From Candidatus Nanopelagicaceae bacterium (GTDB taxonomy: Bacteria; Actinomycetota; Actinomycetes; Nanopelagicales; Nanopelagicaceae), in contig VFFD01000002.1 of the NCBI GenBank assembly GCA_018882745.1, positions 1 through 55,937 of the forward strand: a stretch of DNA of 55,937 bases, read 5' to 3'. Below are positions 1 through 55,937 of this stretch, in pieces. The position numbers and the translations under genes are program-made. How positions within the stretch are numbered: position 1 is the first letter of the stretch; each line of letters starts with the position of its first letter. Below the pieces are notes generated by a model. That model did not search any database. It was not told where the DNA came from and saw only the letters and a list, made by a program, of their open reading frames with translations.

Positions 1-865
1 ATATCATTCAGTGGTGAAGGATGGTCTAGCGAGGGGACCGGTCCTTCTCAGCGTTGTTGAAAAGCACTATTCAAATGTCTTTAATTGTGAACGTTGTAGA
101 ACAGTTGCTCGTTGCGATTGCGGTGGGCGAGTAATTATCGAAAGCAAAAATGTTTTCGCTTGTTCACTCTGCGACAAAAAGGAGCGTGCATGGCGATGCC
201 GCGAATGCGGTGAATCAAAGATCAGGACCTTTAGGTTTGGCGCAGAGAGAATTACCGAGGATATCGGCAAGAGTTTTCCAGGGACACCTATCTTCTTGAA
301 TACGGCAGAAAAGTTAATTGAAGGTGATTTACCTGGAAGGTCAATTGTGGTTTCAACCTTCGGAGTAGAGCCTCTCCATCCTTATGGTTACGGTGCGATT
401 GTTTTGCTTGGTGGAGAGGATCTGGTCAATCGTCCCTTCATTCGCTCCGAGGAAGAAACTCTTCATCGCTGGTTCAAAGTTCTTTCATATCTACACAAAG
501 AGGGTTCGATTTTCATCTCGCTACCGAGCCAGCATGGAATTGCACAAGCAATCATTCAACAAAAGCCCACGAAGTTTCTTAATAGTGAATTAACGGAGCG
601 TTCAAAGGCACTTCTGCCACCACACTCAAGGTTGATCACAATTTCTAGTGATTCCCTCACAATCGTGAGTTTGAGACAGAAGCTAGAGTCTGAGTTTTCA
701 GGGAAGTTGACATCACATACTTCTACCAATGGTGGGACGATGACTCTCAAAGTCGATCACAAATCTTCTATTGAAATCCTTGTCGCGCTGCGCGCCTTAC
801 AAAAACTGCGTTCTATTAGGAATAAGAAACTGCTCTCTATCCAAGTAGATCCGTACGAGATTTAG
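1..865 (+). CDS. priA: Primosomal protein N' (PriA), 3' part
   Basis: This is the C-terminal part of PriA, the replication-restart protein. The frame is open to the window edge, so the gene starts outside; the GTG at 11 is only the first possible start codon inside the window. The visible part has the paired-cysteine zinc module near its beginning (CERC, CDC, CSLC, CREC within about 45 residues), followed by the C-terminal helicase-like region. Actinobacterial PriA proteins are often degenerate in their helicase motifs, but the N-terminal ATPase region is not visible, so this cannot be judged here. It is followed after 17 bases by def-fmt-rsmB, the usual actinobacterial neighbourhood. Confidence 0.88.
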   Translation, partial: YHSVVKDGLARGPVLLSVVEKHYSNVFNCERCRTVARCDCGGRVIIESKNVFACSLCDKKERAWRCRECGESKIRTFRFGAERITEDIGKSFPGTPIFLNTAEKLIEGDLPGRSIVVSTFGVEPLHPYGYGAIVLLGGEDLVNRPFIRSEEETLHRWFKVLSYLHKEGSIFISLPSQHGIAQAIIQQKPTKFLNSELTERSKALLPPHSRLITISSDSLTIVSLRQKLESEFSGKLTSHTSTNGGTMTLKVDHKSSIEILVALRALQKLRSIRNKKLLSIQVDPYEI

Positions 866-870
866 TCGGT

Positions 871-876
871 TACAAT
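871..876 (+). promoter_or_regulatory. -10 box TACAAT for leaderless def
   Basis: TACAAT ends exactly 6 bases before the def ATG. With transcription starting about 7 bases after a -10 box, the mRNA would begin at the start codon. No Shine-Dalgarno sequence is present. Confidence 0.6.
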
Positions 877-882
877 GGGGCA

Positions 883-1443
883 ATGGCTATACAACCGATT
901 AGGTATTTTGGTGATCCAGTGCTCACCACACCTGCGGTAGAAGTAAAGGATTTTGATAAGGAACTCCGCAATCTCGTTCGAGACCTCACCGAGACAATGA
1001 TTGATGCCCCGGGCGCGGGTTTAGCCGCTCCACAGATCGGAGTCCCACTCCGAGTTTTTGTCTGGCATGTCGATGATGAGTTCGGACATTTAGTTAATCC
1101 AACGCTAGACCTCAGCGAAGAGATGCAAGATGGTGAGGAAGGATGCTTATCTTTCCCTGAGCTTTCATATGAAACACCTCGCGCTATGCGGGCAGTTGCT
1201 AAGGGTTGGAATATGCATGGCGAACCCCTAGTTGTTGAGGGGACTGAGTTCCTAGCACGAGCGCTGCAGCATGAGGCTGATCATCTTAATGGAGTGCTAT
1301 TCATCGATCGATTACCTACTGAGTTAAGAAAACAAGCCATGAAAGATATCCGCGAAGCGGAATGGTTTATGCAAGCAGAAGCGGATGGTAATTCTTTAGA
1401 GATAAAGGTCTCTCCGCATTCCATGTTTGGTCGTAATCTGTAG
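883..1443 (+). CDS. def: Peptide deformylase
   Basis: Removes the formyl group from the initiator methionine of nascent proteins. All three family motifs are visible: GAGLAAPQIG at residues 44-53, EGCLS at 86-90 (metal-binding Cys) and HEADH at 130-134 (two metal-binding His and the catalytic Glu). Length 186 residues is normal. The start is the ATG directly behind a TACAAT box, so a leaderless message is likely. It is followed after 21 bases by fmt, which adds the formyl group that Def removes. Confidence 0.96.
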   Translation: MAIQPIRYFGDPVLTTPAVEVKDFDKELRNLVRDLTETMIDAPGAGLAAPQIGVPLRVFVWHVDDEFGHLVNPTLDLSEEMQDGEEGCLSFPELSYETPRAMRAVAKGWNMHGEPLVVEGTEFLARALQHEADHLNGVLFIDRLPTELRKQAMKDIREAEWFMQAEADGNSLEIKVSPHSMFGRNL

Positions 1444-1464
1444 ATGAAAGATGGCTTTTAGGAT

Positions 1465-2373
1465 ATGAAAGTCGTACTGGCCTCATCATCAGATATTGCT
1501 CAACCGATACTTGATGCCCTTCTTCTTTCTCAACACCAATTAATAGCTGCAATTTCCATGCCTGATAAACCTGCGGGGCGGGGCCGACAGATTCAGCCCA
1601 ATTCGTTTTCGATTCTTTGCGAACGATTTGGTGTGCGCTTGTTCAAACCCGAGAGTAACGTCGAACTAGGTGAGGTACTGCGTGAGCTGAAAGCTGATCT
1701 AGTGATCACGATTGCATACGGACGTTTAATCAAACTCATGGAGCTATCTTTACCAAAACATGGTTGGTTGAATGTTCACTTCTCTCTTCTTCCGCGATGG
1801 AGAGGAGCAGCGCCGGTACAAAGAGCGATTCTCCAGGGAGATCGTGAAACTGGTATCTCTATCTTTCGACTGGAGGCGGGAATGGATACTGGTCCCGTTT
1901 ACGCCAGTCACAGGGTTTCGCTCAAAGGGAATGAAACATATGGCTCATTGCTCAATGAGTTGTCTCTATTAGCCGCGCCTGTCATGTTGACTGTGTTAGC
2001 GCAGATTGAGAACGGCGACTCTCCAATCCCTCAGAACGAAGATGGGGCAACTCTCGCCCCTAAACTTTCTAAAGAAGAGGCGCGAATTAATTGGCAGAAG
2101 AGCGCTAAGGAAATTGAGCGTCAAGTGCGCGCGATGAATCCATGGCCCATTGCGTGGACTACTTTTAACGATAAACGTCTCTCCGTTCTCAAATCTTCGG
2201 TTCGTGATCTTGCAGGTAGTCCTGGAGAAATTCTCTCCTTAGAACCATTCGTTATTGGTTGTGGAGAGGAAGCTATTGAGATCTCATCGCTCAAACCTGA
2301 AGGTAAGGCAGAAATGTCAGCTGCTGAGTGGCTCCGAGGTTCGCGCTTATCTAAGGGCGAGTTTTTAAGGTGA
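1465..2373 (+). CDS. fmt: Methionyl-tRNA formyltransferase
   Basis: Formylates initiator Met-tRNA using 10-formyltetrahydrofolate. The catalytic loop NVHFSLLPRWRGAAP lies at about residues 103-117, with the catalytic Asp in GMDTGP near 141; a C-terminal OB-like domain follows. Length 302 is typical. The ATG is preceded by an AGGA-like stretch that is too close to be a good Shine-Dalgarno. It overlaps rsmB by four bases (GTGA), so the two are probably translationally coupled. Confidence 0.96.
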   Translation: MKVVLASSSDIAQPILDALLLSQHQLIAAISMPDKPAGRGRQIQPNSFSILCERFGVRLFKPESNVELGEVLRELKADLVITIAYGRLIKLMELSLPKHGWLNVHFSLLPRWRGAAPVQRAILQGDRETGISIFRLEAGMDTGPVYASHRVSLKGNETYGSLLNELSLLAAPVMLTVLAQIENGDSPIPQNEDGATLAPKLSKEEARINWQKSAKEIERQVRAMNPWPIAWTTFNDKRLSVLKSSVRDLAGSPGEILSLEPFVIGCGEEAIEISSLKPEGKAEMSAAEWLRGSRLSKGEFLR

Positions 2374-3662
2374 GAGTTATCTCGGATGCTCGGCTGCTTG
2401 CCTTTGAAGCCTTGATTGAAGTTGAGGAGAGTGGCGCCTACAGCAATCTATTGCTGCCGAAATTACTCTCGAAATCAGACTTACCCAAGGTGGATAAGGC
2501 TTTTGCAGCCGAGCTCGTTTACGGCTCACTGCGTTTAAAGGCAAGACATGATCTCTATATCTCCAAGGCAAGTACGCGGTCACTTGAGGATATCGACACC
2601 AAAGTTTTGATAGCACTGCGATTAGGAGTTCATCAGCTCAAAGAGATGCGAGTTCCTTCCCATGCTGCAATCAATGAAACTGTAGAACTAGCAAAGAGAG
2701 TTGCAGGTAAGTCGACCGGTGGTTTCGTCAATGCGTTACTTAGGAAAATCGACGATTTTTCCATGGAGGATTTGGCGTTGCCGACTGATATGCAAGCGAG
2801 GTTAGCGGCCGAGTATTCGCATCCAGAATGGATTGTGAGTTCATACTTTGATTCCCTCAAGAATCAAGTTGAGGTCGAGCGCTTGCTTCGAGCAAATAAT
2901 CTTCCAGCTCGCCCGACATTGATCGCTTGGCCCGGACGTTCAACTCAAAACGAATTAGTTGAAGCGGGTGCAAATGTAATCGAAGGAAGCGTTGTTGCGG
3001 CTTCGTATGACGGTGATCCAGGAGATATTGATGCGATTCGTGAGAGGCGTGCAGGAGTTCAAGATCTGGGGTCTCAAATTGTGGTTGAGAAATTTCTTCG
3101 AACGTATCAGCCGGGTTTACGTTGGCTTGATCTTTGTGCAGGTCCGGGCGGAAAAGCTGCCTACCTCTCGAGCTACATCAATCTCCATGAAGGTGAGTTC
3201 ATTGCTAACGAGATTTCTAGTGAGCGAGCGAAACTTGTTACCCAGGTGGTGGAGAAGTCTGAGGTAATTAATCACGATGGACGTAACCTGCCGAGTGAGA
3301 TCGGATCCTTTGATCGCATCCTTATTGATGCCCCCTGCACGGGTATTGGAGCGCTTCGAAGACGTCCTGAGGTTCGCTGGAGAAGAACTCTTCAAGATCT
3401 CAAAAATTTAACAACTTTACAATCGGAATTGATGGATGCAGCAGCTCTGCATCTGAAGAGTGAAGGGGTGCTTGCTTACGTCACCTGTTCCTCACATCAA
3501 GCTGAGACAAAATTTCAGATTCGCTCATTTCTCAAGAGAAACGCGGAATTCACGCGTGTACCGATTGAAGATAGCCGTTCAGATGAGGACGGAGAATTAC
3601 AATTATGGCCGCACCGCGACAACTGCGATGCGATGTTTTTATCGATGCTTCAGAAGGGCTAG
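2370..3662 (+). CDS. rsmB: 16S rRNA cytosine-967 C5-methyltransferase
   Basis: RNA m5C methyltransferase of the RsmB/Sun family. The N-terminal ~140 residues are a NusB-like RNA-binding domain. The C-terminal Rossmann domain has the SAM motif LDLCAGPGGKA, the DAPCTG motif and the VTCS motif; these supply the two cysteines used for catalysis and product release. The start is a GTG overlapping the fmt stop (GTGA). Length 430 is normal. The gene belongs to the priA-def-fmt-rsmB-rpe series. Confidence 0.94.
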   Translation: MRVISDARLLAFEALIEVEESGAYSNLLLPKLLSKSDLPKVDKAFAAELVYGSLRLKARHDLYISKASTRSLEDIDTKVLIALRLGVHQLKEMRVPSHAAINETVELAKRVAGKSTGGFVNALLRKIDDFSMEDLALPTDMQARLAAEYSHPEWIVSSYFDSLKNQVEVERLLRANNLPARPTLIAWPGRSTQNELVEAGANVIEGSVVAASYDGDPGDIDAIRERRAGVQDLGSQIVVEKFLRTYQPGLRWLDLCAGPGGKAAYLSSYINLHEGEFIANEISSERAKLVTQVVEKSEVINHDGRNLPSEIGSFDRILIDAPCTGIGALRRRPEVRWRRTLQDLKNLTTLQSELMDAAALHLKSEGVLAYVTCSSHQAETKFQIRSFLKRNAEFTRVPIEDSRSDEDGELQLWPHRDNCDAMFLSMLQKG

Positions 3663-3664
3663 AG

Positions 3665-4324
3665 ATGATTCGAATCTGTCCTAGTATCCTCAACGCCAAT
3701 TTCGACGATTTACCGAACGAGATCAGGAAAGTTGCAGAGGTTTCAGACCTCTTGCATCTCGATGTAATGGATGACATTTTTGTCCCAAACTTCACTTTTT
3801 CGCTGGAACGCTCTCTTGAGATTATTCAATCCTCTCTACTTCCCGTCGATGTACATTTAATGATTTCTGAGGCAGATACGAAAGCTGTTTCGTATGCAGC
3901 CAAGAACACCGCTAGCATTACTGTGCATTACGAGGCTTGCGAAGATCCAGTCGCTACCCTTCGTAGTATTCGCCACTCTGGTAAACGCGCAGGCCTGGCA
4001 ATCAAACCCAATACTCCGGTGACAGTCCTAGAAGAGATACTCGATGAGATTGACATGATCTTGGTGATGAGTGTTGAACCAGGTTTCGGGGGACAGTCCT
4101 TTATGGAAGCGATGATGCCTAAAGTTCAACAAGCCCGGCATTGGCTAAGGCAAAAAGGCTACAAAGAGACCTGGCTTCAGGTTGATGGAGGCATTTCACT
4201 TTCTACAATTCGCATGGCGGCTAGAGCAGGGGCGGATACTTTTGTAGCTGGCTCGGCTGTATACAAAGCCGATGATCCGGCTCAGATGATTCGGGAGCTG
4301 CGCGCTGAAGCTGGACGTAGATGA
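3665..4324 (+). CDS. rpe: Ribulose-phosphate 3-epimerase
   Basis: Interconverts ribulose 5-phosphate and xylulose 5-phosphate in the pentose phosphate pathway. TIM-barrel hallmarks are visible: the N-terminal ICPSILNANF, HLDVMDDIFVPNFTF, DVHLMI, MSVEPGFGGQ and VDGGIS. I chose the ATG at 3665 because family members begin at this point and AGAAGG lies upstream. An earlier in-frame ATG at 3605 lies inside rsmB. The product has 219 residues. In many actinobacteria riboflavin genes follow rpe; here hisE follows. Confidence 0.95.
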   Translation: MIRICPSILNANFDDLPNEIRKVAEVSDLLHLDVMDDIFVPNFTFSLERSLEIIQSSLLPVDVHLMISEADTKAVSYAAKNTASITVHYEACEDPVATLRSIRHSGKRAGLAIKPNTPVTVLEEILDEIDMILVMSVEPGFGGQSFMEAMMPKVQQARHWLRQKGYKETWLQVDGGISLSTIRMAARAGADTFVAGSAVYKADDPAQMIRELRAEAGRR

Positions 4325-4395
4325 TAATTGGCACTCATGAACATCGTCGAACAAAGTAAAATTTACCTTCGATCTCTGATCCTCCGAGGAGTTGC

Positions 4396-4671
4396 ATGAT
4401 GACCAACGCAAAGTCTTTTGAAGACCTGTGGAGGGAGCTTCAACGAATTTCCACGGAACGTCCTCAGGATTCTTCAACAGTGAGAGCACTTGATGCCGGG
4501 GTTCACGCCATCGGCAAGAAAATTGTCGAAGAGGCGTCAGAGGTTTGGATGGCTGCTGAACATGAGGAAAATGAGGCGCTCGCTCTAGAAATTAGCCAAT
4601 TGATCTACCATCTTCAAGTTTTGATGTTGGCACGTGGACTCTCCCTCGACGATATTTATAGAAAGTTGTAG
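4396..4671 (+). CDS. hisE: Phosphoribosyl-ATP diphosphatase
   Basis: Second step of histidine synthesis: hydrolyses phosphoribosyl-ATP to phosphoribosyl-AMP. The 91-residue all-alpha MazG-like protein carries the acidic signature [14 protein letters not shown], which provides metal-binding Glu residues. A clear GAGGAG Shine-Dalgarno lies at 4386-4391. It is 4 bases from the ATG at 4396 and 7 from a second ATG at 4399, so the true start may be 4399. hisG follows two bases after the stop. Confidence 0.94.
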
Positions 4672-4673
4672 CC

Positions 4674-5522
4674 ATGACTCAGAACGATTTCTTGAAAGTT
4701 GCCCTTCCGAATAAAGGCTCCTTGGCCGAGTCGGCAAGTCAAATCATGAGAGAGGCGGGTTATCGCCAAAGAACGGACAGTCGAGATCTAACGTTTCTTG
4801 ATCCAGATAACGGTGTCGAGTTTTACTACCTTCGTCCGCGAGATATTGCCACATATGTTGGTTCAGGAGAGTTATCAGTGGGCATCACGGGTCGCGACCT
4901 GCTTATTGATTCGGGTGCACCGGCCGAAGAGATAATGAACCTTGATTTCGGTCGGAGCACATTCAGATTCGCCGCGGCTAAACCCCAATCCTCGCTAGAT
5001 GGAAAGCGCATTGCAACTGCGTACCCAAACCTCGTGAGAGGTTATTTGGCTAAGACAGGAACCGATAGCCAGATAGTTGCCTTGGATGGGGCTGTTGAGA
5101 GTGCAATCAAACTCGGAGTTGCGGATGTAATTGCTGATGTTGTTTCAACAGGCGGAACGTTGCGTCAAGCAGGCCTAGAGGTATTTGGTGCTCCAATTTT
5201 TCATAGTGAAGCGATTCTTATTGAACGTAAAGGAGCTTCACGCGATAACCGCATGGCAACTTTGATACGAAGAATTAGTAGCGTCGTTATTGCCCGCCAA
5301 TACGTCCTCGTTGATTATGATGTAGAACGAGTCAATCTTGAGAAATCTTGTTCATTAACTCCAGGTCTTGAATCCCCAACAATTTCGCCTTTGCAGAAGG
5401 AGAATTGGGTTGCAGTTCGTGCCATGGTTAAGCGGAGCGAAGTTCATTCGGTTATGGATGAGCTCTGGGAAGTTGGAGCGAGAGGCATTTTGGTTACTGA
5501 TATTCTCTCTTGCCGCCTATAA
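4674..5522 (+). CDS. hisG: ATP phosphoribosyltransferase (long form)
   Basis: First and regulated step of histidine synthesis, joining ATP and PRPP. Length 282 indicates the long form with a C-terminal ACT-like domain for histidine feedback. The N-terminal LKVALPNKGSLAES, the DLLIDSGA region and ADVIADVVSTGGTLRQ (PRPP loop) are visible. It is adjacent to hisE, so the two are an operon; the rest of the his genes are not in this window. The 3' end overlaps the convergent serB by six bases. Confidence 0.95.
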   Translation: MTQNDFLKVALPNKGSLAESASQIMREAGYRQRTDSRDLTFLDPDNGVEFYYLRPRDIATYVGSGELSVGITGRDLLIDSGAPAEEIMNLDFGRSTFRFAAAKPQSSLDGKRIATAYPNLVRGYLAKTGTDSQIVALDGAVESAIKLGVADVIADVVSTGGTLRQAGLEVFGAPIFHSEAILIERKGASRDNRMATLIRRISSVVIARQYVLVDYDVERVNLEKSCSLTPGLESPTISPLQKENWVAVRAMVKRSEVHSVMDELWEVGARGILVTDILSCRL

Positions 5523-6143
5523 ATATCTTAGAACTTGATCCAATCCAGGTTCAATGATGACAACGTCAGCAACGCTATTGAGTACGGGCTTTCCACGGTA
5601 ACTGATACCAAGTCCAGCAAGTCGGATCATTTCAAGATCGTTAGAGCCATCTCCAACTGCGACGCACTCATCTAGCGAAACTCCATGTTGGAGAGCGAAG
5701 TCACGGAGTGCTTGGGCTTTCCCCTCGCGATTAATTACCTGCCCAGTCGTTCTCCCTGTGAGACGACCTTCCTTGATCTCAAGCGTATTGGCTCGCATAA
5801 AATCTAAATGAAAATCAGCAAAGAGAGTGGAAAGTACATTGGTGAATCCGCCTGAGACAACACCTACGAAATATTGGGATTCTCGTAATGAAACAAGCAA
5901 GCGCTCAGCACCTTGCGAAAATGAAATATCCGTTATGACATCTGACAGGCTTGATTCGGGAAGCCCTGTTAGTAGCGCAACCCTTTCTTGCAGCGCCTTG
6001 TCGAAATCAATTTCGCCTGCCATAGCTCGCGAAGTAATCGAAGCCACTTTGTCGGCATACGGAGTTTTCGCCGCAAGCAGATCAATTACTTCTTGATTGA
6101 TCAGCGTTGAATCGACATCAAAAAGTACAAGTCTGTATTTCAT
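5517..6143 (-). CDS. serB: Phosphoserine phosphatase, catalytic subunit
   Basis: HAD-superfamily enzyme for the last step of serine synthesis. Motif I is LFDVDSTL near residue 8, with the nucleophilic Asp. Motif II is VVSGGF, and VAVGDGSNDLEM supplies the metal-binding Asp pair. Length 208 covers only the phosphatase domain. In many actinobacteria SerB carries fused N-terminal ACT domains; here an ACT domain is a separate ORF directly upstream, overlapping by four bases (ATGA), so the two are almost certainly co-translated. Confidence 0.92.
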   Translation of the reverse strand: MKYRLVLFDVDSTLINQEVIDLLAAKTPYADKVASITSRAMAGEIDFDKALQERVALLTGLPESSLSDVITDISFSQGAERLLVSLRESQYFVGVVSGGFTNVLSTLFADFHLDFMRANTLEIKEGRLTGRTTGQVINREGKAQALRDFALQHGVSLDECVAVGDGSNDLEMIRLAGLGISYRGKPVLNSVADVVIIEPGLDQVLRYL

Positions 6144-6403
6144 AGCAGTTCAAGTGCGACATCAAAATTCTTTTCTTTCAGAACTTCTTGAATGTCGGAT
6201 TCGATGGCTGCGGCATGAGCAGGATCAAGCCCTATTTCGACGCCGATGATCACTCGGTTCGATATCGCGATGCTTTGGGAATCCAGAATAGTGAGCGTAA
6301 ACGGCTTAAGAGATTCCTCGATGAGAGAAAGGATTTGGTCACGTTGGCGAGCATCTCCGGGGCCGCTTGCCAGAATAATTGCCTTAGATTTGTGTTCACC
6401 CAC
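6140..6403 (-). CDS. ACT-domain protein, likely SerB regulatory subunit
   Basis: An 87-residue ORF that looks like one ACT domain: KAIILASGPGDARQ, then a SNRVIIGVEIGL strand and a helix. Such domains bind amino acids. It overlaps serB by ATGA. Because SerB in other actinobacteria has ACT domains at its N-terminus, I infer that this is the detached regulatory half that senses serine or a related ligand. The start is GTG at 6403, directly behind TAAACT with a 6-base gap, so the operon is probably leaderless. Confidence 0.75.
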   Translation of the reverse strand: MGEHKSKAIILASGPGDARQRDQILSLIEESLKPFTLTILDSQSIAISNRVIIGVEIGLDPAHAAAIESDIQEVLKEKNFDVALELL

Positions 6404-6409
6404 TCACGG

Positions 6410-6415
6410 AGTTTA
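6410..6415 (-). promoter_or_regulatory. -10 box TAAACT for the ACT-serB operon
   Basis: On the minus strand TAAACT is followed by 6 bases and the GTG start at 6403, the leaderless arrangement repeated through this window. Confidence 0.5.
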
Positions 6416-6452
6416 GCGAAGATGCTTCTTTGACGAGGTATCTTGTCACCCT

Positions 6453-7238
6453 ATGGGAGCGTTATTACATGTTGAAGAAGTTACCGTTCAGCGCTCCACG
6501 AAAACAATTCTTGGCCCAATTACCTGGCAGATTAACGAGGGCGAACGTTGGGTTATTTTGGGCCCCAACGGCGCAGGTAAAACTACGCTTCTCCAGCTGT
6601 TAGCAGCGCTGATTCATCCAACCCAAGGCAGAGTAGAAATATTGGGAGAGGCGCTTGGAGCTGTTGATGTTTTTGAATTACGCCCCAGAATCGGATTCAC
6701 TTCCAGCGCGATGCTTGAGTTGTTACCGGCTGACGAACGAGTAATGGATATCGTTTTAACATCGGCATATGCCATCGCAGGTAGGTGGCAAGAGGAGTAT
6801 GACCTCTGGGATGAATCTCGAGCGAAGGCACTGCTCACTACTTTTGGTGTGAGAGACCTAGGCGAACGAATTTTTGGAACTCTCAGTGAAGGCGAAAAGA
6901 AGCGAGTACAGATTTCGCGCGCTTTGATGGCAGATCCTGAAGTCCTTCTTCTTGATGAACCCGCCGCTGGTCTGGATCTTGGCGGCCGTGAAGATATTTT
7001 ACAGCGCATAACTGCGTACACAAGCGATGAGCATTCACCGGCAACAGTCATTGTCACCCATCACATAGAAGAAATACCTGCCGGTACAACCCACGCACTA
7101 TTGCTCCAGCAAGGTTTAGTGATGTACTCGGGATTAATCGGCGATGTTCTAACCGAGACAAATATCAAGGAAGTTTTTGGGGTGGATATCAATCTGAAAT
7201 TTAACGGTTATCGATATTTCGCTTCTGCCAGGAACTAA
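6453..7238 (+). CDS. ABC transporter ATP-binding protein (orphan)
   Basis: A single ABC ATPase of 261 residues. Walker A is GPNGAGKTT near residue 39, the signature is LSEGEKKRV, Walker B is VLLLDEPAAGLD, and the switch histidine is in IVTHH. It resembles stand-alone ATPases of the iron-complex (FepC-like) type. No permease or binding protein is adjacent, so substrate and partner cannot be assigned; a cytoplasmic role not linked to transport is also possible. It overlaps ung by one base (TAATG). Confidence 0.85.
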   Translation: MGALLHVEEVTVQRSTKTILGPITWQINEGERWVILGPNGAGKTTLLQLLAALIHPTQGRVEILGEALGAVDVFELRPRIGFTSSAMLELLPADERVMDIVLTSAYAIAGRWQEEYDLWDESRAKALLTTFGVRDLGERIFGTLSEGEKKRVQISRALMADPEVLLLDEPAAGLDLGGREDILQRITAYTSDEHSPATVIVTHHIEEIPAGTTHALLLQQGLVMYSGLIGDVLTETNIKEVFGVDINLKFNGYRYFASARN

Positions 7239-7888
7239 TGCTTTTTTCTCTAGTTCCAGAATTATGGCGTGAAGTACTAGCGCCTCATGAGGATCTGATT
7301 AATTCCATAGGTCGAGAGTTGCAACAACGAGCCGATAAAGGCGAGCGAATTCTCCCGGATCGGAAATGGGTTTTTAGGTGCCTAGAAATGTCACCCAGGG
7401 AAGTGAAGGTAATTATTGTTGGACAAGATCCTTATCCCAATATTTCAGATGCAGTTGGGTTGGCTTTCTCTGTGGCGCCAAGAAAGTCGGGTCTTCCAGG
7501 ATCCCTCATGAACATTCAAAAAGAAATCATTACCGATATTGGCTCGACTACCACTTCGGATGGAGATCTGAGCCGGTGGAGTTCTCAGGGCGTGATGTTG
7601 CTTAATCGAACTCTCACTGTTTCTGCAGGAGAGAGCGCTTCCCATGCATCCTTGGGCTGGGGAGAAATTACTAAATCAGTAATTGCGCATGTAGCAGCAC
7701 ATGGGGCTATCGGAGTTCTCTGGGGTAATTCCGCAAAAGAAATGGCTCCGCTTTTTTCAGAAGAGAATCGCATTGAAGGAGTCCACCCAAGCCCACTTTC
7801 GGCACATAGAGGCTTCCTGGGTTCAAGACCTTTCTCTCGCGTAAATGAGAAACTCCTAGCTCAAGGTATCGAGCCAATTATTTGGTAG
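7238..7888 (+). CDS. ung: Uracil-DNA glycosylase, family 1
   Basis: Excises uracil from DNA in base-excision repair. GQDPYP, with the catalytic Asp near residue 64, and HPSPLSAHRG near residue 183, with the catalytic His, are both intact. MLLNRTLTV is also a family feature. Length 216 is normal. The start overlaps the stop of the ABC gene (TAATG), so translation is coupled. A terminator hairpin lies just downstream, but its T-run serves the opposite strand. Confidence 0.95.
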   Translation: MLFSLVPELWREVLAPHEDLINSIGRELQQRADKGERILPDRKWVFRCLEMSPREVKVIIVGQDPYPNISDAVGLAFSVAPRKSGLPGSLMNIQKEIITDIGSTTTSDGDLSRWSSQGVMLLNRTLTVSAGESASHASLGWGEITKSVIAHVAAHGAIGVLWGNSAKEMAPLFSEENRIEGVHPSPLSAHRGFLGSRPFSRVNEKLLAQGIEPIIW

Positions 7889-7891
7889 CGT

Positions 7892-7928
7892 CAAAAAACT
7901 AACGGCCCGGATTTCTCCAGGCCGTTAG
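7892..7928 (-). terminator. Rho-independent terminator of the purine permease gene
   Basis: Inverted repeat with a 9-bp stem, CTAACGGCC at 7899-7907 and GGCCGTTAG at 7920-7928. On the minus strand it is followed by TTTTTT. It lies 38 bases beyond the permease stop. The plus-strand side lacks a T-run, so its use by ung is doubtful. Confidence 0.85.
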
Positions 7929-7966
7929 AGGTAGAACGTCAATAATCTACAAGTGAGGTACCAGTC

Positions 7967-9403
7967 TTAGGAGACCCACGTATTGATTGGATTATTGAGG
8001 AAGTAAATCATGAATAGACCAGCAACGAGAAGCAGCAATGGATGAATATCCTTGCTGCGTCCTTGAAGTAGTCGAATCACAACATATGAGACAAAGCCTG
8101 CACCGATACCTACAGAGATGTTGTAAGTAAATGGCATCAAGATGATAGTTAAGAAGGCTGGAATTGCAATTCCATAATCTTCCCAATCAATCGACTTGAT
8201 CTGCGTCATCATCAAGAAACCAACGATGATGAGAGCTGGAGTGGCAGCTTCGTAAGGAATGATTGCAACAAGCGGAGCAAGGAAAGTCGTAAGCAGGAAG
8301 AGTACTCCCGTAACAACTGAAGCTAAACCAGTTCTTGCACCTTCACCAACACCTGAAGCTGACTCAATGTATGAAGTGTTGGATGAGACGCCAGCAGCTC
8401 CACCTGCAGCAGCTGCAAGTGAATCAACGAGAAGGATACGGTCCGCATTTGGCGGTGTGCCATCCTTGTCGTTGAGACCAGCTTCTTGACCAATCGCTGT
8501 CATTGTTCCCATGGTGTCGAAGAAGTCCGCCAAAAGAAGTGTGAATACGAGAAGTAGAGCTGTAATCAACGGAACGCGTTCGAACGAACCGAAGAGGTTG
8601 AAGGATCCAAGTAATCCAAAATCAGGTGTCGCAACAACTGACTCTGGCATTGCAGGAACATTGAGGTTCCAGCCCTTTGGATTTACATTGCCAGTTGCGC
8701 CATCAAATAGTGGACCAACTTTGAATGCACTCTCAATGGCAACGGCAAGCGCTGTTGAGATAACAATTCCTATGAGGAGAGCAGCTTTAACTTTCCGAAC
8801 CATCAAACCGATAGTCAAGAAGAGGCCAAATGCGAAGACAATTACTGGCCATCCGACAAGCTCACCATTATTTCCGAGAGTTACTGGTACAGGACCAGTT
8901 CCGGTGCGGCGAACAAAGCCAGCGTCAACGAGGCCGATAAGTGCGATAAATAGACCGATACCAACGGAGATAGCAATCTTAAGTTGAGTTGGAACGGCGC
9001 GGAAAACCGCAGTGCGGAATCCAGTCAGAACCAAGACGGTAATGATGATGCCCTCAAGGACAACGAGTCCCATGGCATCTGCCCATGTCATCTTGGAGGC
9101 AATACCAACTGCGACGAAGGTATTGAGGCCGAGGCCGGTTGCGAGAGCTAATGGGAAGTTTGCAACAACGCCCATTAGGATCGAAAGGACTCCAGCAACA
9201 AGTGCTGTAGCCGCTGCAATCAGAGCGAGGTTCGGAGCGTCTCCGCCGCCGAGGTATTTCCCATCGCCGTCTTTCGTAAGACCGATGATGAGTGGATTGA
9301 GTGCGACGATGTAGGCCATCGTGAAGAAGGTAACGACGCCGCCACGAACCTCTTGAGCTACCGAGGATCCGCGTTGAGAGATTTTGAAGTATGAATCAAG
9401 CAT
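7967..9403 (-). CDS. NCS2/AzgA-type purine (adenine/guanine/hypoxanthine) permease
   Basis: Inner-membrane nucleobase transporter of about 478 residues with roughly 12-14 hydrophobic segments. The N-terminus EVRGGVVTFFTMAYIVALNP is characteristic of the AzgA/COG2252 group, and FFDTMGTMTAIGQEAGL is the conserved mid-protein segment. I chose the ATG at 9403 because AAGGAAG stands 3-10 bases upstream; a longer frame to 9484 has no family support. A 6-bp hairpin sits immediately 5' of this ribosome binding site. Nearby tdk and apt fit a base-salvage role. Confidence 0.88.
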   Translation of the reverse strand: MLDSYFKISQRGSSVAQEVRGGVVTFFTMAYIVALNPLIIGLTKDGDGKYLGGGDAPNLALIAAATALVAGVLSILMGVVANFPLALATGLGLNTFVAVGIASKMTWADAMGLVVLEGIIITVLVLTGFRTAVFRAVPTQLKIAISVGIGLFIALIGLVDAGFVRRTGTGPVPVTLGNNGELVGWPVIVFAFGLFLTIGLMVRKVKAALLIGIVISTALAVAIESAFKVGPLFDGATGNVNPKGWNLNVPAMPESVVATPDFGLLGSFNLFGSFERVPLITALLLVFTLLLADFFDTMGTMTAIGQEAGLNDKDGTPPNADRILLVDSLAAAAGGAAGVSSNTSYIESASGVGEGARTGLASVVTGVLFLLTTFLAPLVAIIPYEAATPALIIVGFLMMTQIKSIDWEDYGIAIPAFLTIILMPFTYNISVGIGAGFVSYVVIRLLQGRSKDIHPLLLLVAGLFMIYFLNNPINTWVS

Positions 9404-9406
9404 GCT

Positions 9407-9431
9407 CTTCCTTTCATCCCAAAAAGGGATG
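9407..9431 (-). promoter_or_regulatory. Shine-Dalgarno and adjacent hairpin before the permease
   Basis: AAGGAAG (9407-9413) is directly preceded by the perfect hairpin CATCCC-TTTTT-GGGATG (9415-9431). The hairpin could influence ribosome access. No purine riboswitch core is recognisable in the 109-base gap. Confidence 0.4.
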
Positions 9432-9512
9432 CCGCTAATTTTTTTACGCTGGTGGTTGCGACAGCGTGTGAAGGCAGTCCACAAACTGAGGGGAGTACGA
9501 GAAACCTATTAG

Positions 9513-10175
9513 TTACTTCTGAGTAAGGCGGGCAACGACACCAAAAGAACTTGCTACGGCATAGCCAATGAGCAAGGCAAAAAGTGCAGTTCCAAGGCCA
9601 AGACGACCCCCAAGTAGGGCTCCGCAGATCAGGACACTTACTTCAATCATGAAACGAACCCGGCCTACAGATATGCCTGTTCGGCGATGAAGGGATGTCA
9701 TCCAACCATCGCGAGGGCCAGGCCCGAGACCGCAGGTGATGTACAGAGCCGAACCTGCTCCTACTAAGAAGATTCCGGTGAGGACATAAAGCAATTGAAT
9801 GGCAAAATTGTGTGGATGGGGGATTGTTGCGATTCCAATATCAATCGCAGTTGCGATGATGACGATGTTTGCAATCGTTCCAAAACCGGGTTTTTCACGC
9901 AAAGGAATCCATAGCGCAAGAACGATTCCGCTAATGAGAAAGGTTGCGGCTCCGACCGAAAGCGGTGTGCGAAGTGAAATTCCTTGAGCTAATACCGACC
10001 AAGGTGCATTTCCTAGGTCAGAAACGATAATCAAACTGTCACCGATGCCAAAAATAAAAAGCCCAAAAGAGAGGATGAATACGCGCGGGACATTCAAATC
10101 CCAACGATGATTCGCGGTCCACGGAGTGACTGGCACAGTTTTATGGGGTTTGAATTTATTGATCAATTCGCGCAC
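9513..10175 (-). CDS. YczE/YyaS-like integral membrane protein
   Basis: Membrane protein of 220 residues with about five or six hydrophobic segments. It shows the YczE-type signature LGNAPWSVLAQG and the repeated GLGPGPRDGWM motif. Its biochemical function is not established. It starts with GTG at 10175 directly behind TAGCGT (gap 6), suggesting leaderless expression. The purine permease follows 109 bases downstream on the same strand and may be co-transcribed. Confidence 0.75.
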   Translation of the reverse strand: MRELINKFKPHKTVPVTPWTANHRWDLNVPRVFILSFGLFIFGIGDSLIIVSDLGNAPWSVLAQGISLRTPLSVGAATFLISGIVLALWIPLREKPGFGTIANIVIIATAIDIGIATIPHPHNFAIQLLYVLTGIFLVGAGSALYITCGLGPGPRDGWMTSLHRRTGISVGRVRFMIEVSVLICGALLGGRLGLGTALFALLIGYAVASSFGVVARLTQK

Positions 10176-10181
10176 TTTCGA

Positions 10182-10187
10182 ACGCTA
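10182..10187 (-). promoter_or_regulatory. -10 box TAGCGT for leaderless yczE-like gene
   Basis: TAGCGT on the minus strand, 6 bases before the GTG at 10175. It lies 14 bases from the divergent -10 box of the DUF554 gene. Confidence 0.5.
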
Positions 10188-10201
10188 CACCATGCATGGC
10201 T

Positions 10202-10207
10202 TACACT
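10202..10207 (+). promoter_or_regulatory. -10 box TACACT for leaderless DUF554 gene
   Basis: TACACT is followed by 7 bases and the ATG at 10215, which decides this start over the in-frame ATG at 10107 inside the divergent gene. Confidence 0.5.
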
Positions 10208-10214
10208 TTCAGAC

Positions 10215-10946
10215 ATGTTTGTCGGAGCGGGAACCATCATCAATATCGTGGCGATCGTGGGCGGTGCAGCTATAGGCATTCTTATTGGCAATCGTTTGGC
10301 CGAGAGAACTCGCAACCTCATGACTGATGTTCTAGGAGCAATTACTTTGATCGGCGCTGCTTCTTCCATTAAAGCTCTGTGGAACCGGGATCTTTCTAGC
10401 GCCCTTCCTGAAGGATGGCCGATCATGGTGGTCCTTGGTTCACTACTTCTAGGCGGCCTTATTGGTTCTACTTTAAATATCGAGGCGAAACTTGAAGGAC
10501 TTGGAATACGTTTAAAGAGGCGTTTCGATGCACAGGGCGATTCACCATTTGTTGAAGGCTTTGTTACTGCATCACTGATTTTTGCTATCGGACCGCTCGC
10601 AATTCTTGGAAGTATTAGCGATGGTATGTCTACCGGTATAGATCAGCTTGTTCTCAAGAGTACTTTGGACTTTTTTGCTTCGATCGCTTTTGCGGCAGCG
10701 CTCGGTTGGGGAGTCGCAGTTTCGGCTCTTCCGGTGGGTGTTTACCAATTTGCTTGGACTGGGATCGGATTTGCGTTGGGCTCAATACTTTCTGATTACC
10801 AAGTGAGCGCGATGACAGCAACGGGTGGAATTTTGCTGCTTGGAATTGCATTTAAACTACTGAATATAAAGCAGATCGCGATCGGCAATCTATTGCCAGC
10901 TCTCGCAGTAGCACCGTTGCTTGCTTTAGGGATTAGTTACCTTTAA
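10215..10946 (+). CDS. DUF554 family membrane protein
   Basis: Integral membrane protein of 243 residues with six or seven hydrophobic segments, rich in glycine. The N-terminus GTIINIVAIVGGAAIGILIG is the hallmark of the DUF554 (YdfK-like) family, whose function is unknown. I chose the ATG at 10215 because the family begins here and a -10 box stands 7 bases before it. Its stop overlaps the stop of the convergent alcohol dehydrogenase by three bases, leaving no room for a terminator. Confidence 0.82.
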   Translation: MFVGAGTIINIVAIVGGAAIGILIGNRLAERTRNLMTDVLGAITLIGAASSIKALWNRDLSSALPEGWPIMVVLGSLLLGGLIGSTLNIEAKLEGLGIRLKRRFDAQGDSPFVEGFVTASLIFAIGPLAILGSISDGMSTGIDQLVLKSTLDFFASIAFAAALGWGVAVSALPVGVYQFAWTGIGFALGSILSDYQVSAMTATGGILLLGIAFKLLNIKQIAIGNLLPALAVAPLLALGISYL

Positions 10947-11986
10947 AAAGACGAGGCATCAATAACAAAGCGGTACTTCACATCGCTTGCTACCGTACGT
11001 TCGTAAGCTTGATTAATGTAGTCAGCTTTAATTACTTCAACGTCGCTGACGATACTTTTAGCCCCACAGAAATTTAGCATTTCTTGCAATTCGGGCATGC
11101 CACCAATCATTGATCCGGCAATGGAGCGACGGCCATCGAGCATCGTTCCGGCGTTAATTGCGTAAGGCTTTCCGGGAAGTCCAATAATGACCAGGGTTCC
11201 ATCGGTTGCCAAAGTGGATAGATATGGATCTAAATCTAAATCTGCACTTACTGTGTTCAGAATAAGATCAAATTTCTTTCGCAGTGGTTTATGCCAATCG
11301 TCGCCCTTGGTCACAATGAAATGTGCCGCTCCCATGGCTTTCGCATCAGCTTCTTTATGAGCGGAGTGAGAAAAGACCGTAACTTCCGCACCGAGGGCTG
11401 CAGCAAACTTAACTCCCATATGGCCGAGGCCACCAAGTCCCATCACGGCAACTTTTGAAGTGGGGCCTACCTTCCAATGTTTAATGGGGGAGTACAAGGT
11501 GATGCCAGCGCATAACAACGGTGCGACGCCCGCAGGGTCAAGATTAGACGGAACTTTTACCGCGTAACCTTCTTCAATCACAAAGTAATTCGAATATCCA
11601 CCAAATGCGACGTTTTGAGAATTCCTCTCATAGCCGTTATATGTTCCTGTCATTCCCTCAAGGCAATATTGCTGGAGGCCGTTGAGGCAATTGGTGCATT
11701 CTCGGCATGAGTCTATGAATACGCCGACTCCGATACTGTCACCAACCTTGAATGAGGTTACTTTCGAACCAATGCTGGTGACCGTTCCAACAATTTCATG
11801 ACCCGGAACCATCGGGAACAACGCTGATCCCCACTCTTCGCGAACTTGGTGGATATCCGAATGACAGATGCCAGCAAAATCAATCCTGAATCCAATATCG
11901 GTATCGCGAAGTGCCCGTCTTTCAAATTCAAATGGGGCGAGCTCTGCGCGTGCGGCCAGCGCTGCATATCCTCGAGTCTTAGTCAT
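10943..11986 (-). CDS. Zinc-dependent alcohol dehydrogenase (CAD/YahK type)
   Basis: Medium-chain dehydrogenase/reductase of 347 residues. The catalytic-zinc segment FAGICHSDIHQV and GHEIVG are present, as are the four structural-zinc cysteines in CRECTNCLNGLQQYC. The nucleotide-binding VMGLGGLGHMGVKFA follows. The pattern matches the cinnamyl-alcohol dehydrogenase-like, NADP-dependent aldehyde reductase group. The physiological substrate cannot be deduced. tdk lies upstream in the same direction with a 3-base gap, so it may be the end of the apt-tdk-adh operon. Confidence 0.88.
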   Translation of the reverse strand: MTKTRGYAALAARAELAPFEFERRALRDTDIGFRIDFAGICHSDIHQVREEWGSALFPMVPGHEIVGTVTSIGSKVTSFKVGDSIGVGVFIDSCRECTNCLNGLQQYCLEGMTGTYNGYERNSQNVAFGGYSNYFVIEEGYAVKVPSNLDPAGVAPLLCAGITLYSPIKHWKVGPTSKVAVMGLGGLGHMGVKFAAALGAEVTVFSHSAHKEADAKAMGAAHFIVTKGDDWHKPLRKKFDLILNTVSADLDLDPYLSTLATDGTLVIIGLPGKPYAINAGTMLDGRRSIAGSMIGGMPELQEMLNFCGAKSIVSDVEVIKADYINQAYERTVASDVKYRFVIDASSF

Positions 11987-11989
11987 GGC

Positions 11990-12631
11990 CTAATTAAAAG
12001 GCAATGGATCGATGGATTGGTGTGCAGCGCCTGAATTTCTCGCAATGACTTTGCGCATATGGTGTCGCCGACAGAGCACTTCATACGCCACTTCACTTCC
12101 AGCGCTGGTATCTCCGACAACGACTTGTTCTCCTTCTGTGACCATTGCGCCACCGACAGTTCTTGCATTGTGCGTTGCACGTTCTCCGCACCAACAAAGT
12201 GCCTCTACTTGCAAGGTGTGAACTCGATCTGCCAACTCAACAAGACGAGCAGAACCAGGGAAGAGTTTCGTCCTGAAATCAGTCAAAATTCCAAAAGCAT
12301 AAACGTCGATCCCAAGACCATCGGCAATGCGGGCCAGTTGCTCAATTTGCGAGGGCGCATAGAACTGAGCTTCATCGCAGATGACATAATCAATACGTCG
12401 CCCCGTGGACAATTGATCTACGACAAATTTATGGAGGTCCATCTCATCGGATACTTCGAGAGCTTCAGAAGTCAATCCAAGCCTCGATGAAATCTTTCCA
12501 GCGCCCGCTCGGTCGCGATTAGTAAAGAGCAGGCCAGATCGACCGCGACTCTCGTGATTGTGGGCTGTTTGAAGTGCGAGTGTTGATTTTCCACTATCCA
12601 TAGTGCCGCAGTAATAAATCAGCTCTGCCAT
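11990..12631 (-). CDS. tdk: Thymidine kinase
   Basis: Phosphorylates thymidine to dTMP in pyrimidine salvage. Walker A GTMDSGKST is at residues 9-17, the DEAQFY motif with the catalytic Asp-Glu near 86-90, and the zinc-binding lasso CWCGERATHNAR with VLCRRHH toward the C-terminus. Length 213 fits the TK1-like type. The start lies 3 bases after the apt stop, so the two are one operon, joining purine and pyrimidine salvage. Confidence 0.94.
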   Translation of the reverse strand: MAELIYYCGTMDSGKSTLALQTAHNHESRGRSGLLFTNRDRAGAGKISSRLGLTSEALEVSDEMDLHKFVVDQLSTGRRIDYVICDEAQFYAPSQIEQLARIADGLGIDVYAFGILTDFRTKLFPGSARLVELADRVHTLQVEALCWCGERATHNARTVGGAMVTEGEQVVVGDTSAGSEVAYEVLCRRHHMRKVIARNSGAAHQSIDPLPFN

Positions 12632-12634
12632 AGG

Positions 12635-13198
12635 TCAAGCCTTCAGAAGTGAAATAATCGAAACGTCTGGGTGGGTATTGTGAATGATCTTTCGTCCCTG
12701 GAGAAACTCAATCTCTAACATAAAGAGATGCGCAACAACAGAAGCCCCAGTTACTCCAACGAGATCGTGACAGGCCAGCGCCGTTCCGCCTGTAGCAAGT
12801 ACATCGTCAACAATAATCACGTTATCGCTTGGTGAGAGCAGATCTTTATGAAGCTCAAGAGCATCGAAACCGTACTCGAGGGCATATTCCTTTCGGTACA
12901 CCTCACGAGGTAACTTGCCTGGCTTTCGTACTGTTACGAATCCAATTTCAAGAGCTTTGGCGATAGCTCCGCCCAAAATAAAGCCACGGCTTTCGATTCC
13001 AACAATTGCATCAACGCCCCTATTCAATCCTCTAATGGCGCGTGCGAATTCATCGATGACAACTCCAAACCCTGGGCCATCTGCTAGAAGCGGGGTGATG
13101 TCTTTGAAAAGAATTCCAGGCTTTGGATAGTCAGGGACATCCGCAATGAGCGAGAGTGCGCGATCGAGAGGCGTCGGTTCAATTAATGGATTGCTCAC
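12635..13198 (-). CDS. apt: Adenine phosphoribosyltransferase
   Basis: Converts adenine and PRPP to AMP. The PRPP loop VIIVDDVLATGGTA and the GIESRGFILGGAIA segment are typical; length 187 is slightly long for the family. The GTG start at 13198 follows TACGCT with a 6-base gap, so the message is probably leaderless. The gene begins 24 bases after the tRNA-Leu 3' end and leads the apt-tdk operon. Confidence 0.93.
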   Translation of the reverse strand: MSNPLIEPTPLDRALSLIADVPDYPKPGILFKDITPLLADGPGFGVVIDEFARAIRGLNRGVDAIVGIESRGFILGGAIAKALEIGFVTVRKPGKLPREVYRKEYALEYGFDALELHKDLLSPSDNVIIVDDVLATGGTALACHDLVGVTGASVVAHLFMLEIEFLQGRKIIHNTHPDVSIISLLKA

Positions 13199-13204
13199 GG
13201 CGGG

Positions 13205-13210
13205 AGCGTA
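13205..13210 (-). promoter_or_regulatory. -10 box TACGCT for leaderless apt
   Basis: TACGCT on the minus strand is followed by 6 bases and the GTG at 13198. It sits in the short spacer behind tRNA-Leu. Confidence 0.5.
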
Positions 13211-13221
13211 TCTTTAAAACG

Positions 13222-13305
13222 TGTCCGAGAGGGGACTTGAACCCCTAATCCCTTTCGAGAACTAACACCTCAAGCTAGCGCGTCTGCCAATTCCGCCACC
13301 CGGAC
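13222..13305 (-). tRNA. tRNA-Leu (anticodon GAG)
   Basis: On the minus strand a GTCCGGG acceptor strand pairs with CTCGGAC (one G-U). There is an anticodon loop TTGAGGT giving GAG, a long variable arm typical of leucine tRNA and the T-arm GGTTCAAGTCC. The discriminator base is A; CCA is not encoded. The tRNA decodes CUC and CUU. Confidence 0.96.
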
Positions 13306-13315
13306 AATGAGAGGG

Positions 13316-13324
13316 CATACTTTA
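13316..13324. promoter_or_regulatory. Overlapping divergent -10 boxes: M20 peptidase (+) and tRNA-Leu (-)
   Basis: CATACT at 13316-13321 stands 7 bases before the peptidase ATG. TAAAGT on the minus strand (13319-13324) stands 13 bases before the tRNA-Leu 5' end. The two boxes overlap, so the promoters probably exclude each other. Confidence 0.45.
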
Positions 13325-13328
13325 GCCC

Positions 13329-14648
13329 ATGATTCTCAACGATGCCCAACGCGCAGAGCTTGAAGCAGATGTAGTCCAGTTATGCCAAGAATTGATTCAA
13401 ATCCCCAGCGTGAATTTTGGGGAAGGTAAAGGCGATGAAGAGGCTGCAGCAAAATATGTCGCTGCCAAACTTGAAGAAGTTGGAATCAAGACAAAAATCT
13501 ATGAAAGCGCTCCAAAGCGTTGTTCAGTAGTCGCGCGAGTTGAAGGCTCTAATCCATCTTTGCCGGGTCTTGTTGTCCATGGACACATTGATGTAGTACC
13601 CGCAAATGCGGCTGATTGGAGCGTTGATCCATTCTCAGGGGTTATCAAAGATGGATGCATTTATGGACGTGGCGCTGTTGATATGAAGAATATGGATGCC
13701 ATGATCCTTGGAGTTTTTAGATTATGGGCGCGACATGGATTTAAGCCAGAGCGCACGATGGTCATTGTCTTCTTCGGCGATGAAGAAGCAGGTGGAATCT
13801 TCGGTTCACGCTGGATGGCCGAGAAGCATCCCGAAGTTTTCGCAGGTTGTAGTGAAGCAGTCTCTGAGGTTGGAGGTTTCTCACTGACTCTCAACTCTGG
13901 CAAAAGAATTTACTTAATTGAAACGGCAGAAAAAGGTATTGAATGGATGAAGCTCACTGCCGAAGGAACGGCCGGACACGGCTCGATGGTTAATCGAGAG
14001 AATGCAATAACGCGCTTAGCGGAGGCTGTATCAAGAATTGGTAACTACAAGTGGCCACAACGCATAACTAAGACTAATGAAGTTTTTCTTCGCAAGATCG
14101 CTGAACTTACTGGGAAAACGTATGATCCCAGCAATCTCACTCCAGTCCTTAACGAAGTTGGATCAATTTCACGGATGATGGGTGCAACCTTGAGCAACAC
14201 CGCTAATCCTTCAATGTTAGAGGGTGGTTATAAAGCAAATGTCATCCCTCAAACCGCAAGTGCCGTTGTTGATGGTCGAACTCTTCCAGGATACGAGCAC
14301 GAACTACTCGATACGGTGAAACAACTAGCTGGAGAGCATGTAAAGGTGGAGAGTTTGGTTTCCGACATTCCGCTCGAAGTTGATTTCTCTGGCCCGCTTG
14401 TAGAGAAAATGATTGCAGCAATTAAGGCAGAAGATCCCGAAGGAATTCCCGTTCCTTACGTGATGAGTGGTGGGACAGACAACAAGGCTTTGGCCAAACT
14501 TGGATTGGCTGGTTACGGCTTTAGCCCGCTCAAACTTCCACCAGAGTTGGATTTTCTAGCGCTCTTTCACGGCGTAGATGAGCGAGTGCCGATTGATTCG
14601 CTCAAGTTCGGAGCGCGATCGCTCCAAACGTTCTTAGCTAACGCTTAG
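13329..14648 (+). CDS. M20-family metallopeptidase / deacylase
   Basis: Zinc-dependent hydrolase of the ArgE/DapE/CPG2 group, 439 residues. The metal ligands and catalytic residues are visible in VVHGHIDVVP, GRGAVDMKN and FGDEEAGG, and the dimerisation domain follows. The group includes dipeptidases, carboxypeptidases and N-acyl amino acid deacylases, so the substrate is open. No neighbour points to a biosynthetic role, and general peptide or amino acid scavenging is the likeliest use. The ATG is probably leaderless. Confidence 0.88.
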   Translation: MILNDAQRAELEADVVQLCQELIQIPSVNFGEGKGDEEAAAKYVAAKLEEVGIKTKIYESAPKRCSVVARVEGSNPSLPGLVVHGHIDVVPANAADWSVDPFSGVIKDGCIYGRGAVDMKNMDAMILGVFRLWARHGFKPERTMVIVFFGDEEAGGIFGSRWMAEKHPEVFAGCSEAVSEVGGFSLTLNSGKRIYLIETAEKGIEWMKLTAEGTAGHGSMVNRENAITRLAEAVSRIGNYKWPQRITKTNEVFLRKIAELTGKTYDPSNLTPVLNEVGSISRMMGATLSNTANPSMLEGGYKANVIPQTASAVVDGRTLPGYEHELLDTVKQLAGEHVKVESLVSDIPLEVDFSGPLVEKMIAAIKAEDPEGIPVPYVMSGGTDNKALAKLGLAGYGFSPLKLPPELDFLALFHGVDERVPIDSLKFGARSLQTFLANA

Positions 14649-14651
14649 TTT

Positions 14652-15599
14652 TTATTCAGCGGAAACTTCATCGAGCGCTTCGCGCACCGGTATTGGAATA
14701 CTTACTGTTTCAGCGCTTAGTGCGCCACGTAATTGTGCGCCGGTTCGGGCGCCAACAACAGCTGAAGTAACTCCAGGGCAATCTCGTACCCACGCGAGCG
14801 ATACTTCTAGTGGTGACAAACCCAAACCATCTGCGGCGACCATAACCGCTTCTACTATTCGCATCGAACGTTCATCAAGATAAGGACTAATGAATGCCGA
14901 AAAGTGCGGACTAGCTCCTCGGGAGTCTGAGGGCATACCGCCGCGATATTTGCCGGTGAGCACACCTCTTCCGAGTGGAGACCACGCAAGAAATCCAACG
15001 TCTAGCTCTATGCACGCTGGCAACACTTCTCGCTCAACACGACGATTAAGAAGCGAATATTCATTTTGCGTACTTGCAACTGGCGCTTTTCCAAAGAGCG
15101 GGTTTTGTAATGTGACGCTGCGCGCAAGTTGCCAGCCAGAGAAATTCGAGACTCCAACATGGCGCGCTTTGCCAGAATTAAGTGCGTAATCCATAGCTCC
15201 TAAAGTCTCGTCAAGAGGGGTCTTTTCATCCCATGTATGAATCTGCCAAAGATCCACATACTCAGTTCCCAATCTGGAGAGCGATTTGTCGAGATCTGCG
15301 ATAAGCGAGGTTCGGGAGTTATCTACTTTTCGTTCACCTGTCTTAAAACTAATGCCAGCTTTTGTGGCAATCACGACCTCTTCGCGGGGTACAAGTACGC
15401 CAAGCAACCCGCCCAACACTCGTTCAGAATCACCATCTCCATACACCGCCGCGGTATCAATGAAGTTACCTCCCGCATCAAGGAAAAAACGGAGCTGTTC
15501 AGCAGCTTCATGCTCATCGGTATCCCGGCCCCAGGTCATTGTGCCGAGAGCTAATCGGGAAACTCTTACGCCGCTGCGCCCGAGTTGGCGTTGTTCCAT
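14652..15599 (-). CDS. Aldo/keto reductase
   Basis: NAD(P)H-dependent TIM-barrel oxidoreductase of 315 residues. The catalytic tetrad is visible: Asp and Tyr in NFIDTAAVYGDG, Lys in IATKAG and His in QIHTWD. VGVSNFSGWQ and the C-terminal AVVGARTGAQL (cofactor phosphate binding) are also present. It belongs to the YghZ/Tas-like AKR branch; the substrate is unknown. The ATG is preceded by TATGGT with a 6-base gap. The gene diverges from the histidine-phosphatase gene. Confidence 0.9.
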   Translation of the reverse strand: MEQRQLGRSGVRVSRLALGTMTWGRDTDEHEAAEQLRFFLDAGGNFIDTAAVYGDGDSERVLGGLLGVLVPREEVVIATKAGISFKTGERKVDNSRTSLIADLDKSLSRLGTEYVDLWQIHTWDEKTPLDETLGAMDYALNSGKARHVGVSNFSGWQLARSVTLQNPLFGKAPVASTQNEYSLLNRRVEREVLPACIELDVGFLAWSPLGRGVLTGKYRGGMPSDSRGASPHFSAFISPYLDERSMRIVEAVMVAADGLGLSPLEVSLAWVRDCPGVTSAVVGARTGAQLRGALSAETVSIPIPVREALDEVSAE

Positions 15600-15605
15600 G
15601 AAAAG

Positions 15606-15611
15606 ACCATA
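15606..15611 (-). promoter_or_regulatory. -10 box TATGGT for leaderless aldo/keto reductase
   Basis: TATGGT on the minus strand, 6 bases before the ATG at 15599 and 7 bases from the divergent box at 15619. Confidence 0.5.
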
Positions 15612-15618
15612 GCACCAA

Positions 15619-15624
15619 TAACCT
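15619..15624 (+). promoter_or_regulatory. -10 box TAACCT for leaderless histidine phosphatase
   Basis: TAACCT is followed by 6 bases and the ATG at 15631. With the box at 15606 it forms a nearly back-to-back divergent promoter. Confidence 0.5.
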
Positions 15625-15630
15625 TAGAAC

Positions 15631-16299
15631 ATGACGATTTTCCTCTTGCTGCGTCACGCACACTCCACAGCAAATGATGCTGGAATTTTGGCGGGTCGTA
15701 CTGAAGGAATTCATCTTTCAACGAAAGGTATCCAGCAAAGCAAAGGTTTACCAAAAGCGTTACAAGAGTTTTCTATCAATCGTTTCATTTCTAGCCCATT
15801 AACTAGATGCATCCAGACGATTCAGCCAACTCTCGAGCAGAGACATAAACGGCTAGTCTTGAACGACAGCTTTATTGAAATGGACTATGGCGCTTGGTCC
15901 GGGCGAGAATTAAAGAAATTACGTAAAGAAAAAGTCTGGACGCAAATCCAGCGTAACCCTATAAGTTTTACCTTTCCTCAAGGCGAGAGCTTTGCAACAA
16001 CAGCGAAACGAATTGAGCGAGGTCTACAAAAGCTCTCAAAGTTGTATCCTAAAGAAACCATTCTGATCGTTACCCATGGGGACATTATCAAGTTGGCGAC
16101 TCAGATCACTTTAGGTGGAGATCTCAATAAATTCCAGAGGCTCATTGTTGATACCTGTAGCTTGACGGTACTGGATTGGAATAAGAATGAACGTTCATTG
16201 CAACATTTCAATCAGAAGTTAGTGAAGATTAAGAAATCGGGTACACACAAACTAGGCATGAAGTCACGACGAGTACTTGGAGGGGGTTCAGGTGTCTAG
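15631..16299 (+). CDS. Histidine phosphatase family protein (MSMEG_4193-like)
   Basis: Phosphoglycerate-mutase-like phosphatase of 222 residues. LLRHAHSTAN carries the phospho-accepting His, and IVTHGDIIK carries the second catalytic His. It stands at the head of a conserved actinobacterial row: this phosphatase, a DUF3090 protein, an SCO1664-family kinase-like protein and then mshC. Its substrate is unknown. It overlaps the DUF3090 gene by eight bases, so the pair is coupled. Confidence 0.88.
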   Translation: MTIFLLLRHAHSTANDAGILAGRTEGIHLSTKGIQQSKGLPKALQEFSINRFISSPLTRCIQTIQPTLEQRHKRLVLNDSFIEMDYGAWSGRELKKLRKEKVWTQIQRNPISFTFPQGESFATTAKRIERGLQKLSKLYPKETILIVTHGDIIKLATQITLGGDLNKFQRLIVDTCSLTVLDWNKNERSLQHFNQKLVKIKKSGTHKLGMKSRRVLGGGSGV

Positions 16300-16819
16300 A
16301 CAGATCTATAACCTCGACCAAGTAGAACGTTTTGTGTTAGGTACTGTTGGTCAACCTGGCGAGCGCGCGTTTTATCTCCAAGTCCGCAAGGCAGGGCAAG
16401 TGTTTAGTTTCGCGCTAGAAAAATCTCAAGCTCAAGCCCTTACCGAGAGATTTGCCGAAATTCTCAAAGATACGCTTATGTCTCAGGGTGCAGTCGAGCG
16501 AGATGTAGATCCTTTAGATGCGCCTATTGAGTCTGAATTTACATTAGGCGTTATGGCCATAACATGGCAGGCCGACTCCCAGCTCATCAAATTTGAAGCG
16601 CAAGGTATCTCTAACGAAACAAGTGACGAGGTTTTCGAAGAGATCGTAGGCGATGACGTCGAATCCGCTCCCGCGATACTTCGTTTAACCTTGACGCCTT
16701 CCCAGGTTCGCGGGTTTGTACCGCGCTCGTTCTCAATTATCAAAGCTGGACGTCAACCGTGCATGTTCTGTGGTGGGCCTATCAATCCAGATGGACATAT
16801 TTGTCCACGCGCTAATTGA
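16292..16819 (+). CDS. DUF3090 family protein
   Basis: Protein of 175 residues of unknown function, restricted to actinobacteria as far as I know. The N-terminus RQIYNLDQVERFVLGTVGQP and the C-terminal zinc-ribbon-like CMFCGGPINPDGHICPRAN are family hallmarks. I chose GTG at 16292 because GGAGGGGG lies 5 bases upstream; the TTG at 16277 is earlier but lies within that ribosome binding site. It overlaps the phosphatase gene and is followed directly by the SCO1664-type gene. Confidence 0.88.
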   Translation: MSRQIYNLDQVERFVLGTVGQPGERAFYLQVRKAGQVFSFALEKSQAQALTERFAEILKDTLMSQGAVERDVDPLDAPIESEFTLGVMAITWQADSQLIKFEAQGISNETSDEVFEEIVGDDVESAPAILRLTLTPSQVRGFVPRSFSIIKAGRQPCMFCGGPINPDGHICPRAN

Positions 16820-16826
16820 AACTATC

Positions 16827-17528
16827 GTGCGCAGCGAAGCAGAGTTAATCTCTGGAGAACTGATCATCGAAGGTCGCCTCATCGATGCGTCAAATGCCAC
16901 CCTTTATGGAGTAATCAAGAACTCCATTGAAGATCAATTTCCTGTGGTTTATAAACCGATAGCGGGGGAGCGACCATTGTGGGATTTTCCGGATGGAAAT
17001 CTTGCATCGCGAGAGGTGGCAGCGTTCCTAGTCAGCAAAGAAGTAGGTTTCAATTGCGTTCCAACAACAGTGTTACGTGATGGACCGTTCGGAGTTGGAG
17101 CAGTTCAAGAGTGGATAGATATCAAAGATGATACCGACGTCATCGCTATCGCACAGTCGAATGCTAGAGCCATTCGAAATATGGCGCTCTTTGATGTTGT
17201 CATCAATAACACGGATCGAAAATTTGGTCATATCCTTCCCGTGGATGACACCACGATCCTTGGTTGTGACCATGGGGTTGCTTTCCATGAAGAATTTAAG
17301 TTGCGCACCGTCATCTGGCAGTTCGCAGGCGAGGAACTTAATGAGACTGAACGACATCAGATTGAGAATCTCAGCCGATGGTTGGAAGATGTTGGAGGAG
17401 ATGTTCTCATCAGCTTCCTTACAGATGCTGAGATCACTGCAATGCGTGAAAGAGTTATTCAACTCTTACAGACAGGATTTCCCTATCCTTCGCAAGATTG
17501 GCCGGCAATTCCATGGCCTCCGGTTTAG
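16827..17528 (+). CDS. SCO1664 family protein (PI3/4-kinase-like fold)
   Basis: About 233 residues. Sequence features resemble the atypical kinase fold: VVYKPIAGERPLWDFPDG near the N-terminus (ATP-binding Lys), NNTDRKFGHILPV (catalytic loop Asp and Asn) and GCDHGVAFH (metal-binding Asp). The substrate is unknown; the family occurs with DUF3090 next to mshC. The GTG at 16827 fits the family's N-terminus. An alternative ATG at 16791 would overlap DUF3090 by 29 bases. No clear Shine-Dalgarno is seen for either. Confidence 0.82.
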   Translation: MRSEAELISGELIIEGRLIDASNATLYGVIKNSIEDQFPVVYKPIAGERPLWDFPDGNLASREVAAFLVSKEVGFNCVPTTVLRDGPFGVGAVQEWIDIKDDTDVIAIAQSNARAIRNMALFDVVINNTDRKFGHILPVDDTTILGCDHGVAFHEEFKLRTVIWQFAGEELNETERHQIENLSRWLEDVGGDVLISFLTDAEITAMRERVIQLLQTGFPYPSQDWPAIPWPPV

Positions 17529-17569
17529 TTACTGAGCGCGAGAACAGGGTATTTACCTTTAAATCTTTG

Positions 17570-17575
17570 TAGCAT
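17570..17575 (+). promoter_or_regulatory. -10 box TAGCAT for leaderless mshC
   Basis: TAGCAT is followed by 6 bases and the mshC ATG at 17582. It lies within a near-palindrome at 17569-17581. Confidence 0.5.
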
Positions 17576-17581
17576 TGCTAC

Positions 17582-18814
17582 ATGCGCTCATGGCCGAACC
17601 TGACCCTTCCGCCAGCTCTATCTAAGATTGATCATAAACCGCTCGCTCTCTTCGATTCATATAGGAAATCGTTGGTTCAGATTCAGGATAACGAGCCTTC
17701 GCTTTACGTATGCGGAATAACCCCTTACGACGCTACGCATCTAGGGCATGCGGCTACTTACATTTCTTTTGATCTCATCCATCGCTACTTGCTGATGCAA
17801 GGCAAGAACGTAACGTTTGTAGAGAACATCACGGATATTGATGATCCACTGTTGGAGAGAGCCGCACGAGATAACCAAGCGTGGGAGTTCTTAGCGACGT
17901 CTCAGATCCATCTCTTTCGTACGGATATGGCAGCGCTCCGAGTCCTACCTCCACACCACTATCAAGGCGTTGTTGAGTCGATGTCGATCATTATCGAATT
18001 AGTCCAAAAACATATCGGTAGCGGACTTACATATGCTCTCGACGGAGATATTTATCTTGATCTTACAAAGGTTGATGGTGCATTGAGCTCTCTTCCGTTC
18101 CCGCTAAAGGAAGCTTTAAATATCTTTCGAGAACGAGGTGGAGATCCAGATCGTCATGGAAAGCACCATGCTTTAGACCCTTTGTTATGGCGCGCCAGAA
18201 AGGGGAACGATCCTTCGTGGCCCGCAAAGTTCGGCGAAGGCAGGCCAGGTTGGCATGTCGAGTGTGTAGCAATTGCGTTGTCAAATACTGAGTCTGGAAA
18301 AAGGACATCCATTTCACTCCAAGGTGGCGGCTCAGATCTCATTTTTCCTCATCACTTCATGACTGCGATTCAATCAAAATCCCTGACCGAGAAGGAGTTT
18401 GCGGGAGCTTATGTCCATGCTGGAATGATTGGTCTTGATGGCGAGAAAATGAGTAAGAGCCGTGGAAATCTAGTATTCGTCTCGAAATTATTACAGGCTG
18501 GAATTGCGCCTAATGTCATACGGATTGCTCTCACGCTCCATCATTATCAAGAGGATCGAATGTGGAGTGAGGGCTTGCTTCATCGGGCTCAATCTCTCTC
18601 GTCGAAAATTGAAACCGCCTTATCTCGCTCTGAAGTTGCTCCCACGTCCCAATTTATTCAACGAATCGCGGATGCAATGGCTAACAATCTCGATACACCT
18701 ACCGCGTATTTAGCAATCGAGCAGTGGTGCGATGAAACTGCGCACGGTAGCGAAGGAGGTTCTGCAGGAGAGATTTCGCGAGCTCTAGATAGTTACCTTG
18801 GGCTTGGTTACTAG
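17582..18814 (+). CDS. mshC: Mycothiol synthesis Cys:GlcN-Ins ligase
   Basis: ATP-dependent ligase joining cysteine to 1-D-myo-inosityl 2-amino-2-deoxy-glucopyranoside, a late step of mycothiol synthesis. It is a cysteinyl-tRNA synthetase relative: YVCGITPYDATHLGHA at residues 42-57 (zinc Cys44 and HLGH-type signature) and KMSKSRGN near residue 290. CGITPYDATHLGHA separates MshC from true CysS. Length 410 is typical. No other msh genes are present in the window. Its stop overlaps that of the convergent PAC2 gene. Confidence 0.94.
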   Translation: MRSWPNLTLPPALSKIDHKPLALFDSYRKSLVQIQDNEPSLYVCGITPYDATHLGHAATYISFDLIHRYLLMQGKNVTFVENITDIDDPLLERAARDNQAWEFLATSQIHLFRTDMAALRVLPPHHYQGVVESMSIIIELVQKHIGSGLTYALDGDIYLDLTKVDGALSSLPFPLKEALNIFRERGGDPDRHGKHHALDPLLWRARKGNDPSWPAKFGEGRPGWHVECVAIALSNTESGKRTSISLQGGGSDLIFPHHFMTAIQSKSLTEKEFAGAYVHAGMIGLDGEKMSKSRGNLVFVSKLLQAGIAPNVIRIALTLHHYQEDRMWSEGLLHRAQSLSSKIETALSRSEVAPTSQFIQRIADAMANNLDTPTAYLAIEQWCDETAHGSEGGSAGEISRALDSYLGLGY

Positions 18815-19656
18815 ATTTCCGGATTTCTCCGAAGGAAGCGTTCAACCTCTCGCGCAATTGCCTCGCCTGTGACATCAGGAAGATCCGAGGCATCTTTTGA
18901 TGATTCAAGCTGGCGTACATAATCTCCAACTTCGGAATCTTCGGCTGCCATCTGATCAACTTGCTTCTCCCACGATGCAGCTCTTTCGGGTAGATCGCCT
19001 TGAGTAATACTGATCTCTAGAAAATCCTCCAGAGCGTTCACCAATGCAAGCGATGCTTTGGGAGATGGGGGAGTTGAAACATAGTGCGGAACCGCAGCCC
19101 AAAGCGAAACTGCATCTAATCCACGACGATGGGCGGCATCTTGCAATACTCCGACAATTCCCGTGGGTCCTTCATATCGGGAGATCTCAACTCCTAACTT
19201 CTCCGCGACATCGGGATGAGCACCGCTTCCAGTAACGCTAATAGGACGAGAGTGCGGTGTATCCGCCAGTAATGCGCCCATTGTTATCAGCATGGGCACT
19301 TCGTAATCATCAGCAAGATCAAGAATTTCGTCAGCAAAACGCTGCCACTTCATCGAGGGTTCAATACCTTTTACCACGAGAAAATCATGATCGAGATGAG
19401 GAGTTGAAACAGAGTAAACAATCGTGTTGGGCCAGATAATTTCGCGAACAACTTTCTCATCGACGCGAATTGTTGGGCGATTTACTTGAAAGTCGTAATA
19501 GTCCTCTGGATCCATCACAGCCAGTTGTTGGTGAGTCCATACTGTAAGCAGATGAGTAATGGCTCCGGTTGCTGATTCTCCAGCGTCATTCCATCCTTCG
19601 AATGCCGCAATCATGATGGGGCTCCGTAGGTTTAATGAGTTCTCGGAAATGAACAT
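18811..19656 (-). CDS. PAC2 family protein
   Basis: Protein of 281 residues of the PAC2 (proteasome-assembly-chaperone-2-like) family. MIAAFEGWNDAGESATGA near the N-terminus is the family signature, and VPMLITMGALLADTPHSRP is the conserved core. Bacterial function is unknown; the name comes from eukaryotic proteasome assembly factors. It is notable that no proteasome genes occur in this region. The ATG lies 6 bases behind TAGGCT, and the gene diverges from metH with only 28 bases between. Confidence 0.88.
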   Translation of the reverse strand: MFISENSLNLRSPIMIAAFEGWNDAGESATGAITHLLTVWTHQQLAVMDPEDYYDFQVNRPTIRVDEKVVREIIWPNTIVYSVSTPHLDHDFLVVKGIEPSMKWQRFADEILDLADDYEVPMLITMGALLADTPHSRPISVTGSGAHPDVAEKLGVEISRYEGPTGIVGVLQDAAHRRGLDAVSLWAAVPHYVSTPPSPKASLALVNALEDFLEISITQGDLPERAASWEKQVDQMAAEDSEVGDYVRQLESSKDASDLPDVTGEAIAREVERFLRRNPEI

Positions 19657-19662
19657 AGTGTG

Positions 19663-19677
19663 AGCCTACGATAAACT
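19663..19677. promoter_or_regulatory. Divergent leaderless -10 boxes: PAC2 (-) and metH (+)
   Basis: TAGGCT on the minus strand (19663-19668) precedes the PAC2 ATG by 6 bases. TAAACT on the plus strand (19672-19677) precedes the metH GTG by 7 bases. The 28-base gap excludes a cobalamin riboswitch before metH. Confidence 0.5.
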
Positions 19678-19684
19678 CCCACCA

Positions 19685-22600
19685 GTGAGCGCGTTGAAAT
19701 CTGTCATCAAACCCAATGAAGGCTCGCTACGCATCGCCCTTAGATCCCGCGTTGTTATTGCCGACGGTGCAATGGGGACCATGATCCAGGCGGCAAATCC
19801 ATCATTAGAAGATTTCCAAGGCCACGAAGGCTGCAATGAGATTCTCAATGTCACTAGACCCGAACTCATCGCTGAGATCCATCGGAAGTATCTCGAAGCA
19901 GGCGTTGATTCAATTGAGACAAATACTTTTGGAGCCAATTTGGCTAATCTCGGTGAGTACGGAATTCCGGAACGAATCTATGAGTTAGCTAAGGCCGGCG
20001 CAGAAATCGCGCGTTCTGTAGCGGATGAATTCTCAACAAACGACAAACCCCGTTGGGTCTTAGGTTCTCTCGGCCCCGGAACAAAGCTTCCAACGCTGGG
20101 ACATATTTCCTATCAAGAATTAAAGGATGCCTATCAAATTGCATCACAAGGTTTGATCGATGGCGGAGCTGATGCGCTCCTTGTTGAAACAACTCAAGAT
20201 CTCCTACAAGCTAAAGCGGCAGTCAATGGCGCTCGAGCTGCTCGCGAAAAGTGCGAACGCGACATTGTGTTGATTGCCCAAGTAACAGTAGAAACAACAG
20301 GGACTATGTTGCTTGGTTCAGAAATCGGAGCCGCGCTTAATTCGCTCGCAGCCTTAGATGTGGATCTCATCGGCATGAACTGCGCAACTGGGCCCGCAGA
20401 AATGAGTGAACATCTCAGAACCTTGAGTAAATCTTCGCCCATTGGTATTTCTTGTATGCCCAATGCGGGTCTTCCCGTTCTCAAAGATGGTGGCGCCTAC
20501 TACCCGCTCGGACCAGATGAACTTGCCACATCACTTTCTACCTTTGTGGACGAGTATGGCGTTGGGCTTATTGGTGGATGTTGCGGCACCACACCGGAGC
20601 ATTTAGCGGCCGTTGTTTCAAAAATGAATCGCCATCATTCACTGGAGCGTCAACCGAAGTTGGAATCTGGCGCCTCTTCTCTCTATCAATTCGTTCCTTT
20701 TCGTCAGGATCAGACCTATTTGGCGATTGGCGAGCGAACCAACGCCAACGGCAGTAGAGCGTTTCGGGATGCACTTATTGCTGAGGATTGGGAAAAGTGC
20801 GTAGAAATTGCAAAAGATCAGATTCGTGAAGGTGCGCATCTCTTAGATCTATCAGTTGATTATGTAGGTCGCGACGGTGTTCGAGATATGACGGAGTTAG
20901 CTAAACGTTTTGCAACCGCAACGACTCTGCCCATAATGCTCGATTCGACCGAGCCATCAGTAATAAAAGCGGGATTAGAGAATTTGGGCGGTCGTTGTGT
21001 TATCAATTCGGTGAATTATGAAGATGGTGATGGTCCCGATTCGCGCTTTGCCAAAATCATGCCGATCGCAAAGGAACATGGCGCAGCGTTAGTCGCTCTC
21101 ACGATAGATGAGGAAGGCCAAGCTCGAGACAAAGAATGGAAGCTACGCGTTGCTAGGCGTCTCATCACCGACCTCACTGAGAATTGGAATATACGAGTTT
21201 CGGACATCATCATTGATTGTTTAACTTTTCCAATTGCCACGGGGCAAGAAGAGACGCGACGTGATGCGATAGAGACTATTGATGCGATTCGCCAGTTGAA
21301 AATCGAGTTTCCTGAAGTACAAACAACTCTGGGTGTAAGCAATGTTTCGTTCGGTCTCAATCCTGCGGCTCGAATCGTCCTCAATTCGGTCTTTTTAGCC
21401 GAAGCGGTCAACGCGGGGCTTGATAGCGCGATTGTGCATCCATCGAAGATCTCTCCCATGAATCGCATTCCCCAGGAACAGCGCGATGTCGCACTTGACT
21501 TAATTTATGATCGTAGAACTTTTGACGGAGAAACGTGCACATACGATCCATTAGCGCGTTTCTTAGAGTTGTTTGAAGGGGTCGAAGTTACATCAACTCG
21601 TCAATCTCGGGCCGCAGAGTTGGCTGCTCTGCCTTTAACCGAACGCCTTGTGAAGCGAATCATCGAAGGTGAAAAGCAGGGATTAGCTGAAGATCTCGAG
21701 GCCGCCCGCCTCAATGGAATTGCGCCACTGGTCATAATCAATGATTATCTTCTCGAGGGCATGAAAGTTGTGGGAGAGCTCTTTGGAAAAGGAGAGATGC
21801 AACTTCCTTTCGTTCTGCAGTCAGCTGAAGTCATGAAAGCTGCTGTGGCGCTCCTTGAACCACATATGGAGAAATCTGACTCCAGCGATCGAGGATCCAT
21901 TCTTCTTGCGACCGTGAAAGGCGATGTTCACGATATCGGGAAAAATCTCGTGGATATTATTCTTACAAATAATGGCTTCCGCGTGGTTAATATCGGAATT
22001 AAGCAGACCATCAATCAGATTATTGAAGCTGCAGAAAACAATAATGTTGATGTTATCGGCATGAGCGGCTTGCTTGTCAAATCAACGGTGATCATGAAGG
22101 AAAATCTCGAAGAGTTAGAAAGTCGAGGGCTTGCAACAAAATGGCCCGTTCTCCTTGGTGGCGCTGCACTCACAAGAACATTTGTTGAAAGTGATCTAGC
22201 AAGTAAATTCCCGGGAACTGTTCGGTACGCGCGCGATGCTTTTGAAGGATTGTCGCTGATGGATGCGATCATGGGAGAGAAGAAGGGTTTGCCAGGAGTA
22301 TCTCTACCGCCATTGAAAGAACGGCGCACACGAGTTGTTTCGACCGACGCGCCCTCCACTACCGACACAACACGAAGCGATGTTTCCGATTCCAATCTCA
22401 TTCCTCAGGCGCCATTTTTTGGTTCCCGAGTTGTAAAAGGAATAGCACTCAACGAATACAGCTCGATGCTTGATGAACGCGCTCTTTTTGTTGGGCAATG
22501 GGGTTTAAAGGGCGGCTCAAAAGGCGGCAAGGGTAGTTATGAAGATATGGTTGAAAATGAGGGTCGACCTCGTCTTCGCGCTTTACTCAACGAGGCACAA

Positions 22601-23206
22601 TCGCAAGGTTGGCTTAACGCAGCGGTTGTATATGGATATTTTCCTTGTTATAGCGAGGGCAATGATCTCGTCATTCTTCACCATGAAGGGGAAAAATCAG
22701 GAAGCGAAAGAGTTCGATTCACTTTCCCACGCCAGCGACGAGATCGCCGACTCTGCATTAGCGATTTTTTCCGCTCCAAGGACTCGGGGCAGATCGATGT
22801 TGTCGCTTTCCATATCGTCACTATGGGGCAATCGGTAAGTGAGGCCACCAGCAAACTTTTCGCTGCGAATAATTATCGCGAGTATCTAGAACTTCATGGT
22901 TTAGGTGTGCAATTAACCGAAGCGCTCGCCGAACGTTGGCACGCGCGCATCAGGTCTGAGTTGAACTTTGGAACAGAAGACAGTTCACAATTGGATGAGA
23001 TTCTTGATCAAGGCTACAGAGGTTCTCGTTATAGCTTTGGATACCCTGCATGTCCAGATCTAGAGCAGCAGGTTCAATTATGCGAATTGTTGCAGCCAGA
23101 CCGTATTGGCGTATCGCTCTCGGATGAGTTCCAACTTCATCCTGAACAGAGCACATCTGCCATCATCGTTCATCATCCAGAAGCGAAGTACTTCAATGCT
23201 CAGTAA
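19685..23206 (+). CDS. metH: Cobalamin-dependent methionine synthase
   Basis: Transfers a methyl group from methyltetrahydrofolate to homocysteine. All four modules are present in 1173 residues. The homocysteine domain has zinc ligands in GMNCATGP and GGCCGTTP. The pterin domain begins near LAIGERTNANGSRAF. The cobalamin domain has the B12-ligating His in GDVHDIGKN near residue 745. The reactivation domain ends with YPACPDLEQQ. The GTG start follows TAAACT. It needs B12; no B12 genes or riboswitch are seen. The 3' end overlaps the HAD gene. Confidence 0.96.
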   Translation: MSALKSVIKPNEGSLRIALRSRVVIADGAMGTMIQAANPSLEDFQGHEGCNEILNVTRPELIAEIHRKYLEAGVDSIETNTFGANLANLGEYGIPERIYELAKAGAEIARSVADEFSTNDKPRWVLGSLGPGTKLPTLGHISYQELKDAYQIASQGLIDGGADALLVETTQDLLQAKAAVNGARAAREKCERDIVLIAQVTVETTGTMLLGSEIGAALNSLAALDVDLIGMNCATGPAEMSEHLRTLSKSSPIGISCMPNAGLPVLKDGGAYYPLGPDELATSLSTFVDEYGVGLIGGCCGTTPEHLAAVVSKMNRHHSLERQPKLESGASSLYQFVPFRQDQTYLAIGERTNANGSRAFRDALIAEDWEKCVEIAKDQIREGAHLLDLSVDYVGRDGVRDMTELAKRFATATTLPIMLDSTEPSVIKAGLENLGGRCVINSVNYEDGDGPDSRFAKIMPIAKEHGAALVALTIDEEGQARDKEWKLRVARRLITDLTENWNIRVSDIIIDCLTFPIATGQEETRRDAIETIDAIRQLKIEFPEVQTTLGVSNVSFGLNPAARIVLNSVFLAEAVNAGLDSAIVHPSKISPMNRIPQEQRDVALDLIYDRRTFDGETCTYDPLARFLELFEGVEVTSTRQSRAAELAALPLTERLVKRIIEGEKQGLAEDLEAARLNGIAPLVIINDYLLEGMKVVGELFGKGEMQLPFVLQSAEVMKAAVALLEPHMEKSDSSDRGSILLATVKGDVHDIGKNLVDIILTNNGFRVVNIGIKQTINQIIEAAENNNVDVIGMSGLLVKSTVIMKENLEELESRGLATKWPVLLGGAALTRTFVESDLASKFPGTVRYARDAFEGLSLMDAIMGEKKGLPGVSLPPLKERRTRVVSTDAPSTTDTTRSDVSDSNLIPQAPFFGSRVVKGIALNEYSSMLDERALFVGQWGLKGGSKGGKGSYEDMVENEGRPRLRALLNEAQSQGWLNAAVVYGYFPCYSEGNDLVILHHEGEKSGSERVRFTFPRQRRDRRLCISDFFRSKDSGQIDVVAFHIVTMGQSVSEATSKLFAANNYREYLELHGLGVQLTEALAERWHARIRSELNFGTEDSSQLDEILDQGYRGSRYSFGYPACPDLEQQVQLCELLQPDRIGVSLSDEFQLHPEQSTSAIIVHHPEAKYFNAQ

Positions 23207-23882
23207 ATTTCCTTTCAAGGCCGTTCTCTGGGATATGGATGGCACATTGATTAATAGTGAGCCGCTTTGGATTGAACAAGAGCGCGTAATGATGAACGAA
23301 CTCGGCGCCCAATGGAGCGATGAGGATGCTTTGCACTGTGTAGGAGGACCCATGGCTCGGGTTGATGCTTTTATGCGAAGCAAACTTCCTGTCGAACATC
23401 AGCATCGATTCAAACCATTGGAGCTCACCAACACTCTGTTAACGCGCATGGAAAAACGTTTCGCCCAGGGAGTTGAATTCGCTCCCGGCGCCCAAGAGTT
23501 GATGATTGAAATGAAAACAGACTCGATTCCGCTGGCCCTCGTTTCTGCATCATCGCGACCACTTGTCAATGCTGCGTTAGTGAGTATTGGAGAGAAGAAT
23601 TTTGATATTACGATCTCCGATAATGATGTAGCTCAATCCAAGCCTCACCCAGAGGGTTATTTGCTCGCCGCACAGAAACTCTCAGTAGCGATTGAGAACT
23701 GTCTTGTGATCGAAGATTCGATTACAGGCACGACTGCAGCAATCAATTCGGGGGCATATGTATTGGGGTTGCCGCACTTCTCAGCGCTTCCTGAAGGACC
23801 AAAAGTGATTCATATGAAGTCGCTCGAAGGCGTGACTCTTTCAACTATCACTAATGCTTTCACGGCACTGATCAGCGCATAA
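23196..23882 (+). CDS. HAD-family hydrolase (phosphoglycolate-phosphatase/beta-PGM-like)
   Basis: HAD subfamily IA phosphatase of 228 residues. Motif I is AVLWDMDGTLINSE, the Ser of motif II is in LVSASSRP, the motif III Lys is in SKPHPEGYLLA and motif IV is VIEDSITG. The helical cap follows motif I. The substrate is a small phosphorylated metabolite that cannot be specified. The ATG at 23196 lies inside the end of metH (11-base overlap). trmI follows after 22 bases; a HAD gene also lies beside metH and trmI in other actinobacteria. Confidence 0.87.
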   Translation: MLSKFPFKAVLWDMDGTLINSEPLWIEQERVMMNELGAQWSDEDALHCVGGPMARVDAFMRSKLPVEHQHRFKPLELTNTLLTRMEKRFAQGVEFAPGAQELMIEMKTDSIPLALVSASSRPLVNAALVSIGEKNFDITISDNDVAQSKPHPEGYLLAAQKLSVAIENCLVIEDSITGTTAAINSGAYVLGLPHFSALPEGPKVIHMKSLEGVTLSTITNAFTALISA

Positions 23883-23904
23883 CTAACTAGGGGATAATCG
23901 AGGA

Positions 23905-24762
23905 ATGAAGTCGCAAGGAACCGGACCGCTCCAGGCGGGTGATCGAGTACAGCTAACAGATGAACGCGGCAAAATGTATTCCTTTTATCTTGCTGAAGGT
24001 GGTCAATGGCATTCACACAAAGGCTGGATTAATCACGCCGACATTATTGGTTTAGATGAAGGATCTACTGTCCAATCAAATTCCGGCACTAAGTATCAAG
24101 TTCTCCGCCCTCTTCTCAACGACTACGTACTCTCTATGCCTCGTGGTGCAACCATTGTTTATCCTAAAGACTCCGCGATTATTGTTGGCTTTGCTGATGT
24201 TTTTCCTGGCGCAAAAGTTCTTGAGGCAGGAGCGGGCAGTGGCGCCCTGTCAATTAGCCTCCTTCGTGCTATCGGAGATGGTGCGCTGGTGTCATATGAA
24301 ATGCGAGATGAATTCCTGGAGAATGCCCGCGACAATGTCCGTAAATATTTCGGAAAGCTCCCAGAAAACTGGACTCTTGTTCACGATAAGGTACAGAACG
24401 GAGCTTTCGCAGGTGACTTCGATCGCGTGATCTTTGACATGCTCGCACCATGGGAATGTCTCGATGTTGCTTACCAAGCGTTGAAGCCTGGAGGAGTTCT
24501 CTGTTGCTATGTTGCAACAACAACTCAGTTATCAAAAGTCGCGGAGGCAATAAAGGCAAGCAACAAGTTCTCCGAACCAGAGAGTTTTGAAACTCTCTTG
24601 CGTTCGTGGCACCATGAAGGTTTAGCAGTACGTCCGATGCATTCCATGAATGCGCACACTGGCTTTTTGCTCTTTACTCGCAAGTTGGCGGAGGGAACTC
24701 CACCAATCCGTAGAAAACGTCGACCCTCAAAAGGTCAGATTGAGAACTCTGAAATTAACTAA
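23905..24762 (+). CDS. trmI: tRNA (adenine-58-N1)-methyltransferase
   Basis: Methylates A58 in the T-loop of tRNAs, stabilising them. Length 285. An N-terminal beta-barrel-like region (GDRVQLTDERGKMY) precedes a Rossmann domain with the SAM motif VLEAGAGSGALSISLL near residue 106. FDRVIFDMLAPWE and LKPGGVLCCYVATTTQL are further family motifs. GATAAT and GAGGA stand directly before the ATG. In most actinobacteria the Pup-proteasome cluster follows this gene; here it is absent. The 3' end overlaps the FKBP gene by eight bases. Confidence 0.94.
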   Translation: MKSQGTGPLQAGDRVQLTDERGKMYSFYLAEGGQWHSHKGWINHADIIGLDEGSTVQSNSGTKYQVLRPLLNDYVLSMPRGATIVYPKDSAIIVGFADVFPGAKVLEAGAGSGALSISLLRAIGDGALVSYEMRDEFLENARDNVRKYFGKLPENWTLVHDKVQNGAFAGDFDRVIFDMLAPWECLDVAYQALKPGGVLCCYVATTTQLSKVAEAIKASNKFSEPESFETLLRSWHHEGLAVRPMHSMNAHTGFLLFTRKLAEGTPPIRRKRRPSKGQIENSEIN

Positions 24763-25267
24763 TGTTGATCAAATCAACAACAAAGATCAGCGTTTCATTT
24801 GGACCAATTGGTCCGCCACCAGCCTCGCCGTATCCAAGTGCGGGTGGAATGACGAGCAAGCGACGTCCACCGACTTTCATTCCAGGAATGCCTTGTTGCC
24901 ATCCAAGAATCACTTGATTCAAGCCGAATGTTGCGGGCTCACCGCTCCATGAACTTTCAACAACTTCACCTGTTGACCAGGCCATCAAGGTGTAATGAAC
25001 AGTCAGAGTTGAATTCGCTTCTGCTGTGGCGCCAGATCCCGTAATAACATCTTCCGTAACAAGTTCTTGTGGAGGATTTCCCGTAGGAGCGGTGATGGTT
25101 GGCGCTTCGTTTGCAGCTCCTGAAACTTGAGGCATATTTTCTCCTGTCGATTGAGACTGCGTTGAATTACCCATGGGTGAATCAGATGGATTACCACCAT
25201 CGGTAGTGCAGCCGGCAAGCAGCACTAAAGATGCCAAAGCAATTGATACGGTGCGCATTTTCGTCAT
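24755..25267 (-). CDS. FKBP-type peptidyl-prolyl isomerase, lipoprotein
   Basis: Exported folding catalyst of 170 residues. The N-terminus MTKMRTVSIALASLVLLAGC is a lipoprotein signal peptide with lipobox LAGC and lipidated Cys20. A Ser/Asn/Pro-rich linker follows, then one FKBP domain (VHYTLMAWSTGEVVESS, IPGMKVGGRRLLVIPPALGYG). The start lies 6 bases behind TAAAGT. It diverges from pafB, where FKBP genes also occur in streptomycetes. Maturation would require Lgt, LspA and the Lnt encoded at 32548. Confidence 0.93.
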   Translation of the reverse strand: MTKMRTVSIALASLVLLAGCTTDGGNPSDSPMGNSTQSQSTGENMPQVSGAANEAPTITAPTGNPPQELVTEDVITGSGATAEANSTLTVHYTLMAWSTGEVVESSWSGEPATFGLNQVILGWQQGIPGMKVGGRRLLVIPPALGYGEAGGGPIGPNETLIFVVDLINIS

Positions 25268-25273
25268 GGGGGG

Positions 25274-25279
25274 ACTTTA
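25274..25279 (-). promoter_or_regulatory. -10 box TAAAGT for leaderless FKBP gene
   Basis: TAAAGT on the minus strand, 6 bases (all C) before the ATG at 25267. Confidence 0.55.
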
Positions 25280-25321
25280 GCAAGCCCTCAGGAAAAAACC
25301 GCGCAGGCCTTGATAAGCCGC

Positions 25322-25327
25322 TAATCT
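25322..25327 (+). promoter_or_regulatory. -10 box TAATCT for leaderless pafB
   Basis: TAATCT is followed by 6 bases and the pafB ATG at 25334. Confidence 0.55.
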
Positions 25328-25333
25328 CACCTT

Positions 25334-26299
25334 ATGTCTAGCGCTAAGACCGAACGCTTAGTGAATCTCACTATGGCACTGCTCGCTACGCAGCGATATA
25401 TGCGAAAGAGCGAGATTTTCAGAAAAGTGGCGGGCTACAGTGGAAGTGAAGAGACAAAAGAACGAATGTTCGAACGCGATAAGGATGATTTACGAGCGCT
25501 CGGAATTGAGATTGAGGTAGCTTCTCACGATCCTCTTTTTGAAGATGAACCTGGGTATCGGATTCGTCCAGACACCTATCGCATGCCAACAGCAGATTTT
25601 TCTCTGGAGGAGTTGGGAATTCTTACAACAGCACTGGGTCTATGGCTTGATAGCGGATTAGAAGATTTAGCAGTGAGCGCCGCGCGACGTTTTCGTTCGT
25701 TTGGTGAAATAAGCGATGTAGACCTATTTGCCTCACCGAATACATCTGAATTCTCCGAAGCCGGTCTCTTGGAGATAACTAAAGCGCTTGCGCACCGAAG
25801 TCGGATTGACTTTGACTACAAAAAACCTGATGCTGCCAGTTCCCAAGGGCGCTCTGTCTATCCACTGGGCTTAAGTGCATGGAAAGGTTCGTGGTATCTC
25901 GTAGGTGAAGATTTGGATCGCGACGATATTCGAGTTTTCAAACTTTCCCGAATTACATCCAAGATTGAAGTAACAAAGAAGCGCGACATGTACCAAATTC
26001 CGGAAGATTTCAGTGTGAGGGATTACCTCGTTATGCATGCCAAAGAGGAGTTAAGGATTACAGCTCTAGTGATGAAAGGAAGAGCCCATTCGATTCGCTC
26101 TAAAGCAATCACAATTGAAGCGCTCGCAGACTCAGATCTATCTCAAGATTGGGAGAAGGTAACTTATTCTGCGGAAAATCTGGAAAGCGCGTTACGTGAG
26201 GCTCTCTGGTATTCAGATTCTCTGATTGTTCAATCACCAGAAGATGTACGCCGGGCAGTTATTGATTCCCTCATGCACGTGGTGGCTAATCATGGTTGA
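25334..26299 (+). CDS. pafB: WYL-domain transcriptional regulator PafB
   Basis: PafB of 321 residues: N-terminal winged-helix region (RLVNLTMALLATQRYM), central WYL domain (IDFDYKKPD, PLGLSAWKGSWYLVGED, FKLSRI) and WCX-like C-terminus. In mycobacteria PafB and PafC form a heterodimer that activates many DNA-damage genes independently of LexA. It overlaps pafC by eight bases, as expected for obligate partners. The usual neighbour pafA and the proteasome genes are missing, so only the regulatory role can remain. Confidence 0.93.
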   Translation: MSSAKTERLVNLTMALLATQRYMRKSEIFRKVAGYSGSEETKERMFERDKDDLRALGIEIEVASHDPLFEDEPGYRIRPDTYRMPTADFSLEELGILTTALGLWLDSGLEDLAVSAARRFRSFGEISDVDLFASPNTSEFSEAGLLEITKALAHRSRIDFDYKKPDAASSQGRSVYPLGLSAWKGSWYLVGEDLDRDDIRVFKLSRITSKIEVTKKRDMYQIPEDFSVRDYLVMHAKEELRITALVMKGRAHSIRSKAITIEALADSDLSQDWEKVTYSAENLESALREALWYSDSLIVQSPEDVRRAVIDSLMHVVANHG

Positions 26300-27209
26300 G
26301 GCAGCCGCAGCCCGCGCAATTCGATTGCTCGATCTTGTGCCATATCTCGTTTCTCACTCAGGAATCTCCGTGACTTCACTCGCAAAGGAGTTTGGCGTAG
26401 GTAAAGAAGACATGCTGAAAGATCTCAATCTTCTATTCATGTGTGGACTTCCGGGCTACACGCCACTTGAACTTATCGATATCTCTTTCGATGACGAGGT
26501 AGTTGTTGTTCGCGATCCGCAGAATTTAAATGCGCCACGTAATCTTACGGAGTCGGAATCCATAGCCTTGAGAATCGCACTTGCGGCGCTTTTGGAAACC
26601 ACGCCACGAACCAGCCCCAATTATGTGAAGATAGTGGAGCTCACAAACAAAATCTCATCCGCCTTTGCTAATCAAGTCCCTCAAGGGGCGATTGAGTTCA
26701 CTGCAGATCGAGAGAAGGCTACGATCGAAGCGATTGAACGAGCGCTCAACGAAAACTTGGATATTGAGATTGAATACGTCAATCGCGCTAAGGATGAGAT
26801 AACCCGACGTGTGGTGACGCCTCGGTATGTTTCGCTTGGTTCACATCGATCTTCGCTATCAGGGTACTGCCACTCTGCACGTGCAGAACGAAGCTTTGTT
26901 CTCTCCAATATTGCTGCGATTAAGTTAGTGCAACGAACCCAGATTGAGAATGTAATTTCTGTCAATGCCGAGGATGCTCTCACGGTTGAGATTTCAGTTA
27001 CAGACGCTGATGCCAATTTCGTCTCATCAAATCGCGATCTTCTGACTGAAATAGGGAAGAACCGTTATCAACTCGAGGTCTTTCAAGACGAGTGGATTGT
27101 TCGCTCCATCATGAGTGAACCAGTAGGTCTACAACTAGTTAAACCAACAACCGTTCGGGAAGAAGTAAAGAAGCGGGCGGAGGATGCGCTTCATTTATAC
27201 GGCAGATAA
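26292..27209 (+). CDS. pafC: WYL-domain transcriptional regulator PafC
   Basis: Partner of PafB, 305 residues. The N-terminal winged helix (AIRLLDLVPYLVSHSG, SVTSLAKEFGVGKEDMLKDL) is followed by a WYL domain (DIEIEYVNRAKDE, VVTPRYVSLGSHRSSLSGYC). The ATG at 26292 is inside the end of pafB; the earlier in-frame ATG at 26226 is entirely within it. tatA lies 81 bases downstream, the same order as in mycobacteria and streptomycetes. Confidence 0.93.
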   Translation: MVEAAAARAIRLLDLVPYLVSHSGISVTSLAKEFGVGKEDMLKDLNLLFMCGLPGYTPLELIDISFDDEVVVVRDPQNLNAPRNLTESESIALRIALAALLETTPRTSPNYVKIVELTNKISSAFANQVPQGAIEFTADREKATIEAIERALNENLDIEIEYVNRAKDEITRRVVTPRYVSLGSHRSSLSGYCHSARAERSFVLSNIAAIKLVQRTQIENVISVNAEDALTVEISVTDADANFVSSNRDLLTEIGKNRYQLEVFQDEWIVRSIMSEPVGLQLVKPTTVREEVKKRAEDALHLYGR

Positions 27210-27220
27210 AGGCGTTTTGG

Positions 27221-27232
27221 GGTACATGTACC
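27221..27232. promoter_or_regulatory. 12-bp palindrome GGTACATGTACC upstream of tatA
   Basis: Perfect palindrome in the 81-base gap between pafC and tatA, 58 bases before the tatA start. It could be an operator; no regulator is known to me for it. Confidence 0.3.
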
Positions 27233-27290
27233 GTCCCAGAATCGCGTGGTAGGTTTGCGTTCTCGTAAGGAAGCTCTGAAAGGCGGACAC

Positions 27291-27479
27291 ATGTTCGGAC
27301 TACGCGAACCATCTCATTGGCTATTACTTATCCTCGTCGTCGTAATTCTCTTCGGAGCTAAGCGCCTTCCTGACTCAGCTCGTTCTCTCGGTCGTTCGCT
27401 CCGTATCTTCAAGAGCGAAGTTAAGGAATTGAACAAGGAAGATAAGAAGAACCAAGACGGAGACCAACCTTCTCAGTAG
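27291..27479 (+). CDS. tatA: Sec-independent translocase subunit TatA
   Basis: Pore-forming subunit of the twin-arginine export system, 62 residues. A single N-terminal membrane helix ([18 protein letters not shown]) is followed by the hinge, an amphipathic helix ([16 protein letters not shown]) and a charged tail. The ATG at 27291 is chosen because TatA begins at this point and an AAGG-type ribosome binding site lies 6-8 bases upstream. tatC follows after 67 bases. Confidence 0.94.
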
Positions 27480-27546
27480 TTCTACTTATTTAGCGCGCTA
27501 CCGGCGCGCACAACGAGACTGTTGAGCAATGAGTAGGTAGGGAGAT

Positions 27547-28380
27547 ATGGCATCCAGGAATCGCAGCACTATGCCGCTGCTGGAGCATCTCCGTGAACTT
27601 CGCAAACGAGTTATTCGCTCAGCGCTCTTCATCGTAATTTTTTCAGTCGTTGGTTGGATGCAGTACAACACAATCATCACGACACTCTCGAGCCCAGTCT
27701 GCGATTTAAGGGCTGCCCAAGAGAGTGGAAGCGCAAGTTGTGGAGCCCTGTACATCAGCGGCGTCTTAGGGCCGCTCAATCTTCAGCTTAAAGTTTCATT
27801 CCTTACGGGAGTTATTCTCTCCGCTCCTTTCTGGCTCTATCAGATCTGGGCATTCATTGCGCCTGCGCTGCATCGAAAAGAGAAACGAAATTCAATTCTC
27901 TTCATTATCGCTGCAACCCCTTTCTTTGCACTTGGCGCTACTTTGGCGTACATAGTCCTTCCGCTTGCGATCGAGGTGCTTTTTGGTTTTACGCCGGAAT
28001 CATTGAATAACTTGATTCGTTTCGATGATTACCTAGATTTTGTGCTTCGACTTATTTTGATTTTCGGAATCGCCTTCGAACTGCCCGTATTTCTCGTTTC
28101 TCTCAATTTGGTGGGAATTCTCTCGGGTAAATCAATCCTGCGCCCTTGGCGTTTTGCGATTTTTGCCATCACGTTCTTTGTGGCGGCTTTCTCGCCCACA
28201 GCAGATCCGCTATCCATGGCAGCGCTCGCAGTACCTTTGATAGTCCTCTACTTCGGATCAGGCGGAATCGGTCTGCTCGTCGATAAACGCCGTGACCGTA
28301 AATCACGTTCGGTTGCAGATGATGAAGCTGCTCCAATTGGGGAGGTAGCGCCCATAGAAGAACCCACTCCTGAAGCTTAG
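27547..28380 (+). CDS. tatC: Sec-independent translocase subunit TatC
   Basis: Receptor subunit of the twin-arginine translocase, 277 residues with six membrane segments. The N-terminal MPLLEHLRELRKRVIRS and the LPVFLVSLNLVGI region are characteristic; the Glu in PLLEHLREL is conserved for signal-peptide recognition. The tail is hydrophilic and acidic. GGGAGA stands two bases before the ATG. With tatA it forms a minimal Tat system; no tatB is seen. Confidence 0.95.
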   Translation: MASRNRSTMPLLEHLRELRKRVIRSALFIVIFSVVGWMQYNTIITTLSSPVCDLRAAQESGSASCGALYISGVLGPLNLQLKVSFLTGVILSAPFWLYQIWAFIAPALHRKEKRNSILFIIAATPFFALGATLAYIVLPLAIEVLFGFTPESLNNLIRFDDYLDFVLRLILIFGIAFELPVFLVSLNLVGILSGKSILRPWRFAIFAITFFVAAFSPTADPLSMAALAVPLIVLYFGSGGIGLLVDKRRDRKSRSVADDEAAPIGEVAPIEEPTPEA

Positions 28381-28401
28381 AAAGGTTTAGGCTACAAAAC
28401 T

Positions 28402-29274
28402 ATGTGGCTCCTCTTAAGCAACCCAACATCAGGAGGCGGTAAGGGGAGAAAGTATCTCCACATCATCAAGGATTATCTGGATGCAAACAATCTTCCATAT
28501 CGGGACATCACATCGGCTTCATACGAATTGGCATCCGAGGCGCTAAAGAAATCTCTCAAGCAACAAAGTAGCCATATCTCCGGTGTATTTGTGATTGGCG
28601 GAGATGGAATGGTTCACCTTGCGGTTCAAGAGTTGGCAAATAGAAGTATTCCTCTAGCTCTGATTCCCGCAGGCACGGGAAATGATTTTGCACGTTCTCT
28701 CAATTTGCCACTCGATGCTCCACTGCAATTATTGAAAACTTATCTTGCAACCTCACCTATTTATCTTGATCTTGGTCAGGTGAATAATGAAATTTTCGCC
28801 GAAATTCTCAGTACGGGTTTTGATTCAGTTGTAAACGAACGAGCGAATGAGATGCGAGTCATCAGAGGACGAACGAAATACAACATCGCAATTCTTCTTG
28901 TGCTCTCCACTTTCAAACCTAAGAGTTATGAGTTCCGTGTCGATTCTGTATCGTTCACAACCAAGGCTATGTTGATCGCGGTCTCAAACGGAATTAGTTA
29001 TGGGGGAGGGATGAAGGTGACCCCCAATGCCGAACTAGATGATGGCCTCTTTGACATCATGGTTCTCGGACCTGTCTCCAAATTTGAATTCCTCAAAGTT
29101 TTCCCAAAGGTATTTTCGGGTGGTCATGTATTCCATCCCGCTGTGAAAATTCTTCGGGGCAAGGAAGTTTCGATCACATCAGATGCCGTTGCATATGCCG
29201 ATGGCGAGCGAATTGGGGAACTTCCAATCAAGGCAAGAGTCTTACCTAAAGCCCTACTGACGTGGCGACTATGA
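28402..29274 (+). CDS. Diacylglycerol/lipid kinase family protein
   Basis: Soluble DgkB/YegS-type lipid kinase of 290 residues. Motifs seen: LLSNPTSGGGKG at the N-terminus, VIGGDGMVH (nucleotide-binding GGDG), PAGTGNDFARSLN and VSNGISYGGGMKVTPNAELDDGLFD. It probably phosphorylates diacylglycerol or a related lipid, or sphingoid bases. The stop overlaps the helicase ATG (ATGA), so it belongs to the tat-dagK-helY operon. Confidence 0.88.
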   Translation: MWLLLSNPTSGGGKGRKYLHIIKDYLDANNLPYRDITSASYELASEALKKSLKQQSSHISGVFVIGGDGMVHLAVQELANRSIPLALIPAGTGNDFARSLNLPLDAPLQLLKTYLATSPIYLDLGQVNNEIFAEILSTGFDSVVNERANEMRVIRGRTKYNIAILLVLSTFKPKSYEFRVDSVSFTTKAMLIAVSNGISYGGGMKVTPNAELDDGLFDIMVLGPVSKFEFLKVFPKVFSGGHVFHPAVKILRGKEVSITSDAVAYADGERIGELPIKARVLPKALLTWRL

Positions 29275-31655
29275 ATTCATTATCGCCCGCAGAACGCTAC
29301 GCCGCTGCAAAGAATCGACAGAAACATCCGCTTACATCTGAGTTTATGTCGAAGTATTCCTTTCCCTTTGACCATTTCCAACAGATCGGTTGTCAGCACT
29401 TGGAAGATGGGAAGAGCGTTCTCGTTGCAGCTCCGACTGGTGCAGGAAAGACCATCGTTGGAGAGTTTGCAACGTATTTAGCCGAACATCATGGCAATCG
29501 CTGTTTTTACACTACACCTATTAAAGCGCTCTCAAATCAGAAGTATCAGGATCTCGTTAAGGTTTACGGCGAAAGCGAGGTTGGCTTACTAACGGGTGAC
29601 TCTTCGATTAATAGTGATGCCAGAGTAGTCGTGATGACGACGGAAGTTTTGCGTAACATGATTTACGCAGATTCTGAAGCAATCAATGAGCTTGGTTATG
29701 TAGTCATGGATGAAGTGCACTACTTAGCCGATAAATTCCGAGGCGCTGTTTGGGAAGAGATTTTGATTCATCTACCCGAAAGAATTCAGATTGTTTCGTT
29801 ATCAGCAACAGTTTCCAATGCGGAGGAGTTTGGAGAATGGCTTAAAACGGTTCGTGGCGAGACAGAGGTGGTTCTTAGTGAAATTAGACCAGTACCGCTT
29901 TATCAACATATCCTGATTGGAAATCGCATTCTCGATCTATTCGTAGATGAGGGTCGAGTAAATCCTGAAATTGTTCGCCTCGAACGAAACTCGGTGCGAC
30001 GTGTCCCAGGTTCTGGGTCAAAAAGCTGGAAAGAGAGCAAATTTTCAACGATTAAGTCACTTACTCGCCCTGAGGTAGTGGAGAAGCTCCTGCATAGAAA
30101 CTTCCTGCCGGTTATCTATTTTATTTTTTCGAGAGCTGGTTGTGATGCCGCTGTTGCTTCCTGTATCCGTGAAGGTCTTTCATTGACAAATACGGAAGAG
30201 AAGGAAGAGATTCGCCGCATCATTGCTATCCGGACCCACGAGTTGCCTCATGAAGATTTTGGGGTGCTTGGCTTTCATGAGTGGAGCCAAGCGCTTGAGC
30301 GCGGTATTGCTGCTCATCATGCCGGACTGTTACCGATGTTTAAGGAGACGATAGAAGAGTTATTCCAACGCGGTTTACTCAAGGTTGTCTTTGCTACCGA
30401 AACTCTTGCTTTGGGCATCAACATGCCAGCGCGTTCGGTAGTTCTCGACAAACTCGTTAAGTGGAATGGTGAAACTCACGCCACCATCTCGCCAGGGGAG
30501 TACACCCAACTCACTGGGCGAGCAGGCAGACGCGGTATCGATGTTGAGGGAAACGCACTCATTATGTGGAGTGAGGAGATCGATAGCGGGATGGCAGCCG
30601 GCTTAGCCAGCACTCGCACCTACCCACTTCGTTCTTCCTTTTCACCCACGTATAACATGACGGCAAATCTGATTTCACGATTTGGAAGAGAACGTGCTCG
30701 CAAATCTCTTGGTTCCTCATTCGCGCAATTTCAAGCCGATAAAGCTGTTGTCGGTTTAGCGCGTCAGATAACAAAGAATGAACAAGCTGTGAAATCACTT
30801 CGCGGAGAAGCTTCATGTCACTTAGGAGATATTTCGGAGTACATGGAGCGACGAGCTGCTATTAAAGAACTTGAGAACCAATTCTCGCAACGTCGCGTTG
30901 TTTCTGGAAGTCGACGCAAGGCTCATGCAGCAATAGAGGAGGAGATTTCCGAGCACCGACGTTTTCTCAAGCACCATCCTTGCCATCCATGTCCGGATCG
31001 CGAATCTCATGCTCGACAATTCGAGAAAGCGGCACGACTAGAGCGCGAGTCTCAGGGACTAACAAACCGCATGGAGAGTCGTACAAATGTCATACCCCGA
31101 ACTTTTGATCGAGTAGGAGACGTCCTTACTGATTTGAATTATCTTCATGGGGATTCATTAACACCTAAGGGCGAGATCCTCACTCGCATCTATGCAGAGA
31201 CAGATTTGCTGATGGCGGAGATTCTCAACTCGGAGATACTTAATGACATAACGCCACCTGATCTAGTCGGATTGCTTTCCTCGTTGGTTTACGAAGGCAG
31301 AGGAGAGCGCAGTCGTACTCCACGACTTCCGAAATCTTTAGAACAGCTCGTTCCTCCTGTTGCGAAGATGTGGGCCGCAATCGTGAATTTAGAGGAGTCT
31401 CACGGCATTCAGCCTCAACGTGAACCGAATTTCGATTTAGCATGGAGCGCATATCGTTGGGCAAATGGCCACAGTTTGCAGACGATTTTGCGTGAGACTG
31501 AAATAACTGTAGGAGATTTTGTTCGAGCGATTCGTCAGATTATTGATCTACTTGGACAACTTCTTAACGCGAAACCTGACATGCATCATTTGATAAGAGA
31601 TGCGATGAAGCGAGTAGACAGAGGCGTTATTGCATACTCGGCGGTCGTAGCATGA
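29271..31655 (+). CDS. helY: HelY-type DEAD/DEAH-box helicase (Ski2/Mtr4-like)
   Basis: SF2 helicase of 794 residues. Walker A is APTGAGKT, the motif II box is DEVHYLADKFRG, motif III is SATVSN, and motifs V and VI are TETLALGINMPARSV and LTGRAGRRGID. The C-terminal part fits the DSHCT domain of Ski2/Mtr4 proteins, suggesting an RNA helicase role in RNA processing or decay. I chose ATG at 29271 (ATGA overlap with the lipid kinase) over the GTG at 29262. The 3' end overlaps the exonuclease gene by four bases. Confidence 0.92.
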   Translation: MNSLSPAERYAAAKNRQKHPLTSEFMSKYSFPFDHFQQIGCQHLEDGKSVLVAAPTGAGKTIVGEFATYLAEHHGNRCFYTTPIKALSNQKYQDLVKVYGESEVGLLTGDSSINSDARVVVMTTEVLRNMIYADSEAINELGYVVMDEVHYLADKFRGAVWEEILIHLPERIQIVSLSATVSNAEEFGEWLKTVRGETEVVLSEIRPVPLYQHILIGNRILDLFVDEGRVNPEIVRLERNSVRRVPGSGSKSWKESKFSTIKSLTRPEVVEKLLHRNFLPVIYFIFSRAGCDAAVASCIREGLSLTNTEEKEEIRRIIAIRTHELPHEDFGVLGFHEWSQALERGIAAHHAGLLPMFKETIEELFQRGLLKVVFATETLALGINMPARSVVLDKLVKWNGETHATISPGEYTQLTGRAGRRGIDVEGNALIMWSEEIDSGMAAGLASTRTYPLRSSFSPTYNMTANLISRFGRERARKSLGSSFAQFQADKAVVGLARQITKNEQAVKSLRGEASCHLGDISEYMERRAAIKELENQFSQRRVVSGSRRKAHAAIEEEISEHRRFLKHHPCHPCPDRESHARQFEKAARLERESQGLTNRMESRTNVIPRTFDRVGDVLTDLNYLHGDSLTPKGEILTRIYAETDLLMAEILNSEILNDITPPDLVGLLSSLVYEGRGERSRTPRLPKSLEQLVPPVAKMWAAIVNLEESHGIQPQREPNFDLAWSAYRWANGHSLQTILRETEITVGDFVRAIRQIIDLLGQLLNAKPDMHHLIRDAMKRVDRGVIAYSAVVA

Positions 31656-32554
31656 CACTTCTATTAATCGATAGCGCTTCGCTGTGGTATCGCGCCTATT
31701 ACGGAATGCCTGACACGTTGCTCTCACCTGATGGGGAACCCATTAATGCCGTGAAGGGCTTTATTGATATGACCTCGCGCTTGGTTTCACATTACCGACC
31801 TAATCGAATGGCGCTCTGCCTTGATGGAGATTGGCGACCAAGTTGGAGAGTCGATCTATTCCCCGAGTACAAGGCCAATCGCGTTGATGATGATGGTGAC
31901 GAAGAGGCAGAACCTGATCTTTTAACCCCTCAAATCCCCATTATTACCGACTTCTTCGAGGCGGCCGGCATTCCACTCATTGGCGTAGATGATTACGAAG
32001 CTGATGATGTGATTGCAACGCTCGCGTATCAAGAAAAGAGTCCTACTCGAATCGTTACAGGCGATCGTGATCTCTTTCAGCTTGTCGATGACAAACGTGA
32101 TGTTGCAGTAGCTTATTTAGCCAAGGGCATCAGCAATCATGATTTGGTGAATATCAAGTGGATTTCGCAAAAGTATGACATTCCAGGGGAGAGGTACGCG
32201 CTCTTTGCCATGATTCGTGGCGATGCATCCGATGGTCTTCCTGGAATTAAAGGCATTGGCGAGAAAGGCGCTGCGGCTATAGCTAAATCCTTTGCATCGA
32301 TGAACGATGTCATTGATGCTGCACTCTCTGAAGACGAATCATTGCATCCCACACATCGCAAGAAGATTCTCGCAGATATGCAGTATGCCAAGATTGCTGA
32401 GAAACTCGTAACCTGTGCGCTCGATGTGCGCCTTCCAAAGGTAGATCTAAAGATTCCTTCAGGACCTAGCGACCGTTCGTACCTGGAATCAATGAAAAAA
32501 GATTACGGCTTAGGCGCAAGCGTTGATCGCCTCATGGCTGCACTGCAATGGTAA
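31652..32554 (+). CDS. 5'-3' exonuclease (stand-alone FEN-like)
   Basis: Protein of 300 residues corresponding to the 5'-3' exonuclease domain of DNA polymerase I, without the polymerase. Metal-binding motifs: LLIDSASLWYRAYYG, CLDGDWRPSWR with EYKANR, DDYEADDVIATLA, VTGDRDLFQLVD and the helix-hairpin-helix GDASDGLPGIKGIGEKGA. Likely acts on flaps or RNA primers. It overlaps helY by ATGA and lnt by seven bases; a homologue also lies near helY in mycobacteria. Confidence 0.92.
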   Translation: MTLLLIDSASLWYRAYYGMPDTLLSPDGEPINAVKGFIDMTSRLVSHYRPNRMALCLDGDWRPSWRVDLFPEYKANRVDDDGDEEAEPDLLTPQIPIITDFFEAAGIPLIGVDDYEADDVIATLAYQEKSPTRIVTGDRDLFQLVDDKRDVAVAYLAKGISNHDLVNIKWISQKYDIPGERYALFAMIRGDASDGLPGIKGIGEKGAAAIAKSFASMNDVIDAALSEDESLHPTHRKKILADMQYAKIAEKLVTCALDVRLPKVDLKIPSGPSDRSYLESMKKDYGLGASVDRLMAALQW

Positions 32555-33948
32555 ACCTATTTCTTGCCGTTCTGTCTGGAATCTTGTTCTGGATTGGTTT
32601 TGCACCATTTGAGTTGTGGATTGCTCCGTATCTCGGAGTTGCTCTGCTTTTTCGCACACTTTGTGAAAAACCATTTCACAATCGAGTAATTCTTGCTCTC
32701 GTAGCAGGATTATCTTTCTTTCTTCCGCTCCTTCATTGGAGCTCGGTTTATGTTGGAGCGATTCCATGGCTTGTTCTCGCAATAGGGGAGAGCCTGATTT
32801 TCGCTCTGATTGGTATACCTCGATGGAGCCGGAAATGGGAGAGCGCGCTCTCCTTTGCACTCCTCTTTACACTCATTGAATTGTTGAGAATGAAGGCGCC
32901 ATTCGGTGGTTTTGGATGGGGAAGAGTTGGTTTTACGCAGATTGATTCCATCAATTTCGTTTTTCCCATCATCGGCGTCACAGGTGTTTCTCTGATTGTT
33001 GCTCTAGCCGCGCTTATATTTACATCCGCTCGTAAGTTTGGTGCAGCGCTGCTGATTGCTTTCCTCTTTGGAAATGCAGCAATCAATTTTCTTGTGAAAG
33101 ATTTGCGCGAAACGAACTTACAGATAACTGCAATTCAAGGTGGAGTCGATATTCTCGGATTGGATTTTAATGATCGTGCGATGAGAATCTTGGACCGTCA
33201 CATTCAAGCAACTGTTAGAGTTCCAGAGACAGATTTATACATTTGGCCGGAAAACGCTTCCGATATCGATCCACTCAAGAATCCGATTGCCAATTCGAAG
33301 GTTGTCGAACTGATAAATGAGATTGATGCGCCATTACTCATAGGCGCCGTCGAAACCTCTGATTTGGGTCCTAAGAACTCAAGCCTTCTATTTAACATTC
33401 GAGGTTCATTAGATAGTCGTTACGTTAAGCAGGACCTCGCACCATTCGGTGAATACATGCCGATGCGACGACTCGCAGAAGCTATCTCTCCATATGCAGA
33501 GCAAGTTAACGACTTTCTACCGGGCAGCAAATGGATCAAACACATGGCTAATGGAGCGCCTTTTCAGTCATTAATCTGTTTTGAGATCTTGGATGATGAT
33601 CACGCTAAAGATGGGGCACGAGGTAGCTCTTTTCTCGTAGCTCAGACAAATAATGCAACCTTTGGAGAGAGTTCTGAAGCCGCTCAACAACTACAAATCA
33701 CTCGAGCTCGAGCCGCCGAATCTGGTCGCGAATTTGCCGTTGTGAGTACGACTGGTTTTACTGCACATATCAATAAGCAAGGAAAAGTTCTGGCGTCGTT
33801 GCCGCAATTTCTTCCCGACCAGCTAACTATGAAAATTGACCTGGTAGAACCCGAAAGAGCCACACTGGCTCAACGGCTTCAAAGCTGGATGTGGGCTTTG
33901 GGACTGATCGTTCTCTTTGCCCTTCTCCGTGTGAGATTAAGCCGATAA
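32548..33948 (+). CDS. lnt: Apolipoprotein N-acyltransferase
   Basis: Adds the third acyl chain to lipoproteins at the membrane. The protein has 466 residues: several N-terminal membrane helices, then a nitrilase-like domain and a C-terminal helix. The catalytic triad is plausible as Glu in IWPENASD, Lys in KQDLAPFGEYMP and Cys in SLICFEIL. It is the last gene of the rightward operon; its stop codon lies inside the dif site, so dif is placed right at the operon end. Confidence 0.92.
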   Translation: MVNLFLAVLSGILFWIGFAPFELWIAPYLGVALLFRTLCEKPFHNRVILALVAGLSFFLPLLHWSSVYVGAIPWLVLAIGESLIFALIGIPRWSRKWESALSFALLFTLIELLRMKAPFGGFGWGRVGFTQIDSINFVFPIIGVTGVSLIVALAALIFTSARKFGAALLIAFLFGNAAINFLVKDLRETNLQITAIQGGVDILGLDFNDRAMRILDRHIQATVRVPETDLYIWPENASDIDPLKNPIANSKVVELINEIDAPLLIGAVETSDLGPKNSSLLFNIRGSLDSRYVKQDLAPFGEYMPMRRLAEAISPYAEQVNDFLPGSKWIKHMANGAPFQSLICFEILDDDHAKDGARGSSFLVAQTNNATFGESSEAAQQLQITRARAAESGREFAVVSTTGFTAHINKQGKVLASLPQFLPDQLTMKIDLVEPERATLAQRLQSWMWALGLIVLFALLRVRLSR

Positions 33949-33965
33949 TCTACATTATGTCAAGT
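33938..33965 (+). other. dif site (XerCD chromosome dimer resolution site)
   Basis: A 28-bp sequence that agrees with the actinobacterial dif consensus I recall from the literature (TTSRCCGATAAT followed by VNACATTATGTCAAGT) at all but positions 2 and 3. The right part, ACATTATGTCAAGT, is exact, as is CCGATAAT on the left. It overlaps the lnt stop and ends 5 bases before the gcvP stop, exactly where the general gene direction flips. XerC and XerD recombine here to separate chromosome dimers. The consensus is from memory. Confidence 0.9.
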
Positions 33966-33969
33966 AAAA

Positions 33970-36813
33970 CTAGTTGATAGCCAAGCTCGCTATCGGCTCG
34001 CAGGCGCAAACCAGATTCCTATCCCCGTACGCGCCATCGATGCGGCCGACGGTGGGCCAATACTTTCCTCGCCGCGTAAGTCCAGTTTCAACCCCCGCAG
34101 GAAATGCGGCATCGTGTCGTGAATATGGACGCGACCATTCCGTCTCAAGAACATCTGATGCAGTGTGCGGCGCATGGCGGAGCGCAGAATCTTCAATCTT
34201 TACTTTGCCAGCCTCAATTTCATCGATCTCTTCTGCAATTGTGAGCATCGCGGCGATAAAGCGATCAATTTCGGCGATATCTTCACTCTCAGTGGGTTCG
34301 ATCATAAAGGTACCCGCGACCGGAAAACTCATGGTTGGTGCGTGGAATCCGAAATCCATTAAACGCTTAGCAATGTCATCAACACTCACACCAGTTCGCT
34401 TCGTTATTTCTCGCAGATCAATAATGCATTCGTGTGCGATCAGACCGTTCTGACCGGTGTACAAGGTTGGAAATGATGGCTGCAATTTCTTCGCAATGTA
34501 ATTTGCCGAAAGAATCGCTATTGCGGTTGCTTTTGTTAAACCTTCAGCGCCCATCATGCGGATATATGCCCAGGAAATTGGCAAAATCAGCGCCGAACCA
34601 AATGGCGCTGCACTAATCGGGCCAGGACCTGTCAATGGTCCAGCGCTATGGTCTAGCGGATGATTCGGTAAATATGGCGCTAAATGTTTACGCGCGATGA
34701 CTGGACCAACTCCTGGTCCCCCACCACCATGAGGAATACAGAACGTTTTATGGAGGTTGAGATGAGAAACATCGGCACCAAATTTTCCTGGCTGCGCCAA
34801 ACCAACAAGTGCGTTGAGATTTGCGCCATCGACGTAAACCTGACCGCCCGCATCATGGATCATGGCGCAGATTGTGGTGATCTCAGCTTCAAAAACTCCA
34901 TGAGTAGATGGGTAGGTGACCATCAGAGCAGCTAGTTCTGAGCCATATTCGGCAATTTTGGCCTTGAGATCATCAATCGAAACGTTTCCATGATCATCAC
35001 ATGCAACAACGACTACGCGCATACCCGCCATCACGGCGCTAGCGGCATTTGTGCCATGTGCGCTCGATGGGATCAAACAAATATCTCTTCCGCTCTCCCC
35101 TTTTCCATCGAGGTAGTTCTTGATCGCAAGCAAACCAGCAAACTCACCTTGCGAACCCGCGTTAGGTTGGAGCGAAACGGCGTCATAGCCGGTGATATCC
35201 ACGAGCCATTGTGAAAGTTGTGAAATCAAACGGCGAGTTCCTTGAGTCTGCGAGGCTGGAGCAAAAGGGTGTAAGTCGGCGAATTCCGGCCAGGTAATCG
35301 CCTCCATTTCAGTCGTGGCATTGAGTTTCATTGTGCATGAACCCAGAGGAATCATCGTGCGATCCAGCGCCAAGTCTCTATCCGAAAGGGAGCGGATGTA
35401 GCGGAGCATAGAAGTTTCCGAGTGATAAGAATTGAAGAGAGGATGTTGTAAATAATCAGTCTTACGCACGGCAGGAATCGCGCCAATCGCTTCAGCGCTA
35501 TTGCGATTCAGAGCCCATACCTTGCAGAGTCTCTCAACGAGCTTCTCGGTTGTGCGCTCATCAAATGCGACGCTTACTCCCCCGTCAATTTTTCGAACAT
35601 TTATTCCTGCTTTTGCTGCAGATTCCACGAGCGCATCTGCATTCGAAGCGAAGAATGAAACTGTGTCAAAGAAATGCGGTGACAGAATTTCAAATCCACT
35701 ATTTTTTAGAGCTGCCGCAAAATTTCGAGCATGCTTGTGCACTCTTACAGCGATTTCTTTGAGCCCATCTGGACCGTGCCACGCTGCATAGAAGGCTGCG
35801 ATGACTGCTAGTAGAACTTGAGCAGTACAGATATTGCTTGTCGCCTTGTCGCGACGAATGTGCTGCTCGCGAGTTTGCAGCGCTAAACGAAGCGCAGGAT
35901 TGCCATGGCTATCAATACTTTGGCCAACCAACCGACCTGGCAACGAACGCTCCAAACCATTTCGTACTGCAAGGAAACCGGCATGTGGTCCGCCAAATCC
36001 CATGGGCACTCCAAAACGCTGTGCAGAGCCGACCGAGATATCTGCGCCCCACTCCCCCGGAGATTTGATCAGAGTGAGAGCTAAGAGATCCGAAGCCATC
36101 ACAACAAAACCAGAGTTACGGTGAACCTCAGAAATCACTCTCTCGAAATCAGAGAGAGTTCCAAAAGTATCGGGGTACTGCAGCAACACACCAAAAGCAC
36201 CCGAGAAATCCGAGACCGCATTAACATCCACTACTTCGATCGGAATATTGAGTGGCTTTGCGCGAGTAATCACAACTGCTTGTGTTTGAGGATGAACTCG
36301 TGAATCGATAATGAATCTAGCGTCATCGGAGAGCGTGGAATTACGCCGCGCAAGAGTCATTGCTTCTGCGGCGGCAGTACCTTCATCCAACATCGATGCA
36401 TTGCAGATAGGTAATCCCGTGAGATCACTAACCATGGTTTGGAAAGCAAAGAGAGCTTCTAATCGTCCCTGACTAATCTCAGGTTGGTACGGAGTGTATG
36501 CGGTGTACCAAGCAGGATTTTCGAGAACATTTCGTAAGACAACAGGTGGAGTAATCGTTCCGTAGTAACCCATTCCAATCAGAGATTCGGCCTGAACGTT
36601 CTCTTGAGCCAAAGCTCGCAATTCTGCGATGACTTCAACTTCGGAGATGGGCGCGGGTAGCTTTGTGCCAAACCTTTCTTTAATTGTGATTGATTCAGGT
36701 AGCACTGCGGCGACAAAATCTTCTAAAGAGTTATAGCCCAACTCATGGAGCATGGTTGCGACTTGCTCTGATGATGGACCGATATGCCGATCCGAGAAGT
36801 CTCGCCTTGTCAT
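33970..36813 (-). CDS. gcvP: Glycine dehydrogenase (decarboxylating), P protein
   Basis: PLP enzyme of the glycine cleavage system, 947 residues as a single-chain P protein. [18 protein letters not shown] at the N-terminus, [11 protein letters not shown] and [18 protein letters not shown] (the Lys binds PLP) are diagnostic. I chose the ATG at 36813: TATTCT lies 7 bases upstream, and the longer frame to 36891 enters merR. GcvH is encoded at 39576 but gcvT is not in the window. Confidence 0.96.
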
Positions 36814-36820
36814 GGCGAGA

Positions 36821-36826
36821 AGAATA
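36821..36826 (-). promoter_or_regulatory. -10 box TATTCT for leaderless gcvP
   Basis: TATTCT on the minus strand, 7 bases before the gcvP ATG. There is no space for a glycine riboswitch, since merR ends 28 bases upstream of the start. Confidence 0.45.
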
Positions 36827-36841
36827 AGGGCTAGTGCTGTT

Positions 36842-37354
36842 TTATGCGCCGCGTAACTTGCGTCGTGCAGCCAATTCATCACCTGAAGCATCGGCGGTCA
36901 CAAGAGAGCCATCATTGAGATTCTCTGCTTGAAGGTGTGAGAGTGAACCCTCAACTTCATTCCACACTTTGCCAATCGCAATACCAAAGACGCCCTGGCC
37001 GCCCTGCAGTAAGTCGAAGATCTCCTCTGAACTTGTGCATTCATAGATCGACGCCCCATCACTCATCAAAGTGATGCGCGCTAAATCATCAACCCCACGT
37101 TCACGAAGGTGTGCGACCGCCGAACGGATATTTTGAAGAGAGACTCCGGTATCCAAGAGACGCTTCACAATCTTGAGAACAAGAATGTCCTTAAATCCAT
37201 AAAGTCGAGCGCTACCTGATCCGCTCGCTCCCCTAACAGTTGGCTCTACTAACCCAGTGCGCGCCCAATAGTCGAGCTGACGATAAGAAATTCCCGCTGC
37301 TGCACAGGCCGAAGCGCCACGATAACCAAGCTCGAGATCTTGATTCTCTTTCAT
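36842..37354 (-). CDS. MerR-family regulator (Rv1830-like)
   Basis: Transcription factor of 170 residues. The N-terminal MerR winged helix is visible ([27 protein letters not shown], with an [25 protein letters not shown] segment), followed by a coiled segment and a small C-terminal domain. No metal-binding cysteines are apparent. It stands between gcvP and DUF151, the position of Rv1830 in mycobacteria. A MerR-like inverted repeat lies about 90 bases upstream. GAGG stands 8 bases before the ATG. Confidence 0.85.
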
Positions 37355-37443
37355 AGGGAAGCCTCGCTATTCGCATCGCCGGGGAGAGCAATGAGAGAAC
37401 GGTAGATGGCACTCACTCTTGATTCAATCACCGACACACTTAA

Positions 37444-37460
37444 AACCTCAAGTAGAGGTT
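37444..37460. promoter_or_regulatory. MerR-type inverted repeat AACCTC-N5-GAGGTT
   Basis: The sequence AACCTCAAGTAGAGGTT has the half-site pattern (ACCTC/GAGGT) of classical MerR-family operators. It overlaps the stop of the 132-residue membrane protein gene and stands about 90 bases before the merR start. It may be an autoregulatory site or a small attenuator hairpin. Confidence 0.4.
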
Positions 37461-37857
37461 AATGGTTTCGGCGCCTTCCCTGTAAACCATATAGGTACGC
37501 CAACGCGAAGGCCGTTCCCACGGCGATGTAACCCCATCGTCCCAGCGTCCAGCTTCCTGGGGCTACAACGGTAATAAATGAGAGAGTCAGGCAAACGGGA
37601 ACCATGATCGAAGCTACCTGTCGAAGTGTTCTTTCAGATGCGAACGCTGCAACCACCGGCATCATCGTCGCAACAATGACGAGGACTGCGCCAATCATTC
37701 TCATCGCCCAAGTTAATTCAGGAGTCACCGCGTCTTCCGTTCCAACAACGCCAATGAACTTCACAAAGAAACTTGGCTCGACCAGAAGAGCAATAGCAGA
37801 GACCGCGAAGACCACCGCGCCAACTCGCAGCACCAGAGCGATGCGTCGAGTCAACAT
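37459..37857 (-). CDS. Small four-helix membrane protein, unknown
   Basis: Protein of 132 residues with four hydrophobic segments and a basic C-terminal end (LQGRRRNH). I do not recognise a family. AGGAAAA lies upstream of the ATG, and the gene follows DUF151 after 12 bases, so it is expressed with the garA-merR-DUF151 genes. It interrupts the otherwise conserved series DUF151-merR known in mycobacteria. Confidence 0.7.
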   Translation of the reverse strand: MLTRRIALVLRVGAVVFAVSAIALLVEPSFFVKFIGVVGTEDAVTPELTWAMRMIGAVLVIVATMMPVVAAFASERTLRQVASIMVPVCLTLSFITVVAPGSWTLGRWGYIAVGTAFALAYLYGLQGRRRNH

Positions 37858-37869
37858 AAGTTTTCCTAT

Positions 37870-38340
37870 CTATCCGGCGAAATCTTCAGGATTTATTTGA
37901 TCGAGGAATTCTTTGAACTTCTCCACTTCATCTTCTGATTGATCGGGAATTTCGATACCCGCATCTCCAAGAAGCGCCTCACTCGCCAGAATGGGGGCGC
38001 CGGTGCGCAGTGCTAGAGCTATCGCATCGCTGGGGCGTGATGAGACGGCCACACCACCTTGAAGGTTGAGCAGTGAATAGAAGATCCCCTCGCGCAATTC
38101 AGTGAGATGAATGGAATCAATAGAGACATGGAGTGCGGCAAGAACATCTTTCATCAGGTCGTGCGTTAATGGACGAGGAGGTGTCACTCCTTGCTGAGCA
38201 AAAGCGATTGCGGTTGCTTCAACAGCTCCAATCCAGATTGGGAGGTAACGCTCTCCCCCAATTTCCTTGAGCAAGACGATGGGTTGATTCGAGGGCATCT
38301 CTACTCGCACCCCGATTACATCCATCGCGTGAAAGTTCAT
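37870..38340 (-). CDS. DUF151 bifunctional-nuclease family protein
   Basis: Protein of 156 residues with the family core YLPIWIGAVEATAIAFAQQGVTPPRPLTHDL and SSRPSDAIALALRTGAPI. The name comes from plant homologues reported as DNase/RNase; in actinobacteria the function is not established. It overlaps the upstream merR by ATGA. The ATG at 38340 is chosen for that coupling; an ATG at 38325 is the alternative. It corresponds in position to Rv1829. Confidence 0.87.
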   Translation of the reverse strand: MNFHAMDVIGVRVEMPSNQPIVLLKEIGGERYLPIWIGAVEATAIAFAQQGVTPPRPLTHDLMKDVLAALHVSIDSIHLTELREGIFYSLLNLQGGVAVSSRPSDAIALALRTGAPILASEALLGDAGIEIPDQSEDEVEKFKEFLDQINPEDFAG

Positions 38341-39050
38341 CGAGAGCGATTCAAACCTGAACGTACCAGAGCCGCATGAAGTCGAACCGATAGTGATGCA
38401 ATCTCGCGCGATACTTCCTGTGCGCGCGCCTTTGATTCAGGATTCTTCTGACGCATCAATGGAGTGATGACTTGTTCCACTAATCCAACCTCGCGATCAG
38501 CAGCGGTTTTAAAGGCTCTTAGATGCCTTCCTTCGATTCCAAATGCAGAGATTTCAGCGACAACTTTTGCAACGGTTAATGCATCTCCATCGTAGTGACG
38601 ACCTTTGATTTGGATCAAACCGTAGCTTTCCAACTCAACGAGTTGATCTTCTGAGATGCCGCTGCTGGAAAGTAGTTCATCACGAGATAGGCGAAGTTCA
38701 GTTTGTTCAATGAACGCACTTGGTGCCAACGAACCATCTACGGTTGCAAGTCGCGGAGTTGGAGCTGCACCAGCAGTTTGTGCAGGCTGCAGACCACGAT
38801 CTAGCGCGTCAAGGTTTTCCTTGATTACCTTGAGTGGAAGATACTGATCTCGTTGCGCAAGCAGCACATAGCGAAGTCGCTCTAAATCTGTGGTGGTGAA
38901 CTTTCTATAACCAGATGGTGTTCTCTGTGGCTCAATCAATCCCTCTGATTCCAAGAATCTAATCTTTGAAATCGTCACATCCGGGAAATCGCTTCTTAGT
39001 TTCCCAAGAACTTCACCGATGCTTAGGTATGCGCGCGCGGGAACGCTCAT
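38337..39050 (-). CDS. MerR-family regulator (FtsR/Rv1828-like)
   Basis: Regulator of 237 residues with an N-terminal MerR domain (YLSIGEVLGKLRSDFPDVTISKIRFLESEGLI, PSGYRKFTTTDLERL) and a second C-terminal helical DNA-binding-like part. It corresponds to mycobacterial Rv1828 and corynebacterial FtsR, an activator linked to cell division. GGAGGAAAGG lies upstream and the start overlaps the garA stop (ATGA). The ligand is unknown. Confidence 0.87.
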   Translation of the reverse strand: MSVPARAYLSIGEVLGKLRSDFPDVTISKIRFLESEGLIEPQRTPSGYRKFTTTDLERLRYVLLAQRDQYLPLKVIKENLDALDRGLQPAQTAGAAPTPRLATVDGSLAPSAFIEQTELRLSRDELLSSSGISEDQLVELESYGLIQIKGRHYDGDALTVAKVVAEISAFGIEGRHLRAFKTAADREVGLVEQVITPLMRQKNPESKARAQEVSREIASLSVRLHAALVRSGLNRSR

Positions 39051-39487
39051 GTTCGGACCTTTCCTCCAACAAAGAAATGCAGACGATACTTTCCAATATG
39101 TAACTCCATGCCATCACTGAGTTGAGCACTTTCCTCAACTTTTCCATCAACATATGTGCCATTTAAACTGCCAAGATCTTTGACGGAATAACTCTTTCCA
39201 CTGCGAATAATCTGCGCGTGCTTTCTAGAAACGGTGACATCATCTAAGAAAATCTCGTTATCAGTGGAGCGACCAATAGATGTCAGATCCGAGTTAAGAA
39301 GAAAACGTGCGCCTCGCGAAGGGCCGCTCAAGGCAATCAACATGGCTGAACCTTCTGGGAGGGCGGCTATAACATCGCGCTCGTTCTGAGTCGCCTTATC
39401 CAGAAGTGCTGAGACATGGTCTGAGACCGAACGAAGTGCTCCCAGATTGATGGTGGTTGTGAGATCTTTTTCTTTAGCTTGATCCAT
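39047..39487 (-). CDS. garA: FHA-domain protein GarA
   Basis: Protein of 146 residues: a short N-terminal tail with a Thr triplet at residues 10-12 and a C-terminal FHA domain (SIGRSTDNEIFLDDVTVSRKHAQI, DLGSLNGTYVDG). In mycobacteria GarA is phosphorylated on a tail threonine pair by Ser/Thr kinases and controls 2-oxoglutarate and glutamate enzymes. AAGGGGA stands 6 bases before the ATG at 39487, preferred over the GTGs at 39493 and 39490. It leads the garA-merR-DUF151 operon. Confidence 0.88.
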   Translation of the reverse strand: MDQAKEKDLTTTINLGALRSVSDHVSALLDKATQNERDVIAALPEGSAMLIALSGPSRGARFLLNSDLTSIGRSTDNEIFLDDVTVSRKHAQIIRSGKSYSVKDLGSLNGTYVDGKVEESAQLSDGMELHIGKYRLHFFVGGKVRT

Positions 39488-39528
39488 CACCACTCCCCTT
39501 CAATCTGACGTTGAGACTCCTATCGGAA

Positions 39529-39547
39529 CCTCACCTTTACCTTGAGG
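39529..39547. promoter_or_regulatory. Inverted repeat CCTCA-N9-TGAGG in the garA leader
   Basis: This 19-bp repeat resembles MerR-family sites and lies just downstream of the predicted garA -10 box. A MerR protein bound here could repress its own operon. Confidence 0.4.
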
Positions 39548-39550
39548 CTC

Positions 39551-39579
39551 ACACTAGGCGCGCCAGAGGGGTGAGTCAA
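39551..39579 (-). promoter_or_regulatory. Sigma-70-type promoter of garA operon
   Basis: On the minus strand TTGACT (39574-39579) and TAGTGT (39551-39556) are separated by exactly 17 bases. The -35 box overlaps the gcvH stop codon. Unlike most promoters here it produces a leader of about 55 bases with a Shine-Dalgarno. Confidence 0.65.
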
Positions 39580-39959
39580 GCCGTCAAAGAGCGGTATTCG
39601 TCAGCAGAGAGAAGCGTCGTGAGTTGATTTTCATCTGAAACTTCTACTTCGAAAATCCAGCCCGCACCATAAGGTTCGCTATTCATAACCTCAGGATTAG
39701 CGTCAAGAGCAGAATTAATTTCGGTCACAGTTCCTGAGAGAGGTGCGTAAATTTCCGAGACGCTCTTGGTTGATTCAACTTCCCCGCAGACTTTCCCTTG
39801 GGTAAGAAGATCGCCAACTTTAGGGAGTTGAATGTAAACAATGTCGCCTAATGCGCCCTGCGCGTAATCTGTAATTCCAACTTTGAATTTCTTTCCAGCG
39901 CTCTGCTTCACCCATTCATGTTCTTTTGTGTAGTGAAGCTCTCCCGGCACGTTCGACAT
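39576..39959 (-). CDS. gcvH: Glycine cleavage system H protein
   Basis: Carrier protein of 127 residues that shuttles the aminomethyl group on lipoate. The lipoylated Lys65 is in GEVESTKSVSEIYAP. The ATG follows the pgsA stop directly, and the GAGAGGA ribosome binding site is inside the pgsA end. gcvP is the matching P protein in the same direction 2.8 kb downstream. Confidence 0.95.
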   Translation of the reverse strand: MSNVPGELHYTKEHEWVKQSAGKKFKVGITDYAQGALGDIVYIQLPKVGDLLTQGKVCGEVESTKSVSEIYAPLSGTVTEINSALDANPEVMNSEPYGAGWIFEVEVSDENQLTTLLSADEYRSLTA

Positions 39960-40508
39960 TTACATTCCTCTCAGACTACGCAATCCGGCGCGAGCGTAAC
40001 TCATTCCAGTCCAGAGGTATAACGCAATACCCCATCCCGCAAAACCCCAACCAAAAATGTATGCAGCATCAGCAAGCGCGCCCGAAGAAGACTTGGTAAG
40101 TAGGAGAAGAGGGAGGGCATACAGCAGGTTGAAGGTGGCGGCCTTTCCCAGGTATGTGACTATGAAGGGGGCAATCCCCTTCGTTTTCATAGCAATGAGA
40201 AGCGCGCCAAGAGCAAGATCTCGTATCACAATCAGCGCGAGAACCCAGATTGGAAGAACCTCGGTCACATACATCGCAATCAGAACAGTAATGATGTAGA
40301 GGCGATCAACTGCTGGATCCATCAATTCGCCTATACGACTCTCCTGCTTTAAAGCTCGTGCGAGTTTGCCATCGAAGTAATCGGTTGCACCCGCAATCAT
40401 CAAGGTGATCACCGCGGCGGGAAGGTTCTCTGAAACGATGACAAAATAAAGGAATACGGGAATTCCCAGAGCCCGAAGGGCTGTCAAAATATTAGGAATC
40501 GTTAACAC
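39960..40508 (-). CDS. pgsA: CDP-alcohol phosphatidyltransferase (PgsA-like)
   Basis: Membrane enzyme of 182 residues that transfers a phosphatidyl group from CDP-diacylglycerol, probably to glycerol 3-phosphate. The motif DYFDGKLARALKQ...GELMDPAVD fits D-G-x2-A-R-x8-G-x3-D-x3-D. The start is GTG at 40508: the family N-terminus (LTIPNILTALR) leaves no other choice. That GTG is only one base from the 3' end of tRNA-Pro, so it has no normal leader. Mycobacterial pgsA2 lies in the same neighbourhood. Confidence 0.9.
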   Translation of the reverse strand: MLTIPNILTALRALGIPVFLYFVIVSENLPAAVITLMIAGATDYFDGKLARALKQESRIGELMDPAVDRLYIITVLIAMYVTEVLPIWVLALIVIRDLALGALLIAMKTKGIAPFIVTYLGKAATFNLLYALPLLLLTKSSSGALADAAYIFGWGFAGWGIALYLWTGMSYARAGLRSLRGM

Positions 40509-40509
40509 G

Positions 40510-40583
40510 TCGGGACGACAGGATTTGAACCTGCGACCACCAGACCCCCAGCCTGGTGCGCTACCAAGCTGCGCTACGTCCCG
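40510..40583 (-). tRNA. tRNA-Pro (anticodon GGG)
   Basis: Perfect acceptor stem CGGGACG/CGTCCCG, anticodon loop CTGGGGG giving GGG, and T-arm GGTTCAAATCC. The discriminator base is A and CCA is not encoded. One base separates the mature 3' end from the pgsA GTG start, so the tRNA and pgsA share a transcript. Confidence 0.96.
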
Positions 40584-40605
40584 TAAGACTTGCCATGCGG
40601 ACGCG

Positions 40606-40611
40606 ATACTA
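40606..40611 (-). promoter_or_regulatory. Candidate -10 box TAGTAT of tRNA-Pro/pgsA
   Basis: TAGTAT on the minus strand lies 22 bases before the tRNA-Pro 5' end, within the 73-base gap behind cmk-der. No clear -35 box is seen. Confidence 0.4.
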
Positions 40612-40656
40612 CTGAACTGCTAAATAGAGTGGTGAGCGAACTCGTTAGCGATCTTG

Positions 40657-42627
40657 CTAGCGCTCTCGAATGCGCACTGAAACGCGAATAGGTGAGCCTG
40701 AAAAACCAAATTCTTCTCGTAAACGTCGTTCAATGAACCGACGATAGGACGCCTCAAGGAACTCAGTAGCAAAGATGACAAAGGTGGGAGGCGCTATACC
40801 TGCTTGTGTAGCAAAGAGAATTTTCGGTTGCTTTCCCCCGCGAATAGGGGGTGGATTGCTACCAATTAATTGACCTAAGAACGAGTTGAGTTTTCCCGTT
40901 GGAACGCGTAGCTCCCAACTGGAGAGCGCTCGCTCGATTGCTGGAAGCAGTCGATCTTTATGCCAACCCGTTTTCGCCGAAATGTTCACTCTTTCGGCCC
41001 ATTCAACTTGGTCGAAATTTCGATCCGTCTCTTTATCTAGCGAGAGTCTGCGTTCTTCGTCTACGAGATCCCACTTGTTCATGCCAATCACGAGCGCTTT
41101 CCCAGAATCCTCAACGAGAGAGATGATGCGTAGGTCCTGCTCGGTGATAGGAACGGAGGCGTCGAGAACCATGATGACCACTTCGGCATTCTCAATCGCC
41201 CGCTCGGTTCGAAGCGCCGCGTAGTAATCCGATCCAGAGGCTTGATGAGCTCTACGACGAATGCCAGCGGTGTCGATGAACCTCCATGTTTTATCGCCTA
41301 GATCAATGAGTTCGTCAATCGGGTCACGCGTCGTGCCTTCTGCATCATCAACAAGTGCACGAGTAGTGCCTGCAAAGGAATTGAGCAAACTACTTTTACC
41401 GACATTAGGACGACCGACGATTGCGATGCGACGATAGCCATCATCCATGCGACTCTGGCCAACTTCTGGAAGTTGAGAAACGATGAGATCCAATAAATCG
41501 CCGCTTCCACGACCATGCGCTGCTGAAATAAAGTGAGGTTCGCCCAGTCCTAAATTCCATAGCGAATGTGCTTCGAGTTCATCCTTCTCGCTATCAACCT
41601 TATTTGCAATCAACATGATTGGTTTCTTGCTCTTGCGCAGCACCGAAATGAGAGCGTCGTCATCAGATTGCTGGCCAACTTGTGCATCCACCACAAAAAG
41701 AACTAAATCAGCATCAACAATGGCAGATTCCGCAGCATCGGAGATTTTAAGAGCAATACCTTCCGCCGTCGGCTCCCACCCTCCGGTATCCACTACAACA
41801 AAACTTTTACCGTTCCATTCTGCTTCATACGAGACTCGATCACGAGTAACCCCAGGAGTATCTTCAATAATTGCTTCACGCGAACCGATGATGCGATTAA
41901 CTAAGGTTGACTTGCCAACATTAGGTCTTCCGATAATGACGACGCGTGGCAGGCCGATGAGAGATCGTTGCTTCAGAATATTCCAGATGTAATCGACTGT
42001 CTCACTCAAGGATAGATTCGTCGAATCTACGATGATCGCGTCTTCAGCTCTCTTCAGCGGCGAAACACTTCTTGTCGAATCAATATGATCACGGCTTGCA
42101 AGAGCATCTGCCACATCAGCTACTCCACCGCTGGTGATATTTGATTCCTTTTGTTCGATATCTCTGCGAATCGCACGGGCGCTAATGTCTGCTTGGAGCC
42201 ATATTTTTAGCTGTGCTTGAGGGGCGACAACTGTTCCGATATCTCGGCCTTCGACAACGATTCCATTTTTGGCGCTTTCAATAATCCTTCGCTGTAACGC
42301 CAAAAGTGATTGCCGCACTTCGGGCCATGCGCTGATGCGACTGACAGCTGATGTTACTTCTGGTGTACGAATTGCAGTTGAAACATCAACACCACCACAC
42401 AAAGTGATCGGGTTGTCGGGATCTGTTTTTAAGACAATGGGATATTTCTGTAAAGCTTCAATGAGTGATTGAGCATCATCGATAGTTTCACGTATCGCAA
42501 GCCATGTTGCAGCGCGATATAACGCACCTGTGTCGAGGTATAACCAACCAGCTCTCTTTGCGATTGTCTTAGAGGTCGATGATTTTCCTGAACCACTAGG
42601 TCCATCCATTGCAATAACAACGGTCAT
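40657..42627 (-). CDS. cmk-der: Bifunctional cytidylate kinase / GTPase Der
   Basis: One frame of 656 residues fuses two proteins. Residues 1 to about 215 are CMP kinase ([38 protein letters not shown]). The remainder is the double-GTPase Der/EngA, with two G domains each starting with a GRPNVGKS motif and a KH-like end; Der acts in 50S ribosome assembly. Such fusions occur in several actinobacteria; in mycobacteria the genes are adjacent. It overlaps tyrA by ATGA and is the third gene of aroH-tyrA-cmk-der. Confidence 0.95.
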
Positions 42628-43679
42628 CGCAAGTGAACCTTCCAGTCGTGAGATAGCAAGTGATCTTGCACGCGCAAAGCATCATCGGGTGAGAATGCAA
42701 GGGTAATTAAACCAGTGAGTTGACCTGGTGAATGCTCGATTGAAAGATCTTCAATGTTTGCATTGATCGCTGCACACTGTTCGAAGAGTTGACTTAGCGC
42801 GCCGGGCTCGTCTTTGATGACAATCATTAAATGTGAGTAATTACGAGGCTTCGAGCCGTGCTTTCCAGAAACTCTTGCACGACCTTTATTGCCATTGATA
42901 AAGAGATTTTTCAAGGCGCTCTCATCTCTACTTTCAAGCGCATCTTTCAGGTTTGCAATGATCTGTTGATATTCACTAATTGCCTTCAAAACTTCGTTTT
43001 GATTCTCAAGAAGTATTTCGCTCCACAATTCACCATCGCTATTTGCAATTCTGGTCATATCTCGCAAACCTTGACCCGATAAATTGAGATCATCGCCAAG
43101 CTGCTCGATTGCGCCAGCAAGAGCGGTGCTTGTTATCTGCGGTAAATGGGAAATTCGAGCGAGTAAGGAATCATGAGCTGGGGCGTTCATGATGTAGGCC
43201 GTAGCGCCGAGCGCTTCAACCAGTTCCTTTGCTACGTCGATTGAAGATTCTTCAGTAACCGACGTTGGCGTGAGAATCCAAGCTCGACCTTGAAAAAGAT
43301 CAGCTTGAGCCGAAGATGGTCCTGCAACTTCACGACCCGCCATAGGATGAGATCCCACAAATCGAGTTGCTAACTCCGTTAAAGCCTCAACATCAAGTAC
43401 AAGATTATTTTTAACACTGCCCACATCTATAAACGTTGCTTGAGGGTTGCTACCAGATTCTTTCTTCAACACATTCAAAATGGTTTTCGGTGGCGTTGCG
43501 ACGATGACCAGATCAGGGACTCCAACTTTCACATGGGGCGCCAGAAGATCCTTTGCTAGATCAAGGGCGTTTTGATCTTCATCATGCAGCTCAACCGACA
43601 CTCCCCTACTTGCCAACCCGAGCGCAATAGAAGTTCCAATCAAGCCCGCACCAACGACGCGGACATGTTGAGTTTTCAT
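42624..43679 (-). CDS. tyrA: Prephenate dehydrogenase
   Basis: NAD-dependent step of tyrosine synthesis. The product has 351 residues: an N-terminal Rossmann motif ([19 protein letters not shown]), [13 protein letters not shown] with the catalytic His, and a C-terminal ACT domain ([20 protein letters not shown]) likely for tyrosine feedback. I chose the ATG at 43679 because the family starts here; the longer frame enters aroH. AroH upstream makes prephenate, the substrate. Confidence 0.93.
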
Positions 43680-43717
43680 TGCTCTATCACCTCGTTTGGT
43701 AGATGGCGGACGGGTGT

Positions 43718-44080
43718 TTACTGGGCAATATCTTTCCGTAGCGTTACAGCGCCACGGAGATAAATATGTGAGATCTCTTCTTGTTCGCGCGGGGTATGGC
43801 AATGAACCAAAGTCCGAATCGTTCGAGGCAGGCTATCGGGTACTGCCATTTCTACTGCACAGATCAAGGGCACCCTCTCCATCCCCATGGCACGAGCTGA
43901 CGCAGCCGGAAAGTCGCTGACAAGATCCGGGGTGCAAGTGAAAAGGACAGAGATCAGATCCTTGGGCGTAAGGGAGTTAGAAGACAAGATTTCGGACATC
44001 AACTCGACGACCGCTTCTTTCATGAGCCCTGGGTCATCGCGATCGATCTGAATAGCGCCACGAATCGCGCGTACTGTCAT
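43718..44080 (-). CDS. aroH: Chorismate mutase, AroH type
   Basis: Monofunctional trimeric-type chorismate mutase of 120 residues. VRAIRGAIQIDRDD carries the active-site Arg, and VLFTCTPDLVSDFPA, VPLICAVEMAVP and the C-terminal HIYLRGAVTLRKD are family features. It converts chorismate to prephenate for the TyrA encoded next. The ATG lies 6 bases behind TAAAAT. The gene is preceded by a 281-base repeat-rich region that may regulate it. Confidence 0.92.
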   Translation of the reverse strand: MTVRAIRGAIQIDRDDPGLMKEAVVELMSEILSSNSLTPKDLISVLFTCTPDLVSDFPAASARAMGMERVPLICAVEMAVPDSLPRTIRTLVHCHTPREQEEISHIYLRGAVTLRKDIAQ

Positions 44081-44361
44081 TGCGGAATTTTACCGAAAGC
44101 CTCAAGAATCCCGCGAAGGTGATACGGCGTTTTATCGATAAATTGCTTTGATAAGAAAAAGTACCTCTTGAGTAATTATCGACATTCTTTTGATCAGGGC
44201 GGGCACCCGCTGGTTATCTATTTATCGATAATCTAGATCTGTTTTGCGCTCAAAATTATCGATAAATAGAGATTCAATCGCCCGTGTAAACACGATTTAT
44301 TGATTTATGGCTATTTGGAAACTCTCGTTAAATGGTCTTATCTACTTATCAATAAAACGTT
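44081..44361. repeat. Intergenic cluster of TTATCGATAA palindromes
   Basis: The longest gene-free stretch of the window, AT-rich. TTTATCGATAAA is at 44131-44142 (perfect 12-bp palindrome), with TTATCGATAA at 44222-44231 and 44256-44265 and TTATCAATAA at 44346-44355. Degenerate or half copies are at 44176-44184, 44147-44155 and 44296-44306. The copies at 44217-44232 and 44255-44270 are embedded in a perfect 16-bp inverted repeat. No ORF or RNA gene is recognised. It may be an operator array for aroH or a centromere-like site. Confidence 0.75.
44087..44092 (-). promoter_or_regulatory. -10 box TAAAAT for leaderless aroH
   Basis: TAAAAT on the minus strand, 6 bases before the aroH ATG at 44080. 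The nearest palindrome is centred about 56 bases upstream of the start codon. Confidence 0.55.
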
Positions 44362-45057
44362 TTAACGATTTACTAATTCAACGCTATTCAGCGAACGCCA
44401 CTTTCCAGGTGGCAACTCCCCCAGCTTGATGGAACCGATGGCCGTTCTAATCAGCCGTTCTACCGGATAACCCAAAGCATCGAACATCCGTCGAACGATT
44501 TGATTGCGCCCCTCGTGGATCACCACTTCAATCATCGCACCGCGGCGGGCGACAGAGATTGGCTTTGCGAGTCCATCGTCTAGCTCAACCCCCTCCACCA
44601 GGTTCTGAAACGCAGAACGGGAGATGGGTTCCTCGGTTTGCACAAGATATGTTTTTTCGACTCCAAAGGATGGGTGTGTGGACTCATGTGCCCATTGACC
44701 ATCATTGGTCAAAATTATGAGACCTTCGCTCTCCTTATCCAGCCTTCCCACATGAAAGAGTCGATCTGGCCATGACCCAAAAAAGTCCTGCAAGGAGGGT
44801 CGACCTTCGGGGTCTGACATAGTGGACAAAATGCCAGCAGGTTTATTGAATGCAAGGTAAGTCTTGGTCTTTGTTGCGCTTATTAACTCATTATCAACTT
44901 CAACTTTAGTGTTTATCGGGTCGATTTTCACCCCTTGAGCTTTAACTATCTTTCCATTGACCTTTACGCGCCCTTCATCAATTAACGCTTCGCAGGCTCG
45001 GCGGCTAGCAACGCCGCAATCCGCCATGAATTTCTGAAGACGTACAAGTTCGGCCAT
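44362..45057 (-). CDS. rluB: RluB/RsuA-family pseudouridine synthase
   Basis: Protein of 231 residues that isomerises uridine in rRNA, most likely 23S. An N-terminal S4 RNA-binding domain (RLQKFMADCGVASRRACEALI) is followed by the catalytic domain with the active-site Asp in FHVGRLDKESEGLIILTNDG and the late motif GRNQIVRRMFDALGYPV. It lies behind scpB as in many bacteria. TACACT stands 7 bases before the ATG (45065-45070), so it may have its own leaderless promoter. Confidence 0.93.
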   Translation of the reverse strand: MAELVRLQKFMADCGVASRRACEALIDEGRVKVNGKIVKAQGVKIDPINTKVEVDNELISATKTKTYLAFNKPAGILSTMSDPEGRPSLQDFFGSWPDRLFHVGRLDKESEGLIILTNDGQWAHESTHPSFGVEKTYLVQTEEPISRSAFQNLVEGVELDDGLAKPISVARRGAMIEVVIHEGRNQIVRRMFDALGYPVERLIRTAIGSIKLGELPPGKWRSLNSVELVNR

Positions 45058-45072
45058 AGCCGCGAGTGTACG

Positions 45073-45630
45073 TTACTCAGTGAGTGAAGCTATAACCTCA
45101 TCGAGGCCGTCGATATTCGGCAGGAATGGAGCGAGAGCGGGGAGATCTTCCACGCGATTGACTCCGATTCGCTCCAAGAAATAGTGGGTCGTTCTGTAGA
45201 GGATTGCGCCCGTTTCATGCTCAATGCCGCACTCCTCTACCAATCCACGAGTAACAAGAGTTTTCATCACAGCTTCCACGTTAACGCCTCGAATCGCTGA
45301 GACTCGAGCGCGAGAGATTGGTTGGCGATAAGCGATCACAGCCAGAGTTTCCAGAGCAGCTTGAGTGAGTTTTGCCTGTTGACCATCAAGAACGAACTTT
45401 TCAACTAACGGAGCAAGATCAGGGTGGCTATAGAAGCGCCAACCGCCAGAGATTTGCTTAAGGGTGAAACCACGATTCTGGCTCTCGTATTCAGAGGCGA
45501 GGTTATGGAGCGCCTCAAGGACCTGCTCGGTCGGAGCTTCGATAATTTGAGCAAGAACCACTTCTGAAACAGGCTCTTCTACAACCATCAGAATCGCTTC
45601 AATAGAACGATGGAGCTCTAGATTAGACAT
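45073..45630 (-). CDS. scpB: Segregation and condensation protein B
   Basis: Winged-helix partner of SMC and ScpA in chromosome condensation, 185 residues. Typical segments are IEAILMVVEEPVSEVVLAQII, TLAVIAYRQPISRARVSAIRGVN and LYRTTHYFLERIG. The ATG follows the scpA stop directly, so the two subunits are made together. The smc gene is not in the window. Confidence 0.94.
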   Translation of the reverse strand: MSNLELHRSIEAILMVVEEPVSEVVLAQIIEAPTEQVLEALHNLASEYESQNRGFTLKQISGGWRFYSHPDLAPLVEKFVLDGQQAKLTQAALETLAVIAYRQPISRARVSAIRGVNVEAVMKTLVTRGLVEECGIEHETGAILYRTTHYFLERIGVNRVEDLPALAPFLPNIDGLDEVIASLTE

Positions 45631-46563
45631 TTAGTTATCCCTCTGTTCAGGCTGACCGGCGGCAGACTCATCGTTGCTTTCAAGTACTGGTTCCCTATCG
45701 AATTCGTCGCTCACAGCAATCTCGCCCTCGGCTGCGCCCGTCCAGGTGATCTGAAGCTCTCCGAGGGCCATGAGCTGCTCGAAACGAACCGAGCCATCTT
45801 TGTATAACTCCAGCAGTGAGAGAAAGCGGGCTACCACCACGAGGGTGTTCGGTGCATCGGCGACCAACCCTCTAAAAGTCATTGTTTTATGCCTTCTTAG
45901 GGCAGCTACGACAAGTATTGCTTCAGCTGCAACGCTGACCAAGGGTAGATGGAGATGCTCCACGGAGAGCGTAGGAGCTGTTTTGGGCGTTAGGACTCGG
46001 TTGGCAATCGCGGCAAATCTTTCCGGGGTAACCCCAATGAGCACCTCCGGTAGCAGCGCTGCAAAAACGGGGTCGAGCGAGACCGAGCGTGGGAAGGTCT
46101 TCTCCTGAGCTGAGATTCGCTCCGCCAAGATATTCGCTATCTCTTTAAAGGCTCGATATTGAAGTAAGCGAGCAAAGAGAAGATCTCGAGCTTCAAGAAG
46201 AGCCAGATCCTCTTCGTCATCAATTTCACCGGAGGGAAGTAACCGCGCAGCTTTCAGATCAAGCAAAGTAGCGGCAACAACTAAGAATTCGGTGGCGTGG
46301 TCTAACTTCCACCCCTCCTCTGTCTTCTCTAATTCACGGATATACGCGATAAATTCATCAGTAACAGTTGCAATAGCAACATCGGTGATATCCATCCGAT
46401 GACGTGAGATAAGTTGCAATAGAAGATCAAATGGACCATCAAAATTCTCAAGATGAACAGAGAAACCTGCCACGCGACCTTCACCGGAGATCGTCGTTGC
46501 GCCAGATATAGGCGGTAGTTGACCTAAAGTATTACTTGAGGGTTCAACAAACTCTTCGCTCAT
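45631..46563 (-). CDS. scpA: Segregation and condensation protein A
   Basis: Kleisin subunit of the SMC complex, about 310 residues. FSVHLENFDGPFDLLLQLISRHRMDITDVAIATV is the conserved N-terminal segment (two SMC-binding helices), and the C-terminal winged helix includes RFLSLLELYKDGSVRFEQ. I chose the ATG at 46563 (MSEEFVEPSS); an ATG at 46572 and a longer frame to 46632 exist but enter the divergent parA promoter. TACAGT lies 9 bases upstream. Confidence 0.92.
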   Translation of the reverse strand: MSEEFVEPSSNTLGQLPPISGATTISGEGRVAGFSVHLENFDGPFDLLLQLISRHRMDITDVAIATVTDEFIAYIRELEKTEEGWKLDHATEFLVVAATLLDLKAARLLPSGEIDDEEDLALLEARDLLFARLLQYRAFKEIANILAERISAQEKTFPRSVSLDPVFAALLPEVLIGVTPERFAAIANRVLTPKTAPTLSVEHLHLPLVSVAAEAILVVAALRRHKTMTFRGLVADAPNTLVVVARFLSLLELYKDGSVRFEQLMALGELQITWTGAAEGEIAVSDEFDREPVLESNDESAAGQPEQRDN

Positions 46564-46613
46564 GGTGCGCATACTGTACGCGTGTCGCTCACGATATGAC
46601 TGCACCCCGTGGC

Positions 46614-46619
46614 TAGAGT
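46614..46619 (+). promoter_or_regulatory. -10 box TAGAGT for leaderless parA
   Basis: TAGAGT is followed by 6 bases and the parA ATG at 46626. It diverges from the scpA operon. Confidence 0.55.
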
Positions 46620-46625
46620 CTCGGC

Positions 46626-47543
46626 ATGGCAAAAAGTGCTTCAGAGATTTCTCGCTTGAACGCTAAATCGACATTTTCGAAAGCGGATTCAGATATCACA
46701 ACATCATCCTCCGTTCTAGGAAAACCAGAACGAGAATTTCCTTATCCTGCGCCACTTGTTGAACATGGCGATGCTCGAATCATCTCCGTTGTTAACCAAA
46801 AAGGTGGAGTTGGTAAAACAACCACCACAATAAATCTCGGAGCTGCATTTGCCGAACTTGGTCGTCGCGTATTGCTCGTTGATTTTGATCCACAACATTC
46901 GCTCTCCGTTGGGCTCAATGTCTCAACGCGCGATATTGAAGGATCTGTTTACAACTTGCTGATGGATGAATCCACGAAAATCGATGATTTCTTACTTAAA
47001 ACGAGTGTTCCAGGAATGGACATGATTCCTGCTCACGAGGATCTCTCTGGCGCTGAAGGCGGACTTGTCAACGTTATCGCCCGCGAAAAGATTTTGAAGC
47101 GAGTGCTCTCATCGGTTACGGATTTTTACGATGTCATTTTGATTGATTGCCAGCCTTCTCTTGGTTTGCTGACCGTCAATGCTCTCACCGCATCTCACTG
47201 GGTTCTTGTTCCGCTGGAATGTGAGTACTTCGCGCTCCGGGGCGTTGCTCTCCTTGATGACATCATCAAGAAAGTACAGATCAATACCAACCCTGAACTC
47301 AAATTGCTCGGAATTCTGCCTACGATGTTTGATCGCAAGACCGTGCATAGCCGCGAAGTGCTCGAACGCATTAGCGAAGCTTTCCCAGAAAAAGTATTTG
47401 ATACCACAATCGCCCGCACCGTTCGTTTCCCTGAAACAACTGTTGCTGGTGAACCAATCACATCGTATGCAAGTTCATCTGTCGGAGCTGCGTCATACCG
47501 TCGCTTAGCTCGTGAAATTATCGCCAATGGAGGGGTTCGATGA
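46626..47543 (+). CDS. parA: ParA-family partition ATPase
   Basis: ParA/Soj ATPase of 305 residues. A poorly conserved 50-residue N-terminal tail precedes the deviant Walker A KGGVGKTTTTINLG at about 59-72; VLLVDFDPQHSLSVGL and VILIDCQPSLGLLTVNAL are the A' and B motifs. It is the only rightward gene pair in the right arm and diverges from scpA, a position shared with a ParA-like gene near scpAB in mycobacteria. It is unlikely to be the oriC-linked parA, since no parB or parS is seen. It overlaps the next gene by ATGA. Confidence 0.92.
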   Translation: MAKSASEISRLNAKSTFSKADSDITTSSSVLGKPEREFPYPAPLVEHGDARIISVVNQKGGVGKTTTTINLGAAFAELGRRVLLVDFDPQHSLSVGLNVSTRDIEGSVYNLLMDESTKIDDFLLKTSVPGMDMIPAHEDLSGAEGGLVNVIAREKILKRVLSSVTDFYDVILIDCQPSLGLLTVNALTASHWVLVPLECEYFALRGVALLDDIIKKVQINTNPELKLLGILPTMFDRKTVHSREVLERISEAFPEKVFDTTIARTVRFPETTVAGEPITSYASSSVGAASYRRLAREIIANGGVR

Positions 47544-47956
47544 CTCGTCGTATTAGTTTGCCTGGAGCTGATGAACTTTTTCGTAAAACAACGCTGAGCG
47601 CCGTTCCAGATCAAGTTGTAGAAGAAGTTGAGGTTGCTCATACAAATCGTGCAACAACTCAATCTGTTGCGAAAGCTGCGCCGAAAAGTACTGGCGTTCG
47701 TCAAACTCCCCGTCGTCGTCCTACTGGTTTAGATAAAGGTCCATCCGGTCGCGAAAAGCATGATGAGAAGATAACGGTTTATCTCTCACCTGAAGAGCTC
47801 TTTGACTTAGAGCAAGCGCGACTTCATCTGCGTGGCGACTTAGGTTTAGCTGTAGATCGCGGTCGCATTGTTCGCGAAGCTCTCGCAATTGTTATCGCTG
47901 ATCTAGAGTCAAAAGGCGATCAATCAATCATTGCTCGACGTCTTCGCGGACGTTAA
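47540..47956 (+). CDS. Ribbon-helix-helix-like partner of ParA
   Basis: Protein of 138 residues. The first ~70 residues are low-complexity and basic (RQTPRRRPTGLDKG). The C-terminal KITVYLSPEELFDLEQARLHLRG with VDRGRIVREALAIVIADLE looks like a ribbon-helix-helix DNA-binding domain. Four-base overlap with parA suggests a functional pair, as in plasmid ParA-ParG/Omega systems, where the RHH protein binds the centromere. No ParB-type protein is present. The stop abuts the stop of convergent xerD with no bases between. Confidence 0.7.
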   Translation: MTRRISLPGADELFRKTTLSAVPDQVVEEVEVAHTNRATTQSVAKAAPKSTGVRQTPRRRPTGLDKGPSGREKHDEKITVYLSPEELFDLEQARLHLRGDLGLAVDRGRIVREALAIVIADLESKGDQSIIARRLRGR

Positions 47957-48856
47957 TTACCGCGAGCGCGGATGTGCGCTTGCATAACTCTCCCGAAGTT
48001 TATCGATCGTTACTAACGTGTAGATCTGGGTTGTCGTAACGGAAGCGTGTCCCAGTAACTCCTGCACTACGCGAATATCTGCTCCCCCATCAATCAAATG
48101 GGTGGCAAATGAGTGACGAAGAGCGTGAGGAGAAATCACTTTCTCTAACCCCGCCCGATTCGCAGCTTGAGAAACAATGTTCCAAGCGCTCTGGCGACTG
48201 AGACGATTCCCTTGTTTCTCGCTCAAGAAGAGCGCTTCCTCGCGATGATTTTTGATAAACGTAGGTCGGGCTCGAGTCAGATATTGATCCAGCGCTTGTT
48301 GAGCAAAACGACCAAGGGGAACAAGCCTCTCTTTTCCACCTTTTCCTCGCACACGCACCGTCGTTGTTTCACCTTCACTACGTGCGATATCGCCAACGTT
48401 AAGTTGAACTATCTCACTCACTCGACCTCCCGTGGCATACAGAGTTTCGAGCAATGCACGATCGCGTAGACCACTTAGATCATCACTACACGAAGTAATC
48501 AAAGATTCCACTTCAGTTATGGAGAGCGCTTTTGGAAGACGTTTTGGTATGCGGGGCGGATTTATCTCCTTTGCAATATTTACTATTCCTTGATCTTTAG
48601 CGAGAAAAGCGAAGAGGCTGCGAATCGCGACAGCATGACGCGCGATGCTCGACTCTCCTAAACCGGATATTCGAAGACCTTGTAGAAATTCGGTGATATC
48701 TGCGCTCTGCGCGGTAGTAACGTCTTGGTTCTTTCCAATAAGAAATTCATGAAATTTATTCAAATCACGACGATACGCTGCAATCGTGTTCTTACTTAAA
48801 CCTCTTTCGACCGCGCAATGATTGAGAAAGATTTCAATCAGCGCTGAGTTAGCCAC
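47957..48856 (-). CDS. xerD: Tyrosine recombinase XerD
   Basis: Site-specific recombinase of 299 residues that acts with XerC at dif. An N-terminal SAM-like core-binding domain ([20 protein letters not shown]) precedes the catalytic domain. Catalytic Arg is in [10 protein letters not shown], the HALRH box is near 244-248, the second His in [13 protein letters not shown] near 269 and the nucleophile Tyr near 279. The GTG start lies within the pyrG end (8-base overlap). A dif site lies 14 kb away. Confidence 0.93.
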
Positions 48857-50480
48857 GTTCTAACGCGGCCTTGATGAGGCCACTAAAGAGCGGATGAGGT
48901 TTGGTGGGACGAGAACGAAATTCAGGATGCGCTTGAGTGCCTACGTAATATGGATGAATTTCTCGAGGTAGCTCTACAAATTCAACAAGATGCTGATCTG
49001 GCGATAACCCGCTAAAAACAAGACCTGCCTTAGATATTTCTTCACGATAATTATTGTTGACTTCATAGCGATGGCGATGACGCTCTGAAATCTCATTGGC
49101 ACCATACGTCTCGGCGACAATAGAGCCAGGTTGAAGCGCAGCCTTGTAAAGACCGAGACGCATCGTTCCACCCATATCAGCTTCACCCGCGACAATCTTT
49201 TCCTGTCCCGCCATTGTTGCGATGACTGGGGCATCGGTCGTGGGATCAAATTCCGCCGAATTTGCGCTTGTTAAACCAGCTTTATTTCTCGCGATCTCAA
49301 TCACCATACATTGGAGACCAAGACAGAGTCCGAGGGTTGGAATCTTTTTCTCTCGGGCGTATTTCAACGCTCCCAATTTACCTTCAATGCCACGGACACC
49401 GAAACCTCCAGGGACGCAGATCGCATCTACATTGCAGAGGTTCTTTTCCGCTCCCGCATCGCTCTCGCAATCATCACTCACGATCCATTTAATTTCTACC
49501 TTTGCGTTATTCGCAAAACCTCCAGCACGAAGCGCTTCCGTTACCGAGAGATATGCATCAGGTAGGTCAACGTATTTCCCTACTAGACCAACTCGAACAG
49601 TATGTGCAGGTTTGTGAACTCGCTCTAACAGCGCATCCCATTCCTGCCACGAAACTTCATTGGCCTTTAGTCCAAGGCGACGAACAATGTAGGAGTCAAG
49701 ACCTTCACTGTGGAGCACTTTTGGAATGTCGTAAATGGAGGGCGCATCGACGGCGGCGACGACGGCCTCTTGGTCAACATCGCACATCAGCGAAATCTTC
49801 TTTTTCACTGAGAGCGGGATCTCTCGATCGGAGCGAAGGACAATTGCATCTGGTGAAATACCGATAGAACGGAGCGCTTGAACCGAATGTTGTGTGGGCT
49901 TGGTTTTTAACTCACCTGATGGGCCGATATATGGAACAAGAGATACGTGTAGATAAAAGACATTTTCTCGCCCAACTTCTTGGCGAATCTGGCGCGCAGC
50001 TTCGATAAATGGAAGTGATTCGATGTCGCCAACAGTTCCGCCGATCTCCGTTATGACAACATCAATATCAGGAGATGCCATGGCGCGGATGCGATCCTTG
50101 ATTTCATTTGTAATATGCGGAATCACTTGGACGGTATCGCCCAAATACTCGCCTCTCCGTTCTCGCGCGATGACTCGCGAATAAACCTGACCTGTGGTGA
50201 CATTTGCGGAACCGTGAAGGTTGGTATCGAGGAATCTCTCGTAATGACCGATATCTAAATCTGTCTCCGCGCCATCATCAGTTACGAAAACTTCTCCATG
50301 TTGGAAAGGGTTCATCGTGCCGGGATCAACGTTGATATATGGATCGAGCTTCTGCATTGTCACTCGTAGGCCACGAGCGCGCAGCAACCTTCCCAAACTT
50401 GAAGCAGTAAGGCCTTTGCCGAGACTTGAGGCGACTCCGCCGGTAACGAACAGATGCTTCGTCACATGAGGGGCGGTCAT
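48849..50480 (-). CDS. pyrG: CTP synthase
   Basis: Makes CTP from UTP and glutamine. The 543 residues comprise an N-terminal synthetase domain ([38 protein letters not shown]) and a C-terminal glutamine amidotransferase domain ([12 protein letters not shown] with the catalytic Cys, [15 protein letters not shown] with His and Glu). I chose the ATG at 50480, 14 bases after the recN stop. A nudix gene that lies nearby in mycobacteria is absent. Confidence 0.96.
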
Positions 50481-50494
50481 GGAAGGCGAACTTA

Positions 50495-52258
50495 TCACGC
50501 CTTCTCGGTGATGCGTAAATCGAGGAGCTCGCGAGCGTGTTCTTGGGCGTGTTCAGAATTTTCGACTCCAGAGAGCATACGAGCAATCTCGACTTCTCGG
50601 TCATGATCTGAAATTCGCCGTATCGAACTCTCCGTTATAGCCCCACTCGTATCTTTCTCGACGACAATGTGGTTATCCGCCCAGAGCGCAACCTGCGCGA
50701 GATGCGTGACAACAATTACTTGAGAACTCTGTGCGAGTTTACGAAGTCTTCTTCCGACTTCAAGAGCAGCTTTACCGCCAACTCCAGCATCAACTTCATC
50801 AAAAACATATGTTCCTAGCGGATACCGTTCTGCAATCACAACTTCCAGCGCCAACATCAAACGAGAGAGTTCTCCACCACTAGCTGCCTTTGAAATCGGA
50901 AGTAGCTCTCCTCCACCATGGCTTGTGAAAAGCATTGCAACTTCATCAAGGCCATGACTTTGAAAATCTCCATCGTTCTCGCCACTTCGACTTTCCACTT
51001 TCATATCAAAAATTGCTTTCGGCATTGCAAGAAGATGCAATTCCGCCGTGACAGATTTGCTAAGACTCGACGCTGCATCAATCCTCAATCGTGTTAAGTC
51101 TTTTCCCTTTTTCAAAAGCTCTCTGCGGCATTGAACTAACTCTGATTCAAGTTCCGCCACTCGATCATCTCCACCCGTCAGATCGGCGATCCTCTTTTCT
51201 GCGGATTTTGCTCGCTCGATTGCTTCAGAAAGTGCCTCGTATTTATCGCCAGAGGAGCCAAATCGCTTTGTAAAAGAAGTAATGAGCGCTTTGCGCTGTA
51301 ACGCATTTTCCAGAGCGCTCGGGTCGGCCGAAAGATTTTCTATATACCGATCGATATCGGAGGCTGCATCAATAAGGGTATATAGAGCCTCGGAAACCTT
51401 CTCATTGATGGAATCCAATTGTTGGTCTTTTCCACGAGCGCCTTGGAGGAAGCGCTTTGAGTGTTGCAGTGAATTCAATCCGCCGCTGTCTTCATCGGAT
51501 AAGGCTTGCTGAGCGCCAGTCGCGGCAACTCTCAGATCTTCAACACTTTCTAGGCGAGATATCAGCGCATCGAGCTCGTCCAACTCCCCTTCTTTGGGTT
51601 TTATCTTTGAGTACTCGACTGATAACTCCTTCAGCGATGAGATTTCGCGATCGCGATCCTGAAGCGACTTTTTTAACTCGGCAATAGTTCGTTTCAACTC
51701 TTGGAATTGTGCCAATGTCTTCTGATACTCATGGCGCGATTGAAAAAATTTTTCACCCGCAGCTGAGTCCAAGAGTTCTCTCTGTTTGTTGGCTTTTGAG
51801 AGAACGAGATTGCCATGTTGGCCATGAACTTCAATGAGTTCACTGCCAAACTCCCCCAACGTTGCAGCGGTCGTTGTTGCACCGGAAAGTTGAGCTCTAC
51901 TCTTGCCATCTTTAGTTACCTGACGAGCCAGAAGTATCGAACCTTCTTCAATGGAAGGATCGTGTTCTTCGCAGAGTTTTTTGAGTTTCTCACTGTAATG
52001 CCCTGGCAAAGAGAATCGCCCTGAAACGGAGAGTCGTTCATGTCCAGAACGAATGAGATCAGAGTCAGCTTTATCTCCCAAGATTAACGAGAGGGCCGTG
52101 AGCAACATCGTCTTTCCTGCTCCGGTCTCGCCCGTTATAACATTGAATCCAGGAGCAAATTCCACGAGCGCGTTATCGATGACACCCAGGCCTCGGATAT
52201 CAATTTCTTCAAGCAGAGAGCGGTGCACCGCGCTCTTTTTACTCACCGCGCCAACCAT
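50495..52258 (-). CDS. recN: DNA repair protein RecN
   Basis: SMC-like ATPase for double-strand-break repair, 587 residues. Walker A GETGAGKT is near residue 41, coiled coils span roughly 150-350, and the signature ([15 protein letters not shown]) with Walker B ([12 protein letters not shown]) is in the C-terminal half. The ATG at 52258 gives about 14 residues more than the usual family start; GTG codons at 52246 and 52228 are alternatives. It overlaps nadK and is probably part of tlyA-nadK-recN. PafBC is a candidate regulator by analogy, but I see no clear site. Confidence 0.93.
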
Positions 52259-53108
52259 CGACAGGTAATTTGAATTTTGCTACAAGACGATCAGTGAAGG
52301 GAGCCTCATCAATATGTGCGAGGTGAATGAAGGATTTATCACTAGTAAGGACAATTCGATCTTTCTCGAGAAGCGCGAATTTGCGCAGCCCGTCAGCAGA
52401 AAGCGCACCGACATCACTCTCAACATCAATTGCGATTTCAGAATCAGGTGAGATAACCATGGGGTCTGAGAAGAGCGCATGTGCAGCCAGCGGAAGCAAA
52501 ACCAAGGCTTCAACTTCAGGCCAGACAACAGGCCCTCCGGCGCTAAATGCATAGGCCGTTGAGCCAGTCGGTGTAGCGCAGATAACGCCGTCGCAACCCC
52601 ACCGCGATAGTGGACGGTGATCCACTTGTACAAATAACTCAATCATCGCTTCAGTATTTCGTTCGATTGTTACTTCATTAAGCGCCCAACCATGCGCAAC
52701 AACTTTTCCTTCTCGTTGCACTTGATAGGCAAGGGTCATTCGCTTCTCTGTGGAGTATTTCTTGGTGCGAATCGCTTCAATGACAGAGGAGGTTGTGGGC
52801 TTTCCGATCTGTGCGAGGAAACCGACATGTCCTAAATTGATCCCTAAAACTGGGATTTTGGTGCCATGAATTTGTTCTGCGCCGCGAAGGATTGTGCCAT
52901 CTCCTCCAAGAACAAGAGTCAATTCAATGTCTGGAAGTCTTGTAGCAAGTCCTTCTTTAGCGATGTAATCAACGCCGGCGATTCCGGAATCAACTGTTGA
53001 GATGAATGTAATTCCATCTTTAGAGAGCGTTGACACGATCTCGGCTGCAACTACCTTTGCTTCAGGACGATTTGGGTGAAGCACCAACAAGATTTCGCGC
53101 CCACTCAT
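52239..53108 (-). CDS. nadK: NAD kinase
   Basis: Phosphorylates NAD to NADP. The GGDGT motif is at residues 68-72 and the NE segment in WALNEVTIER; CDGVICATPTGSTAYAFSAGGP is the conserved glycine-rich core. Length 289 is normal. Its ATG overlaps the tlyA stop by one base (TAATG), indicating coupling. The tlyA-nadK-recN order is standard in actinobacteria. Confidence 0.95.
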   Translation of the reverse strand: MSGREILLVLHPNRPEAKVVAAEIVSTLSKDGITFISTVDSGIAGVDYIAKEGLATRLPDIELTLVLGGDGTILRGAEQIHGTKIPVLGINLGHVGFLAQIGKPTTSSVIEAIRTKKYSTEKRMTLAYQVQREGKVVAHGWALNEVTIERNTEAMIELFVQVDHRPLSRWGCDGVICATPTGSTAYAFSAGGPVVWPEVEALVLLPLAAHALFSDPMVISPDSEIAIDVESDVGALSADGLRKFALLEKDRIVLTSDKSFIHLAHIDEAPFTDRLVAKFKLPVDGWRGE

Positions 53109-53896
53109 TATTGAGGTCCTTTCGCAATAGCGTCATCAATCGCACTCTCTGCAATCATGGCGGCGCCACGACGTAACCAGAGGAAGTACTCCACATTGCC
53201 GGAAGGTCCGGGAAGTGGACTTGCCACTACGCCTAAGGTACCCAAACCCAACTCATGAGCGCTCTTTGCAACCTCCAGGATTGCACTTCTGCGTAGTTGT
53301 GGATCCCGCACAACTCCTCCTGCGCCTAACTTCTCGCGCCCCACTTCAAATTGAGGTTTCACCATGATGAGCAAGTCCGCTTCCGGCTTTGAGACTGATG
53401 TCAGCGCCGGGATTACAAGAGTTAAGGAGATGAAAGAGAGGTCAGCGACCACGAGATCTACTGGATCCTTGATGATCTCTGGCGAGAGGGTCCGCACATT
53501 AGTGCGGTCGTAGATCTCGACTCGCGGGTCCTGACGAAGCTCCCACGCGAGCTGTCCATACCCAACATCAACTGCAATTACTTTGGAGGCGCCTCGTTTG
53601 AGAAGTACATCAGTGAATCCACCTGTGCTTGCTCCAGCATCTAAAGCTATTTTTCCAGAAACGGAAATTTCAGGAAGTGCATCAAGAGCACCTGCTAATT
53701 TGTGGCCACCACGAGAGACATACTCATCACGCGCTTCCGCCAAGGTAATAGATGTTTCAGCATCTACTTGAGTGGCTGGTTTTGAAGCTGGAATTCCGCG
53801 GACCAATATCGACCGAGACTCAATGAGATCTACTGCATGCTCCCTCGAGCGCGCCAGTCCTCGTCGGACTAGCTCAGCATCAAGTCGAGTGCGCAT
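53108..53896 (-). CDS. tlyA: TlyA-type rRNA 2'-O-methyltransferase
   Basis: Protein of 262 residues: an N-terminal S4 domain (RLDAELVRRGLARSREHAVDLI) and an FtsJ-like methyltransferase domain (IALDAGASTGGFTDVLLKRGA, VDLVVADLSFISLTLVIP). In mycobacteria TlyA methylates 16S C1409 and 23S C1920 and its loss causes capreomycin resistance. The start lies 14 bases after the stop of the 52-residue ORF. Confidence 0.94.
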   Translation of the reverse strand: MRTRLDAELVRRGLARSREHAVDLIESRSILVRGIPASKPATQVDAETSITLAEARDEYVSRGGHKLAGALDALPEISVSGKIALDAGASTGGFTDVLLKRGASKVIAVDVGYGQLAWELRQDPRVEIYDRTNVRTLSPEIIKDPVDLVVADLSFISLTLVIPALTSVSKPEADLLIMVKPQFEVGREKLGAGGVVRDPQLRRSAILEVAKSAHELGLGTLGVVASPLPGPSGNVEYFLWLRRGAAMIAESAIDDAIAKGPQ

Positions 53897-53910
53897 TCAC
53901 ATTGTTAAAG

Positions 53911-54069
53911 CTAGTTTGAAATACCTTCAACAGAGGAGAGCGCTTGAGTAAGTTCCTTATTCACTTCATCAAATTTGGCGCCATGCTCTTCAAGCGGTGC
54001 AAATGCAATCTCATTAATTTTCTTCTTGATGGCCGAGACCGTATCTAGATTGGGATTACCCTCGTTCAT
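53911..54069 (-). CDS. Small 52-residue protein upstream of tlyA
   Basis: A short ORF, MNEGNPNLDTVSAIKKK... to ...SSVEGISN, predicted helical with alternating charge. Its ATG overlaps the stop of the preceding lysine-tail protein (ATGA), good evidence that it is translated. Mycobacteria also have a tiny gene before tlyA (Rv1693), so the position, if not the sequence, is conserved. Function unknown. Confidence 0.65.
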   Translation of the reverse strand: MNEGNPNLDTVSAIKKKINEIAFAPLEEHGAKFDEVNKELTQALSSVEGISN

Positions 54070-54452
54070 CGCGCCGCCTTCTTTACTGTCTTCTTAGATC
54101 CGCTCTTCTTTGCCGAACTTTTCTTGGCTACAGGTTTCTTTACTGCGTTCTTTTGTGAGGCAGTTTTCTTGGTTGAAGTCTTTTTAGCGGGCGCTGCACC
54201 AGAGCGACCACCTACGACCAACTTCGACTTAAGAACTTCGACTTCACGGGCTAGGCGGTCGAGATCCTCCTGCTTTGCAAACCCCATCTTCTTAGCGCTG
54301 CGCTGCATCTCCTCTTCGACTCGCACCTTGATCGCTTCACCACTTTCACGAGCCCATGCATTAAGCGCGGCTGCTACTTCTTGAGGGCTCTTCTCTCCGG
54401 AGGAAACTTTGGAGAGGTATGTACGTAACGCTGAAAGAAGGTCATTTGCCAT
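54066..54452 (-). CDS. Coiled-coil protein with lysine/alanine-rich histone-like tail
   Basis: Protein of 128 residues. The N-terminal ~75 residues are helical (LLSALRTYLSKVSSGEKSP, KQEDLDRLAREVEVLKSKL), like phasin or PhaF-type coiled coils. The last ~50 residues are a tail of AAKK/KKS/KKT repeats, like histone H1 or the PhaF tail, which would bind DNA or RNA. The ATG lies 6 bases behind TACCTT with no Shine-Dalgarno. It overlaps the 52-residue ORF. A nucleoid-associated role is inference. Confidence 0.7.
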   Translation of the reverse strand: MANDLLSALRTYLSKVSSGEKSPQEVAAALNAWARESGEAIKVRVEEEMQRSAKKMGFAKQEDLDRLAREVEVLKSKLVVGGRSGAAPAKKTSTKKTASQKNAVKKPVAKKSSAKKSGSKKTVKKAAR

Positions 54453-54458
54453 AGGAGA

Positions 54459-54464
54459 AAGGTA
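54459..54464 (-). promoter_or_regulatory. -10 box TACCTT for the lysine-tail gene
   Basis: TACCTT on the minus strand, 6 bases before the ATG at 54452; the upstream gene stops within the same few bases. Confidence 0.45.
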
Positions 54465-54465
54465 T

Positions 54466-54840
54466 CTAAACTCGCGTCAGTTCGCGTCCTTCAACTTGCC
54501 AGCGACTGGCGACAACGTTTCCCGTTTTCCAGAACCTCCGTCGTAGGGCTCCCACAACCTCAATCCATTCATTATCTTTTAACGAGAGAGCCCTCTTGCG
54601 AAGTGTTGCGCTCCATAGCGCCACATCGAGGGTGTCATATCCATCGCGATCATCGCGAGCAACAACAATGCGTATCTCTACAACTTTATCGCCACTCGGC
54701 AGTTCTTTCTCTAGCGCTGGCCCCGAGCTTCGACCAACGAGTCGCACTTCGTTTTCGTAGTCATCGCGGACGATTGCTTCATCCATTTCATTTGATTTAT
54801 GCGCTGCAATTGATTTACCCATTGCACCTGCCTTTGCCAT
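54466..54840 (-). CDS. SSB-like OB-fold protein
   Basis: Protein of 124 residues. The segment NEVRLVGRSSGPALEKELPSGDKVVEIRIVVARD and the later DTLDVALWSATLRKRALSLKDNEWIEVVGALRRRFW match the single-stranded-DNA-binding OB fold. There is no acidic glycine-rich C-terminal tail as in housekeeping SSB, so it is probably a paralogue of unknown role. AAGGAG stands 5 bases before the ATG. It lies downstream of the TPR-like gene in the same direction. Confidence 0.75.
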   Translation of the reverse strand: MAKAGAMGKSIAAHKSNEMDEAIVRDDYENEVRLVGRSSGPALEKELPSGDKVVEIRIVVARDDRDGYDTLDVALWSATLRKRALSLKDNEWIEVVGALRRRFWKTGNVVASRWQVEGRELTRV

Positions 54841-54915
54841 CTCGACTCCTTAGAGAGATTTCTTATTGGATTTTCCCTTGGAGTGAGAATTTAAAATTAC
54901 TGTGCTGACATTTCC

Positions 54916-55716
54916 TTACTCATCAAGAAATGATTGTGGATATTTAACCTTGAATTTCTCCGCCTCTTCACTTCTTCCCGCGGCATTGAGCGCCTCAAAG
55001 TAACCTCGTCGTAATTTCTTGCTCCAGGTCGGATCAGATTCAGCCAGTTCTGGACACGTCAAAGTTACGACCGCTGCATCGTGTTGGCCAAGAGCGCTTC
55101 TGGCTCCTGCAGCTGCCAGTCTGAGCTCAACGCGCTCTGCGGCCGAAAGTATTTTCGGATCTACAGACCCTGCAATTTCCAGTGTTTTACGGGGGTTTCC
55201 GAGGGCTAATTCGCATTGCGCCAAATATGGAAGAACGCTCGGTGTTCCTGAAATGCGTTGTGCAGCTCTGAGCTCTTTCTGCGCAACATCAAACTTTTTA
55301 AAGTTTACTGCTGCAATTCCTGCGCGTTCCCGGACGATCGCTACGCGACCTGCTCTAAAGGAAGCGGATTGTCCATGCCAGTATGCACGTTCGGGATCGC
55401 TTTCAAGGAACATTGTTAGCGCAACAAGGTGCTTTGCAACTCTTTCTGCGTTATCGGCAGCGAGAGATTGAAGCGCAAAAGCTTCTCTCTTCTCCAACTC
55501 TTTTCCTGTGATCTCCTCAGGAATAGGCGGTTCAGCAAATTTTCTAACGCGTTTATTTTCATCATTGACAACACGGCGATCATTTTTTCGCATTGGTGGA
55601 CGCGCACCGCGATCTGAAGGTTTGCGATCTGAAGGCTTGCGATCTGAAGGCTTGCGATCTGAACTTCGACGATCCGAAGGCTTACGCGAAGATGGCTTAC
55701 TAAATTTTCTCTCCAC
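54916..55716 (-). CDS. TPR-like protein with basic repeat N-terminus
   Basis: About 266 residues. The N-terminus is a basic low-complexity region with five DRKPS-like pentapeptides encoded by 15-bp DNA repeats. The rest is helical with tetratricopeptide-like pairs (AKHLVALTMFLESDPERAYWHG, AAVNFKKFDVAQKELRAAQRI, ALGQHDAAVVTLTCPELAESD). The GTG at 55716 is chosen because AAGGAGA lies 7 bases upstream; the longest frame begins at a TTG at 55758. A TPR-like gene also lies near tlyA in mycobacteria (Rv1691). Function unknown. Confidence 0.8.
   Translation of the reverse strand: MERKFSKPSSRKPSDRRSSDRKPSDRKPSDRKPSDRGARPPMRKNDRRVVNDENKRVRKFAEPPIPEEITGKELEKREAFALQSLAADNAERVAKHLVALTMFLESDPERAYWHGQSASFRAGRVAIVRERAGIAAVNFKKFDVAQKELRAAQRISGTPSVLPYLAQCELALGNPRKTLEIAGSVDPKILSAAERVELRLAAAGARSALGQHDAAVVTLTCPELAESDPTWSKKLRRGYFEALNAAGRSEEAEKFKVKYPQSFLDE
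55611..55685 (-). repeat. Five tandem 15-bp repeats inside the TPR-like gene
   Basis: Units start at 55611, 55626, 55641, 55656 and 55671. The second and third are identical, the first differs by one base, and the last two are degenerate. Each unit keeps the reading frame and encodes one DRKPS-like pentapeptide, so copy number changes would only lengthen or shorten the tail. Confidence 0.85.
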
Positions 55717-55776
55717 TTTCGCTCTCCTTGCACAAAACTCGGACGATTGAATACTCAATAAGAATTGTAGAAAATG

Positions 55777-55809
55777 AAAAAGGGGCCACAGTAATCTGCA
55801 ACCCCTTTT
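55777..55809 (-). terminator. Rho-independent terminator of the rRNA operon
   Basis: On the minus strand AAAAGGGG and CCCCTTTT form a stem around a 16-base loop and end in a T-run, 10 bases past the 5S 3' end. The TPR-like gene starts 61 bases further downstream. Confidence 0.85.
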
Positions 55810-55818
55810 CTAATATAA

Positions 55819-55937
55819 GTCCGGCGGCGTTCTACTCTCCCACAAGGTGACCCGTGCAGTACCATCGACGCTGAGAGGCTTAACTTCCGGGTTCGGAATG
55901 GGACCGGGTGTTTCCCTCTCGCTATGACCGCCGAAAC
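55819..55937 (-). rRNA. rrf: 5S ribosomal RNA
   Basis: The minus strand reads GTTTCGGCGGTCATAGCG and continues through the conserved GAACCCGGAAGTTAAGCC core to the closing GGGAGAGTAGAACGCCGCC. The two ends pair. The 5' end coincides with the window edge, so the gene is complete or lacks at most a base or two. 16S and 23S genes are expected beyond the edge. Confidence 0.96.

Follow-up and report, generated by a model that had tools for sequence, protein, structure and literature searches.

ParA systems on plasmids and chromosomes

In plasmid partition systems of type Ib, such as ParF-ParG, delta-omega of pSM19035 and the ParA/ParB pair of pCXC100, the centromere-binding proteins act as repressors and combine an RHH C-terminus with a flexible N-terminus that carries an arginine finger (PMC5016525). 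The locus described here resembles these systems in that parA is followed by the gene of a small protein with a disordered N-terminus and an RHH-like C-terminus, and in that an array of short repeats is accompanied by a putative operator at the start of the operon. Unlike them, it is chromosomal and part of a conserved housekeeping cluster, its array is 2.3 kb from where parA starts, with scpAB and rluB in between, its boxes are palindromes on a lattice of ca 8.2 bp, and its RHH-like protein (hereafter RHH) belongs to no Pfam or NCBIfam family. A chromosomal ParA with an RHH protein is also known from SegAB of the archaeal Sulfolobales, in which, in contrast to the one compact array seen here, the SegB sites are scattered over the chromosome (PMC12284271); by inspection, the SegAB consensus TCTAGAsTCTAGA is also different from the motif of the array.

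A second ParA, known as PldP or ParA2 (C. glutamicum Cg1610, M. tuberculosis Rv1708, S. coelicolor SCO1772), has been described in all actinobacteria (PMC4255298). PldP localises to septa and has been regarded as an orphan, lacking a ParB to partner it (PMC3989709), and the mycobacterial Rv1708 binds both ScpA and ParB (PMC10482377). Like these proteins, the ParA of the present locus adjoins scpA and, from gene order and the published descriptions, it is the positional counterpart of PldP/ParA2/Rv1708. What sets it apart from PldP as published are the co-encoded partner and the cognate DNA sites that are proposed below. No earlier report of an RHH partner of PldP, or of the palindrome array, was found in the open-licence literature, where the motif strings lead only to unrelated papers.

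Canonical ParABS shares with this locus the logic of a ParA and a centromere, but its parS is a different palindrome (TGTTTCACGTGAAACA-type) which lies near the origin and is bound by a ParB_N protein. Here the motif differs, the array of a complete relative (G030, 1.16 Mb) lies 9.7 kb from dif, and a separate ParB_N protein is encoded on another contig of the genome under study. MatP is an RHH-type DNA binder, and the MatP/matS system likewise has its place in the terminus region. MatP, however, has no ParA partner. Moreover, the matS sites of E. coli are dispersed, with 23 repeats across an 800-kb domain (PMC3330122), whereas the sites in complete G030 form a single cluster.

The locus and its array

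The window, that is the whole stretch of 55,937 nucleotides that was analysed, belongs to a genome of the Nanopelagicaceae (acI), with Ca. Planktophila lacus among its relatives. The gene order is pyrG, xerD, RHH, parA, scpA, scpB, rluB, array, aroH, tyrA and cmk-der. On the minus strand, aroH (chorismate mutase type I, 43718..44080) borders the array downstream and rluB (pseudouridine synthase, 44362..45057) borders it upstream, with scpB (45073..45630) and scpA (45631..46632) beyond. The plus strand then carries the ParA-family ATPase (46626..47543; Pfam AAA_31 4e-58, Walker A KGGVGKTT) and the unannotated RHH of 138 amino acids (47540..47956), which is the proposed binder of the array and whose gene lies 3 kb from it. 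The two reading frames overlap by 4 bp; in other words, ParA and then a small gene form one operon. An XerD-like recombinase (47957..48856, minus strand) follows, placing the parA-RHH pair between xerD and scpAB, and the pair is kept across the class. The dif core, CCGATAATCTACATTATGTC, is found at the GC-skew turn (33942..33961, plus strand), 10.2 kb from the array by measurement, in agreement with the ca 10 kb of the original prediction. In the same cluster cmk and der are fused into one frame of 656 amino acids (40657-42627) with cytidylate kinase and EngA domains.

The array, for which a centromere-like role is proposed below, spans 44127..44376 as defined by a matrix scan and by conservation in the corresponding gaps of relatives, and no strand is assigned either to it or to its copies of the motif. 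Seven sites reach a matrix score of 8 bits or more (44127-44146, 44171-44190, 44217-44236, 44251-44270, 44292-44311, 44341-44360 and 44357-44376). Within them, three exact copies of TTATCGATAA (44132..44141, 44222-44231 and 44256-44265) and one of TTATCAATAA (44346..44355) are clustered as the original prediction had it, and this clustering withstands a shuffle control: the window has 8 matches with one mismatch or better where 1.8 ± 1.4 would be expected, a count reached in 0 of 100 shuffles. At 10 bits or more there are five sites in the array, against a mean of 0.05 and a maximum of 2 in 1000 Markov shuffles. The second and third copies (within 44217..44270) form the perfect 16-bp inverted repeat already noticed from the sequence, 44217-44232 and 44255-44270, with 22 bases between. 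What had not been noticed is a wider symmetry, in which TTATCAATAA is the mirror partner of the first copy: the four copies start 90, 34 and 90 bases apart and are therefore mirror-symmetric about 44243.5, and the outer arms, 44128-44141 and 44346-44359, match at 13 of 14 positions.

Such clustering is peculiar to this place. The 1.22-Mb draft genome holds only seven copies of TTATCGATAA, three of them in the array and the remaining four single and within reading frames, so that the motif is not common genome-wide and its exact copies cluster nowhere else. The description of the gap as the largest intergenic region is not confirmed, since the gap between the rluB and aroH reading frames measures 281 bp and gaps of ca 310 and ca 340 bp separate other listed reading frames, these being mechanical calls.

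Conservation of the array

Conservation between close relatives, on which the original prediction was staked, proved to be complete in the family: a degenerate WTRTCGAYAW array, composed of T[AG]TCGA[CT]A boxes, is present in all 50 rluB-aroH gaps examined from Nanopelagicaceae, representing 16 genera (rluB is adjacent in 49 and cut off by a contig end in one). AroH identity among these 50 members falls to ca 46%, and the gaps, which are ca 67% A+T, keep a length of 240-330 bp in nearly all of these streamlined genomes. An array has 3.6 strong sites on average, a Markov shuffle 0.07. Their placement is regular; with one array per genus (73 sites), the distances between pairs of boxes have a period of 8.2 bp with a power of 18.8, which none of 1000 random placements equalled. 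A helical spacing of 10.5 bp was also considered and gave only a weak signal, whereas that at 8.2 bp is strong. In complete G030, scanned with a matrix built without its own genus, the array is the sole cluster, having seven sites with a summed score of 92 where the runner-up has three sites and a sum of 27.

Beyond the family, the array is kept in genomes of 59-75% GC; the arrays of high-GC genomes are sparser, and the matrix itself derives from arrays of low GC. By this matrix, no rluB-aroH array is seen in the Streptomyces-like (f19) and f26 genomes, which keep RHH; the array is therefore not universal with RHH. In some high-GC relatives further sites occur in the tyrA-cmk and RHH-scpA gaps (L118 14646-14654, L122 4417, L124 14011-14062, L129 14935-14987 and L310 15143-15226), from which it follows that the zone of sites can span several kb.

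The RHH-like protein

Of 101 genomes of the order, 96 have a single copy of RHH, as do 74 of the 148 genomes of the class. Searches of its sequence against PDB, Pfam, NCBIfam and PHROGs gave nothing useful, and no Pfam RHH family was matched. Its designation comes instead from three observations. The residue pattern is distinctive, with a nearly invariant core in the C-terminal part, EKITVYxSxxEL ... DRGRIVRE, and a conserved N-terminus, MSRRxxLPGADELFR. The AlphaFold2 model places two confident helices (residues 84-101 and 107-128, pLDDT above 90) after a segment predicted as a strand (KITVY), and gives residues ca 1-75 low confidence, as a disordered N-terminus. Finally, the top fold match in the PDB is the RHH centromere-binding protein of pCXC100, albeit a weak one (E 1.1, probability 0.60). 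Residue pattern and predicted model together make a strong case, short of proof, that the 138-residue protein is RHH-like.

Co-occurrence of the motif with RHH

If the motif belonged to aroH, it would be expected wherever aroH is found. Instead it follows RHH. Among loci all of which contain aroH, a core is present in 15 of 23 rluB-aroH gaps with RHH and in 0 of 12 from Actinomycetes genomes without it. Over whole loci, from which L303 was excluded (its apparent tandem sites arise artificially from a masked stretch of Ns), those with RHH give 102 matrix matches against 12.7 ± 6.1 for a permuted-matrix control, and those that keep ParA and lack RHH give 12 against 7.8 ± 3.9.

The same motif recurs where parA begins, in a constant position, in nearly all loci of the Nanopelagicaceae. 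The copy in the window (46660..46679, plus strand; core AAATCGACAT) is a proposed autoregulatory operator. In this family it falls in the codons AAA-TCG-ACA, the serine codon being TCG in 75 of 75, and the relative synonymous diversity of the motif codons is 0 to 0.15 compared with 0.85 gene-wide; in other words, conservation here acts at the level of the DNA. In other families of the Actinomycetes, 34 of 39 loci bearing RHH have a TGTCGACA-type core across the parA start codon or in the leader before it, compared with 0 of 16 loci with ParA and without RHH; the scan covered a leader of 450 bp and the background expectation is 0.07 cores per 450 bp. Between parA and scpA, the RHH-less loci contain no RHH-like motif. 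The motif lies within the untranslated leader in L292, L297, L298 and L303. Five loci with RHH have no core in the 450-bp scan, that of L306 being slightly further upstream; in L293, L295, L296 (f26) and L302 (f8) RHH is present and the TGTCGACA core is absent at parA. It is possible that the binding specificity has changed in these last four, in which case they could serve to map the residues of recognition.

Genomes G124 and G151 (family f4) have ParA without RHH. On a tree of neighbouring proteins RHH changes ca 8-10 times. Of eight independent pairs, an average of 7.3 have a parA-start motif that goes with RHH, and 0 have one that opposes it (sign test p ~0.016).

Function of the array

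Given this pattern, we consider it probable that the RHH encoded 3' of the chromosomal ParA2/PldP docks on the array, which would thus be centromere-like. ParA2/PldP, held to be an orphan, would then probably be served by a partner protein and a centromere-like site of its own, near the point where replication of the chromosome terminates. The best reading of the comparative sequence evidence is accordingly of a chromosomal, terminus-proximal ParA/RHH/centromere-like system whose RHH would also autoregulate the operon. We infer that RHH is the binder. Its dimers would occupy the 8-bp palindromic boxes (TATCGATA/TGTCGACA type) along the ca 8.2-bp lattice of the rluB-aroH gap and, by assembling there, would build a nucleoprotein complex. 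By analogy with plasmid type Ib, RHH may engage and stimulate ParA through its conserved N-terminal tail (MSRRxxLPGADELFR), with the presumed outcome that the locus, close to the terminus, is placed or kept in place with respect to the nucleoid and the division site, and RHH on the single site at the parA start would set the level of the operon.

Other explanations of the array need to be weighed against this one. That it is an operator array through which a regulator of aromatic amino acids controls aroH-tyrA-cmk-der, as the original prediction offered, has its position upstream of aroH in its favour, yet must now be rejected because the RHH-less rluB-aroH gaps, all 12 of them, are without the motif. 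The recurrence of the motif at the start of parA-RHH also contradicts it, leaving this explanation highly improbable. Closer to negligible still is the notion of a chance motif in AT-rich intergenic DNA, or of a structured RNA: the gaps are indeed AT-rich, but the shuffle controls and the retention of the array at 59-75% GC contradict chance, and the array gap has no match in Rfam, which speaks against structured RNA. A quite unlikely reading, though one with more to commend it, is that RHH is solely a local transcription factor that represses parA-RHH, its array serving to tune aroH-tyrA or to damp read-through from scpAB-rluB, with no part in partition. Repressors are frequent among RHH proteins, the array does lie upstream of aroH, and the additional sites of high-GC genomes in the RHH-scpA and tyrA-cmk gaps are likewise in 5' regions. 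Set against this, the array fills the whole gap and is far bigger than one promoter requires, aroH never carries it where RHH is lacking, and the co-transcribed partner of RHH is a ParA ATPase with xerD and scpAB for neighbours.

The alternative offered by the original prediction, a chromosome-organising site, stands in kind, with the more specific content that the array tracks the pair of genes, for ParA and RHH, which xerD and scpAB flank. Such a site could also be imagined after the manner of MatP/matS, as an organiser or anchor of the terminus by which the divisome or condensin is connected with the region of dif, ParA2/PldP then being a divisome factor and not a segregation motor. The presence of PldP at septa and the binding of ScpA and ParB by Rv1708 (PMC3989709, PMC10482377) fit this, as does the array lying ca 10 kb from dif both in the window genome and in G030. 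Distances measured from RHH fit it too: dif is 13-15 kb away in all 18 complete or near-complete Nanopelagicaceae genomes and, in high-GC genomes that have RHH and dif on the same contig, 15-34 kb away in six and 128 kb in a seventh. The sites, on the other hand, are not dispersed but form a single compact array, and 6 of 8 genomes without RHH also have the locus close to dif, at 18-54 kb. The location is thus not specific to the array or to RHH, and nearness to dif, which had been entertained as proof of a role at the terminus, is weakened as such. An organiser of this kind is, on balance, unlikely. In f26 genomes with RHH, in which the array was undetected, the locus lies 69-745 kb from dif.

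Returning to the docking of RHH on a centromere-like array, a bolder version may be put forward tentatively, at somewhat less than even chances. It is that actinobacteria possess a second partition machine, dedicated to the terminus and made up of ParA2/PldP, a hitherto undescribed RHH and a compact centromere near dif, of which RHH and its sites have been gained or lost together ca 8-10 times, leaving PldP an orphan elsewhere. Already with docking as proposed above, chromosomal ParA/RHH systems, known from archaea as SegAB, would reach into bacteria, among them some of the most abundant in fresh water, and there take the form of a compact site close to the terminus. With a candidate partner protein, its DNA sequence, operator and array named, and the lineages that lack them shown, what the second actinobacterial ParA does can be tested directly.

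Two further patches of coding sequence

Two other stretches of coding sequence in these loci differ from their surroundings. In the Nanopelagicaceae loci L134-L213, codons ca 50-75 of rluB have a synonymous diversity of 0.44-0.56, compared with 0.86 gene-wide. The second is in parA, where matrix matches near position 550, mostly not the palindrome, prompted an inspection of GC3. A patch of ca 60 bp (codons ca 211-230), which is not visible in Nanopelagicaceae, has a GC3 of 0.35-0.63 in array-bearing high-GC genomes as against ca 0.95 in RHH-less or array-less ones; examples are L116 near 8566 and L117 near 2008, and L124 8218 and L310 9390 on the reverse strand of the locus. The patch has conserved rare codons, ACT ATA GAC AAA ... 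CTT AAC CCT CAA CTT, and is read as a buried DNA element, perhaps one more site for binding or a promoter inside the gene.
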